Shown here: positions 1 to 45,349 of the stretch, piece by piece
Numbering within the stretch: position 1 is the first letter of the stretch
Layout: each line of letters opens with the position of its first letter
Origin: Eubacteriales bacterium
GTDB lineage: Bacteria > Bacillota > Clostridia > Lachnospirales > Lachnospiraceae
Direction of reading: 5' to 3'
Assembly (NCBI GenBank): GCA_030524225.1
Contig: JAUNGV010000005.1
Span: 17,082-62,430, forward strand
Length of the DNA stretch: 45,349 bases
Program-made: the position numbers and the translations under genes
The notes under the pieces: model-generated
What the model was told of the DNA's origin: nothing
Databases searched by the model: none
What the model saw: the letters and a program-made list of their open reading frames with translations, nothing else

Positions 1-489
1 GAGGAGCTGGACGTGGAGTACACGGAAGTGACGGAGCCGGGCAGACAGGTGCTGAACGGGATGCAGGCGACGGCATACTGCAGGATCCGTTACGGCGGAG
101 GGGACGATTACCGGCGCGCCGAGCGGCAGCGGACGGTTTTAAACGCGATGATCGAAAAGGCCAAGACAGTCTCGGTGGGCGATCTGACGAGTGCGGTGAC
201 GGCAGTGATGCCGAATGTGTCGACTTCACTTGATATCAACGAGATGATTTCTCTTCTCTCGGCGCTCTCGCAGTACAAGATGGCGACGAGCGAGGGATTC
301 CCGTATGAGGAGTACCGGCAGGCGTTTGTGATCGGGGCCAAGGGAGACTGCGTGGTGCCGGAGACGCTGGTGGATAATGTCGCAAGGCTTCATCAGACGC
401 TGTTCGGTGAGACGGAGTATATTCCGAGCACGCAGCTGCTGCTCTATAACACACGGATTGCCGAGGACACGGATCCGTACCGGCCGTAA
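1..489 (+). CDS. LytR-CpsA-Psr (LCP) family protein, C-terminal part
   Basis: The reading frame is open from the first base, so the gene starts upstream of the window and only the last 162 or so codons are present. The segment AYCRIRYGGGDDYRRAERQR matches the conserved C-terminal block of LCP domains, where arginines contact the polyprenyl-phosphate substrate. LCP proteins attach teichoic acids or capsular glycans to peptidoglycan on the outer face of the membrane. The N-terminal membrane anchor and the first part of the LCP fold cannot be seen. The next gene follows after 48 bp with its own good ribosome binding site. The family call is fairly sure; the glycan transferred is unknown. Confidence 0.85.
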   Translation, partial: EELDVEYTEVTEPGRQVLNGMQATAYCRIRYGGGDDYRRAERQRTVLNAMIEKAKTVSVGDLTSAVTAVMPNVSTSLDINEMISLLSALSQYKMATSEGFPYEEYRQAFVIGAKGDCVVPETLVDNVARLHQTLFGETEYIPSTQLLLYNTRIAEDTDPYRP

Positions 490-537
490 GCAAAGCAGCG
501 GCAGGACGCGGGAGAAACAGACGGAAAGGAGATCAGA

Positions 538-948
538 ATGGGACGTCAAACGCAGGAAAAGGACGCAAAGGGAACGCTGATGTTTACGGAACGCAAGCGT
601 TGGTTGTTTTTCGCTCTTCCGTTTACCTTTACGAAATATCTTATTTATGAAAATGACATTCAGATCGAGTCGGGGCTTCTGACGACGAAGGAGAACGACT
701 GTTACATGTATCGGGTCAGTGACGTGGAGCTGACGCGCACGCTCTTTCAGAAAATATTCGGGATCGGGACAGTTCGCTGCTTTACCTCCGACGTCACGGA
801 CAAGAATCTCATTTTGAAAAATATCAGAAATTCCCGGGAAATTAAGGATTACATCTATAAAGCCGCTGAGGACTCCAAGAAACGCCGCCGCACGATCAAC
901 ATGCAGGATATCGGCGCGGACGCAGTCGGAGCGCTGGGTGACGAGTAA
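538..948 (+). CDS. Small PH-domain (bPH_2-like) protein
   Basis: A 136-residue protein with a clear GGAAAGGAG ribosome binding site just before ATG 538. The middle resembles the bacterial PH domain family bPH_2 (formerly DUF304): Y-x-I-Y-x-N-D-I-x-I-x-x-G-L-L, then R-V-x-D-V-E-L-x-R-T, then an FGIGTVRCFTSD strand and a closing KNIRNSREIKDYIY helix. It lacks the transmembrane pair found in longer bPH_2 proteins, so it is probably cytosolic or membrane-associated. The C-terminus (KKRRRTIN onward) is basic and then acidic. Function is unknown. It probably shares a transcript with the upstream LCP gene and is followed by a hairpin terminator at 961-999. Confidence 0.75.
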   Translation: MGRQTQEKDAKGTLMFTERKRWLFFALPFTFTKYLIYENDIQIESGLLTTKENDCYMYRVSDVELTRTLFQKIFGIGTVRCFTSDVTDKNLILKNIRNSREIKDYIYKAAEDSKKRRRTINMQDIGADAVGALGDE

Positions 949-960
949 GAGAGAACAGGG

Positions 961-999
961 GCCGTGTCCGCAGAGATCAGAAAGCGGGTACGGCTTTTT
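961..999 (+). terminator. Intrinsic terminator after PH-domain gene
   Basis: GCCGTGTCCGC (961-971) pairs with GCGGGTACGGC (984-994) through all 11 positions, two of them G-U, around a 12-nt loop and is followed directly by TTTTT. It ends the LCP/PH-domain transcript. Confidence 0.8.
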
Positions 1000-1067
1000 C
1001 CGTGCGGAAATATTTATTAAGATTCCGTAGGATTGTTTAAGATTCTGTGAAAAACAGGAGGATTCGC

Positions 1068-1095
1068 TTGCAAAACAAAGGAGATCTTCTATAAT
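1068..1095 (+). promoter_or_regulatory. Promoter upstream of the VanZ-like gene
   Basis: TTGCAA (1068-1073), a 16-bp spacer and a perfect TATAAT (1090-1095). Transcription would start near 1102 and give a leader of about 190 nt. The gap 949-1290 otherwise holds the terminator at 961-999 and a short tandem repeat at 1174-1257. Confidence 0.65.
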
Positions 1096-1173
1096 GAAGA
1101 ACATCTTCAAATGGAGAGAAATGGATCCCGCCGGTATAAACTCGGTCGGCATTCGGCTTGTTTCATAGCGGGC

Positions 1174-1257
1174 ATGGAACTCCGGATATAGAAATACGGG
1201 GATGGAATTTTAGTATAGAAATTTCAAAATGGAAATCTTAGTGTAGAAATTCTGGTA
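1174..1257 (+). repeat. Three-copy 27-28 bp tandem repeat in the vanZ leader
   Basis: Units beginning ATGGAA at 1174, 1202 and 1229 share the pattern ATGGAAnTCnnAGTnTAGAAAT. The copies are imperfect. They lie between the promoter at 1068-1095 and the start codon at 1291, so they would be part of the untranslated leader. Confidence 0.6.
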
Positions 1258-1290
1258 TATAACCCACAGAAAAAAGAGGATTCTGAGCTT

Positions 1291-1911
1291 ATGAAATATA
1301 TTGTTTTGTTTATCAAGAAGACACTCCGGCTTTTATTAAAGCCGCTCTCCTTCGTGCCGGCTCTGCTGGTGATGTATATGATTTTCTCTTTCTCCGCGCA
1401 GGACGGAGCGCAGAGCAGCGCCGTCAGCACGGCGGTGACGCAGAGGCTCGTCTCGGAAATTGACGAGCGCTTTGAGATGGGATGGGATGCGCAGACGCAG
1501 ATCCATTACGTGGATCGCCTGAATTTCTACGTCCGCAAGGGGGCTCATGTGACGGAGTACTTTATTCTTGCGGTGACGGTGGCGATTCCGCTTTATGTTT
1601 ATGGAGTGAGAGGGATCTGGCTGATTTTCTGTGCGGGTGCGATATGTGTGGGGTATGCGGGGCTGGATGAGTTCCATCAGAGTTTCTCCGGCGGCCGCAC
1701 GGCGACGATCCGCGACGTCGGTATCGACAGCATCGGAATCTTTCCGGGAATTCTGCTTTCCCAGTTTCTGTGTTTTATCGGGCGCAAGACTATTTTCCGT
1801 CCGCTGAGTCTGGAGAAGAAGAGCGGAGGGGGAGCCGGCAGAGGCCGCGGTGACGGCGGCAGGCAGTGCGCGGAGAGTCACTACCGGCGGGCCTCCTACG
1901 GCAGACTGTAA
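1291..1911 (+). CDS. VanZ-like integral membrane protein
   Basis: 206 residues. Family hallmarks in order: FSFSAQ after the first membrane segment (residues about 18-37), R-K-G-A-H-V-T-E-Y (about 84-92), D-E-F-H-Q-S-F-S-G-G-R (about 130-140) and D-V-G-I-D-S-I-G, with four predicted membrane spans. VanZ gives low-level teicoplanin resistance in Enterococcus, but most relatives are uncharacterised membrane proteins, so no resistance role should be inferred. The last 35 residues (KKSGGGAGRGRGDGG and following) are Gly/Arg-rich low-complexity sequence outside the VanZ domain. AAAAAGAGGA just upstream serves as ribosome binding site. A terminator follows at 1921-1954. Confidence 0.85.
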   Translation: MKYIVLFIKKTLRLLLKPLSFVPALLVMYMIFSFSAQDGAQSSAVSTAVTQRLVSEIDERFEMGWDAQTQIHYVDRLNFYVRKGAHVTEYFILAVTVAIPLYVYGVRGIWLIFCAGAICVGYAGLDEFHQSFSGGRTATIRDVGIDSIGIFPGILLSQFLCFIGRKTIFRPLSLEKKSGGGAGRGRGDGGRQCAESHYRRASYGRL

Positions 1912-1920
1912 AGGCAGTGC

Positions 1921-1954
1921 ACAGCGCGTCCTCGGGCGTGCTGTTTCTTTTTTC
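1921..1954 (+). terminator. Intrinsic terminator after vanZ-like gene
   Basis: ACAGCGCG (1921-1928) pairs with CGTGCTGT (1937-1944) with one G-U pair, followed by a T-rich tail (TTCTTTTTTC). It overlaps the start of the next promoter region. Confidence 0.65.
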
Positions 1955-1983
1955 TTGACAAACCGCAGGCAAAGCAGTACGAT
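1955..1983 (+). promoter_or_regulatory. Promoter of the lacI-type gene
   Basis: TTGACA (1955-1960), 17-bp spacer, TACGAT (1978-1983). Spacing and -35 are consensus. An operator-like palindrome begins 7 bp after the -10. Confidence 0.75.
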
Positions 1984-1989
1984 GTTCGC

Positions 1990-2034
1990 GGAAAACGATT
2001 TCCATAATCTCGATTTCTATGATTTCCATAGAAA
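1990..2034 (+). promoter_or_regulatory. Candidate LacI-family operator plus inverted repeat
   Basis: GGAAAACGATTTCC (1990-2003) is a near-perfect palindrome with the central CG typical of LacI/GalR-family operators. Just downstream, TTTCTATG (2014-2021) and CATAGAAA (2027-2034) form a perfect 8-bp inverted repeat with a 5-bp gap, ending 6 bp before the AAAGGA ribosome binding site. The first element lies at the expected transcription start, which would suit autorepression. The second could be another operator or an mRNA hairpin. Confidence 0.5.
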
Positions 2035-2052
2035 CAAGCGAAAGGATATGCG

Positions 2053-3042
2053 ATGACTTCCATCAAAGATGTGGCCCGGGAGGCGGGCGTGGCAATCTCC
2101 ACGGTCTCCAAAGTGTTAAATCACTATCCGAATGTGAGCGAGGAGACGAAGCGCAGGGTCAATGCGGCGGTGGAGAAGCTGAGCTTCGTGCCGAACGCCG
2201 TAGCGGCCGCCCTTTCCTCCAAGCAGTCGGGGCGCGTGGCTCTCCTTCTGAATCCGAGCCTGCGGCCGGGACAGATGGATGAGATCAACATGCAGGTGAT
2301 CGCAGGGGCGCTCTGCGGAGCGGAGAAGTGCGGGCTTGACGTCATCACGGTTTTTTACCGGATGATGGCGGAGAAGAGCTTCGAGGAGGCGGTACAGTAT
2401 TTCAAAACCCAGAGTATTTCCGGTATTGTGAGCTACGGACTCTCGGAGAAATCGCGCCTGCTGCGCCGGCTTGCGGAAACGGGGGAGTTCCGTCTCGTGA
2501 CGCTGGACGCCCCGCTGACCGGCAGGACGACCTCCTGCCTCAGCGTGGACAACGAGCGGGCGCAGTACGAGGTGGCGCAGAGGATGATCTCTGAGAACGG
2601 ATGCCGGAGCGTGCTCTATCTCTCCGGCGGATCGGAGAGCTGTATTCCGCAGGCAAGGCTGCGGGGAATGAAGCGGCTCGCACAGGAGACGGGGATCACG
2701 GTGACGGTCCGGAACGCGGATTTTTCAGAAAAGAGAGCGGGGGAACTGACGCGGCGGTTCGCCAGATCAAAGGATGGGATCGTGTGTGCTTCGGATATGA
2801 TGGCGATCGGCGCGATGCGGGCTCTGATTGAGATGGATATCTTCCGTCCGGTCTGCGGGTTTGACGGCATAACGCTGATGGGGTATGCAGGCAAGCAGAT
2901 GTATACGGTCAGGCAGGATTTTTACCGGATGGCGGAGCAGGCGATGGAGGAAGTGCAGCGTCTGATGAACGGAGGGGAAGGGCGTGTGCTGACCGCCCCT
3001 CATGAGCTCGTCCGGATCGCCTACGAGGATGTGATACAGTGA
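2053..3042 (+). CDS. LacI/GalR-family transcriptional regulator
   Basis: 329 residues. The N-terminal helix-turn-helix and hinge (IKDVAREAGVAISTVSKVLN, then P-N-A-V-A-A-A-L) are typical of LacI/GalR DNA-binding heads, followed by a periplasmic-binding-protein-like effector domain ending in R-Q-D-F-Y-R-M-A-E-Q-A. The start at ATG 2053 fits AAAGGA six bases upstream; overlapping frames upstream lack this. Glycogen phosphorylase begins about 100 bp downstream with no clear terminator between, so the regulator probably controls alpha-glucan breakdown, like MalR-type regulators. Its effector sugar cannot be read from the sequence. Operator-like palindromes lie in its own promoter. Confidence 0.88.
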   Translation: MTSIKDVAREAGVAISTVSKVLNHYPNVSEETKRRVNAAVEKLSFVPNAVAAALSSKQSGRVALLLNPSLRPGQMDEINMQVIAGALCGAEKCGLDVITVFYRMMAEKSFEEAVQYFKTQSISGIVSYGLSEKSRLLRRLAETGEFRLVTLDAPLTGRTTSCLSVDNERAQYEVAQRMISENGCRSVLYLSGGSESCIPQARLRGMKRLAQETGITVTVRNADFSEKRAGELTRRFARSKDGIVCASDMMAIGAMRALIEMDIFRPVCGFDGITLMGYAGKQMYTVRQDFYRMAEQAMEEVQRLMNGGEGRVLTAPHELVRIAYEDVIQ

Positions 3043-3148
3043 CACCGCGCTGCAGCTGGTCTGAGCGAAGCGGGGCAATGGGGATGACAGAATAGAAACC
3101 ATCTGTGCAGGTTTGGGATCGCAGAAGTGCAAACAAGGAGGTATAGAG

Positions 3149-5458
3149 ATGAATCAGGCGACGAATATGCAGAGAGATGTGTTGGTGAGTAATCTGGAGG
3201 AGCAGTTTGTCCAGATCGTACAGGAGAGATGCGGCAGGACGATAGCGGAATGCACGGATGAGGAACTCTACTATGCGATGCTGGCGCTGTGCCGCGAACT
3301 GCTGAAGGTGACGGAGAGCAATGCGGGGGAGAAGAAGATCTATTATATCTCCGCGGAATTTCTGATCGGCAAGCTCCTCTCCAACAACCTGATTAACATG
3401 GGAATCTATGACAAAATGGAGGAGCTCCTCAGAGAGAACGGCAAAGAGCTCTCCCGGATCGAGGAGATCGAGCCGGAGCCGTCGCTTGGAAACGGCGGAC
3501 TGGGGAGGCTGGCTGCCTGCTTTATGGATTCGATTGCGACACTGGGACTGCCGGGAGAGGGAATCGGTCTGAATTACCATTTCGGACTCTTCCATCAGGT
3601 ATTCCGGGACAGACTGCAGTGCGCCGAGAAGGATGTGTGGATGGAGCCGGAGTCGTGGGAGACGAAGACGGATATTACTTTTGACGTGCATTTCGGCGAC
3701 CGGAAGGTGACCTCCCGTCTTTATGATCTCGATGTGGCGGGCTATGAGAGCGGTGTCAACAAGTTGCGCCTCTTCGATGTGGAGAGCGTGGACGAGTCTC
3801 TTGTCAAAGAGGGAATCACCTTTGACAAGGAGGAGATTGAGAAGAATCTGACGCTCTTCCTCTATCCGGACGACTCCGACGAGGCAGGTAATCTTCTGCG
3901 TATTTATCAGGAATATTTCATGGTCAGCAATGCGGCGCAGCTGATCCTGCGGGAGATGAAGGAGAGACAGTATGATCTGCACCATCTCTATGACCACGCG
4001 GTGATTCAGATCAACGACACGCACCCGACGATGATTATTCCGGAGCTGATCCGCATTCTCGTGGAGGACAAGGCGTTTACGATGGACGAGGCGATCGATG
4101 TCGTCAGCAGGACGTGCGCGTACACGAATCACACGATCCTCGCGGAGGCGCTGGAGAAATGGCCGCTGGAGTATCTGGAAAAGGTGGTGCCCCAGCTCAT
4201 TCCGGTCATCAAAGAGCTGGATCGTCGGGTCAGGGCGAAGTACAGGGATCCGGCGGTGCAGATCATCGATAAGCAGGATCGCGTTCACATGGCGCATATC
4301 GATATCCACTACGGATTTTCGATCAACGGCGTGGCGGCGATTCACACGGAGATTCTGAAGGAAACGGAGCTGCATCCTTTTTATCAGATCTATCCGGAGA
4401 AGTTCAATAACAAGACAAATGGAATTACGTTCCGTCGCTGGCTCCTCTCCTGCAACAGGGAGCTGTCCGCGTATCTCTCCTCGCTGATCGGGGACGGGTT
4501 CCGCAAAGACGCTTTTGCACTGGAAAAGCTGTTGGCATACCGCGACGATGAAGCCGTGCTGGCGCGTCTCGATGAGATCAAGCGCGGGGCCAAGCGCTCG
4601 CTCGTCTCTTATATCGCAGAGCATGAAGGCGTGACGCTGGACGAGAACGGGATCTTCGACATCCAGATCAAGCGGCTGCACGAGTATAAGCGGCAACAGA
4701 TGAACGCGCTCTACATTATTCACAAGTATCTGGAAATCAAGAGAGGCAAAAAGCCGGCGCGTCCGATCAATTTCATTTTCGGTGCAAAGGCGGCGCCGGC
4801 CTATGTCATCGCGCAGGATATCATTCATCTTCTGCTTGTGCTGCAGGAGATTATCGATAAGGATCCGGAGGTCAGTCCTTATCTGCATCTCGTGATGGTG
4901 ACGAACTACAATGTGACGTACGCGGAGCGGCTGATTCCGGCCTGCGACGTCTCAGAGCAGATTTCGCTGGCGTCCAAGGAAGCCTCCGGAACCGGCAATA
5001 TGAAGTTCATGCTGAACGGGGCGGTGACGCTGGGCACGATGGACGGGGCGAATGTCGAGATCCACGAACTGGTGGGCGACGACAATATCTATACCTTCGG
5101 CATCGACTCCGAGACGGTGATCGCGCATTACAAAAAGGCGGATTACGTCTCGAAGGATTATTACAAAAAGAGTCCGGTGATCAAAGAGGCGGTGGACTTT
5201 ATCGTCGGTCCGCAGGCAATGAAGGCGGGGCACAAGGAGAATCTGCAGCGGCTCTACAAAGAGCTTCTGAACAAGGACTGGTTCATGACACTGATTGATC
5301 TGGAGGACTATATCCGGGTCAAGGATCAGATGTTTGCGGACTATGAGAACCGCGGGAAATGGGAGCGAATGATGCTGGTGAATATTGCAAAGGCGGGCTT
5401 CTTCTCCTCCGACCGCACGATTGAGGAGTACAACAGGGATATCTGGAAACTGAACTGA
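3149..5458 (+). CDS. glgP: Glycogen/starch/maltodextrin phosphorylase
   Basis: A GT35-family alpha-glucan phosphorylase of 769 residues from ATG 3149, chosen because AAGGAGG (3135-3141) lies 7 nt upstream; an upstream in-frame ATG at 3113 has no such site. It releases glucose-1-phosphate from alpha-1,4-glucan ends using pyridoxal phosphate. Family blocks seen: [18 protein letters not shown] near residue 110, N-D-T-H-P-T near 290, and [15 protein letters not shown], whose lysine (about K619) should carry the cofactor. It is a little shorter than enterobacterial GlgP/MalP, and the whole family core is present. It sits downstream of the LacI regulator, probably in the same operon. Sequence alone does not separate glycogen from maltodextrin preference. 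Confidence 0.95.
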
Positions 5459-5498
5459 CGGCCTGCGATTCTGTCACACTTTTTTGACATCTTTCCTC

Positions 5499-5527
5499 TG
5501 GACAATTGCTCTGTTCGTCCGTATGAT
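5499..5527 (+). promoter_or_regulatory. Promoter of the DUF6553-like gene
   Basis: TGGACA (5499-5504), 17-bp spacer, TATGAT (5522-5527). It lies between glgP and the small unknown gene, which therefore has its own start point. Confidence 0.65.
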
Positions 5528-5582
5528 GGTAGTAATGTAATACAATACGCTGAAATGAACGTTTGAGAGAATGGAGCGAATG

Positions 5583-6188
5583 ATGTACGAGCAGAGTGCG
5601 AAGTGGAATATGTTCTATCGGGAACTGGAACCGGCGAAGCGCCGGGAGATGTTCGATGAACTGCAGATGACGGAGCCGGACGATGGCGCGAACGAGTACA
5701 GAAAGCGGCTGCTGGAGGCGCGCTATACGGATCCGAAGGAGCCGGAGCGGGAGGTGGATCACTTCCTCTGGCAGTGTCTGAACCTGCCGTATCTGTACAA
5801 GAGCGCGAAGCTGATGTCCTTTGGATCGAAAAAAGAGGTGAAAAAGGTGCTGGACGCTCTCTGTGCGGGAGAGGCCAAGGAGTACGGAGAGTCCGGTGAG
5901 AAGGCGTTTTACTGGGAGATGCGAAACGCAGCGGGACGTTATTTCTCGACCTGCGGCGGCAGGAATTACAGGCGCAAGTTCTTCGGCCTCCTCAGCGCCA
6001 GCGAGGAGGAGCAGGTGCTCCAGACCTGCAAGGACGCGTGGGAGATGTCCTGCGGCATCGCGCGCCGTGTGGGACTGGAGGATGAAATGAAAGTATTCTG
6101 TCAGGCCGTGCGCGACGAGTACACTACGGTAGACGACGGCGCGGCTGCGCGCTTCGAAGAATACGATAAGGAACATACAAAAAAATAA
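5583..6188 (+). CDS. Uncharacterised protein, DUF6553-like
   Basis: About 201 residues from ATG 5583. In-frame ATGs at 5571 and 5580 are alternatives, but GGAG at 5573-5576 is best spaced for 5583. The protein is charged, soluble and helical. Features include F-Y-R-E-L near the start, D-D-G-A-N-E-Y-R-K-R, D-H-F-L-W-Q-C-L, and E-K-A-F-Y-W-E-M-R-N-A-A-G-R-Y in the middle. I recall similar proteins in Lachnospiraceae labelled DUF6553, but could not check this. No signal peptide, membrane segment or catalytic motif is visible, and function is unknown. It has its own promoter and ends just before a tandem array of palindromes shared with the convergent araC-type gene. Confidence 0.7.
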   Translation: MYEQSAKWNMFYRELEPAKRREMFDELQMTEPDDGANEYRKRLLEARYTDPKEPEREVDHFLWQCLNLPYLYKSAKLMSFGSKKEVKKVLDALCAGEAKEYGESGEKAFYWEMRNAAGRYFSTCGGRNYRRKFFGLLSASEEEQVLQTCKDAWEMSCGIARRVGLEDEMKVFCQAVRDEYTTVDDGAAARFEEYDKEHTKK

Positions 6189-6189
6189 A

Positions 6190-6370
6190 GAAAGTCTCTT
6201 TTTATCCGAGCCGCCCCAAGGGCGGCTCGCCGCGACTTCCCCCGCTATCGAAAGTCCCATTTATAAACCGAGCCGCCCCAGGGGCGGCTCGCCGCGACTT
6301 GTCCGTTATCAAAAGACCCTTTTATTCCGAGCCGCCCTACAGGCGGCTCGCCGTGACTTCTCCCGTCAGG
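6190..6370 (+). repeat. Three tandem 60-bp palindromic units between convergent genes
   Basis: Units start near 6190, 6250 and 6311. Each has an AAAGWC box, a T-rich stretch, CCGAGCCGCC, a 5-nt loop and GGCGGCTCG, then CCGYGACTT. The inner 8-bp palindromes are at 6208-6228, 6270-6290 and 6329-6349. The outer AAGTC/GACTT can extend the stem in the first two units. No T-tract follows the stems, so these are not ordinary intrinsic terminators. The third unit runs into the 3' end of the minus-strand araC-type gene and encodes its last residues and stop codon. Confidence 0.85.
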
Positions 6371-7287
6371 GGGAAGTCACGTTTGATCGTCGGATTCTCC
6401 TCCGGCAGCGAGATCAGATCGGCCGAAGAGCGGTAGTACGTGAAATTATACGACCGGCTCTCCGGCCTTTTGATGTATTCGGAGGGCGTGTAGCCGGTGA
6501 TTTCCAGAAAGACGCGGTTGAAGGAGCGCACGTTTCCGAAGCCGCAGCGCAGTGCAATGTCGGTGATCCGGTCATCCGTTGTCACGAGCTGTTCCGCGGC
6601 CTGGGAGATGCGGATGATATTCAGATAGCGGACGAAACCCGTGCCGGTCAGCTGCTTGAACAGGCGGGAGAAGTGACTCGGGGAGAACCCCATCATCTCC
6701 GCGGCGTCGGTCAGGGAGATGGGATCGCCGCAGTGATCCTCGAGAAACGTCAGCAGATTCTGGAGATCGGCCAGCATATCCCGCCGCCTGTTCTGCATGA
6801 CAGAGACGGCGCTCTGAGACGGGGAGAGACGCAGAAGCCGGTACCAGAAGGAACGCAGTTCTGATTTGACAACCTCCTGATAGTGGGCGCCCCGGCCCGC
6901 CAGCTCCGCATCGAGGACGCCCAGGAGACGCTCCCATTCCGGCAGGAGGGCCGCGTCTTCCAGAAGAGCGCGGGAAAAAAGCCGTCCCTCCAGCGCACTG
7001 TACTGGTAGTGGCTGCTGAGGATGGCGGTGTCGAACAATAGAAAATCGAAGCAGGAGTCCTCCGAGTGAGCGTCGCAGAAGTGAATATCTCCGCTGTCGC
7101 AGACGATGAGATCGCCGGCCTGCGCGTTAAACGACGCGTCGGTGACGTGGATCTGCGCCGTGCCGCTGCGCACATAGATCAGTTCAATTTCCCGGTGCCA
7201 GTGGGCGATAAAGCTGATATTGCGGTATCTCTCGTGCCAGACCATAAAGTCGGACGGATAATTGCGCACTTCGTGAAATGCTTTCAT
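6337..7287 (-). CDS. AraC-family transcriptional regulator (cupin sensor)
   Basis: 316 residues, read on the minus strand from ATG 7287 with GAGGG 6 nt upstream. Residues 1-150 resemble the N-terminal cupin sugar-sensing fold of AraC proteins (HWHREIELIYVRSGTAQIHV, then G-D-L-I-V-C-D-S-G-D-I-H). Residues about 185-285 hold two helix-turn-helix motifs ending in FNRVFLEITGYTPSEY, the AraC/XylS signature. It is divergent from fucI across 365 bp, the usual layout for a pathway-specific activator. Control of the fucose genes is therefore likely, although a second AraC-type response regulator lies in the same locus. The C-terminal tail after the HTH is unusually long, and its last residues are encoded by a palindromic repeat unit. 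Confidence 0.88.
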   Translation of the reverse strand: MKAFHEVRNYPSDFMVWHERYRNISFIAHWHREIELIYVRSGTAQIHVTDASFNAQAGDLIVCDSGDIHFCDAHSEDSCFDFLLFDTAILSSHYQYSALEGRLFSRALLEDAALLPEWERLLGVLDAELAGRGAHYQEVVKSELRSFWYRLLRLSPSQSAVSVMQNRRRDMLADLQNLLTFLEDHCGDPISLTDAAEMMGFSPSHFSRLFKQLTGTGFVRYLNIIRISQAAEQLVTTDDRITDIALRCGFGNVRSFNRVFLEITGYTPSEYIKRPESRSYNFTYYRSSADLISLPEENPTIKRDFPLTGEVTASRL

Positions 7288-7652
7288 GCCATACCCTCAT
7301 TCCAAGATATTCCGGAGTGTGATTTCTCTTTCGCGCGGAAATAAAATCTGCTGTCAATAAGCAGGGAGCGACGGCAGATTTTATTTCTGTGCGGAAGATC
7401 TCTGCGGATTTATCTGTATTTTTCTGCTTTGCGCAGACTGCACATCATTATCGCCAAAAACCGGCGGTATATTTTGTATATTATACACAATCAGAAAAAA
7501 GAAATCCAGAAAATTCGCAAAAATTGTCTATAACATCGTAGGAAAAAGCGTGCGAAATGTCAGAAAAGGGGATATAATGAAAACAACGTGAAAATTCTGC
7601 CGAAACAGTGCGGCGGAGCAGAAAAAACTTACATTTCATATGGAGGTGTGAT
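7288..7652. promoter_or_regulatory. Divergent araC / fucI control region
   Basis: 365 bp without a gene. Besides the inverted repeat at 7338-7387 it holds an AT-rich palindrome TGTATA-T-TATACA around 7475-7487 and a perfect TATAAT at 7573-7578, 75 bp before the fucI start. No good -35 box lies 16-18 bp upstream of that TATAAT. This fits an activator-dependent fucI promoter but does not prove it. A matching promoter for the araC-type gene was not clear. Confidence 0.5.
7338..7387. repeat. 14-bp perfect inverted repeat in the araC-fucI gap
   Basis: GAAATAAAATCTGC (7338-7351) and GCAGATTTTATTTC (7374-7387) are perfectly complementary around 22 bp. It lies 50-100 bp upstream of the araC-type start codon, so it could be an operator pair or a leader hairpin for that gene. 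Confidence 0.7.
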
Positions 7653-9458
7653 ATGGCAAAGAGCAGATTGATTGGGGATTATCCGGTGATCGGTATCCGT
7701 CCTACGATCGACGGCAGAAGAGGCGCTCTCAAGGTCAGAGAGTCGCTGGAAGAACAGACCATGAATATGGCGAAATCTGCTGCGAAATTGTTCGAGGACA
7801 ATTTAAAATACAGCAACGGCGAGCCGGTTAAGGTTGTAATCGCAGACACGACGATCGGTCGTGTGGCGGAGTCGGCGGCCTGCGAGGCGAAGTTCAAGAA
7901 AGAAGGCGTGGCGATCACTCTGACGGTGACCCCCTGCTGGTGCTACGGCGCGGAGACGATGGACATGAACCCGCTCACGATCAAGGGCGTATGGGGCTTT
8001 AACGGCACGGAGCGTCCGGGCGCAGTGTATCTGGCATCCGTTCTGGCGACCCACGCGCAGAAGGGACTTCCGGCGTTCGGTATCTATGGTCATGACGTCT
8101 GCGAGGCGGACGACACCTCCATTCCCGAGGATGTCAGAGAGAAGCTTCTCCGCTTCGGACGTGCGGCAGTTGCTGCTGCGACGATGAGAGACAAGTCCTA
8201 TCTGCAGATCGGTTCCGTGACGATGGGAATCGGCGGCTCCATTATGGATCCGAATTTCTTTGAGGAATATCTCGGCATGCGCGTTGAGTCGATCGACGAG
8301 GTGGAAATCATCCGCCGCATGAGCGAGCACATTTACAATGAGGACGATTATCAGAAGGCTCTCGCTTGGATCAAGGAGAACTGCAAGGAAGGCTTCGACA
8401 AGAATCCGGATTTCGTAAAACAGACGGCGGAGCAGAAGGCGGAGGCGTGGGAGTTCATCGCAAAGATGACCTGCATCATCAAGGATCTCTACAACGGCAA
8501 TCCGAATCTTCCGGAAGGCTGCGAGGAGGAGGCTGTCGGACACAACGCGATCTGCGGCGGTTTCCAGGGACAGCGCCAGTGGACCGATTTCTATCCGAAC
8601 GGCGACTTCGCAGAGGCGATTCTCAACACCTCCTTCGACTGGGAGGGCGCTCGTGAGCCGTACATCCTCGCGACGGAGAACGACACCTTAAACGGTGTGG
8701 GCATGCTTCTGTTAAAGCTGCTGACGAACCGCCCGCAGATGTTTGCGGACGTCCGCACCTACTGGAGCGGCGATGCGGTGAAGAAGGCGACGGGCTACGA
8801 CATCGAAGGAAAGGCAAAGGATGCGGACGGATTTATTCATCTGATCAATTCCGGTGCGTGCTGCCTCGATGCGAGCGGTGTGGCCAAGGATGAGAACGGC
8901 AACGGTATCATCAAAGAGTGGTACAACGTCACGGAAGAGGATCAGAAGAAGATTATGGAAGCGACCGAGTGGTGCGCGGCGGACAACGGATACTTCCGCG
9001 GCGGCGGCTTCTCCTCCCGTTTCCTCACGACGGCAGAGATGCCGGCGACGATGATCCGTGTGAATCTCGTCAAGGGGCTTGGCCCGGTTCTGCAGATTGC
9101 AGAGGGCTGGACGATCGAGCTTCCGGATGAGGTCTCTGACAAGATCTGGAAGAGAACGGATTACACATGGCCGTGCACGTGGTTTGCACCGCGCTGCGAC
9201 GGACAGGACGGCCCGTTCAAGACGGCTTACGATGTGATGAACAACTGGGGCGCGAACCACGGCGCGATCAGCTACGGCCACATCGGCGCGGATCTGATCA
9301 CCCTGTGCTCGATGCTGCGCATCCCGGTCTGCATGCACAACGTTCCGGAGAAGGACATCTTCCGTCCGGCAGCATGGAATGCATTCGGCATGGATAAGGA
9401 AGGACAGGATTACAGAGCGTGCCAGGCATATGGCCCGCTGTACAGAAGTATCAGGTAA
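7653..9458 (+). CDS. fucI: L-fucose isomerase
   Basis: 601 residues from ATG 7653, chosen for TGGAGGTG 5 nt upstream; a longer frame from 7608 has no such site. FucI interconverts L-fucose and L-fuculose (also D-arabinose and D-ribulose) using Mn2+. The opening [20 protein letters not shown], the central [19 protein letters not shown] and FADVRTYW, and [13 protein letters not shown] near the end are typical. The metal ligands should be E342 and D366, with the same 24-residue spacing I recall for E. coli E337/D361, and a histidine near 536. Codon use is strongly biased, suggesting high expression. It is the first gene of the locus, with an araC-type regulator divergent from it and the sugar kinase downstream after a hairpin-rich spacer. 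Confidence 0.96.
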
Positions 9459-9461
9459 TAA

Positions 9462-9573
9462 CTGCATTGTGCGTGGCGCACAATGCAGTCGAGCCGCAGT
9501 TCCTGCGGCTCGGATAGGTAGCGGCAGAAAGGGGAAATCCGGTGTAAACCGACGCGGGTTTCCCCTTTCCTGC
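9462..9573 (+). repeat. Three consecutive hairpins in the fucI-fucK spacer
   Basis: Hairpin 1: CTGCATTGTGCG (9462-9473) pairs perfectly with CGCACAATGCAG (9477-9488). Hairpin 2: CGAGCCGCAG (9490-9499) pairs with CTGCGGCTCG (9503-9512). Hairpin 3: GCAGAAAGGGGAAA (9524-9537) pairs with TTTCCCCTTTCCTGC (9559-9573) with one bulged base. None has a clean T-tract, so they look more like mRNA processing or stability elements than terminators. Confidence 0.75.
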
Positions 9574-9669
9574 TATTTCCTGATACTGGAGGCCAAAGAT
9601 CATAAAAACCGAAGGAACTTTGAAATCCGGAAACCTGACATTATTGAATCAGAATGGGGATCATACATT

Positions 9670-11145
9670 ATGGCGGAAAAAAGAGTATTGGCATTTGATT
9701 ACGGGGCGAGCAGCGGACGCGGTATCGTGGGCAGCTTTGACGGAAAGAAGCTGTCTCTGCAGGAGGTACACCGTTTTTCCAACGATCCGGTGATCGTGAA
9801 CGGCACGATGTACTGGGATACGCTGCGCCTGTTTTTTGAACTGAAACAGGGACTGATCCGCGCAAAGCACGCGGGCGGATTCGACAGCATCGGAATCGAC
9901 ACATGGGGCGTGGACTTCGGTCTGCTGGACCGGCACGGCGCGCTGATCGGCAACCCGGTGCACTACCGCGATGCCCGCACAAACGGGATGTGCGAGAAGA
10001 GTTTTTCCCTGATCGACAAGGAAACCTTCTACCAGATCACGGGCAATCAGTTCATGGATATCAATACGGCATTTCAGCTGCTGGCATTGAAGGAGCGTCA
10101 GCCGGATGTGCTCGAGCGCGCCGAGACGCTGCTGTTTACGCCGGATCTGCTGAACTATTTCCTGACGGGAATCAAAAAGGCGGAGTACTCGATTGCCTCC
10201 ACGTCGCAGCTGCTCGACGCGAGAGAGCGCTGCTGGTCGAAGCAGGTCATTGAGGCCCTGGGGCTGCCGGAGAGAATCTTCCCGGAGATCGTGCCGAGCG
10301 GTACGAGACTGGGACCTGTGACGCCGGAGATCTGCGAGGAGCTGGGGCTGGAGAATGTGGATGTTGTGGCGATCTGCGGACACGACACGCAGGATGCGCT
10401 CGTGAGCGTGCCGACGAAGGAGAAGGATTTCATCTTCATCAGCTGCGGCACATGGTCGCTCTTTGGCACCGAGCTGGATTCGCCGGTTATCGACGCGAAT
10501 TCGGCGCGACTGAACATCACGAACGAGGGCGGCTATGCGGGCCGGATCTCCTTCCTGAAGAATATCATCGGCCTCTGGCTGATCCAGGAGAGCCGCAGGC
10601 AGTGGATCCGCGAGGGAAGAGAGTACGGATTCGGAACACTGGAGAAGATGGCGTCCGCGGAACCGGCGTTCCGCTGCTTCATCGATCCGGACGCACCGGA
10701 ATTCGTACCGGCCGGCAATATTCCGAGACGGATCAGAGAGTACTGCGAGCGCACCGGACAGCCTGTGCCTGAGAATGAGGGGCAGATCGTGCGCTGCATC
10801 AACGAGAGTCTGGCGTTTAAATACCGGGATACGCTGGCGGAGATCGAGACGTGTACAGGGAAGGATTACCGGACTATTTATCTGGTCGGCGGCGGCACAC
10901 AGAGCGCCCTGCTGTGCCAGATGACGGCCAGCGCCTGCCACAAGCGCGTATCGGCGGGACCGGTGGAGGCGACGGTATACGGCAACCTGGCGCTGCAGCT
11001 GATGGCGGCGGGGGAGATCGCGAGTATCGAGGAGGCGAGGGATATTATTCAGGCTTCCCCGGATATCCGTTCCTATGAGCCGCAGGATGCGGCGCAGTGG
11101 GAAGATGCCTATGTCCGTTATCTTGAGGTGACACGCCGGGCATAA
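9670..11145 (+). CDS. fucK: FGGY-family sugar kinase, L-fuculokinase / rhamnulokinase type
   Basis: 491 residues from ATG 9670, with GGGGA 9 nt upstream; an earlier in-frame start would overlap fucI and is rejected. The N-terminal phosphate-binding FDYGASSGRG, the GIDTWGVDFGLLD block, the second-domain FIFISCGTWSLFGTE and the adenosine-site LVGGGTQSALLCQM are typical of the RhaB-like branch of FGGY kinases. By sequence alone it resembles rhamnulokinase. Because it lies between fucI and fucU and no rhamnose gene is present, phosphorylation of L-fuculose is the more likely role; the symbol is given on that basis. Length matches RhaB (about 490). An aldolase for the product is not in the window. 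Confidence 0.85.
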   Translation: MAEKRVLAFDYGASSGRGIVGSFDGKKLSLQEVHRFSNDPVIVNGTMYWDTLRLFFELKQGLIRAKHAGGFDSIGIDTWGVDFGLLDRHGALIGNPVHYRDARTNGMCEKSFSLIDKETFYQITGNQFMDINTAFQLLALKERQPDVLERAETLLFTPDLLNYFLTGIKKAEYSIASTSQLLDARERCWSKQVIEALGLPERIFPEIVPSGTRLGPVTPEICEELGLENVDVVAICGHDTQDALVSVPTKEKDFIFISCGTWSLFGTELDSPVIDANSARLNITNEGGYAGRISFLKNIIGLWLIQESRRQWIREGREYGFGTLEKMASAEPAFRCFIDPDAPEFVPAGNIPRRIREYCERTGQPVPENEGQIVRCINESLAFKYRDTLAEIETCTGKDYRTIYLVGGGTQSALLCQMTASACHKRVSAGPVEATVYGNLALQLMAAGEIASIEEARDIIQASPDIRSYEPQDAAQWEDAYVRYLEVTRRA

Positions 11146-11181
11146 AGAGGTATGATAGATAAGTTGTACTGATGTCTGATT

Positions 11182-11224
11182 TCTCCGCAGAGACATCCGC
11201 CCTTAGCGCGGGGCTCTGCGGAGA
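11182..11224 (+). repeat. 11-bp perfect hairpin between kinase and sensor genes
   Basis: TCTCCGCAGAG (11182-11192) and CTCTGCGGAGA (11214-11224) are perfectly complementary, followed by CCGGGCCTCTTTG. A weaker GCCTGT...ACAGGC stem follows. It may separate kinase mRNA from the sensor genes by partial termination or processing; no clean T-tract is present. Confidence 0.55.
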
Positions 11225-11326
11225 CCGGGCCTCTTTGAGGGCGTATGCCTGTCCGGAGACAGCGCGCTTCACAGGCAGATTCGTGCCGTCTTTCCGGAGC
11301 GGGCCGGAGGTTCCGAAACAATACGG

Positions 11327-13138
11327 GTGCATTCTTATTTGAATAAAATGAAAAAAAGGGGCTTTCTGCTCCGCTATAAAAGTCTGCGGACTTCTATTCT
11401 GATTCCTTTTCTGCTGCTCATCACCGGGGCAGTTCTTGTTTTTATGTTCATTTCTGTCAGGCGCAGCCGGGAGATGATGCTGGAGACATCTACCGATTAC
11501 ACGAGCCAGCTGATCGACATGGTGAACAACGACATCGATTCTTATTTTACCAATATGGAGAATATCGCGCAGCTGATTATGAACAGCGCGGATGCGCGCA
11601 GCTATCTGCGGTTTTCAGAAGATGAGAAGAACACGGCGGAATACCTGAGCTGCGTGCGCCGTCTGGAGCAGCAGTTTCTGACGCTGCGGGAGACGAGGGA
11701 CGATATCTATAACATCGGAATTGTCGGCGTAAACGGCAGTTATCTGATCAACAATGAGGAGACGGCCCTCAATCCCTATGCGGAGGTGGAGGAAAAGGAG
11801 TGGTATCAGAGAGCGCTTCGGGGGGAGGAGGTCATCGTCTATTCCCATGTGCAGAATCTGGTGGAGGGGGAGTATCCGTGGGTGGTGACCCTCAGCCGCG
11901 CGATTGAGGATCCGGAGACGGGGGAGACGCTGGGCGTACTTCTGATTGATATGAATTACCGGTCTATTGCGACGCTCTGCGAGAACATTACGCTGGGCAG
12001 CAGAGGCTATGTGTTTATTCTTGGAGACGACGGACAGATCGTGTATCACCCCAAGCAGCAGCTCGTCTACAGCGGCGTGCAGAGCGAGGAGATTGACAGA
12101 ATCCGCCAGAGCGGAAGCGGGAGTTTCCGCTCGCAGGACGGCAAGCGGATTTATACGGTATCCCATTCGGAAATAACGGGCTGCACGATTGTCGGCGTGG
12201 CCTATTTCAGTGAGATGATGGAGAAGAGCGACAGAATGCAGCAGCTCTACGTCCTGATCGCTTTGCTGCTGATCGCGGTGGCGGCGATTCTCTCGGCCCT
12301 GATTTCCAAGATGATCTCCGAGCCGATCCGGGCGCTGGGGGATTCGATGAAACGGGTGGAGCAGGGAGATTTCGACATACAGATCGAGAATCCCGGTTAT
12401 ACGAATGTGATCGGCGATCTGATCCGCTCCTTTAATATTATGCTGGAGAGGATTCAGGATCTGATTCAGAGAATCAAGGATGAACAGACGGAGAAGAGAA
12501 AGAGCGAGCTCTCGGCCCTGCAGGCGCAGATCAATCCGCATTTTCTCTACAATACCCTTGATTCCATCATCTGGATGGCCGAGGGCAGGCAGAACGCGGA
12601 GGTCATTCAGATGACGGCGTCGCTCTCCCGGCTTCTGCGCAAGTCGATCAGCAACGAGGAGGAGTTCGTTGCGGTGTCGGACGAGATCGGTTATGTGCGG
12701 GAATATCTGAAAATCCAGAAAATGCGGTACCATGATAAGCTCGACTATTCCATTGAGGCCGCGCCGGAGATCCTGTGCGCCCGGATGCCCAAGCTGATTC
12801 TGCAGCCGTTGGTGGAAAATGCGATCTATCACGGAATCAAGCGGTGTGAGAACGGCGGACATATCTGGATTACAGGCGGAATTGAGGAGGGCAAAATGGT
12901 GCTTCGCGTCCGGGACGACGGCGCGGGCATGACGGCGGAGACGATGGCGCATCTCTTTGAAGAGAAAAAGCGCAGCGGACACGGCGTGGGCGTCAACAAT
13001 GTCAACCGCCGGATCAAACTCTACTACGGCGAGGAGTACGGGCTGTGGTATGAGAGCAGGGAGGGAGCGGGAACGACGGTGGACGTGCTGCTGCCGTACG
13101 AGCCGCTTCCGGCGGAGGATAGCGCGGCGGAGCGATGA
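11327..13138 (+). CDS. YesM-type sensor histidine kinase
   Basis: About 603 residues. The start is uncertain: GTG 11327 and ATG 11348 are candidates and neither has a good ribosome binding site. Layout: short cytoplasmic tail, membrane helix (about 20-43), an extracellular sensor of about 260 residues resembling dCache domains (Y-x-I-G-I-V-G-V-N-G-S-Y and G-Y-V-F-I-L-G-D-D-G-Q), second membrane helix (about 305-327), HAMP, then the His_kinase block QAQINPHFLYNTLDS with the phosphorylated histidine near 405, and an HATPase domain with LILQPLVENAIYHGI and V-R-D-D-G-A-G-M. It sits directly before the membrane-anchored sugar-binding protein and the AraC-type response regulator, so it should sense sugar through that binding protein. 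Confidence 0.9.
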   Translation: MHSYLNKMKKRGFLLRYKSLRTSILIPFLLLITGAVLVFMFISVRRSREMMLETSTDYTSQLIDMVNNDIDSYFTNMENIAQLIMNSADARSYLRFSEDEKNTAEYLSCVRRLEQQFLTLRETRDDIYNIGIVGVNGSYLINNEETALNPYAEVEEKEWYQRALRGEEVIVYSHVQNLVEGEYPWVVTLSRAIEDPETGETLGVLLIDMNYRSIATLCENITLGSRGYVFILGDDGQIVYHPKQQLVYSGVQSEEIDRIRQSGSGSFRSQDGKRIYTVSHSEITGCTIVGVAYFSEMMEKSDRMQQLYVLIALLLIAVAAILSALISKMISEPIRALGDSMKRVEQGDFDIQIENPGYTNVIGDLIRSFNIMLERIQDLIQRIKDEQTEKRKSELSALQAQINPHFLYNTLDSIIWMAEGRQNAEVIQMTASLSRLLRKSISNEEEFVAVSDEIGYVREYLKIQKMRYHDKLDYSIEAAPEILCARMPKLILQPLVENAIYHGIKRCENGGHIWITGGIEEGKMVLRVRDDGAGMTAETMAHLFEEKKRSGHGVGVNNVNRRIKLYYGEEYGLWYESREGAGTTVDVLLPYEPLPAEDSAAER

Positions 13139-13194
13139 GGGGAACGGACATTGCCGCCGCGGAACCGTATCGCGACCGGATTGAATCCGACACG

Positions 13195-13370
13195 GGACAG
13201 ACGTACAGCGGTGGATCAGGCGGGATACAGGACAGATGTGCAGCGGCAGACCGGACGGGACACAGGACAGACGCACAGCGGCGGATCAGGCGGGGTACGG
13301 GGACAGATGTGCAGCGGGCAGACCGGGCGGGACAGACGCGCAGCGGCGGGTCATGAGGGACAGAGGCAGA
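13195..13370 (+). repeat. Degenerate 35-bp tandem array in the operon spacer (array 1)
   Basis: The word GGACAG recurs at 13195, 13230, 13265, 13301, 13330 and 13358. Most units follow the pattern GGACAGAYGYRCAGCGG followed by a G/C-rich half. Periods are 35, 35, 36, 29 and 28 bp. The array fills the spacer between the kinase and binding-protein genes. Its units differ enough to have drifted, and it has no spacers or conserved repeat of the CRISPR kind. Confidence 0.75.
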
Positions 13371-13388
13371 GCGGAAAGGAAGGGCGGC

Positions 13389-14384
13389 ATGGAGCACTCA
13401 AAAGCGAGAAACAGGATGATAGGAACTGTGCTGGGAATCTGCGGCCTGATTGCCGTGGCGCTGTCCGTCGGTATTCTGTTCAGTCGCAGTGCCGATGAAT
13501 CTTTCTATATTATATATATTACGAAAACGAGAACCTCGAGCAATGATTTCTGGGCGGCGATCCGCAAGGGAGCCGATACGGCGGCAAGGGAGAACAGCGT
13601 CACGCTGGAGGTGATGATGCCTCATGACGAGATGCAGATTGAGGAGCAGAACGGGATGATCCGGGAGGCGGTGGCGAAGCGCCCGAATGCGATTGTCGTG
13701 ACGCCCTCTTCGGAGACGGAGACGCTGGAGGCGCTGCAGGAAGTCAGAAATGCGGGGATTCCTCTCGTATTCATAGATTCCATGACAGAGGAGGCGATCG
13801 CGGACGCCGTGGTGGCGACTGATAACATGGAGGCGGGCAAAAAGGTGGCGGAGGCGATGCGGCAGACGCTGACCCGGGAGGACAGAATCGCCATTGTCAA
13901 CCATGTGCAGGGCAGTTCGACGGCTAGAGAGAGAGAGGCGGGACTGCGGGAGGGGCTGGCCGGGTATGCCGGACAGATCGTGGCCACAGTGTACAGCAAC
14001 TCCAGCGCCGACACAGGCGCGGAGGTGACGAAACAGCTCCTGCGGGAGCATCCGGAGATCACCTACCTGGCCTGTATGAATGAGGATTCCACGGTCGGGG
14101 CAGCGAGAGCGGTCAAGGAACTGGGACTGGAAGAGCAGATTACCATGGTCGGCTTTGACAACGCGATGGAGACTATTCAGGATCTGGAGGCGGGAGTGTT
14201 CTCGGCAATTGTCGTGCAGAAGGCGTTTACGATGGGGTATTTCGGAATTGAGAATGCGGTCAGACTGGTGCGGGGAGAGGCGGTGCCGTATTACACGGAT
14301 TCCGGCTCTGTTCTCGTGACGAAGGAAACGATGTATACCGAGGAGAATGAAGAGCTGCTGTTTCCTTTTTACGGGCAGGAATAG
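13389..14384 (+). CDS. Membrane-anchored sugar-binding protein, sensor component
   Basis: 331 residues from ATG 13389, chosen for the GGAAAGGAAGG site; a longer frame from 13236 would run through a tandem repeat array and is rejected. One N-terminal membrane helix (about 9-30) is followed by a type I periplasmic binding fold (Peripla_BP_4): FYIIYITKTRTSSNDFWAAI, A-K-R-P-N-A-I-V-V-T-P, G-I-P-L-V-F-I-D-S, G-F-D-N-A-M. There is no lipobox cysteine, unlike the transporter's binding protein at 20125, so it is tethered by an uncleaved helix. Lying between a kinase and a response regulator, it probably presents bound sugar to the kinase, as in XylFII-LytS-type three-component systems. The ligand is presumably fucose or a related sugar. 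Confidence 0.85.
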   Translation: MEHSKARNRMIGTVLGICGLIAVALSVGILFSRSADESFYIIYITKTRTSSNDFWAAIRKGADTAARENSVTLEVMMPHDEMQIEEQNGMIREAVAKRPNAIVVTPSSETETLEALQEVRNAGIPLVFIDSMTEEAIADAVVATDNMEAGKKVAEAMRQTLTREDRIAIVNHVQGSSTAREREAGLREGLAGYAGQIVATVYSNSSADTGAEVTKQLLREHPEITYLACMNEDSTVGAARAVKELGLEEQITMVGFDNAMETIQDLEAGVFSAIVVQKAFTMGYFGIENAVRLVRGEAVPYYTDSGSVLVTKETMYTEENEELLFPFYGQE

Positions 14385-14398
14385 CGGCGGAAAATTGT

Positions 14399-14575
14399 CA
14401 GACCGGAGATGACGCTGTCCGGGATAGTACGGCAGGTCGGGAGACGACGATGGCCGGGATGGCGCGGCAGATACGGAGATGACGCCGTCCGGGATGGCGT
14501 GGCAGATCCGGAGACGACGCCGTTCGGGATGGTGAGGCAGGCTGGGAGTGTCGCCGGTGAGAACATCGGCAGATC
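14399..14575 (+). repeat. Degenerate 35-bp tandem array in the operon spacer (array 2)
   Basis: Units beginning CAG at 14399, 14433, 14468, 14503, 14538 and 14570 follow CAGAYCCGGAGAYGACGCC then a KTYCGGGATGGYGYGG half. Periods are 34, 35, 35, 35 and 32 bp. It fills the spacer between the binding-protein and response-regulator genes. Its consensus differs from array 1 but the period is the same. Confidence 0.8.
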
Positions 14576-14586
14576 GGGGGGAACGG

Positions 14587-16197
14587 ATGTACAAGGTTGT
14601 GTTTACGGATGATGAGATTCTGACGCGGGAGGCGGTGGCGGCGAATACGCCCTGGGAGGAGTCCGGCTTTCTGCTGGCGGGGACGGCGGAAAACGGCAGG
14701 GAGGCGATCGCCCTGATTGAGAAGGAGAGACCGCAGCTGCTGATCACCGATATCTGCATGCCGGTTATGGACGGATTGGAGCTGGCGGCCCACGTCCGGA
14801 CGCATTTTCCTGAGATGAAGGTGATTATCCTGAGCGGATATGATGAATTTGAGTATGCCAAAAAGGCGCTGCAGTACGGCGTCTCGGAATATATCCTGAA
14901 ACCGATCACCTCAGCAGAACTGAGCGAGGAGCTCAGGAAAATCCGGGAGCAGCTGGATGCGGAGGGGGCGAGTCGGCTGCAGATCGAGAAGATGCGGCGG
15001 GAGTATGAGGAAAATCTGCCCGTTCTGCGGGAGCATTTTCTGAATCGTGTGCTGGAGGGAAGAGAACTGGGGAGTGATCTGGCGGCGCAGATGGAGAGAA
15101 TGGGCATTGCGCTGCAGGGCAGGAGGCAGGCGGTGATTCTGATCGGGACGGCGGATGATGCGGACTGGATCAGCGATCATCCGGATATCTCGGTAGAACT
15201 GATGAACTTCATTCTGTACAACGTGACAGAGGAGCTCGTGAGAGAGGAGGAGAACGCGCTTCTCTTCCGGAGCCTTTCGGACCGCTGCGTTCTGATTCTG
15301 TCCGGAGAGAACGAGGAGGCGCTACAGGCGGATATTCACCGGATCTCGGAGAAGATCAGCGGCGCGCTGGCGCAGCAGGTCAGCCTGCGTCTGTGCATTT
15401 CGGTGGGCGTGGCCGTGACCTCTCCCCGGGGGTGGCTGACCTCCTATGAGAGCGCCAAATATGCGGAGGAATTCAAATATCTCTTTGACGACAACTGCAT
15501 TATTTACGGAAAAGATTTTATTCGCGGAGGCGGAGAGATCGTACAGACCGCGCCATGGAGCGAGCAGCTGGTACTCTATATCAAGACGGGACAGCAGGAG
15601 GAGCTCAGAAAGACGGTGCGGGAATTCTTTGAGCTGCTTCAGCAGGCACGGTGCGAGCGCAGAACCATGCACCTGTGTATCCAGAACTGCGTGCTGGCGA
15701 TTCTGATTACGCTGGAGGAGAGAGAAGCCGTGGAGGAAGGGGAGTTCGAGGAGGAATCCTCTTTTATCAATCATCTCTCTGGATACCGCCATCTGGCGGA
15801 GCTCGAGAGTCGTTTTCTGGCTTTCTGCACGAGAGTGGCGGAGGCGATCGCCAGAAAGAGAGAGACGAGCAATCAGACGATCGCGATCCGGGCCCTCGAC
15901 TGTATCGACAGGAATTATATGGATCCCGAATTCTCTCTCAACGTACTGTGCGAGCATCTCTCTCTGAGTGTGAGTTATTTCAGCATGGTGTTTAAGAGCC
16001 TGACGAAAGAGACCTTTGTGGAAGCGCTGACGCGGGTGCGGATGGAGAAGGCAAAGAACCTGCTGGAGACCACGAGCCTGAAATCCTACGAGGTGGCGGC
16101 GAAAGTGGGGTACAATGACCCTCATTACTTCAGTTCCATCTTCAAAAAGCAGACCGGCATGACGCCGACGGAGTATGGAAAGGCGAAAAGGCAGTAA
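14587..16197 (+). CDS. AraC-type response regulator (YesN family)
   Basis: 536 residues from ATG 14587, with GGGGGGAA just upstream. The receiver domain holds the acidic pair D8-D9, phospho-acceptor D55 in LLITDICMPVMDG, S83, and K105 in YILKP. A middle region of about 280 residues has no recognised enzymatic motif. The C-terminal 100 residues carry two AraC-type helix-turn-helix motifs ending GYNDPHYFSSIFKKQTGMTPTEY. It is the partner of the kinase at 11327. The natural target is the transporter operon that starts 220 bp downstream, where a direct repeat lies next to a -10 box. It may act together with, or independently of, the divergent AraC regulator at 6337. Confidence 0.92.
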   Translation: MYKVVFTDDEILTREAVAANTPWEESGFLLAGTAENGREAIALIEKERPQLLITDICMPVMDGLELAAHVRTHFPEMKVIILSGYDEFEYAKKALQYGVSEYILKPITSAELSEELRKIREQLDAEGASRLQIEKMRREYEENLPVLREHFLNRVLEGRELGSDLAAQMERMGIALQGRRQAVILIGTADDADWISDHPDISVELMNFILYNVTEELVREEENALLFRSLSDRCVLILSGENEEALQADIHRISEKISGALAQQVSLRLCISVGVAVTSPRGWLTSYESAKYAEEFKYLFDDNCIIYGKDFIRGGGEIVQTAPWSEQLVLYIKTGQQEELRKTVREFFELLQQARCERRTMHLCIQNCVLAILITLEEREAVEEGEFEEESSFINHLSGYRHLAELESRFLAFCTRVAEAIARKRETSNQTIAIRALDCIDRNYMDPEFSLNVLCEHLSLSVSYFSMVFKSLTKETFVEALTRVRMEKAKNLLETTSLKSYEVAAKVGYNDPHYFSSIFKKQTGMTPTEYGKAKRQ

Positions 16198-16207
16198 ACA
16201 GTAAAAT

Positions 16208-16263
16208 TTTTCCCTATTGTCGTAATTTTCTCTATTAATTTGTTCACACTCTGGATTTACAAT
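16208..16263 (+). promoter_or_regulatory. Candidate activator sites and promoter of the ABC operon
   Basis: TTTTCCCTATT (16208-16218) and TTTTCTCTATT (16226-16236) form an 18-bp-pitch direct repeat with one mismatch in 11. A -10-like TACAAT lies at 16258-16263, and its -35 position (TTAATT) is poor and overlaps the second repeat. That arrangement fits activation by an AraC-type protein bound over the -35 region. Which of the two AraC-type regulators binds is inference. Confidence 0.45.
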
Positions 16264-16417
16264 GTTCATAGTTGATGAGAGAGCGTATGGCGACCGGGAA
16301 AACGGCGGCCGTATGCTTTTGGAAGCGGAAGAGTTTAGGGCGGGGCTGTGGGGTATGGCGCTGCGACGGGGGAGACCGCTTCCGGCAGACCTGACAAAAG
16401 AAGCAGGAGGAAGAAAA

Positions 16418-17401
16418 GTGGAGAAGTTTAAGAGTTTACCTTTTGTCAAGAAAGTGGGTTTTAACAGAATTGTTCTCTGCGGCGTGCTGATTCTGATGTA
16501 CGCGCTGTTTGCCATTCTGAGCCCGACTTTCCTTAGCTATTCGAGAATTCTGAGCGCACTGAACTATGCGTACTTTCTGGGATTCCTTGCGCTGGGCGTG
16601 ACGTTCGTCATCGCAACCGGCGGAATCGACTTCTCCATAGGACCGGTGATGTTCTGCTCGGCTCTGATTTCCGGACAGCTTCTGACGAAGTCCGGCGTGC
16701 CGCTGGCACTGTGCATCGTGATCAGCATCATTGTCGGTATGATCTTCGGATGTATCAACGGCGGCCTTGTGGCATACGGCGGTCTGCCCTCCTTCATCAC
16801 ATCGATGGCGATCATGAACGTGGCAAAGGGCGTCGGCTCCGTATTCACCAAGACCCAGTCCGTCAGCTGGCCGCAGAGTGTGGAGGCGAATGGCTGGTAC
16901 AGAAGCCTTGTGAGAACCCAGTTCGGAAATGTGCAGTTCCCGATGGGCCTCGTGATCCTTCTGGTCATCGCGGTGATCTGCGCTATCCTCTTAAATCAGA
17001 CAAGACCCGGCAGATATATTCTCTGCCTTGGCAGCAATAAAGAGGCGGTTCGCCTCTCGGGCGTCAACGTCAAGAAATGGGAAATGCTCGCTTATGTCAT
17101 CTGCGGAACGCTGGCAGGCATCGCGGCAATCTTCTATGTAGGCGCTTATACGACCGTACAGCCGGGACTCGGCGATACCTTCAACAATGAGGCGATCGCG
17201 AGCTGCGTAATGGGCGGCACGTCCATGGCGGGCGGACTGGCCTCCATCGGCGGCACGATCATCGGCACACTTATCATTGCTCTCCTGCAGGAAGGCATTC
17301 TGGCAATGGGCTTTCAGAAGGATTATCAGTACGTCCTGACGGGTATCATTGTTATGATCGCGGTGTACGCGGATATCCGCAGCAGAAGGAAGAGAAACTA
17401 A
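16418..17401 (+). CDS. Sugar ABC transporter permease (RbsC-like)
   Basis: 327 residues from GTG 16418, chosen because AGGAGG (16405-16410) lies 7 nt upstream. A longer frame from ATG 16262 would begin at the transcription start and lacks a site. The protein is a multi-span membrane permease of the ribose/galactose/xylose family (BPD_transp_2): A-L-G-V-T-F-V-I-A-T-G-G-I-D-F-S-I-G near the third span, and the cytoplasmic contact loop G-S-N-K-E-A-V-R-L-S-G-V for the ATPase. It forms a transporter with the ATPase, a second permease at 18969 and the lipoprotein at 20125. Two different permeases suggest a heterodimeric channel. Confidence 0.92.
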   Translation: MEKFKSLPFVKKVGFNRIVLCGVLILMYALFAILSPTFLSYSRILSALNYAYFLGFLALGVTFVIATGGIDFSIGPVMFCSALISGQLLTKSGVPLALCIVISIIVGMIFGCINGGLVAYGGLPSFITSMAIMNVAKGVGSVFTKTQSVSWPQSVEANGWYRSLVRTQFGNVQFPMGLVILLVIAVICAILLNQTRPGRYILCLGSNKEAVRLSGVNVKKWEMLAYVICGTLAGIAAIFYVGAYTTVQPGLGDTFNNEAIASCVMGGTSMAGGLASIGGTIIGTLIIALLQEGILAMGFQKDYQYVLTGIIVMIAVYADIRSRRKRN

Positions 17402-17462
17402 AGGAACGGTTTGGTTTTGACTTTTGGCGCCGCAGCGGGCGCAGAGAGGATAGGGTAGAGTC

Positions 17463-18956
17463 GTGGGTGAAGTGATTTTAACTATGAAAGGAATCGACAA
17501 GTCGTTCCCGGGCGTACACGCGCTGGATCATGTCGATCTGGAAGTGAGAAAGGGCGAAGTCATGGCGCTGATGGGAGAAAACGGCGCGGGCAAGTCCACT
17601 CTGATGAAAGTTCTGACCGGTATCTACACAAAGGATTCCGGAACCATTACCTATGAGGGCAGGGAAGTAACCTTTACGAGCCCGAGAGAGGCACAGGATG
17701 CGGGTATCGTCATCGTGCACCAGGAGCTGAACATGGTCAACCATCTGACCGTGGCGCAGAACATCTTTATTGGAAGAGAGCCGATGGCGGGGGGCCTGAT
17801 CGACGACGGTAAGATGATTTCAGAGTCAAAGAAGCTCTTTGATCTGCTCGGCATCAGCATTGATCCCAAGGAGAACATGGGACGGCTCACCGTCGGTATG
17901 CAGCAGATGTGCGAGATCGCGAAGGCGATTTCCCACGACGCCAAGGTTATCATTTTTGACGAGCCTTCCGCGGCGCTGACCGAGGCGGAGATTGAACAGC
18001 TCTTTAAGATCATCCGTGATCTTCGCTCCAAGGGACTCGGTATTGTCTACATCTCACACCGCATGGATGAGATCAAACAGATTACTGACCGCGTTACGGT
18101 CATGCGCGACGGCGGATATGTCGGAACGCTGATCACGAAGGACAGCACCAAGGAAGACATCATCAAGATGATGGTCGGGCGCACGATTTACGAGGATCCC
18201 AAGACGGCGAGCGCGGTTCCGAAGGGAGCGCCGGTCGTGCTGAAGGTGGAAAATCTGAACGCGGGCCGCATGGTGCAGAACGTGAGTTTCGAGCTGCATA
18301 AGGGCGAAATTCTCGGATTCTCCGGACTGATGGGCGCGGGGCGCACCGAGACGGCGAGAGCGATCTTCGGAGCGGATCCGAAGCAGAGCGGCGATATTTA
18401 CATCAACGGACAGAAGGTTGAAATCAAAAATCCGCAGGACGCGGTTCGCTGCGGAATCGGATACCTCTCCGAGGACAGAAAGCGGTACGGACTCGTCGTA
18501 CAGAAGACGGTTGCGGAGAACTCTACGATGGCGTGTCTCGAGGAATATATGAGCGGGCCGTTCATCAACAAGAAGAAAGAGCAGGAGATCTCCCAGAAAT
18601 ACGTGGAAGAGTTAAAGACAAAGACGCCGGGCGTCGACCAGTTTGTCGTCAACCTATCCGGCGGTAACCAGCAGAAGGTCGTTATTGCAAAATGGCTGAT
18701 CAAAAACTGCGACATCCTGATCTTTGACGAGCCGACGAGAGGCATCGACGTCGGAGCAAAGAGCGAGATTTATCATCTGATGAGCGAACTGGCCAAAGAA
18801 GGCAAATCGATCATCATGATTTCCTCCGAAATGACTGAAATTCTTCGAATGAGCGATCGCATTCTGGTTATGTGCGAGGGCAAGAAGACTGGCGAAATAA
18901 ACATTGAAGAGGCGACGCAGGAGAACATCATGCACGCCGCAACGCTGAGAAAGTAG
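17463..18956 (+). CDS. Sugar ABC transporter, double ATPase (RbsA/MglA-like)
   Basis: 497 residues, starting with GTG 17463. It is a fused pair of ATPase domains, as usual for ribose/galactose-type importers. The first half has Walker A GENGAGKST (residues 38-46), signature L-T-V-G-M-Q-Q-M and Walker B V-I-I-F-D-E-P. The second half has a degenerate P-loop (G-L-M-G-A-G-R-T-E), signature LSGGNQQKVVIAKWL and Walker B DILIFDEPTRGIDVGAK. The second P-loop lacks the Walker lysine, which is normal for this family. The ribosome binding site is weak. It lies between the two permease genes, with short spacers, in one operon. Confidence 0.94.
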   Translation: MGEVILTMKGIDKSFPGVHALDHVDLEVRKGEVMALMGENGAGKSTLMKVLTGIYTKDSGTITYEGREVTFTSPREAQDAGIVIVHQELNMVNHLTVAQNIFIGREPMAGGLIDDGKMISESKKLFDLLGISIDPKENMGRLTVGMQQMCEIAKAISHDAKVIIFDEPSAALTEAEIEQLFKIIRDLRSKGLGIVYISHRMDEIKQITDRVTVMRDGGYVGTLITKDSTKEDIIKMMVGRTIYEDPKTASAVPKGAPVVLKVENLNAGRMVQNVSFELHKGEILGFSGLMGAGRTETARAIFGADPKQSGDIYINGQKVEIKNPQDAVRCGIGYLSEDRKRYGLVVQKTVAENSTMACLEEYMSGPFINKKKEQEISQKYVEELKTKTPGVDQFVVNLSGGNQQKVVIAKWLIKNCDILIFDEPTRGIDVGAKSEIYHLMSELAKEGKSIIMISSEMTEILRMSDRILVMCEGKKTGEINIEEATQENIMHAATLRK

Positions 18957-18968
18957 GGGAGGAAAGAG

Positions 18969-19973
18969 ATGTCTAACGAAAAAAAGAATGGAAACGCTTT
19001 TACAAATAATCCGATTGTAAGAGCGGTAGGCGCACAGCGAATTGTCGTGCTGATTGCCCTGATCGTCTTGTTTGCTTTCTTTTGCATTAAGAGTCCGGCT
19101 TTCCGGTCGTACCCGACGCTTCTGAGTATCCTTGGGTATTCGTATTACATCACCCTGATGGCGATCGGCGTGACGTTCTGCCTGATCACGGCGGGCGTTG
19201 ACCTCTCGATCGGAACCGGAACGGTGGCGTACTCGCTGATCGGCGGCTACTGTGTCGTCACGCTGGGAATGCCGATCGGTGTGGGAATGCTGGTGACGAT
19301 TCTTCTCGGATTGATTTTCGGCACGTTAAACGGAACGATGGTCGCGGTCTTTGACCTCCCGCCCTTTATCGCAACCCTGTGTACGATGATGATTGTCCGC
19401 GGCGTCGGCTCCATCGTATCGGGCGGTATGAGCGTGACATGGCCGTCGGTGGGAACGCCGCAGGGATGGTTCCGCAGTATTTTCCGTATTCAGATCGGTG
19501 AGACTATGTATCCGATCGGATTCCTCTGGATCATCCTTCTGATCGTGATTATGACGATCGTTCTGAATAAGACGAAACTCGGACGCTACATTATCGCAAT
19601 CGGCTCCAACAAGGAAGCGACGAGGCTGTCCGGCGTCAAGGTCGTCAAGTACCACATGGCGGCATACATTATCTCCGGTTTCTTCACCGGCCTCGCGGGT
19701 ATCGCTTACGCGGCAACCTTCCAGGCCATCGCCGCAGCGGGCGGAGCGGGCCTTGAGCTCGACGCGATCGCGGGAGCAATTATCGGCGGAACGTCCATGA
19801 CGGGCGGCTCCGGGTCGATTGTGGGAACTCTGATCGGCGTGTTTATCATGTCGATGTTAAAGACGGGACTTCCCTACATCGGGCTGCAGGCAAACTGGCA
19901 GCAGATCATCACGGGCGTCATCCTTATCATCGCGGTAGGCGTCGATGTGATCAAGAACAAGAAGCTGGCGTAA
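18969..19973 (+). CDS. Sugar ABC transporter permease (RbsC-like), second subunit
   Basis: 334 residues from ATG 18969, 12 bp after the ATPase stop, with GAGGAAAGAG as ribosome binding site. It has the same family features as the permease at 16418: A-I-G-V-T-F-C-L-I-T-A-G-V-D-L-S-I-G, and G-S-N-K-E-A-T-R-L-S-G-V as the ATPase-contact loop. The two permeases are clearly related but diverged, so an old duplication giving a heterodimer is likely. A hairpin-rich spacer of 151 bp separates it from the binding-protein gene. Confidence 0.92.
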   Translation: MSNEKKNGNAFTNNPIVRAVGAQRIVVLIALIVLFAFFCIKSPAFRSYPTLLSILGYSYYITLMAIGVTFCLITAGVDLSIGTGTVAYSLIGGYCVVTLGMPIGVGMLVTILLGLIFGTLNGTMVAVFDLPPFIATLCTMMIVRGVGSIVSGGMSVTWPSVGTPQGWFRSIFRIQIGETMYPIGFLWIILLIVIMTIVLNKTKLGRYIIAIGSNKEATRLSGVKVVKYHMAAYIISGFFTGLAGIAYAATFQAIAAAGGAGLELDAIAGAIIGGTSMTGGSGSIVGTLIGVFIMSMLKTGLPYIGLQANWQQIITGVILIIAVGVDVIKNKKLA

Positions 19974-20067
19974 AGACAGCGCGGTATTCACGGTATGTTT
20001 CCACCGGGCGGTATTGCTTCTGCGGAGGCGGCAGTGTCCCGCCGGGATGGTACATATAAACAGGATT

Positions 20068-20098
20068 TGTAATGTCCGCCGGCAGGGCGGGGATTACA
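20068..20098 (+). repeat. Hairpin just upstream of the binding-protein gene
   Basis: TGTAATGTCCGCC (20068-20080) pairs with GGCGGGGATTACA (20086-20098) with one mismatch, ending about 12 nt before the AGGAGG site of the next gene. A weaker C/G-rich stem (about 20004-20046) precedes it. Such a hairpin could protect the 5' end of a processed binding-protein mRNA. Confidence 0.5.
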
Positions 20099-20124
20099 CA
20101 ACAACATTTTCAGGAGGATAGCAA

Positions 20125-21309
20125 ATGAAAAAGAAAGTATTGGCAACACTGCTCACAGCGGCGATGGCAGCAACCCTGATGGCAGGCTGCGGCTCTTCCA
20201 CAAGCAGCACGACCACGGAGTCCGCAACGGACGCTCCGGCGGCGGCAACCGAGGCTCCGGCAGAAGAAACGGCAGAGGAGCCGGCAGCAGAGGAAGAAGC
20301 TGAGACGACGGCTTCCGCAGAGGGCGGATATCATTTTGAAATCGTATCCAAGGGCTTCCAGCATCAGTACTGGCAGGCAGTGTTAAAGGGTGCGGAGCAG
20401 AAGGCTGAGGAACTCGGCGATACCATTAACTTTGTAGGACCGAATACCGAGTCCGATATCGCGGATCAGGTACAGATGCTCCAGAGTGCAATCAACCAGA
20501 AGCCGGTAGCAATCGGTCTCGCAGCTCTCGATACGAGCGCTTGCCTCGATGCTATCACGGAAGCACAGAACGCGGGCATCCCGATCGTAGGATTTGACTC
20601 CGGTGTTCCGGGCGCTCCGGAAGGCGCGGTAGTTGCTAACTGCGCAACTGACAACTATGCAGCAGGCGAGCTGGCGGCAGAAGAGACCTACAAGCTGATC
20701 TCTGACAGAATTGCAAGCGCAGACGGCGCGGTTCGCATCGGCGTGATGGGACAGGATGCTACGGCAGAGTCCATCATCAACAGAGGCCTCGGCTTCATCG
20801 ACAAGATCGCGGAGCTGGCAGCAGCTGACGGCCATGTCGTTACGATCGAAGGCAATGACAAGTATGTTTCTGACTCCAAGGTAGAGCCGACCGACGGCGC
20901 GAACGTGATTATTGAAGTTCTCGTTCCGGCACAGGTTACGCAGGAGCTCTCCGCAATCGACTGCCAGAACCTGCTCAGCAAGTCTGACACGATCTGCATC
21001 TACGGCTCCAACCAGCACTCCGGCGACGCAATGGTAACGGCTAACCAGACCATGAACAAGTTCGGTTCGGGCGACGGTCAGGTGATCGGTGTTACGTTTG
21101 ACTCCGGCACGGCAATCAAGGGCGCAGTTGCTGACGGCACCTTCGCAGGCGCAGTTACGCAGGCTCCGGTTGCAATGGGCGAGGCTCTGATCCAGACTCT
21201 GCACGATGCAGCGTCCGGCAAGACCGTATCCGATGTTGACACGGGCTGCCAGTGGTACACGGCTGAGAACATGGACAGCGAGGAGATCGCACAGAACCTG
21301 TACGACTAA
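20125..21309 (+). CDS. Sugar ABC transporter substrate-binding lipoprotein
   Basis: 394 residues from ATG 20125 with CAGGAGGATA upstream. A lipoprotein signal peptide ends in L-M-A-G-C, so C22 should be lipidated. A Thr/Ala/Glu-rich linker (about 24-66) then leads to a type I periplasmic-binding fold (Peripla_BP_4): FEIVSKGFQHQYWQAVLKGA, I-P-I-V-G-F-D-S-G-V, and V-I-G-V-T-F-D-S-G. It should capture the sugar outside the membrane and hand it to the two permeases. Context points to L-fucose or a fucosylated glycan fragment. Codon use is among the most biased in the window. A terminator directly follows at 21343-21373, before fucU. Confidence 0.93.
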   Translation: MKKKVLATLLTAAMAATLMAGCGSSTSSTTTESATDAPAAATEAPAEETAEEPAAEEEAETTASAEGGYHFEIVSKGFQHQYWQAVLKGAEQKAEELGDTINFVGPNTESDIADQVQMLQSAINQKPVAIGLAALDTSACLDAITEAQNAGIPIVGFDSGVPGAPEGAVVANCATDNYAAGELAAEETYKLISDRIASADGAVRIGVMGQDATAESIINRGLGFIDKIAELAAADGHVVTIEGNDKYVSDSKVEPTDGANVIIEVLVPAQVTQELSAIDCQNLLSKSDTICIYGSNQHSGDAMVTANQTMNKFGSGDGQVIGVTFDSGTAIKGAVADGTFAGAVTQAPVAMGEALIQTLHDAASGKTVSDVDTGCQWYTAENMDSEEIAQNLYD

Positions 21310-21342
21310 TCCGGTCATTTCGAATCAGACCAATCATAACGG

Positions 21343-21373
21343 GGCGCTCCATCGAGAGATGGGGCGTCTCTTT
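21343..21373 (+). terminator. Terminator between binding protein and fucU
   Basis: GGCGCTCCATC (21343-21353), loop GAGA, GATGGGGCGTC (21358-21368): 11 pairs with two G-U, then TCTTT. It may be partial, letting some transcripts reach fucU. Confidence 0.6.
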
Positions 21374-21390
21374 GCAGACAATGGAGGTAA

Positions 21391-21538
21391 GAATGAACAA
21401 TAAGCTTGATAACTTATTGTTCATTCCCGAGATTTGTGCCGGAGCGTCACAAGTCTCAACGCAAAATCAAAGATTTTGCTATATAGGGCAGACGCGAATT
21501 GGACATTTGCGTCGCCCCGTCGCGAGAATCGCTCCGGA
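21391..21538 (+). other. Compact multi-hairpin element upstream of fucU
   Basis: Within 150 nt: a perfect 14-bp hairpin (21391-21404 with 21413-21426); CCGGAGCG (21439-21446) pairing with CGCTCCGG (21531-21538), which encloses GCAAAATC/GATTTTGC (21461-21468 with 21472-21479) and GACGCGAAT/ATTTGCGTC (about 21490-21512). The closing stem ends just before the GGAG site of fucU. The folding is multi-branched, as in a riboswitch, attenuator or dispersed palindromic element. No known riboswitch class was recognised. Confidence 0.65.
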
Positions 21539-21548
21539 ATGGAGATAA
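21393..21548 (+). CDS. Possible 51-codon small ORF inside the fucU leader
   Basis: ATG 21393 follows GGAGG by 5 nt and the frame stays open for 51 codons to TAA at 21546, ending 6 bp before fucU. The predicted peptide starts M-N-N-K-L-D-N-L-L-F and ends I-A-P-E-W-R. It is soluble and has no recognised domain. Because it is coincident with strong inverted repeats, the frame could be an accident of a structured element. A good ribosome binding site argues for translation; the palindromes argue for RNA or DNA structure as the selected feature. Confidence 0.35.
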   Translation: MNNKLDNLLFIPEICAGASQVSTQNQRFCYIGQTRIGHLRRPVARIAPEWR

Positions 21549-21554
21549 CTAATT

Positions 21555-21995
21555 ATGTTAAAAGGAATTCCGAAGATTTTATCCCCTGAATTACTGATGG
21601 TGCTTGCGGAGATGGGACACAGCGACAGGCTTGTGATCTCTGACGGCAATTTCCCGGCGGAGTCGATGGGACGCGATGCGATCGTGATCCGCGCGGACGG
21701 ACACGGCGTGCCGGAGATCCTCGACGCGATTCTGCAGGTGTTCCCGCTGGATACGTATGTGGAGCATCCCGTCAATCTGATGGAAGTTATGAAGGGCGAC
21801 AATGTGGAGACCCCGATCTGGGATACCTACAAGGAAATCGTCGCAAAGCATGATCCGCGCGGAGAGAAGGCGATCGGACACATTGAGCGCTTCGCGTTCT
21901 ATGACGAGGCAAAGACCTGCTATGCGATTATTGCGACCGGAGAGTCCGCTCTGTACGCGAATATCATGCTGCAGAAGGGCGTTGTGACGGACTGA
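21555..21995 (+). CDS. fucU: L-fucose mutarotase (FucU/RbsD family)
   Basis: 146 residues. The start L-K-G-I-P-K-I-L-S-P-E-L-L-M-V-L-A-E-M-G-H matches FucU closely, with the catalytic histidine expected at H22. S-D-G-N-F-P-A-E-S-M-G follows, and the C-terminal Y-A-N-I-M-L-Q-K-G-V block is also typical. FucU interconverts the alpha and beta anomers of L-fucose, so that the isomerase gets the form it uses. The similar RbsD acts on ribose; the SPELL...GH start and the fucI neighbour favour FucU. GGAG lies 10 nt upstream of ATG 21555. A strong terminator follows at 22092-22132 and closes the locus. Confidence 0.93.
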   Translation: MLKGIPKILSPELLMVLAEMGHSDRLVISDGNFPAESMGRDAIVIRADGHGVPEILDAILQVFPLDTYVEHPVNLMEVMKGDNVETPIWDTYKEIVAKHDPRGEKAIGHIERFAFYDEAKTCYAIIATGESALYANIMLQKGVVTD

Positions 21996-22091
21996 CGAAC
22001 AGAGGGATGGCAGTGTCAGCATTGCCGGAGAATTGCAATACAACCAAATAGCCGGAAGTGAAGAAAGAGTGGGCTTCCGAATGAATGTGCA

Positions 22092-22132
22092 GGGAGGAGA
22101 ATACGGTGACAGACCGTATTCTCCTCCCTTTC
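22092..22132 (+). terminator. Terminator of the fucose locus
   Basis: GGGAGGAGAATACGGT (22092-22107) and ACCGTATTCTCCTCCC (22113-22128) are a perfect 16-bp stem with a 5-nt loop, then TTTCT. The remaining gap to 22457 holds no gene that I can support, but contains a promoter and a LexA-box-like site near its end. Confidence 0.9.
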
Positions 22133-22352
22133 TGCGTGGTTCATTTTTTGCCGGGGCTGTTTCCTTTTTAGAGACAGTATACTTCTCTCAGAGAATCGTA
22201 TTTCGATCCGAAAAAGTAACAGTCTGGCCTGCGCCATTCGCAACGCTGCGCTGTCGAGCTCTCCGCCGCTTCATGGCTGCCGTTGCTCATGATCTGGCGC
22301 TTCCGTCTGGCTGAACTGCTACTCGGAAGGATCTTGCATCATTCTCATGGAG

Positions 22353-22381
22353 TTGCGTTTCAAAGTGAAATGTGTTATGAT
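22353..22381 (+). promoter_or_regulatory. Promoter of the radical-SAM gene
   Basis: TTGCGT (22353-22358), 17-bp spacer, TATGAT (22376-22381). The predicted start point falls at the LexA-type box immediately downstream. Confidence 0.65.
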
Positions 22382-22389
22382 TTTCGAAT

Positions 22390-22403
22390 CGAACATATGT
22401 TCT
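22390..22403 (+). promoter_or_regulatory. LexA/DinR-type SOS box
   Basis: CGAACATATGTTCT matches 13 of 14 positions of the Gram-positive LexA (DinR) consensus CGAACRNRYGTTYC. The inner GAACATATGTTC (22391-22402) is a perfect 12-bp palindrome. It lies 8 bp after the -10 box, where a bound repressor would block transcription. Confidence 0.75.
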
Positions 22404-22456
22404 TATCAAAAGGAGAAAGCAAAGAAATACAGCAAAGCTGAGGAAGGAGTGCAGAC

Positions 22457-24160
22457 ATGCTGATTCAGGAACAACTCACCATACAGGAAAAACTGCGCAT
22501 TCTCTCCGATGCGGCCAAGTACGACGTCTCGTGTACCTCCAGCGGTGTGGAGAGAAAGGGACGGACAGGGAGTATGGGCAGTGCCTCTGAGGCGGGGATC
22601 TGTCACAGTTTTGCGGCGGACGGGCGCTGTATTTCCCTGCTGAAGATCCTGTTTACGAACCAGTGTGTCTATGACTGCAAATACTGTGTGAACCGCCGGT
22701 CGAATGATACGGTGCGTACCTCCTTTACCCCGGAGGAGGTCTGCCGGCTGACGATGGAGTTCTACCGGCGCAATTATATTGAAGGGCTCTTCCTGAGCTC
22801 GGGCATTCTCCATAACGCGAATTACACGATGGAGCTCTTATGCCGGACGCTCTGGAAACTGCGCAGACAGGAACGGTTCAACGGGTACATCCACGTCAAG
22901 ACGATTCCGGGAGCCGATCCTGAGCTGATCCGGCAGATGGGCTATCTGGCTGACCGCATGAGTGTGAATTTGGAGCTGCCCACGGCGGAAGGACTCCGGA
23001 CGCTGGCACCGGGTAAGACGAGGGAGAAGATCCTGCAGCCGATGCGTCTGATTCAGACAGGGATTGTCCGACAGATGGAGAGCGAGGGAATGATGCTCCC
23101 CGCCGGAAGTGAGGCGCTGCTGCGAGCGCCGTCGGGGCTGGGACTGACAGTGGGCGAAGGAGAGGAGAAGTCCCGCCTGCCGGAGTGGGGACAGGCTGTT
23201 CCCGGCCCCGGAGCAGGGAAGACAGGCGCTGGAGGTGCACGGTTGGACGGTGCGGGAACCGCAGCGCGCGCAGAGAGGAGTTCTGTGAACGGCATGCAGG
23301 CGGGAGGTGCGGGAACGGCGGCGCGCGCGGATGCGAGTTCTGTGAGCAGTATGCAGACGGGAGGTGCGGGAACTGCGGTGCGCGCGAAGATGGCGGATGC
23401 GGTCAGTGCGGAACAGAAGCCGGTTTCTCCGCGTCAGCGGATTGGACGTTCCCGCTATGGAACCTATGGCGTTCGCCGCGCCCCGGATCACAGAGACATC
23501 TTCGTTCCGGCGGGACAGTCGACGCAGATGATTGTCGGAGCGACGCCGGAGAATGATTTTCAGATGCTGACCGTGGCGGAAGCTCTGTATCAGAAATTCG
23601 GGATGAAACGGGTCTTTTATTCCGCCTATGTGCCGGTTAATGAGGACAGCGCGCTTCCCGCGCTGACGAAGCAGCCGCCGCTTCTGCGGGAGCACCGACT
23701 GTATCAGGCGGACTGGCTGATGCGGTATTACGGCTTCGATGCGGGAGAGCTGCTGTCGCAGGAGAAGCCGAACTTCAATGTGTTTCTCGATCCGAAATGC
23801 GACTGGGCGCTGCGCAATCTGGGACTTTTTCCGGTAGAAGTCAACCGGGCGGATGCGCTGACGCTGCTGCGCGTGCCGGGGATGGGGCCGAAATCTGTGG
23901 AGCGGATCGTGGCCGCGAGGAAGAGCGCGGCGCTCACCTTCCGGGATTTGAAGAAAATGGGCGTTGTGCTGAAACGGGCGCAGTACTTCATCACCTGCTC
24001 CGGGAAGCTGCTGCACCCGATCAGGATGGAACAGGATTTTATCACAAACGCTCTGCTTGGAGAGGAGCGGCGCAGTGTCTGGGACATCACGCATCAGGAC
24101 AGCTACCGTCAGCTCTCGCTGTTTGACGATATGCACATGGAGATTCCGGGCAGAGGTTGA
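22457..24160 (+). CDS. Putative DNA modification/repair radical-SAM protein
   Basis: 567 residues from ATG 22457 with GAGGAAGGAG upstream. C70-V-Y-D-C74-K-Y-C77 is the CxxxCxxC motif that binds the radical-SAM 4Fe-4S cluster, followed by V-N-R-R and downstream G-L-F-L-S-S-G. The C-terminal part has FVPAGQSTQMIVGATPEND and a helix-hairpin-helix DNA-binding motif (LRVPGMGPKSVERI). This matches the family annotated as putative DNA modification/repair radical SAM protein, found beside a DUF4130 partner. The reaction is unknown. The linker between the two halves (about residues 195-348) is much longer than I expect and contains a 19-residue tandem repeat. A LexA-type box precedes it. Confidence 0.9.
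   Translation: MLIQEQLTIQEKLRILSDAAKYDVSCTSSGVERKGRTGSMGSASEAGICHSFAADGRCISLLKILFTNQCVYDCKYCVNRRSNDTVRTSFTPEEVCRLTMEFYRRNYIEGLFLSSGILHNANYTMELLCRTLWKLRRQERFNGYIHVKTIPGADPELIRQMGYLADRMSVNLELPTAEGLRTLAPGKTREKILQPMRLIQTGIVRQMESEGMMLPAGSEALLRAPSGLGLTVGEGEEKSRLPEWGQAVPGPGAGKTGAGGARLDGAGTAARAERSSVNGMQAGGAGTAARADASSVSSMQTGGAGTAVRAKMADAVSAEQKPVSPRQRIGRSRYGTYGVRRAPDHRDIFVPAGQSTQMIVGATPENDFQMLTVAEALYQKFGMKRVFYSAYVPVNEDSALPALTKQPPLLREHRLYQADWLMRYYGFDAGELLSQEKPNFNVFLDPKCDWALRNLGLFPVEVNRADALTLLRVPGMGPKSVERIVAARKSAALTFRDLKKMGVVLKRAQYFITCSGKLLHPIRMEQDFITNALLGEERRSVWDITHQDSYRQLSLFDDMHMEIPGRG
23249..23405 (+). repeat. 57-bp tandem repeat inside the radical-SAM gene
   Basis: GGTGCGGGAAC begins units at 23249, 23306 and 23363, exactly 57 bp apart, encoding GAGTAARAERSSVNGMQAG, GAGTAARADASSVSSMQTG and a partial third copy. 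Being a multiple of three, it keeps the frame open. It lies in the linker between the catalytic and C-terminal regions. Confidence 0.9.
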
Positions 24161-24292
24161 GGAGGCGTGCTGCAGGAGCAGGCGGAACCATGATTTCCGA
24201 ATGGATCCGATTCTCCGGGCTGCAGCTGAGCAGGTGTGCAGAGGGGAGCAGATGATATCTGGGGATTTGCGGGTGCAGGGGAATACGGCGGA

Positions 24293-24320
24293 TTGTATAC
24301 AGTGATTGTCATACTATAGA
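24293..24320 (+). promoter_or_regulatory. Possible internal promoter for the DUF4130 gene
   Basis: TTGTAT (24293-24298), 16-bp spacer, TATAGA (24315-24320). It lies in the 200-bp spacer after the radical-SAM gene. Moderate match only; no LexA-type palindrome was seen beside it. Confidence 0.4.
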
Positions 24321-24361
24321 ACGGCAAAGCAGCAAGCCGGTATGGAGGTACAGGAGGAGTG

Positions 24362-25117
24362 ATGACGGTATATCTGTGTGAGGATTCTTTTGACGGTATT
24401 CTCTGCGGCGTTTACGATGCGTGGATGGGCCGGAAAGGACATGAGAACGTGCGGCTGGAAATCGAGGGAACGCGGGATCCGGAGCTGTTCTGCGTGTACG
24501 AAACTGCTGTGATACAGAGGGAGAAGATGCAGAAGGTGATCACGGCGGTGAGGGGGAAGATCTCGGAAGAGGCGTACGAGAAAATTTATGTTGCCTCCCT
24601 TAGCGGGGAGGAAGGACGCGCGGATGCGGTATACCGCTTTCTGATCGAGGGATTCCGCTATGGAGCTGGCGTGCTGGATATGCTTCATCTGCCCGCAGTG
24701 TTTGAGATTTTTAAACTGTGTCGTTTTGTTATGAATGAGGGCCATCTGCTGATCGGATTCGTGCGTTTTGCAAGTACAAAAGAAGGACTGCTGCTGAGCA
24801 GGATAGGACCGAAGAACGATGTGCTCCCGCTTCTGGCGGATCATTTTGCCAACCGTCTGCCGCAGGAGAACTGGATGATTTATGATGAGAATCGGAGAAA
24901 GGCGGTAATCCATCCGGAGGGAAAATCGTGGTTCATTCTGCGGGAGGGGGAGGAAATGTGGGAGGAAAGGCTTTCGTGGGAGACGGATGAAGAGGAGTAT
25001 CAGGCTCTCTGGCGAATTTTCCATAATACCATTGCAATCCCGGAGCGGCTGAATGAACGGTGCCAGAAAACGCATCTGCCGCTGCGCTACCGTCCCTATA
25101 TGACGGAATTCACCTGA
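24362..25117 (+). CDS. DUF4130-type DNA metabolism protein, radical-SAM partner
   Basis: 251 residues from ATG 24362, 4 nt after AGGAGG; GTG 24359 is too close to that site. It opens with YLCEDSFDGILCGVYDAW, continues with L-C-R-F-V-M-N-E-G-H-L-L-I-G-F-V-R-F and P-L-L-A-D-H-F-A-N-R, and ends W-R-I-F-H-N-T-I-A-I-P-E-R-L-N. These are hallmarks of the family annotated as probable DNA metabolism protein (DUF4130), which co-occurs with the radical-SAM protein just upstream and in other genomes can be joined to uracil-DNA-glycosylase-like domains. Length agrees with stand-alone DUF4130 proteins. No UDG domain is present here. Biochemical role unknown; it probably works with the radical-SAM enzyme on damaged or modified DNA. 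Confidence 0.88.
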   Translation: MTVYLCEDSFDGILCGVYDAWMGRKGHENVRLEIEGTRDPELFCVYETAVIQREKMQKVITAVRGKISEEAYEKIYVASLSGEEGRADAVYRFLIEGFRYGAGVLDMLHLPAVFEIFKLCRFVMNEGHLLIGFVRFASTKEGLLLSRIGPKNDVLPLLADHFANRLPQENWMIYDENRRKAVIHPEGKSWFILREGEEMWEERLSWETDEEEYQALWRIFHNTIAIPERLNERCQKTHLPLRYRPYMTEFT

Positions 25118-25118
25118 G

Positions 25119-25147
25119 TTGCCGGATAGGGGGGAATATGGTATAGT
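25119..25147 (+). promoter_or_regulatory. Promoter of the ylmH-like gene
   Basis: TTGCCG (25119-25124), 17-bp spacer, TATAGT (25142-25147). The -35 starts right after the DUF4130 stop codon. The leader would be only about 20 nt. Confidence 0.65.
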
Positions 25148-25173
25148 CAGGCGGAATAAAGGGGGAGAGAGAG

Positions 25174-26106
25174 ATGCGTCAGGAAGATCAGGCATTCAGA
25201 AAGCGGATAGAGGAGCTTGCGGAGAAATCCTACAGAAATTCACAGTATCTGTTCACGGATTTTCTGGACGAGAGTGAGGCGGCGCTCCTGCGGGAGCTGG
25301 CGGGACAGGCAGGGAATGAAGGGAATGGTTCAAAGCGACGTCAGACAGAGCGGCAGGGCGGTGATCCGGCGGACGGAAACGGTATGCAAGGAATGCCGGA
25401 GATGGCAGGAGCGAACGAGGCTTCGGAGGATGCTTTGACAGGGGAAGAGAACAGCGTGCTCTGGCTGGGAGGCGGCCGGTTTGCCTGCGGCGTTTCTCTC
25501 TGCGGAGGCCACGCGGAGGCCGACAGGGTGATGGCACGATTCGGTTCGGAGGAGGCGTTCGGCTATGTGGAGGCGTTTCCGATCGTTTGCCTGAAAGCGG
25601 AGCCTCTGCTGAAGAAATTCGCCGATACGCTGACGCATCGGGACTTTCTGGGCGCGGTTCTGAATCTGGGACTGGAGAGAAAGGTAATCGGGGATATTCT
25701 GGTGGATGAGGAGAACGCCTGCGGCTATCTGTTCTGCGAGGCGCAGATTGCGGAGTTTCTGAGGGAAAATCTCGATAAGGTGAAGCACACGAATGTGAAG
25801 TGCTCTGTGACGGAGAGGATTCCGGAGAATTTGGGGACCAAAACGGAGCGCTTGGAATTTCAGATCGCCTCGGAGCGGATCGATGCGGTGGCGGCGCAGT
25901 TCTGCCGCGTCTCCCGGAGCGAGAGTCTGGAGCTGCTGCGCGCACAGAGGGTTTCTGTCAACGGCCGGGTGGTGGAGAATCCCACACATCAGCCTGCGGC
26001 GGGGGATCGGATTTCCATCCGGGGATACGGCAAGATGAAGTATCTCGGCACGACCTATGTGACGAAGAAGGGGAAGTGCAATGTGGCGGTGGAGAAATAC
26101 GTGTGA
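25174..26106 (+). CDS. YlmH-like S4-domain RNA-binding protein
   Basis: 310 residues from ATG 25174 with GGGGGAGAGAG upstream. The order matches YlmH: an N-terminal helical part (R-N-S-Q-Y-L-F-T-D-F-L-D-E-S-E), a middle region with H-R-D-F-L-G-A-V-L-N-L-G-L-E-R and G-D-I-L-V-D-E, and a C-terminal S4 domain (SERIDAVAAQFCRVSRSES, L-R-A-Q-R-V-S-V-N-G-R-V, G-D-R-I-S-I-R-G-Y-G). YlmH has been linked to cell division gene clusters and, more recently, to rescue of stalled ribosomes; here it neighbours translation genes rather than division genes. A hydrophilic segment of about 50 residues (about 47-95, rich in G, N, E and M) appears inserted near the N-terminus. Confidence 0.85.
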   Translation: MRQEDQAFRKRIEELAEKSYRNSQYLFTDFLDESEAALLRELAGQAGNEGNGSKRRQTERQGGDPADGNGMQGMPEMAGANEASEDALTGEENSVLWLGGGRFACGVSLCGGHAEADRVMARFGSEEAFGYVEAFPIVCLKAEPLLKKFADTLTHRDFLGAVLNLGLERKVIGDILVDEENACGYLFCEAQIAEFLRENLDKVKHTNVKCSVTERIPENLGTKTERLEFQIASERIDAVAAQFCRVSRSESLELLRAQRVSVNGRVVENPTHQPAAGDRISIRGYGKMKYLGTTYVTKKGKCNVAVEKYV

Positions 26107-26132
26107 GGACGGCAAAAACTGCCAAAAAATGA

Positions 26133-26161
26133 TTGACACACTCCTCTCTTCGTGGTAGACT
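26133..26161 (+). promoter_or_regulatory. Promoter of infC-rpmI-rplT
   Basis: TTGACA (26133-26138), 17-bp spacer, TAGACT (26156-26161). Start point near 26168; the leader to infC is about 300 nt. Confidence 0.8.
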
Positions 26162-26167
26162 AACAAA

Positions 26168-26447
26168 GCACGAGTTGACAGGAGTTTGTGCTCTTGGCGC
26201 CTCGCAGACAATCAAGCAGAGTGCCACTCTCACCTGCCGGTATCGCCGCGCAGTGTTCATATCTGATTGAATTGGTTTGACAGAACCGATGCACCCATGG
26301 AAGTGAGGTTCGGAATTTTGATTCCGGTCAGTATTCAGGATTCAAGGGTGATTTATTTCTCTGTAAAAGAAGAGAAGCGATCGGGCTGTCAGGAAACCGT
26401 TCAGAAGATTATAACAGTGGATACTTTGCGTGTCCACTTTTTTTATT
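26168..26447 (+). ncRNA. L20-type attenuator leader of infC-rpmI-rplT
   Basis: A 280-nt untranslated leader runs from the promoter to a perfect intrinsic terminator just before infC. In Firmicutes this operon is controlled by ribosomal protein L20 binding to such a leader and promoting termination. Position, length and terminator fit that model. I could not verify the L20-binding fold itself by eye. Confidence 0.65.
26416..26446 (+). terminator. Attenuator terminator upstream of infC
   Basis: AGTGGATAC (26416-26424), loop TTTGC, GTGTCCACT (26430-26438), with one G-U pair, then TTTTTTTATTT. It ends about 10 nt before the infC ribosome binding site. Confidence 0.85.
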
Positions 26448-26468
26448 TCTTATGCGGAGGGTACGGAG

Positions 26469-26984
26469 ATTAATAACAACGATTTATTCATCAATGAGCA
26501 GATTCGGGACAGAGAGGTGCGTGTCATTGGAGAGAGCGGCGAGCAGCTCGGCGTGATGTCTTCCTTTGAGGCGCGGAAGCTGGCGGAAGAGGCCGGACTC
26601 GATCTGGTCAAGGTTTCGCCCGGAGCGAAGCCCCCTGTGTGCAAGATTCTGGACTACGGGAAGTTCAAGTACGAGCAGACCCGTAAGGACAAAGAGGCCA
26701 AGAGAAAGCAGAAAACCGTAGAGATCAAGGAGATCAGACTGTCTCCCAACATCGATACGAACGACCTGAACACGAAAGTCAATGCAGCCAGAAAATTCCT
26801 GGAGCGCGGAGACAGAGTCAAGATCACGCTGCGGTTCCGCGGACGTGAGATGGCGCATATGGGCGCGAGCGTCCATATCCTGACGGACTTTGCGAATGCC
26901 CTGACCGATGTGGCGGTAGTGGACAAGCAGCCCAAGGTGGAAGGCAGAAGCATGACAATGTTTTTAGCTGAAAAACGTAATTAG
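26469..26984 (+). CDS. infC: Translation initiation factor IF-3
   Basis: 171 residues beginning with the rare start codon ATT at 26469 (I/M-N-N-N-D-L-F-I-N-E-Q-I-R). GGAGGG lies 7 nt upstream at 26456-26461. The only upstream alternative in frame (GTG 26430) lies inside the terminator stem and is rejected. IF-3 binds the 30S subunit, checks start codons and prevents early subunit joining. The N-domain (to about 75), lysine-rich linker helix and C-domain (R-L-S-P-N-I-D-T-N-D-L, L-R-F-R-G-R-E-M-A-H) are complete. ATT starts are a known feature of infC and allow IF-3 to limit its own synthesis. It heads the operon with rpmI and rplT. Confidence 0.96.
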   Translation: MNNNDLFINEQIRDREVRVIGESGEQLGVMSSFEARKLAEEAGLDLVKVSPGAKPPVCKILDYGKFKYEQTRKDKEAKRKQKTVEIKEIRLSPNIDTNDLNTKVNAARKFLERGDRVKITLRFRGREMAHMGASVHILTDFANALTDVAVVDKQPKVEGRSMTMFLAEKRN

Positions 26985-27034
26985 TTTTGGAAGATCAGTT
27001 AGAAAAGTTACAGAAATGATAGGAGGAAAAAGCA

Positions 27035-27232
27035 ATGCCCAGTATGAAGACAAACAGATCGGCCGCGAAGCGTTTTAAGGTGACCGGAAATGGCAAATTA
27101 GTGAGATTCAAGGCCAACAAGCGCCATATCTTAACGAAGAAGTCCACCAAGAGGAAGAGAGGCCTGAGACAGCCCACTGTTGTCGATGCGACGAATGTAA
27201 AGACGATGAAGAGGATTCTGCCTTATTCGTAA
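27035..27232 (+). CDS. rpmI: 50S ribosomal protein L35
   Basis: 65 residues from ATG 27035 with AGGAGGAAAAA upstream. [20 protein letters not shown] is the standard L35 start, and the rest is very basic ([15 protein letters not shown]), as expected for this small protein of the large subunit. It lies between infC and rplT, the usual order. The 145-bp spacer to rplT contains a possible hairpin around 27320-27345. Confidence 0.97.
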
Positions 27233-27377
27233 GCATACCGGCTGCAAAGGTGAGACCGTATGACACCGGGGAGAGGGCGAAAAGAGAGTAAATCCGATTT
27301 GTGCCGGGACTCTTCGGGAGGCGTGCGTCCGCAGGGACACGCCGGCGATGAACAGATGGAATGGAGGATATTAAGAA

Positions 27378-27734
27378 ATGGCAAGAATTAAAGGCGGTTT
27401 GAATGCCAAGAAGAAGCATAACAGAGTCTTAAAGCTCGCGAAGGGTTACAGAGGAGCGAGATCGAAACAGTACAGAATTGCAAAGCAGTCTGTCATGAGA
27501 GCGCTTACGTCTGCATTTGCAGGCAGAAAGCAGAGAAAGAGAGATATGCGTTCTCTGTGGATCACCCGTATCAATGCGGCGGCGAGACTGAACGGAATTT
27601 CCTACAGCCAGATGATGCATGGCTTAAAGCTGGCTGACGTGAACATCAACCGCAAAATGCTGGCGGAGCTGGCAGTGAATGATGCGGCAGGATTTGCAGC
27701 GCTCGCAGAGCTGGCAAAGAGCAAGATCGCGTAA
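27378..27734 (+). CDS. rplT: 50S ribosomal protein L20
   Basis: 118 residues from ATG 27378 with GGAGGATAT upstream. [16 protein letters not shown] is the standard L20 start; [13 protein letters not shown] and [16 protein letters not shown] follow. L20 binds 23S rRNA early in 50S assembly and represses its own operon through the leader RNA. A strong terminator at 27805-27861 ends the operon. Confidence 0.97.
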
Positions 27735-27804
27735 ATTGCGAAATTCAGAGGCAGTGCGGTACTGCCGGAATTGAATGAAGATACCTGCAAAATGAGGCAG
27801 GAGG

Positions 27805-27861
27805 AAAGGGCAGTTTGGGGAACTGAATCAGAATCGTTCAGTTTTCCGACTGCCCTTTTTG
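27805..27861 (+). terminator. Terminator of infC-rpmI-rplT
   Basis: AAAGGGCAGT...GGAACTGAA pairs with TTCAGTTTTCC...ACTGCCCTTTTT around a 9-nt loop, giving a long stem with small internal loops and a T5 tail. Confidence 0.9.
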
Positions 27862-27868
27862 TGTAACA

Positions 27869-28010
27869 GCTCAGCCAGCCGGGAGCAACAGGACAAAATC
27901 GTGCCCGCACGAATTTTGGTCTGCTGCTTTCGGCTGAGGGAGCGCCCGATCATGAGCAAAGGCAGCCGCGAAGCGGCGAAGAGTGCGGCGCGCGGCTTTG
28001 CGAATGGCGC
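27869..28010. repeat. Structured, gene-free DNA between rplT and the mgtE promoter
   Basis: CTCAGCC (around 27870) pairs with GGCTGAG (around 27940), enclosing a CAAAATCGTGC / GCACGAATTTTG hairpin. A G/C-rich AGCCGCG...CGCGGCT repeat follows at about 27963-27995. It lies after the rplT terminator and before the mgtE promoter, so it may not be transcribed at all. No gene or known RNA was recognised. Confidence 0.45.
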
Positions 28011-28054
28011 GGACTGAACTGTTACCTTTTTGTGACATTCACGGGAACTCTCAA

Positions 28055-28083
28055 TTGACAAAGAGTTGAGCAGAGCATAGAAT
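28055..28083 (+). promoter_or_regulatory. Promoter of mgtE
   Basis: TTGACA (28055-28060), 17-bp spacer, TAGAAT (28078-28083). The start point near 28090 gives a leader of about 200 nt. Confidence 0.8.
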
Positions 28084-28194
28084 AACAGCGGTTCTCAAAA
28101 TGGAAATGTTTCTGTAATGAGTCAGCACAGTCCGAAGCGCCTGCCGCGGAGGATGCAGGAAACTGAGATACGTTTTTCTTTCCGGAGAAAGGGG

Positions 28195-28271
28195 GTGGTT
28201 TTTATGAAGAAGCAATCGCAGACGTGCAGCGGCGAGAATCCTCTTCCACGACGAAGACACATAAAAACCAC
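28195..28271 (+). promoter_or_regulatory. Long-range 12-bp helix in the mgtE leader
   Basis: GTGGTTTTTATG (28195-28206) and CATAAAAACCAC (28260-28271) are perfectly complementary around 53 nt. The 5' arm includes the start codon of the upstream ORF at 28204; the 3' arm ends 9 nt before the AAGGAG site of mgtE. Ribosomes translating the upstream ORF would melt the helix. Confidence 0.65.
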
Positions 28272-28326
28272 AGATTCGGAAGGAGAATTGCTATGGAAGA
28301 TGAAAAGAAGGAACTGGAGTTTTTAA
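28204..28326 (+). CDS. Upstream ORF / leader peptide overlapping the mgtE start
   Basis: 40 codons from ATG 28204, preceded by GGAGAAAGGGGG, ending at TAA 28324-28326, which is 34 nt inside mgtE in another frame. It is in frame with a longer ORF from ATG 28117 (69 codons), whose start overlaps the stop of a five-codon ORF at 28100-28117 (TAATG). The peptide contains G-E-N-P-L-P-R-R-R-H; the longer form also has K-R-L-P-R-R. PLPRRR also occurs in MgtL, the leader peptide of enterobacterial mgtA, as I recall it. Strong ribosome binding site, overlap and leader position make translation likely. A regulatory role in sensing Mg2+ is inference. Confidence 0.5.
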   Translation: MKKQSQTCSGENPLPRRRHIKTTDSEGELLWKMKRRNWSF

Positions 28327-29645
28327 GAGAACTTCTCGACACCAAGCAGTACACGAAGCTTCGTCAGAACGCCGCAGAGATGAACACGGCGGATATCGCG
28401 TCGTATATGGACGAGATGGAGGATGAGGATTCCCTGAAGATGTTCCGCATTCTGCCCAAGAGCATGGCGGCGGACGTATTTGCCCAGCTGGAGCTCGACG
28501 ATCAGCAGTATATCATCTCGTCGATGTCCGACAAGGAGGCCTCCACGATTATCGACAATCTGATGGCCGACGATGCGACGGATCTGCTTGAGGAGATGCC
28601 GGCGAACGTCGTCAAACGGATTCTGGCGAACGCCAGCCCGGAGACACGGGCCGACATCAATCATCTGCTGCGCTATCCGGAGGACTCCGCGGGCAGCATC
28701 ATGACGGTCGAGTTCGTCGATCTGAAGGAGAATATGACGGTGGCGGACGCGATCGAGCGCATCCGCAAGATCGGTCTGGATTCCGAGACGGTCAATATCT
28801 GCTATGTGCTGGACAGTCAGCGCGTTCTGGTGGGCACGGTGGCGCTGCGCTATCTGATTATCATGGATCCGCAGGCAGTGATCGGCGAGATCATGAACGA
28901 GAATGTCATCAGTATCAACACGCTGACCGACCAGGAAGAGGCGGCGCTGATGTTCCAGAAATACGACTTCACCGCGATGCCTGTCGTGGATAACGAGAAC
29001 CGTCTCGTTGGTATTATTACGATCGATGATGTGGTCGATATCATGCAGGAAGAGGCGACCGAGGACATTGAGAAGATGGCCGCGATCATTCCGACGGACA
29101 AGCCGTATTTCAAGGTGAGTATCTGGGAGACGTACAAAAAGAGAATGCCGTGGCTCCTGCTGCTCATGATTTCCGCGACCTTTACCGGAGCGATTATCAC
29201 GCATTACGAGGAGGCGCTGGCCTCCTATGTCGTACTGACCGCCTATATCCCGATGCTGATGGACACCGGCGGAAATGCGGGCTCGCAGTCAGCTGTCTCG
29301 ATCATCCGCGGACTCTCCCTGAATGAAATCGAATTCAAGAACCTCTTCCGCGTATTCTGGAAAGAGGCGAGGGTGGCGGTGATCTGCGGCGTGACGCTTT
29401 CCGCCGCCAATTTTGTCAAGCTGCTGGTGATCGACCGGCTCGCGATTCCTTTCGCGCTGATCATCTGCCTGACGCTGGTGCTCGTCGTCTGCTGCGCCAA
29501 GGTGGTGGGCTGTACCCTGCCGATGCTGGCGGAGCGGATCGGATTTGACCCGGCGGTGATGGCGAGCCCGCTGATCACGACGATTGTGGACGCGCTCTCC
29601 CTGCTCGTTTATTTCGAGATCGCAACGGCGGTGCTGCATTTGTGA
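28293..29645 (+). CDS. mgtE: Magnesium transporter MgtE
   Basis: 450 residues from ATG 28293 with GGAAGGAGAATT upstream. Domains: N-terminal superhelical domain (about 1-130), two CBS domains (about 132-255, with F-T-A-M-P-V-V-D and G-I-I-T-I-D-D-V), connecting helix, then five membrane spans (about 285-450). The signature P-M-L-M-D-T-G-G-N-A-G-S-Q and the pore-lining aspartate region I-V-D-A-L-S-L in the last span are present. MgtE is a Mg2+-gated channel: the cytosolic domains close it when Mg2+ is plentiful. Its leader has no M-box that I could recognise but does have upstream ORFs. It converges on typA with a shared terminator. Confidence 0.95.
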   Translation: MEDEKKELEFLRELLDTKQYTKLRQNAAEMNTADIASYMDEMEDEDSLKMFRILPKSMAADVFAQLELDDQQYIISSMSDKEASTIIDNLMADDATDLLEEMPANVVKRILANASPETRADINHLLRYPEDSAGSIMTVEFVDLKENMTVADAIERIRKIGLDSETVNICYVLDSQRVLVGTVALRYLIIMDPQAVIGEIMNENVISINTLTDQEEAALMFQKYDFTAMPVVDNENRLVGIITIDDVVDIMQEEATEDIEKMAAIIPTDKPYFKVSIWETYKKRMPWLLLLMISATFTGAIITHYEEALASYVVLTAYIPMLMDTGGNAGSQSAVSIIRGLSLNEIEFKNLFRVFWKEARVAVICGVTLSAANFVKLLVIDRLAIPFALIICLTLVLVVCCAKVVGCTLPMLAERIGFDPAVMASPLITTIVDALSLLVYFEIATAVLHL

Positions 29646-29650
29646 GGATT

Positions 29651-29702
29651 AAAAAAACTTCCGGCTTTATACTCTGTATAGAGAAAGCCGGAAGTTTTTT
29701 AT
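29651..29702. terminator. Bidirectional terminator between mgtE and typA
   Basis: AAAAAAACTTCCGGCTTT and AAAGCCGGAAGTTTTTT flank a 15-nt loop; A- and T-tracts on both sides let it serve both convergent genes. Confidence 0.9.
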
Positions 29703-29719
29703 TTGGGATTGTAGACGTT

Positions 29720-31570
29720 TTATAAGTTCTGCGCTTTGGCTGCCGCGGAGAAGCCGGCTCTCTTGCGCAGTCTCGGATCGAGGATCTTCTTGCGGATGCG
29801 CAGGGTTTTGGGGGTGATCTCCAGCAGCTCGTCGGTGTCGATGAACTCGATCGCCTGCTCGAGACTCAGGATTCTCGGCGGTGTCAGGCGCAGCGCTTCA
29901 TCTGCGCTGGAGGAGCGGGTGTTGGTGAGGTGCTTTGTCTTGCAGACATTGACTTCGACGTCCTCACTCTTGCCGGACTGTCCGATGATCATGCCGGAGT
30001 AGACCTCCGCGCCGGCACCGATGAAGAGCGTGCCGCGCTCCTGTGCGTTGAACAGTCCGTAGGTGACCGCTGTGCCGGCCTCAAAGGCGATGATCGAGCC
30101 CTGTTTGCGGTAGCTGATCTCTCCCTTGTACGGAGCGTAGCCGTTGAAAATCGTGTTCATGATGCCGTTGCCCTTCGTATCGGTCATGAAATCACCCCGG
30201 TAGCCGATCAGGCCGCGGGAGGGAATATTGAATTCAAGGCGGGTGTAGCCGCCGTTGGCGAGTCCCATGTTGAGAAGCTCACCCTTGCGCTCGCCGAGCT
30301 TCTGGATGACGCTGCCGGAGAACTCCTCCGGGACGTCGATGTAGCAGAGCTCCATGGGCTCGAGGAGTTTGCCGTTCTCGTCCTTGTGATAGAGCACCTC
30401 CGCTTTGCTGACAGAGAACTCATAGCCCTCCCGGCGCATGGTCTCGATCAGGACGGAGAGATGGAGCTCGCCGCGGCCGGAGACGCGGAAGGACTCGGTG
30501 GTGTCGGTGTCCTCGACGCGCAGGGAGACGTCGGTGTTGAGCTCCCGGTAGAGACGGTCGCGCAGATGGCGGCTCGTCACATACTTGCCCTCACGGCCCG
30601 CGAGCGGAGAATCGTTGACGTTGAAGGTCATTGCGATGGTCGGCTCGGAGATCTTCTGGAACGGAATCGCGACCGGATTCTCCGGGGAGCAGAGGGTGTC
30701 TCCGATGTGGATATCCTCAATACCGGAAATAGCGACGATCGAGCCGATCCTTGCCTCCTGCACTTCGGCCTTGTTCAGACCTTCGTATTCGTAGAGCTTG
30801 CTGACCTTGACCTTTTTCTTCTTGTCCGGATCATGGTGGTTGACGATGACAACCTCCTGATTCACGCGGACGGAGCCGTTGTCCACCTTGCCGACGCCGA
30901 TTCGGCCGACATATTCATTGTAGTCGATGGTGCTGATCAGAATCTGTGTGCCTGCGTCGGGATCACCGGTCGGGGCGGGGATATAGTCGACAATCGTCTC
31001 AAAGAGAGGCTTCATGCTGACGCCCGGGCTGCCCAGATCGAGGGTGGCGATACCGGATTTTGCGGAGGCAAAGACGAAGGGGCAGTCGAGCTGCTCGTCG
31101 GAGGCGCCCAGATCCATCAGGAGCTCCAGAACCTCGTCGATGACCTGCGTCGGGCGCGCGCCGGGCCGGTCGATTTTGTTGATGCAGACGATCACGGGGA
31201 GATCGAGCTCCATGGCCTTGCGCAGCACGAATTTGGTCTGGGGCATCGGGCCCTCGAAAGCGTCCACTACGAGAATGACACCGTTGACCATTTTCAGGAC
31301 GCGCTCGACCTCACCGCCGAAATCGGCGTGTCCGGGGGTGTCGATGATATTGATCTTGACGCCCTTATAGACGACGGCGGTGTTCTTGCTCATAATGGTG
31401 ATGCCGCGCTCCCGCTCGATTGCGTTGGAATCCATCACGCGGTCGACCATTTCCTGATTGGCGCGGAACACGCCGCTCTGGCGCAGCAGTCCGTCCACGA
31501 GTGTCGTCTTGCCGTGGTCAACGTGGGCGATAATAGCGACGTTTCTGATATCCTCTCTTGTCTGTATCAT
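29720..31570 (-). CDS. typA: Ribosome-associated GTPase TypA/BipA
   Basis: 616 residues on the minus strand from ATG 31570, chosen because TGGAGG lies about 10 nt upstream; a longer frame from 31618 lacks this. The GTPase domain has A-H-V-D-H-G-K-T-T (G1), R-G-I-T-I (G2 region), D-T-P-G-H (G3) and N-K-I-D (G4), followed by elongation-factor-like domains and the BipA-specific C-terminus ([14 protein letters not shown]). TypA binds ribosomes and helps 50S assembly and growth under stress or cold. It is monocistronic, with its own promoter, divergent from pyrH and convergent with mgtE. Confidence 0.96.
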
Positions 31571-31692
31571 ACCAATAAACCTCCATAAAGCGTTGGTGTT
31601 CTTCCGGAAGCGCCGCACAGGGGCGGGCGCAGGATGGCTTTACCGCTTCTACCTATTTATATAGGAAAAACCGTGAAAAATCAAACTGATAT

Positions 31693-31721
31693 AGTATAGC
31701 ACTGCGGCCGCAAGCTGACAA
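31693..31721 (-). promoter_or_regulatory. Promoter of typA
   Basis: On the minus strand: TTGTCA (31721-31716), 17-bp spacer, TATACT (31698-31693). The leader is about 115 nt. The gap 31571-31928 otherwise holds the pyrH promoter and a small TCACTT/AAGTGA inverted repeat at 31794-31808. Confidence 0.8.
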
Positions 31722-31842
31722 GGGCGGAAATTTCCGGCCGCTGACTGCTGGAACCCTGCTGGAATCAAAATGAACCAGGAAAATTTGTAAGATTCACTTT
31801 GCAAGTGAGGATTCCTGTGCATGCCGTGGAACTGCGACGAAT

Positions 31843-31872
31843 TTGCATTTTCATATTCAGAGTAAGTATGGT
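31843..31872 (+). promoter_or_regulatory. Possible promoter of the pyrH operon
   Basis: TTGCAT (31843-31848), 18-bp spacer, TATGGT (31867-31872). Only a moderate match; the adjacent TAAAAT (31872-31877) is an alternative -10. Confidence 0.45.
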
Positions 31873-31928
31873 AAAATGAACGGGATCAGACAAAACTGAC
31901 AAAATACAGTTTGACATGGAGGGCAGGA

Positions 31929-32627
31929 ATGAGCAGGATCATTCTGAAATTGAGCGGCGAGGCGCTCGCCGGCGACAAGAAAATGGGATTTGACGAGGCG
32001 ACGGTTCGCCGCGTCGCGGGTCAGGTCAAGCGTCTGGTGGACGACGGCCATGAGGTCGGCGTTGTGACCGGAGGCGGCAACTTCTGGAGAGGACGTACCG
32101 GCAATGAGATCGACCGGGTCAAAGCGGATCAGATCGGTATGCTGGCGACGGTAATGAACTGCATCTATGTCTCGGAGATTTTCCGGGGCGAGGGGATGAA
32201 AACGAGCGTGCTCACGCCGTTTGAGTGCGGTTCCTTTACGAAGCTGTTTTCCAAGGATCGGGCGAATAAATATTTTTCCAGAGGCATGGTGGTCTTTTTT
32301 GCGGGCGGCACGGGACATCCGTATTTCTCCACGGACACCGGCGTGGTGCTGCGGGCTGTCGAGGTGGAGGCGGACGTGATTCTGCTGGCCAAGAATATCG
32401 ATGGTGTGTACGACAGCGATCCGGCGAAGAATCCGGATGCGAAGCGGTATAATCTGCTGCCGATCGACGACGTCATCAGCCAGAATCTGCAGGCGGTGGA
32501 TATGACGGCTTCCATTCTGGCCAAAGAGAACAGAATGCCGATGCGCGTCTTTGCGCTGCAGGAAGAGGACAGTATTGTCAAAGCAGCCAGCGGCGAGTTT
32601 AACGGAACAACCATCACGGTATCATAG
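31929..32627 (+). CDS. pyrH: UMP kinase
   Basis: 232 residues from ATG 31929, 6 nt after GGAGGG; the earlier in-frame start at 31911 overlaps that site and is rejected. L-K-L-S-G-E-A-L (residues about 5-12), V-V-T-G-G-G-N-F-W-R-G and A-G-G-T-G-H-P-Y-F-S-T-D-T are the amino-acid-kinase-fold motifs of bacterial PyrH. It converts UMP to UDP for RNA and nucleotide-sugar synthesis. It heads the conserved pyrH-frr-uppS-cdsA-dxr-rseP cluster. Confidence 0.96.
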   Translation: MSRIILKLSGEALAGDKKMGFDEATVRRVAGQVKRLVDDGHEVGVVTGGGNFWRGRTGNEIDRVKADQIGMLATVMNCIYVSEIFRGEGMKTSVLTPFECGSFTKLFSKDRANKYFSRGMVVFFAGGTGHPYFSTDTGVVLRAVEVEADVILLAKNIDGVYDSDPAKNPDAKRYNLLPIDDVISQNLQAVDMTASILAKENRMPMRVFALQEEDSIVKAASGEFNGTTITVS

Positions 32628-32669
32628 ATCACACAGAACTCTCAGGAACGGAGAACAAAGGAGAATACG

Positions 32670-33224
32670 ATGAACGAGAAAGTAAAAGGATATGATGAGA
32701 AGATGAAGAAGGCTCTGGACTATCTGCAGAGCGATCTGCAGGGAATCCGCGCGGGGCGTGCGAACCCTCATGTGCTTGACAAGCTGCGGGTGAATTACTA
32801 CGGATCCCCGACGCCGGTGCAGCAGGTGGCGAATGTGTCCGTGCCGGAGGCGCGCATCATTCAGATCGCGCCCTGGGACAAGTCGCTGATGAAGGAACTG
32901 GAAAAGGCGATTCTGGCTTCTGATATCGGAATCACTCCGACGAACGACGGCACGACGATCCGTCTCGTGTTCCCGGAACTGACCGAGGACAGACGTAAAG
33001 AGCTCTCCAAGGAGGTTCGCAAGAAAGGCGAGGAGGCCAAGGTGGCGATCCGCAATATCCGCCGCGACGGCAACGATGCGTTTAAGAAGATGCAGAAGAC
33101 TGATGATCTCTCCGAGGATGCGGTTGCGGATATGACCGATGAGCTGCAGAAGCTGACCGACAAGTACGGCAAGGAGATCGATTCCGTCATCGAGGCAAAG
33201 ACGAAGGAAATCATGACGGTATAA
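32670..33224 (+). CDS. frr: Ribosome recycling factor
   Basis: 184 residues from ATG 32670, with AAAGGAGAATACG upstream. G-I-R-A-G-R-A-N-P-H-V-L, Y-Y-G-S-P-T-P-V-Q-Q-V-A-N, I-A-P-W-D-K and the R-R-D-G-N-D-A helix motif are standard for RRF. With EF-G it splits post-termination ribosomes. The length (about 185) is normal. It lies 42 bp after pyrH, in the expected order. Confidence 0.97.
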   Translation: MNEKVKGYDEKMKKALDYLQSDLQGIRAGRANPHVLDKLRVNYYGSPTPVQQVANVSVPEARIIQIAPWDKSLMKELEKAILASDIGITPTNDGTTIRLVFPELTEDRRKELSKEVRKKGEEAKVAIRNIRRDGNDAFKKMQKTDDLSEDAVADMTDELQKLTDKYGKEIDSVIEAKTKEIMTV

Positions 33225-33316
33225 GTAGAAGGTATCAGTATAAATTAGGAAGACATCCCGGACGCACCGTTTCCTTTGCGGGAGCGGTATGTCTGGGGCG
33301 GGCGAAAGGCATTGGT

Positions 33317-34033
33317 ATGGAAACAGATAGAGTGATTCCACAGCATGTGGCGATTATCATGGACGGCAACGGGCGATGGGCCAAGGCGAAGGGGCTGCCC
33401 CGCAATATGGGGCATGCGCAGGGAGCGCGTGTAGTGGAGCGGATTCTGGAGGATGCGGATCATATGGGAATCCGTTATCTGACAGTCTACGCTTTTTCCA
33501 CGGAGAACTGGAGCAGGCCGGATCCCGAGGTGAAGGCGCTGATGAATCTGCTTCGCACGTATATGAAAACGAGTCTGGCAAAGTGCGCTAAAAACAATGT
33601 CTGCATCCGGGTGATTGGAGACAAATCGCGTCTCGATGAAGACCTGCAGAGAGCGATTGCGGGACTGGAGGAGGCCACAAAGGAGAACACCGGCATTCAT
33701 TTCCAGATCGCGATCAACTACGGCGGGCGCGACGAGATCGTGCGCGGCGTGCGTGCACTCGGCGAGAGGATCGCGGCGGGAGAGCTGCGGCCGGAGGAAA
33801 TCACGGAACAGATGATCGCCGCGTCGATCGATACGGCGGGGCTTCCGGATCCGGATCTGCTGATCCGGACCTGCGGAGAGGAGCGGATCTCCAATTTCCT
33901 GCTCTGGCAGGGGGCGTACACGGAGCTGTATTTCACACAGGCCGCGTGGCCGGATTTCACGAAAGAGGAGCTGGAGCGGGCAATTGACGCCTATAACCGC
34001 AGAGAGCGCCGGTACGGAGGTCTGAAGGGATGA
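33317..34033 (+). CDS. uppS: Isoprenyl transferase (undecaprenyl diphosphate synthase)
   Basis: 238 residues from ATG 33317. H-V-A-I-I-M-D-G-N-G-R-W-A is the cis-prenyltransferase block with the catalytic aspartate; Y-A-F-S-T-E-N-W-x-R and L-I-R-T-C-G-E-E-R-I-S-N-F-L-L-W-Q follow. It adds isopentenyl units in cis to farnesyl diphosphate, making the C55 carrier for peptidoglycan and wall polymers. The stop overlaps the start of cdsA by 4 bp (ATGA), implying translational coupling. Confidence 0.96.
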   Translation: METDRVIPQHVAIIMDGNGRWAKAKGLPRNMGHAQGARVVERILEDADHMGIRYLTVYAFSTENWSRPDPEVKALMNLLRTYMKTSLAKCAKNNVCIRVIGDKSRLDEDLQRAIAGLEEATKENTGIHFQIAINYGGRDEIVRGVRALGERIAAGELRPEEITEQMIAASIDTAGLPDPDLLIRTCGEERISNFLLWQGAYTELYFTQAAWPDFTKEELERAIDAYNRRERRYGGLKG

Positions 34034-34869
34034 AGCAGAGAATAATCAGCGGTGTCGTGATCGCTGTTCTGGCGATCGCTCTGGGACTGGTCGGCGGACT
34101 GACGATCGCTCTCGTGCTCTGCGGGTGCGCGCTGATCGGGTACTATGAACTCGTGCGGGCCTGCAAGGTACACGGAGAGGGAGAGCGGACGAATGCACTG
34201 GAAGTGGCGGGATTTGCCGCGACGGTGATTTATTATTTCGGACTGGCGTTCGGGGGCCGCGTGATCAGTGCCAATCTCTTTACACTGGTTGTGGTGATCG
34301 CGCTGGTGTTGGTGCTGATGGCGATTTATGTCTTTACGTTTCCGAAGTATCATGCCGATCAGGTGATGGCGGCGGCGTTCTGCTTTATTTACGCGCCGGT
34401 CATGATCTCGTGTATCTACCGCGCAAGACTTCTGCCGTACGGCCTGTACATCTATGCGCTGATCTTTTTCTGCTCATGGATCTGCGACACCTGCGCGTAT
34501 GCGTCGGGAATGCTCTTTGGAAAACATAAGCTGGTTCCGGTTCTGAGCCCGAAAAAGACGATCGAGGGTTCGATCGGCGGGGTGATCGGATCGGCGCTGC
34601 TGTGTCTGGGCGCTGCTTTTGTGCTGGAATATCAGTATCCGGAGGAGCACCTGCAGCTGCAGTTCCTGATCATTGGAATCTGCGGGAGCATTATCAGCCA
34701 GATCGGTGATCTGGCGGCATCCGCGATCAAGAGAAACCATCAGATCAAGGATTACGGAACCTGTATTCCGGGGCACGGCGGAATCATGGATCGCTTTGAC
34801 AGCGTTATTTTTACTGCGCCGATCATCTATTTTCTGGCGGTGCTGTTTCTGCAGCATGTGATAGGGTAA
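34030..34869 (+). CDS. cdsA: Phosphatidate cytidylyltransferase
   Basis: 279 residues, start overlapping the uppS stop. It is a multi-span membrane enzyme (about seven helices). Family motifs are S-P-K-K-T-I-E-G-S-I-G-G-V-I-G near residue 175 and K-D-Y-G-T-C-I-P-G-H-G-G-I-M-D-R-F-D near 240, which form the metal and CTP site. It makes CDP-diacylglycerol, the precursor of all bacterial phospholipids. It is followed after 6 bp by dxr. Confidence 0.95.
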   Translation: MKQRIISGVVIAVLAIALGLVGGLTIALVLCGCALIGYYELVRACKVHGEGERTNALEVAGFAATVIYYFGLAFGGRVISANLFTLVVVIALVLVLMAIYVFTFPKYHADQVMAAAFCFIYAPVMISCIYRARLLPYGLYIYALIFFCSWICDTCAYASGMLFGKHKLVPVLSPKKTIEGSIGGVIGSALLCLGAAFVLEYQYPEEHLQLQFLIIGICGSIISQIGDLAASAIKRNHQIKDYGTCIPGHGGIMDRFDSVIFTAPIIYFLAVLFLQHVIG

Positions 34870-34875
34870 AATAAA

Positions 34876-36069
34876 ATGATGAAAAATCTGATTATACTTG
34901 GCTCGACCGGCTCGATCGGAACACAGGCCCTCGACGTTGTGCGGACATACCGGGAAGATCTCTCTGTGCTGGGACTGGCGGCGGGCAGCAACGCCGTCAT
35001 GCTGGAGGAGCAGATCCGGGAGTTTCACCCCCGCATGGCCTGTCTCTGGGACGAGGCGGCGGCGCGGGATCTGCGGATACGCGTGGCGGATCTGCCGGTC
35101 AAGGTCGTCTGCGGAATGGAGGGCCTCCTCGAGCTGGCGCAGATGAAAGCGGGAGAAGAGCAGGAAGAGGCGGGTGAACGGACCCAGGGCGATGTGATTC
35201 TCCTGAACGCGGTGGTCGGAATGATCGGTATCCGTCCGACACTGGCGGCCATTGCTTCCGGCAAGACGATTGCTCTCGCGAACAAGGAGACGCTCGTGAC
35301 GGCGGGGCATCTGATCATGCCTGCGGCGGCACAGAAGGGTGTGCCGATTCTGCCGGTGGACAGCGAGCACAGCGCGATTTTCCAGTGTATGAACGGAGAG
35401 CCACAAAAACGCGTCAGCAGGATCCTGCTGACCTGTTCCGGAGGAACGTTCCGCGGCAAAAAGCGGGAGCAGCTGGTGGGGATGACGGCCAGAGACGCCT
35501 TAAAGAATCCGAACTGGGATATGGGAGCGAAGGTTACGATTGACTCGGCCAGTCTCGTCAACAAGGGACTGGAGGTCATGGAGGCCAAGTGGCTCTTTGG
35601 CGTCGATGTCTCTCAGATTCAGGTCGTGGTGCAGCCCCAGAGTCTCGTGCATTCCATGGTGGAATATGTGGACGGCTCGGTGATGGCGCATCTGGCTGCG
35701 CCGGATATGAGGCTTCCGATTCAGTACGCCTTTTTCTATCCGGACAGACGGCCGCTGGAGATTCCGAAGCTGGATCTGTTTTCTATCGGTCAGATTCTCT
35801 TTGAGAAGCCGGATACCGAAACCTTCCGGGGACTGGCGCTGGCGTACCGGGCGGCGCGGGAGGGCGGCAGTATGCCGACGGTGTTCAATGCGGCGAATGA
35901 GGAGGCGGTGGCGCTGTTCCGGAAGGATCAGATCCATTTCCTCGATATTTATGATAAGATAGAGGGCGCGATGGAAGCGCACCGTGTGATCGCGGAGCCG
36001 ACGCTGGAGCAGATTCTGGAGACAGAGCGGGAGGCCCGGGAAGCGGTAAGATGCGGCGGTCAGAGCTGA
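34876..36069 (+). CDS. dxr: 1-deoxy-D-xylulose 5-phosphate reductoisomerase
   Basis: 397 residues; ATG 34876 or the adjacent ATG 34879 may start it. N-terminal NADPH-binding I-L-G-S-T-G-S-I-G-T-Q-A-L, A-L-A-N-K-E-T-L-V-T-A-G, metal-site P-V-D-S-E-H-S-A-I-F-Q and C-terminal N-A-A-N-E-E-A-V are all present. It makes 2-C-methyl-erythritol 4-phosphate in the MEP isoprenoid pathway, whose later enzyme ispG lies nearby. A small acidic loop (G-E-E-Q-E-E-A-G-E-R near residue 93) may be a lineage-specific insertion. Confidence 0.96.
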   Translation: MMKNLIILGSTGSIGTQALDVVRTYREDLSVLGLAAGSNAVMLEEQIREFHPRMACLWDEAAARDLRIRVADLPVKVVCGMEGLLELAQMKAGEEQEEAGERTQGDVILLNAVVGMIGIRPTLAAIASGKTIALANKETLVTAGHLIMPAAAQKGVPILPVDSEHSAIFQCMNGEPQKRVSRILLTCSGGTFRGKKREQLVGMTARDALKNPNWDMGAKVTIDSASLVNKGLEVMEAKWLFGVDVSQIQVVVQPQSLVHSMVEYVDGSVMAHLAAPDMRLPIQYAFFYPDRRPLEIPKLDLFSIGQILFEKPDTETFRGLALAYRAAREGGSMPTVFNAANEEAVALFRKDQIHFLDIYDKIEGAMEAHRVIAEPTLEQILETEREAREAVRCGGQS

Positions 36070-36129
36070 CGGAGGCTGGCACAAAAGTAATGGAGTGGGG
36101 GAGAACGAAAGGAAAGGACGAGGCTTTTT

Positions 36130-37185
36130 ATGTTAGTTAGTATTATTGCGTTTCTCGTTATTTTCAGTGTGATCGTGATCTCCCACGAATTCGGACATTA
36201 TGCAATTGCAAGGCGCAACGGTATCCGGGTGACGGAGTTCGACATCGGAATGGGACCGACGCTGTTTCACTGGCAGCGGGGCGAAACGGAATTCTGTATC
36301 AAGGCGCTGCCGATCGGCGGAGCGTGTCTCTTTGACGGGATGAACGGACTGGAGCAGGAGAAGGGAGATCTGGATGAGCACGCTTTCCCCAACGCGCCGG
36401 TCTGGGGAAGGATTGCGACCGTGTTCGCGGGGCCGTTTGCCAATTTTATTCTGGGCTTTCTCTTCGCAGTGATTATCGTGGCGTTTGCGGGGACGGATCT
36501 GCCGGTGGTGCAGCAGATCATGCCGGATTCCGCAGCACAGGAGGCGGGACTGCAGGCGGGCGATACGATCACACGGATCAACGGGGAAAGTATCCATCTG
36601 TACCGGGAAGTCAGCCTGATCTCAGCGATGAATTACGGTGAGCCGCTCACGATCACCTATGAGCGCAGCGGAGAAAAAAGTACGGTGACGGTGACGCCGA
36701 AGTACGATGAGGCCAGCGGAAGATATTATATCGGTCTGCTGGGATCGGGCGAGTATTTGAAGTGCAATGCCCTTCAGGTATTCCAGTACGGCTTCTATGA
36801 GGCGGAGTACTGGGTGAAGGCGACGGTCAAGTCGCTCGGCACGATTTTCACAGGACATTTCTCCAAAGATGACCTCTCAGGACCGGTCGGCGTCGTCAAA
36901 ATTGTGGACGACACATACGATCAGGCCAAGCAGTACGGAATCGAGACGGTTCTGCTCTCCTTCCTGAATATCGCGACCCTGCTCTCGATCAATCTGGGCA
37001 TCGTCAACCTCCTGCCCCTCCCCGCACTGGACGGCGGCAGACTGGTCTTCCTGCTCATAGAAGCCATCCGAGGCAAACCCATCCCCCCGGACAAAGAAGG
37101 CATGGTCCACCTGGCAGGAATCATAGCGCTGTTCGCGCTGATGATATTTGTATTGTTTAATGATATATCAAAATATTTCAGGTAG
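36130..37185 (+). CDS. rseP: RIP metalloprotease RseP (site-2 protease)
   Basis: 351 residues from ATG 36130. The first span holds the zinc-binding H-E-F-G-H, followed by G-I-R-V-T-E-F-D-I-G-M-G-P. A single PDZ domain (about 115-205, with A-G-L-Q-A-G-D-T-I-T-R-I-N-G) and the C-terminal N-L-L-P-L-P-A-L-D-G-G-R motif complete the site. It is an intramembrane protease that cleaves anti-sigma factors and leftover signal peptides. It ends the pyrH-to-rseP run and is followed by an exceptionally long terminator. Confidence 0.95.
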   Translation: MLVSIIAFLVIFSVIVISHEFGHYAIARRNGIRVTEFDIGMGPTLFHWQRGETEFCIKALPIGGACLFDGMNGLEQEKGDLDEHAFPNAPVWGRIATVFAGPFANFILGFLFAVIIVAFAGTDLPVVQQIMPDSAAQEAGLQAGDTITRINGESIHLYREVSLISAMNYGEPLTITYERSGEKSTVTVTPKYDEASGRYYIGLLGSGEYLKCNALQVFQYGFYEAEYWVKATVKSLGTIFTGHFSKDDLSGPVGVVKIVDDTYDQAKQYGIETVLLSFLNIATLLSINLGIVNLLPLPALDGGRLVFLLIEAIRGKPIPPDKEGMVHLAGIIALFALMIFVLFNDISKYFR

Positions 37186-37199
37186 CATTGAGCAGTGCG

Positions 37200-37271
37200 C
37201 AGAGACAGAAAAGCAGAAGGCAGTCCGGAAGAGTTCACTCTTCCGGACTGCCTTCTGTTTTTCTGTCTCTG
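37200..37271. terminator. 34-bp stem terminator after rseP
   Basis: Arms 37200-37233 and 37238-37271 are complementary at every position (one G-U), with a 4-nt TTCA loop. It is far longer than normal terminators and its T-run lies inside the 3' arm. It cuts the otherwise conserved rseP-ispG linkage. Confidence 0.8.
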
Positions 37272-37272
37272 C

Positions 37273-37376
37273 ATACGGCGAAAGCCGTGAAGCGAGAAAA
37301 TGCGAAGCGTTTTCGAGCGTGCACTGCGGGGTAGTGAGAGTTATAGATGGCTCGGTATACGGCGAAAGCCGTGAAG
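37273..37376 (+). repeat. Two copies of a GNRA-loop hairpin unit
   Basis: ATACGGCGAAAGCCGTGAAG occurs at 37273-37292 and again at 37357-37376, 84 bp apart. Each contains the ACGGC-GAAA-GCCGT hairpin. Between them lies a GAAAATGC/GCGTTTTC hairpin near 37297-37315. No gene is supported here. Confidence 0.7.
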
Positions 37377-37383
37377 ATTTTGA

Positions 37384-37411
37384 TTGCTTTTTTAACTGGA
37401 GAGAATATAAT
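37384..37411 (+). promoter_or_regulatory. Promoter of the structured RNA
   Basis: TTGCTT (37384-37389), 16-bp spacer, perfect TATAAT (37406-37411). Transcription would start near 37418. Confidence 0.65.
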
Positions 37412-37417
37412 GAAAGC

Positions 37418-37671
37418 AGGAACAGCAATGTTCCCGATGTAAGAGCATCGTTAAAAGTTGGGCTGCAGGTGGAGCAGGTTAAATTTCCATCGCGTTAGAT
37501 GTCTTACTGGGCATCGAGCCTGGCAGTTTGGAAAAAGCTGTAGTCCACGTGGAGGACTTAATGATTTCCACGCCGTTGTGGGTATCTTTACTGGATACCG
37601 AGGCTGACAACCAGCAGAAAACTCTTGTATCATGATTCTCAGGGGAGTGTGGTCTTCACACTCCCCTCTTT
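37418..37671 (+). ncRNA. Candidate structured non-coding RNA, possibly raiA-motif class
   Basis: About 250 nt between a promoter and an intrinsic terminator, without a convincing ORF. Hairpins seen: GGAAC/GTTCC (37419-37434), CGATG/CATCG (37435-37450), AGTCC/GGACT (37542-37558). Two homologous subdomains lie at about 37484-37535 and 37565-37615. Each begins TTTCCA, then CG-CGTT, then a hairpin with ACTG in its loop (GATGTC/GGCATC; GGTATC/GATACC), then CGAGCCTGGCA or CGAGGCTGACA. It is not tmRNA, SRP RNA, RNase P or a riboswitch that I recognise. Size and clostridial host would suit the raiA-motif RNA, but I could not check the consensus. It could instead act as a leader of the next gene. Confidence 0.65.
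37642..37671 (+). terminator. Terminator of the structured RNA, upstream of PBECR4-like gene
   Basis: GGGGAGTGTG (37642-37651), loop GTCTT, CACACTCCCC (37657-37666), then TCTTT. It ends 17 nt before ATG 37689, leaving no room for a separate promoter of that gene. Confidence 0.85.
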
Positions 37672-37688
37672 GTATATATGGAGGCAGA

Positions 37689-38312
37689 ATGGCAACAAAA
37701 ACAGAAAAGAAAAACACAATCAGACAGGAAATTATAGAGTCTGCAGGCGTATATAGCCGAAGACTGGCAGGCAAAACTTTTCTGTTTGTGTATGGAGATG
37801 AATTTTTTGAAGTGGCTTTTCCGATAGATCATTTTCTTCATCTGACGGGAGTGGAGACGAAATTATCACCTAAGGATTTTTACAGGAATGCAAAGAGAGG
37901 CTTGCTTACAACTGCTCAGTTTTACTTTAGCGCGAGACATTCCTATGCGAATGCAAAAAGAAAATTACCTTGCCTGAAACGTCTGCCTGAACTGACTGAT
38001 CGTGTGGTATGCATTCTCAAAAATATGCAGACAGTAACAATTATTTATAAAATAAGTGTTACGAATCTAGAATTTACCCTAGGACTGACAGAAAATACGG
38101 ACTTTTATGGGAATAGGGTAAATGAATATTTCCTGCCAATGTCCCTGCGTGTGGAAGATTCTTCTGTGGAAAAAAGTGCCGGTGGAGAGGTTGTTGATTT
38201 TATATTTGAAAGAGATGCCAGTAAAATGAAATATGATGTGATGCTGGTGAATGATAAGGATAAGATTCCTGAAAGAATCAAATGCTTGATTAGCGACAGC
38301 TTTTTTAAATAA
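37689..38312 (+). CDS. PBECR4-like nuclease-fold protein
   Basis: 207 residues from ATG 37689 with GGAGG 6 nt upstream; a longer frame from 37632 runs through the terminator stem. The core (G-K-T-F-L-F-V-Y-G-D-E-F-F-E-V-A-F, H-F-L-H-L-T-G-V, K-D-F-Y-R-N-A, R-H-S-Y-A-N-A-K-R-K-L, T-N-L-E-F-T-L-G-L-T-E-N, Y-F-L-P-M-S-L-R-V-E-D) resembles the PBECR4 domain, predicted to share the Barnase/EndoU/ColicinE5/RelE fold and often found in phage or polymorphic-toxin settings. No activity is established to my knowledge. The gene is clearly AT-richer than its neighbours with different codon use, suggesting transfer. It appears to depend on read-through from the RNA upstream. No immunity gene was seen. Confidence 0.75.
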   Translation: MATKTEKKNTIRQEIIESAGVYSRRLAGKTFLFVYGDEFFEVAFPIDHFLHLTGVETKLSPKDFYRNAKRGLLTTAQFYFSARHSYANAKRKLPCLKRLPELTDRVVCILKNMQTVTIIYKISVTNLEFTLGLTENTDFYGNRVNEYFLPMSLRVEDSSVEKSAGGEVVDFIFERDASKMKYDVMLVNDKDKIPERIKCLISDSFFK

Positions 38313-38347
38313 TGTGTTCTTTCAATAGAAACTATATTGACTACATA

Positions 38348-38376
38348 AGTCAGCTCAACTGAGCAGAGACTTTTTT
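38348..38376 (+). terminator. Terminator after the PBECR4-like gene
   Basis: AGTC-A-GCTC (38348-38356), loop AACT, GAGC-AGA-GACT (38361-38371), then T5. Modest stem with an internal loop but a good T-tract. Confidence 0.6.
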
Positions 38377-38415
38377 CCGGAAATGTGCTACACTGGAACA
38401 AACGTATATTGCGAC

Positions 38416-38446
38416 GCCTGCCTCCGTTTCCGGCGGCAGGCTCTTT
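38416..38446 (+). terminator. Hairpin in the ispG leader (terminator or attenuator)
   Basis: GCCTGCC (38416-38422) pairs with GGCAGGC (38435-38441), with an inner CCG/CGG, followed by TCTTTG. It lies 44 bp before ispG, downstream of a TACACT -10-like box (38389-38394) that lacks a clear -35. Confidence 0.5.
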
Positions 38447-38489
38447 GTATCGGGGACGGCGCAGAGGCCGCAGACAGGAGAAGGAGTAT

Positions 38490-39545
38490 ATGACGAAGCG
38501 AGACCACACGAAGGTGATTCAGATCGGCAACCGCAGGATCGGCGGGGGGAATCCCGTGCTGATCCAGTCCATGACGAATACGCCGACGGAGGATGTCGGG
38601 CGCACGGTGGCGCAGATCCTCGCGCTCGAGCAGGCCGGATGCGAGATTATCCGCTGTACGGTGCCGAATGAGAAGGCGGCGAAGGCGCTTGCCGAGATCA
38701 AGAAACAGATTCATATTCCGCTCGTTGCGGACATTCATTTTGATTACAAAATGGCGATTGCGGCGATTGAGAACGGCGCGGATAAAATCCGGATCAATCC
38801 CGGAAATATCGGAGGTCCGGAGAAGATCGCGGCTGTCGTTTCGGCGGCGAAGGAGCGAGGCATTCCGATCCGCGTCGGCGTCAACAGCGGATCCCTCGAG
38901 AAGGAGCTGGTTGAGAAATACCACGGCGTGACGCCGGAGGGGCTCGTGGAGAGCGCGCTCGATAAGGTGGGAATGATCGAGGCCTGCGGATACGACCGCA
39001 TGGTCATCAGCATCAAATCCTCGAATGTCATGAACTGTATCCGGGCGCACGAGATTCTGGCGGAGAAGACGGACTATCCTCTGCATGTCGGTATTACGGA
39101 GGCGGGGACGGTGATGAGCGGCAGTATCAAATCCTCTGTCGGTCTGGGCGTCATTCTCTATGAGGGAATCGGGGATACGATCCGCGTCTCTCTGACAGGG
39201 GATCCTCTCGAGGAGATCAAGGCGGCGAAACTCATCCTGCGCACGCTCGGACTGCGGAAGGGCGGCGTGGAAGTTGTCTCCTGTCCGACCTGCGGGAGGA
39301 CGAAAATTGACCTGATCGGTCTGGCGAACCGGGTGGAAACTCTGGTGCAGGGATACCCGCTCGACATCACCGTGGCGGTCATGGGCTGTGCGGTCAACGG
39401 ACCCGGCGAAGCGAAAGAGGCGGATATCGGCGTCGCGGGCGGCGTCGGAGAAGGACTTCTGATCAAACACGGAGAGGTCGTCAAAAAGGTGAAAGAGGAC
39501 GAACTTCTCGATGCGCTGAAAGAAGAACTGGATCACTGGGCATAG
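38490..39545 (+). CDS. ispG: 4-hydroxy-3-methylbut-2-enyl diphosphate synthase (flavodoxin)
   Basis: 351 residues from ATG 38490, with AGGAGAAGGAG upstream; a longer frame from 38385 covers the leader hairpin and is rejected. P-V-L-I-Q-S-M-T-N-T, the TIM-barrel strands (P-L-V-A-D-I-H-F-D) and the iron-sulfur ligands in S-C-P-T-C-G-R and M-G-C-A-V-N-G-P-G-E are complete. IspG reduces the cyclic diphosphate to HMBPP late in the MEP pathway, using a 4Fe-4S cluster. It lacks the extra central domain of plant enzymes, as usual for Firmicutes. It is 52 bp from polC and probably cotranscribed. Confidence 0.96.
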   Translation: MTKRDHTKVIQIGNRRIGGGNPVLIQSMTNTPTEDVGRTVAQILALEQAGCEIIRCTVPNEKAAKALAEIKKQIHIPLVADIHFDYKMAIAAIENGADKIRINPGNIGGPEKIAAVVSAAKERGIPIRVGVNSGSLEKELVEKYHGVTPEGLVESALDKVGMIEACGYDRMVISIKSSNVMNCIRAHEILAEKTDYPLHVGITEAGTVMSGSIKSSVGLGVILYEGIGDTIRVSLTGDPLEEIKAAKLILRTLGLRKGGVEVVSCPTCGRTKIDLIGLANRVETLVQGYPLDITVAVMGCAVNGPGEAKEADIGVAGGVGEGLLIKHGEVVKKVKEDELLDALKEELDHWA

Positions 39546-39597
39546 CGGTATAGAAAGTATCGCAGTGATAGAAGCGGGAAGAGACAGACGGGACATT

Positions 39598-42500
39598 ATG
39601 GCAAAACCTTTTTTTGAAGTATTTCCTACGTTAAAAGTGCAGGGCGATCTGCGAACGGCCTTTGAGGAGACGCAGGTGGAGCGGCTGGCGACGAATTCCG
39701 CGCACACGAGGTATAAGATCTGCCTGCGCTCCGGACACCTGATCCACAAGGGACGAATCTTCCGGATGGAAGAGGAGCTGGCGGCGCAGGTGTTCGGGAG
39801 CTGCCCGGTCGGGGGATCGGGCAGGCGCGGCGGCGTCCCCGGCGGAGCGGCCTCTGTGGCGGGCGGCGCGGAGGTCTATATTGACGAACACTATACGCTC
39901 TCTGCGCAGTACGATTCCAAATCGCTGATGAAAGAATATTTTGAGAGCCTCTCGGAGGAGTTTACCCATTTTTCACCGGTGATCGGGAAACTCTTCCGGG
40001 AGGCTTCGATTGCGTATGCGGACGGGGACGCGGTGACGGTGACGATTGAGGACTCGTGCGTCAGCCGCGACAAAGGAGAGAGTCTGGAGACGACGCTGAA
40101 CAGGATTTTTCGCGAGCGGTGCGGTATTGCGGCTACGATCACGGTTGAGTATGAGAAGCGCAAGCGTGAGAGAAGGCGGATGAAACGGGAATGGATTCCG
40201 GTTTCGGACGATGGATACGGCGCGTCTCATGCGGCGGAGAGCGCGGGAGCGGGTGCGTACGCTGCGGCAGGCGGTTATGCGGACGCGGTGGCAGATGGCG
40301 CTGACAGATATGCGGGGGATGCCCGTCCGGCCTATGCCGGAACTGTCGGACAAAGCGGATATCCGGTGCCGGATGCCATGGCACAGGGAAATCGTGCGGG
40401 CGGCCATGCCGGATCTGATGCGGCGACTGACGACTATTACGCGGCGATGGCACAGAGCGCAGGCGCGGAGCCGATGCCATGGGACGACCCTGCGGCAGGG
40501 TATGACGGAGCGGGATACGGCGCGGCGGGAGCAACCGGAGCGGTCGCGGGGAATGCGGGCCGCGGTGCTGCGGGAACAGCCGGAGCGGCGGCAGGAAACG
40601 CGGGGAGCGATGCTGCGCAGGCAGCCGGAGCGTACACGGGGAATGCAGGTCGTGGCACTGCGGGAGCAGTCGGAGCGGCGGCAGGAAACGCGGGAAATGA
40701 AGGGCGCGGCGCGTCAGGCAGCCGCGGCGGCTATGGCTCTGGCGGCAGAGGAGGTTCCGGCGCGGGACGGGGACGCGGACGCAGCGGCGGATACGGCGGC
40801 AAAGGCGGCTTCCGGGGCTACAAGCGCTCCGACGATCCGGACGTCATCTACGGACGGGATTTTGACGACGATTCGATTTCCATCTCCGACATTGTGGGGG
40901 AGATCGGCGAGGTGACGATCCGCGGCCGGATTATGGCGACGGACCGGCGCGACATCAAGAATGAAAAGACGATTGTCAAGTTTTCCATCACGGATTTTGA
41001 GGACTCGATCTATGGCAAGCTCTTTATCGCGACGGAGTTTGTGGACGAGCTGCTCTCGAATCTGAAGGCGGGGGCGTTCGTCAAGGTCAAGGGGATGTCG
41101 CAGATGGACAGCTTTGACAAGGAGGTTGTGATCGGCTCGATCGTCGGAATCATGAAGATTCCCCCGTTCATCGAGACGAGAAAGGATCATTACGTCAACA
41201 AGCGCGTGGAGCTTCACTGCCACACGAAGATGAGCGACATGGACGGCGTCTCGGAGTGCAAGGATATTGTGAAGCGGGCGTACGAGTGGGGAATGCCGGC
41301 CATTGCGATCACGGATCACGGCAATGTGCAGGCGTTTCCGGACGCGAACCATGTGCGGGAGGATCTGCTGAAGGCGGAGAACAAGAGGCGCAAGGAAGCG
41401 GGACTGGAGCCGGTGGATCCCCAGAAATTCTTCAAGGTGATCTACGGCGTCGAGGCGTATATCGTGGACGATCTGAAGCAGATCGCGGTTTACGGATCGC
41501 AGGAGACGCCGGACGATAGGCTGGACAGCAGGCCTTACGTCGTGTTCGATCTCGAGACGACGGGACTCTCTCCGGTGAAAAACAGAATTATCGAGTTCGG
41601 CGCGGTCAAGATCGTAAACGGGGAGATCGTGGATCGCTTCTCCGAGTTCGTGAATCCGAAGATCCCGATTCCGTATGAGATCGAGCGGCTCACCAGCATC
41701 AGCGACAGTATGGTGATCGGCGCCGATCCGATTGAAGAGGTGATGCCGCGGTTTCTCGCGTTTTCCGAAGGATGTGTGCTCGTCGGACACAACGTGGGCT
41801 TTGACATCAGCTTCGTGAAGGAGAACTGCAGGCGGCTGGAGCTGCCCTGCGATTTTACGACGGTGGATACGGTCGGCATGGCCAGAGTGCTCCTGCCGGG
41901 ACATGCGCGGTACACGCTGGATGCGGTGGCCAAGCTCCTTGGCGTTTCCCTTGAGAATCACCACCGCGCTGTGGATGATGCGGAGGCGACGGCGGGGATT
42001 TTCCAGAAATTCCTGCCGAAGCTGAGCGACCGGGGGGCGGAGACCTTCGGACAGATGAACGCCCTCGAGGACAGCAATCCCGATGTGATCCGCAGGCTCA
42101 AGACATATCACTGTATTCTGCTGGCTCAGAACAATACGGGGCGGGTGAATCTCTATACGATGATCAGCCAGTCGCATCTGACGTATTTTCAGAAGCGTCC
42201 CAGAATTCCGAAGAGTCTGCTGATGAAGCGGCGCGAGGGGATTATCGTCGGGAGCGCGTGTATGGCGGGGGAGCTCTTCCAGGCTTTGCTTGAGGGCAAA
42301 CCGGATGAACAGATCGCGGGAATCGTGAATTTCTACGATTATCTGGAAATCCAGCCCCGGGGCAACAATATGTTCATGGTGGAATCGGACCGTTATCCGG
42401 AAGTGCAGTCCGAGGAGGATGTGCTCGAGTTCAACCGCAAAATCGTCGCGCTGGGAGAACAGTTCAACAAGCCGGTGGTCGCGACCTGCGACGTGCACTT

Positions 42501-44613
42501 CCTCGATCCGCAGGACCAGATTTACCGCACGATCATTCAGGACGGGCTCGGTATGGGGGCGGAAGAGCCTGCGCCCCTGTTTCTGCACACGACGGACGAG
42601 ATGATGGAGGAGTTCGCGTACCTGGGCGCAAAGAAGTGCGAGGAGGTCGTGATCACGAATACGCAGAAAATCGCGGACAGGATCGAGGCGATCTCTCCGG
42701 TGCGGCCCGACAAGTGCCCGCCGGTGATCCCGAACAGCGACGAGACGCTGCGGGAGATCTGCTACGCCAAGGCGCATAAGATGTACGGCGATCCGCTGCC
42801 GGAAATTGTCGAAGAACGGCTGGAGAGAGAACTGAACTCGATTATCAAGAACGGCTACTCGGTCATGTATATCATTGCGCAGAAGCTGGTGTGGAAGTCG
42901 GTGGAGGACGGATACCTCGTCGGCTCCCGGGGATCGGTCGGCTCTTCCTTTGTCGCGACGATGTCGGGAATCACGGAGGTCAACCCTCTGAGCCCGCATT
43001 ACTACTGCGAGAACTGCCATTTTACCGATTTTGACTCGCCCGAGGTGATGAAGTACCGGGGACGCTGCGGAATCGATATGCCCGCGCGCAAGTGCCCGAA
43101 CTGCGGGGAGTGGCTCAAAAAGGACGGCTTCGAGATCCCGTTCGAGACCTTCCTCGGCTTCAAGGGAGACAAGGAGCCGGATATCGATCTGAACTTCTCC
43201 GGAGAGTACCAGAGTAAGGCGCATAAGTACGCGGAGGTTATTTTCGGAGCGGGGCAGACCTTTAAGGCGGGAACCATTGCGACAGTGGCCGATAAGACAG
43301 CCTACGGCTATGTGAAAAATTATTTTGAGCGGAAGGACGAGCCGAAGCGGCGCTGTGAGATCGAGCGGCTCTTAAAGGGCTGCACGGGTATCCGGCGCAG
43401 CACGGGACAGCATCCGGGCGGCATCGTCGTGCTGCCGCTGGGGGAGGATATCAATACGTTCACGCCGGTGCAGCACCCGGCGAACGACATGACGACGGAC
43501 ATCATCACGACGCATTTTGACTACCACTCGATCGATCACAACCTGTTGAAGCTCGACATTCTCGGACACGATGATCCGACGATGATCCGTATGCTGCAGG
43601 ATCTGACGGGGATGGATCCCCTGACGATTCCGCTGGACGATCCCAAGGTCATGAGCCTGTTCCAGAGCACGGAGGCGCTGGGCATCACGCCGGACCAGAT
43701 CGGCGGCGTCAAGACCGGGGCGCTGGGGGTGCCGGAGTTCGGCACGAAATTCGTGCAGGGAATGCTGGAGGATACGCGTCCGTCGTCCTTCTCCGAGCTC
43801 GTGCGCATTTCCGGCCTCTCCCACGGAACGGATGTGTGGCTCGGCAACGCACAGACCCTGATTCAGGAGGGGAAAGCGACGCTTTCCACCGCGATCTGTA
43901 CCCGAGACGATATCATGTCCTATCTGATTGGCAAGGGCGTGGAGAAGGCGCTTTCGTTCAAGATCATGGAGAGTGTCCGCAAGGGTAAGGGCCTGCAGCC
44001 GGAGATGGAGGAGGCGATGCGGGAGAATGATGTGCCGGACTGGTACATCGACTCGTGCAAAAAAATCGCCTATATGTTCCCGCGGGCGCACGCGGCGGCC
44101 TACGTTATGATGGCGTGGCGCATCGCGTACTGCAAGGTATATTACCCGCTGGCGTACTATGCGGCGTATTTTTCCATCCGCGCCTCGGCGTTTTCGTATG
44201 AGCTGATGTGTCAGGGACAGCGCCATATGGAGGCGATCATGGCCGACTATATGCGGCGCAAGGACACGCTCTCCAAGAAGGAGCAGGACGCGTACGGCGA
44301 TATGCAGATTGTGCAGGAGATGTACGCGCGCGGCTTTGACTTCATCCCGATCGACATTACGCGGGCGGGTTCAAGGAGCTTTAAGATTATCGACGGCAAG
44401 ATCATGCCGTCGCTCAACAGCATTGATGGTCTCGGAGAGAAGGCGGCGGACGCCGTCGTCGAGGCGGTCAAGGACGGCCCGTTCCTCTCCAAGGACGATT
44501 TCTGGAACCGGACGAAGGTGCCCAAGACTGTCATTGATCTGATGGACAGCCTGCACCTGCTCGGCGACCTGCCGGAGAGCAATCAGATCAGTTTGTTTGA
44601 TTTGATGAAGTAG
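39598..44613 (+). CDS. polC: DNA polymerase III, PolC-type alpha subunit
   Basis: 1671 residues from ATG 39598; a GTG 33 nt upstream is an alternative. Order: N-terminal domains, OB fold (I-R-G-R-I-M-A-T-D-R-R), PHP motif E-L-H-C-H-T-K-M-S near 538, proofreading exonuclease inserted in the PHP domain (F-D-L-E-T-T-G near D651, closing with H-H-R-A-V-D-D-A), then the catalytic palm with P-D-I-D-L-N-F (about D1195, D1197), and the thumb, fingers and HhH region. It replicates the chromosome and proofreads. Clostridial PolC is normally about 1430-1450 residues; the excess is a Gly/Ala-rich insertion (about 207-407) with a 15-residue repeat just before the OB fold. Confidence 0.97.
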   Translation: MAKPFFEVFPTLKVQGDLRTAFEETQVERLATNSAHTRYKICLRSGHLIHKGRIFRMEEELAAQVFGSCPVGGSGRRGGVPGGAASVAGGAEVYIDEHYTLSAQYDSKSLMKEYFESLSEEFTHFSPVIGKLFREASIAYADGDAVTVTIEDSCVSRDKGESLETTLNRIFRERCGIAATITVEYEKRKRERRRMKREWIPVSDDGYGASHAAESAGAGAYAAAGGYADAVADGADRYAGDARPAYAGTVGQSGYPVPDAMAQGNRAGGHAGSDAATDDYYAAMAQSAGAEPMPWDDPAAGYDGAGYGAAGATGAVAGNAGRGAAGTAGAAAGNAGSDAAQAAGAYTGNAGRGTAGAVGAAAGNAGNEGRGASGSRGGYGSGGRGGSGAGRGRGRSGGYGGKGGFRGYKRSDDPDVIYGRDFDDDSISISDIVGEIGEVTIRGRIMATDRRDIKNEKTIVKFSITDFEDSIYGKLFIATEFVDELLSNLKAGAFVKVKGMSQMDSFDKEVVIGSIVGIMKIPPFIETRKDHYVNKRVELHCHTKMSDMDGVSECKDIVKRAYEWGMPAIAITDHGNVQAFPDANHVREDLLKAENKRRKEAGLEPVDPQKFFKVIYGVEAYIVDDLKQIAVYGSQETPDDRLDSRPYVVFDLETTGLSPVKNRIIEFGAVKIVNGEIVDRFSEFVNPKIPIPYEIERLTSISDSMVIGADPIEEVMPRFLAFSEGCVLVGHNVGFDISFVKENCRRLELPCDFTTVDTVGMARVLLPGHARYTLDAVAKLLGVSLENHHRAVDDAEATAGIFQKFLPKLSDRGAETFGQMNALEDSNPDVIRRLKTYHCILLAQNNTGRVNLYTMISQSHLTYFQKRPRIPKSLLMKRREGIIVGSACMAGELFQALLEGKPDEQIAGIVNFYDYLEIQPRGNNMFMVESDRYPEVQSEEDVLEFNRKIVALGEQFNKPVVATCDVHFLDPQDQIYRTIIQDGLGMGAEEPAPLFLHTTDEMMEEFAYLGAKKCEEVVITNTQKIADRIEAISPVRPDKCPPVIPNSDETLREICYAKAHKMYGDPLPEIVEERLERELNSIIKNGYSVMYIIAQKLVWKSVEDGYLVGSRGSVGSSFVATMSGITEVNPLSPHYYCENCHFTDFDSPEVMKYRGRCGIDMPARKCPNCGEWLKKDGFEIPFETFLGFKGDKEPDIDLNFSGEYQSKAHKYAEVIFGAGQTFKAGTIATVADKTAYGYVKNYFERKDEPKRRCEIERLLKGCTGIRRSTGQHPGGIVVLPLGEDINTFTPVQHPANDMTTDIITTHFDYHSIDHNLLKLDILGHDDPTMIRMLQDLTGMDPLTIPLDDPKVMSLFQSTEALGITPDQIGGVKTGALGVPEFGTKFVQGMLEDTRPSSFSELVRISGLSHGTDVWLGNAQTLIQEGKATLSTAICTRDDIMSYLIGKGVEKALSFKIMESVRKGKGLQPEMEEAMRENDVPDWYIDSCKKIAYMFPRAHAAAYVMMAWRIAYCKVYYPLAYYAAYFSIRASAFSYELMCQGQRHMEAIMADYMRRKDTLSKKEQDAYGDMQIVQEMYARGFDFIPIDITRAGSRSFKIIDGKIMPSLNSIDGLGEKAADAVVEAVKDGPFLSKDDFWNRTKVPKTVIDLMDSLHLLGDLPESNQISLFDLMK
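40549..40728 (+). repeat. 45-bp tandem repeat inside polC
   Basis: Four in-frame units begin at 40549, 40594, 40639 and 40684, each encoding G-N-A-G followed by Gly/Ala-rich residues (for example GNAGRGAAGTAGAAA). The period is exactly 45 bp, so frame is kept. It is the core of a low-complexity region running from about 40216 to 40820 and ending in G/R-rich sequence. Confidence 0.9.
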
Positions 44614-44675
44614 GGGGAAGACGCGGCTGACGGAAGTGTGTCAGAATTATGTAAGATCGTGCAGGGGCACAAGAG

Positions 44676-44724
44676 AATCGCGCCGAACGTATCAGTCAAG
44701 GGGGATACGTTCGGCGCGATTTTA
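44676..44724. terminator. Terminator after polC
   Basis: AATCGCGCCGAACGTATC (44676-44693) and GATACGTTCGGCGCGATT (44704-44721) form a perfect 18-bp stem with a 10-nt loop, followed by TTT. Confidence 0.9.
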
Positions 44725-44809
44725 TCATAGTATAGTAATCCCCATTTCGCCATTTTTGCCGGAGGCACAAATAGTAATGAAAACTCGGCTTTCTTTCACA
44801 CTATACTGT

Positions 44810-45085
44810 TCACGCAAAGAGATTCGCATGGGTTCCGGTGCGGAACAGGAAGAGAGCCAGCACATCACCGTCTATCCGATAGATCAATAGCCAATCCGGT
44901 TCAATATGGCATTCGCGGAATCCGAGATAATTTCCGGTCAGCATATGGTCCCGGTATTTGGGAGCCAATGGTTTCTGTGCAGCCAGCATATTTACAACTG
45001 CAGTGAGACGTTCCAGTTGGTATCCTCGTTTTTTGGCGAGCTTTAAATCTCTTTTGAATTGATTAGACGGGACAATATTAAGCAT
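44810..45085 (-). CDS. YafQ-family mRNA interferase toxin
   Basis: 91 residues on the minus strand from ATG 45085. It aligns in my memory with E. coli YafQ: K-L-A-x-K-R, Y-R-D-H-M-L-T-G, F-R-E-C-H-I-E-P-D-W-L-L-I-Y and a final R-T-G-T-H-A-N-L-F. The catalytic set expected from YafQ is H47, H60, D64 and H86, all present, with W65 following D64, so the toxin should be active. It cleaves mRNA on the ribosome. Its start lies 8 bp inside the end of the antitoxin gene, the usual coupling. Confidence 0.92.
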   Translation of the reverse strand: MLNIVPSNQFKRDLKLAKKRGYQLERLTAVVNMLAAQKPLAPKYRDHMLTGNYLGFRECHIEPDWLLIYRIDGDVLALFLFRTGTHANLFA

Positions 45086-45349
45086 CCGAAAGCACCTCGT
45101 CCATTAAATTGTCAAAAGAAGCGTATCGCTTGTACAGAGTGGGATTTTTTTTCATTTCATCGAATTCCGCAAGCGCCGCCATGGTTTCAGCGTTTGGAGA
45201 TGGCCGTTTTACTTCAAAGGGGATACCCTCATGGTTGATGGCGCTTTTTAGAAACATTGTGATTGCGGCGGACATAGTAAGACCGAGATCGTTAAACAAT
45301 GTTTCAGCAGACTGCTTCAGCTCGGAATCGAACCGTACAATGATATTAG
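45078..45349 (-). CDS. RelB/DinJ-family antitoxin, N-terminus cut by window edge
   Basis: The frame is open to the window end with no ATG; at least 90 codons are present. The sequence reads N-I-I-V-R-F-D-S-E-L-K-Q-S-A-E-T-L-F-N-D-L-G-L, then T-M-S-A-A-I-T-M-F, matching the ribbon-helix-helix start of DinJ, so only a few residues are missing. The TTG at 45299 is not the true start. The C-terminal part (F-D-E-M-K-K-N-P-T-L-Y-K-R-Y) should wrap the toxin. Such antitoxins usually repress their own operon; the operator lies outside the window. Confidence 0.88.
   Translation of the reverse strand, partial: NIIVRFDSELKQSAETLFNDLGLTMSAAITMFLKSAINHEGIPFEVKRPSPNAETMAALAEFDEMKKNPTLYKRYASFDNLMDEVLSDA

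Follow-up and report, generated by a model that had tools for sequence, protein, structure and literature searches.

A tandem-pseudoknot RNA upstream of a PBECR4-family gene: a probable type III-like toxin-antitoxin module

The stretch of DNA analysed here (the window; 45,349 nucleotides of contig JAUNGV010000005.1, from a Eubacteriales bacterium of the Lachnospiraceae) carries, between a predicted promoter and an intrinsic terminator (37384-37675), a structured RNA of about 200 nt, which lies directly before a gene for a PBECR4-family protein starting at 37689. We propose that the RNA acts as antitoxin and PBECR4 as toxin in a type III-like toxin-antitoxin module of the abortive-infection type, a reading that we consider probable on the basis of the sequence comparisons described below. 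The term refers to a type III-like way of working; membership of type III is not claimed, because the toxin has no relationship to ToxN by sequence. The parts of the RNA-gene pair and both flanking genes lie on the forward (+) strand.

An earlier note on this DNA had described a promoter, a heavily structured RNA, an intrinsic terminator before the next start codon and a PBECR4-like gene downstream, and the present analysis bears out all four. The predicted promoter is of the sigma-A type (37384-37411), read from the sequence as TTGCTT (37384-37389) and TATAAT (37406-37411) with a spacer of 16; TTGATT at 37380-37385, with a spacer of 20 to the same TATAAT, is an alternative -35. A scan of species genomes gave eight relatives, of which seven (L002-L008) have the RNA directly upstream of the gene; in the eighth (L009) the gene is broken and barely more than the terminator remains, RNA and gene both being lost. 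At the position aligned to the putative promoter, all seven have a TTG-type -35, with TATAAT in six and TATACT in one. A sigma-70-like match within the RNA (37604-37633, 10/12) was set aside as an internal promoter; its -10 is not kept in relatives. The intrinsic terminator (37641-37675) has arms at 37641-37651 and 37657-37667 and the tail CTTTGTAT, and the terminator scan counts 12 pairs in its stem (37641-37667). The PBECR4 start codon at 37689 is 21 nt past the stem and is preceded by the ribosome-binding site GGAGG (37680-37684). Between the terminator and the start codon no room for a second promoter is seen, in agreement with the earlier remark that the gene probably depends on read-through.

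The RNA of the window folds with a minimum free energy of -94 kcal/mol (z -4.0), and none of 200 shuffles is equally good. Direct-repeat pieces recurring 80-81 nt apart (37453/37533 and 37483/37564) point to two tandem, diverged units of about 81 nt. The earlier note had seen twin subdomains here; the two homologous units stand, but not the boundaries, since 37484-37535 and 37565-37615 are only the second parts of the units. In the structure drawn from the sequence, a 5' leader hairpin P0 (37419-37434, with 37419-37423 pairing to 37430-37434) is followed by hairpin P1 (37435-37450), whose loop (37441-37445) pairs with the 3' tail (37622-37626) as helix T. Unit A (37453-37533) holds an H-type pseudoknot (37463-37466/37474-37477 with 37468-37473/37486-37491) and a hairpin HA (37498-37503/37510-37515). 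A linker helix C2 between the units has its 5' strand in unit A (37524-37529) and its 3' strand at 37535-37540. Unit B (37534-37617) has its own H-type pseudoknot (37543-37546/37554-37557 with 37548-37553/37567-37572), a hairpin HB (37581-37586/37594-37599) and a closing strand (37608-37611) that pairs with 37457-37460 at the start of unit A. Both tandem repeats have covariation behind them, as follows.

The earlier note had proposed a covariance check in homologues, and covariation is found in sets of 14 and of 23 RNAs. The first set, 14 RNAs of the window's own type (S1; alignment A5), was compared with the hand-drawn structure including its pseudoknots. Standard pairs occupy 96.0% of 718 cells, against 35-49% with slid partners, a comparison in which the pairing percentage is favoured by the structure having been drawn from the window sequence. 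Both sides change in 24 of the 52 pairs (shuffled mean 6.4, reached in 0 of 500). In the second test, 23 RNAs were aligned using a covariance model from which the three pseudoknot helices had been left out, so that the alignment was not fitted to them. Pairs form in 90.4% of the 375 cells of these helices (39-52% when slid), and both sides change in 14 of 17 pairs (shuffled 7.8, 0 of 500). Pseudoknot stem B2 is 97% paired in widely differing sequences of this set, and both sides change in 5/6 pairs; helix T, also absent from the aligning model, is 80% paired and both sides change in 5/5. For P0, compared among 12 sequences, the figures are 85% and 4/5. For the two tandem pseudoknots, none of the five measures was matched by any of 500 shuffles. 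Covariation in the S1-type RNAs therefore supports the tandem pseudoknots. The covariance model search left the S1-clade RNAs L015 and L041 unmatched, both having been supplied to it, and L041 was set aside from the MAFFT alignment A1 because it failed to align. An orphan S1-type RNA (L171, 1501-1714) carries an extra insert of about 12 nt in both units, similar in the two and at corresponding positions, which gives the impression of a joint change.

The gene downstream (37689-38312) encodes a 207-residue protein, predicted to be a BECR-fold RNase toxin. It matches Pfam PF18813 (PBECR4) with E 7.4e-28 and 98.6 bits against a cut-off of 27, and this is its sole Pfam match at E<=10. According to the account of Iyer et al. 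2017 (PMC5512222), PBECR RNases have an active-site pair of His and Ser/Thr. Among 71 PBECR4 members, His51 is conserved in all and Ser/Thr152 in 69. We infer that these two residues form the catalytic pair of Iyer et al., and catalysis is predicted because their conservation fits it. Homology to ToxN, to AbiQ or to defence models was sought by sequence (Pfam, a defence library and a profile search of PDB sequences) and none was found, the PDB-sequence search giving nothing significant. A literature search for PBECR4 by name found no paper; PMC9403866 deals with PBECR3.

The RNA and the gene stand between what we take to be a site-2 protease gene, rseP-like (36130-37185), and a gene that is presumably ispG-like (38490-39545). 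The C-terminal part of the rseP-like gene, which 38 of 41 genomes of the genus have (the window's own included), serves as a marker of the empty site. In 29/29 same-genus loci examined (29 of the 37 other genomes with the matching flank) the two flanks are next to each other, with a gap of 11-343 nt; the gap in the window is 1307 nt. The RNA-gene pair therefore has the look of a cassette that entered between core genes. Among the 21 same-genus genomes listed, one besides the window's own has a PBECR4 match. After the rseP-like gene there is a terminator hairpin at 37214-37257 (20 counted pairs, readable on both strands), which would insulate the cassette against transcription from upstream. 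Just upstream of the promoter is a 29-nt direct repeat (37264-37292 and 37348-37376, 90% identical, core ATACGGCGAAAGCCGTGAAG), of which there is one more, looser, copy elsewhere in the genome.

In 397 genomes of the bacterial family, the protein found matches in 25 and PF18813 in 72; a search of 195 relatives gave 7 with a match and one of 398 phylum genomes gave 4, the window's own genome being counted in each of these figures. The loci analysed from the PF18813 search were a selection from its matches (30 loci plus 40 further regions). A viral collection supplied one PBECR4 locus, and further loci were taken from plasmid records, PBECR4 being present in 1, 8 and 20 records in separate plasmid searches. 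One phage record has a PBECR4-like match and two other phage searches gave none. In that record (L180, Erysipelothrix phage phi1605) the match is longer than the annotated gene, and upstream of it are one S2-like unit (see below) and a terminator-like hairpin. Of 110 loci searched with a profile, 108 gave PBECR4 frames, as 103 distinct pieces. The counts below use the 71 genes that start near the profile start, encode at least 150 residues and have 150 nt or more of sequence before them, the remaining 32 pieces being left out.

The upstream regions of these 71 genes have features in common with the window. A terminator-like hairpin lies within about 100 nt before the start in 61/71 PBECR4 genes and in 21/157 control ORFs from the same loci, an approximate contrast, the start codons coming from a script and the control ORFs having been picked by length alone. 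A stricter scan, run without a control, gave 49/71; the permissive scan with its control was written after it because the strict one visibly missed hairpins. A simple finder of H-type pseudoknots averaged 0.99 in each region (0.18 after dinucleotide shuffling), with two or more in 25/71 regions and none in 27/71. By blastn, the regions fall into the groups S2 (16), drum (16), S1 (12) and S3 (6), then groups of 5, 3 and 2, with 11 singletons. Pseudoknots in S2, which has a loop of 5 for which the general finder is too strict, were counted with dedicated patterns in a set of 18 (the group of 16 plus two record loci). The 5' hairpin loop of S2 RNAs pairs 5/5 with the 3' tail in 15/18, compared with 64/360 when the tail letters are shuffled, and unit 1 has a short pseudoknot with 4/4 pairs in 14/18. 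Pattern (regex) searching for S3 units gave no match, and S3 pseudoknots rest on the general finder, which gives two each in L021, L027, L028 and L030 and one each in L031 and L126. The number of units varies, being three in L126 (by eye) and one in L107 and L013.

Among the intact genes of the S1 protein clade, the window included, all 14 have an RNA directly upstream, 12 being assigned by RNA sequence group and the remaining two (L015 and L041) by two pseudoknots each. Elsewhere in the family, a small plasmid of the gammaproteobacterium Avibacterium (L182) has two near-exact S2-like units, seen by eye, before PBECR4; L029 has no clear RNA upstream of its PBECR4 gene. On a plasmid of Ligilactobacillus salivarius (pCTN1046, L181), no RNA is visible and a gene for a hypothetical protein ends 4 nt before PBECR4; this is perhaps a version with a protein antitoxin.

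The RNA groups follow the clades of the PBECR4 proteins in the tree built from the 71 sequences. Here the seven RNA groups need 6 changes, which is the minimum, against a shuffled mean of 36.1 (0 of 200 shuffles as low); the tree is a quick one, and the 11 rows without an RNA group were not counted. For the drum group by itself the count is 2 changes, since the group of 5 nests inside it.

The Rfam class drum (RF02958) is said to have been first described in Weinberg et al. 2017 (224 candidate RNAs). Its model matches in 25 of the 72 PBECR4 loci scanned, on the strand of the gene and shortly before the PBECR4 match (0/20, 14/20, 6/20, 3/7 and 2/5 in the separate scan sets). It also matches part of the blastn group of 5 (L117, L123, L137) and the singleton L038. 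Conversely, in 200 genomes there are 18 drum places, of which 15 have PBECR4, or pieces of it, downstream; none was detected after the other three (L150, L151 and L156). Together, the two directions suggest that one branch of PBECR4 has drum as its RNA partner. Drum-PBECR4 pairs are also present on plasmids of Enterococcus (L178, a plasmid that carries a resistance gene's name) and Streptococcus suis (L179). A search of the literature on drum and RF02958 found no function and no PBECR4 link; the original description, which may remark on neighbours, lay outside that search.

The fate of the RNA and of the gene was followed by searching 358 family genomes with the S1 RNA model, which gave 15 matches, 14 of them credible; the other (L176) lies in apparent coding sequence and was dropped as false. 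Five of the 14, the window included, were known before the search and are followed by a PBECR4 open frame, in three cases of at least 200 residues and in two truncated or broken. Four keep only remnants of PBECR4, detected in L169 by profile (E 4e-4, about 1.1 kb on) and in L166, L170 and L173 by eye. Four more have no trace of PBECR4 in the sequence examined (L167, L171, L174 and L177), which for L171 is cut short by the end of the contig. The last (L175) precedes an Abi_2 gene (PF07751, E 1.4e-18) that begins about 90 nt after the terminator of the RNA. In this locus the RNA (1501-1684) and the gene (380-1366) are both on the minus strand, pseudoknot B is conserved and a terminator is present; toxin exchange is possible in this one case. 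Counting L006, in which the gene is frameshifted, there are twelve S1-type RNAs without an intact PBECR4, although faulty assembly may lie behind some broken genes. Asymmetric decay, in which the RNA outlasts the gene and not the reverse, is what would be expected if PBECR4 were harmful without the RNA.

On the basis of these observations, we suggest how the module would work. A single promoter would drive the RNA, and the terminator would stop most transcripts. The product, made in excess, would be a compact RNA in which two H-type pseudoknots stand in tandem and contact of the 5' loop with the 3' tail closes the structure. Occasional read-through would give the mRNA of the nuclease, so that read-through would set the ratio of RNA to toxin. 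The RNA would bind the PBECR4 protein, probably with one protein per pseudoknot unit, and cover the RNase site. If the level of the RNA dropped, for example when a phage shuts off transcription in its host, the RNase would be released to cleave RNA and growth would stop. We infer the read-through, binding, toxicity, RNase activity and defence role of the module; the first three are proposed because there is a precedent of the same layout in AbiF/RCd22 (described in PMC12373285). ToxIN/CptIN (PMC5086642) is a further experimental precedent for the layout.

AbiF/RCd22 of Clostridioides difficile is alike in having a two-motif RNA with its own promoter and a terminator before the toxin gene. According to PMC12373285, both short and read-through transcripts are made there, read-through co-transcription has been shown, and the RNA has been shown to bind and neutralise the protein. 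It differs in pairing an Abi_2 protein with the abiF-motif RNA (RF03085); the window has another protein family and another RNA, and the abiF-motif of Rfam 15 has no match in it. The type III systems (ToxIN, CptIN and TenpIN/AbiQ), as summarised in PMC5086642, have a similar order of promoter, tandem-repeat pseudoknot RNA, intrinsic terminator and endoribonuclease gene, and in the account of PMC8040213 the RNAs stand before the ToxN genes. Goeders et al. (PMC5086642) describe type III toxins and antitoxins as co-diverging, and PBECR4 and its RNA groups co-diverge likewise. Among the features by which type III is recognised, the locus has the terminator before the toxin gene, the tandem repeats and, by covariation, the pseudoknots in the repeats; homology to ToxN is not detected by sequence. 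The toxin is instead of the BECR class, and the S1 units are about 81 nt long, with an extra hairpin in each and the 5'-loop/3'-tail closure, whereas the type III repeats described in PMC12373285 are of 34-50 nt. A toxin other than ToxN has a parallel in AvcID, which the account in PMC10511110 calls type III and in which the RNA AvcI is the antitoxin for a dCMP/dCTP deaminase; there the toxin is not a nuclease, and no terminator is predicted between RNA and toxin. Drum RNA, like the RNA of the window, lies directly upstream of PBECR4 on the strand of the gene, but it differs in that the drum model has no match in the window, whose RNA forms a separate sequence group.

The earlier note had left a choice between a free-standing RNA, perhaps of the raiA-motif class, and a leader whose terminator gates the gene. 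As a cis-acting leader or attenuator, the RNA would sense a signal or the PBECR4 protein and switch read-through of the terminator, and would be inactive in trans. The terminator 21 nt before the start codon, with no other promoter seen between them, is what such a leader would have, and the close pairing of RNA and protein would also fit autoregulation through protein binding. We nevertheless regard this as unlikely. There is no candidate antiterminator: the longest complement to the 5' arm of the terminator is 8 nt, against an average of 7.6 for shuffled arms, and no run of at least 5 nt in the RNA pairs with the 3' arm. A switching leader is therefore less likely, pairing between the RNA and either terminator arm being nowhere clearly above chance. 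A plain leader also leaves unexplained the tandem pseudoknots and the persistence of S1 RNAs, pseudoknots included, without an intact gene. We know of no leaders with tandem pseudoknot units in varying number, as in the loci with three units or one.

A structured RNA with a function of its own, to which the nuclease gene is a passenger, would account for the promoter-like sequence and terminator belonging to the RNA and for the orphans (3/18 drum places and 4/14 S1 RNAs without a toxin remnant). The raiA suggestion fails, because no Rfam 15 family, raiA included, matches the window at its gathering score, and a search of 501 bases at E<=10 gave just two chance matches (a nematode snoRNA and a human lncRNA family). 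The RNA is moreover sporadic: 358 family genomes yielded 14 credible S1 RNAs, and PBECR4 itself has a match in one of the 21 other same-genus genomes listed. Four of the orphans retain PBECR4 remnants. A free-standing RNA unrelated to the gene is very improbable, because RNA group and PBECR4 clade match as closely as the tree permits. Close pairing, co-location and pseudoknots would be predicted equally well if the RNA were a guide or activating cofactor of the nuclease, in an effector complex, rather than its inhibitor. This we hold to be the least probable of the readings considered: no variable guide segment is seen, the S1 core being conserved in sequence, and the retention of the RNA after loss of the toxin, together with the finding that 0/14 intact S1-clade genes lack the RNA, better suits a neutraliser. 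An antitoxin RNA, separately terminated and acting on the downstream protein as in type III systems and AbiF, would unite both options of the earlier note.

We lean, with less assurance, towards a wider proposal. The RNAs across the family would have diverged past recognition by sequence and kept the plan of tandem pseudoknots and 5'-loop/3'-tail contact, so that PBECR4 and its RNA partners (S1, S2, S3, drum and others) would form one large, hitherto undescribed class of RNA-antitoxin modules, in which drum is an antitoxin and toxins of other families can adopt the RNAs, as with Abi_2 in L175.

If this is true, a partner and a function would be proposed for drum, an orphan Rfam class, and a role for the PBECR4 nuclease family, which in the account of PMC5512222 is only predicted. 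A toxin of the BECR class would join the RNA-controlled toxin-antitoxin modules, and PBECR4 and its RNAs would provide a clean case of RNA-protein co-divergence. Since PF18813 is found in 72 of 397 sampled family genomes, RNA-protein pairs of this kind would be common in these bacteria.
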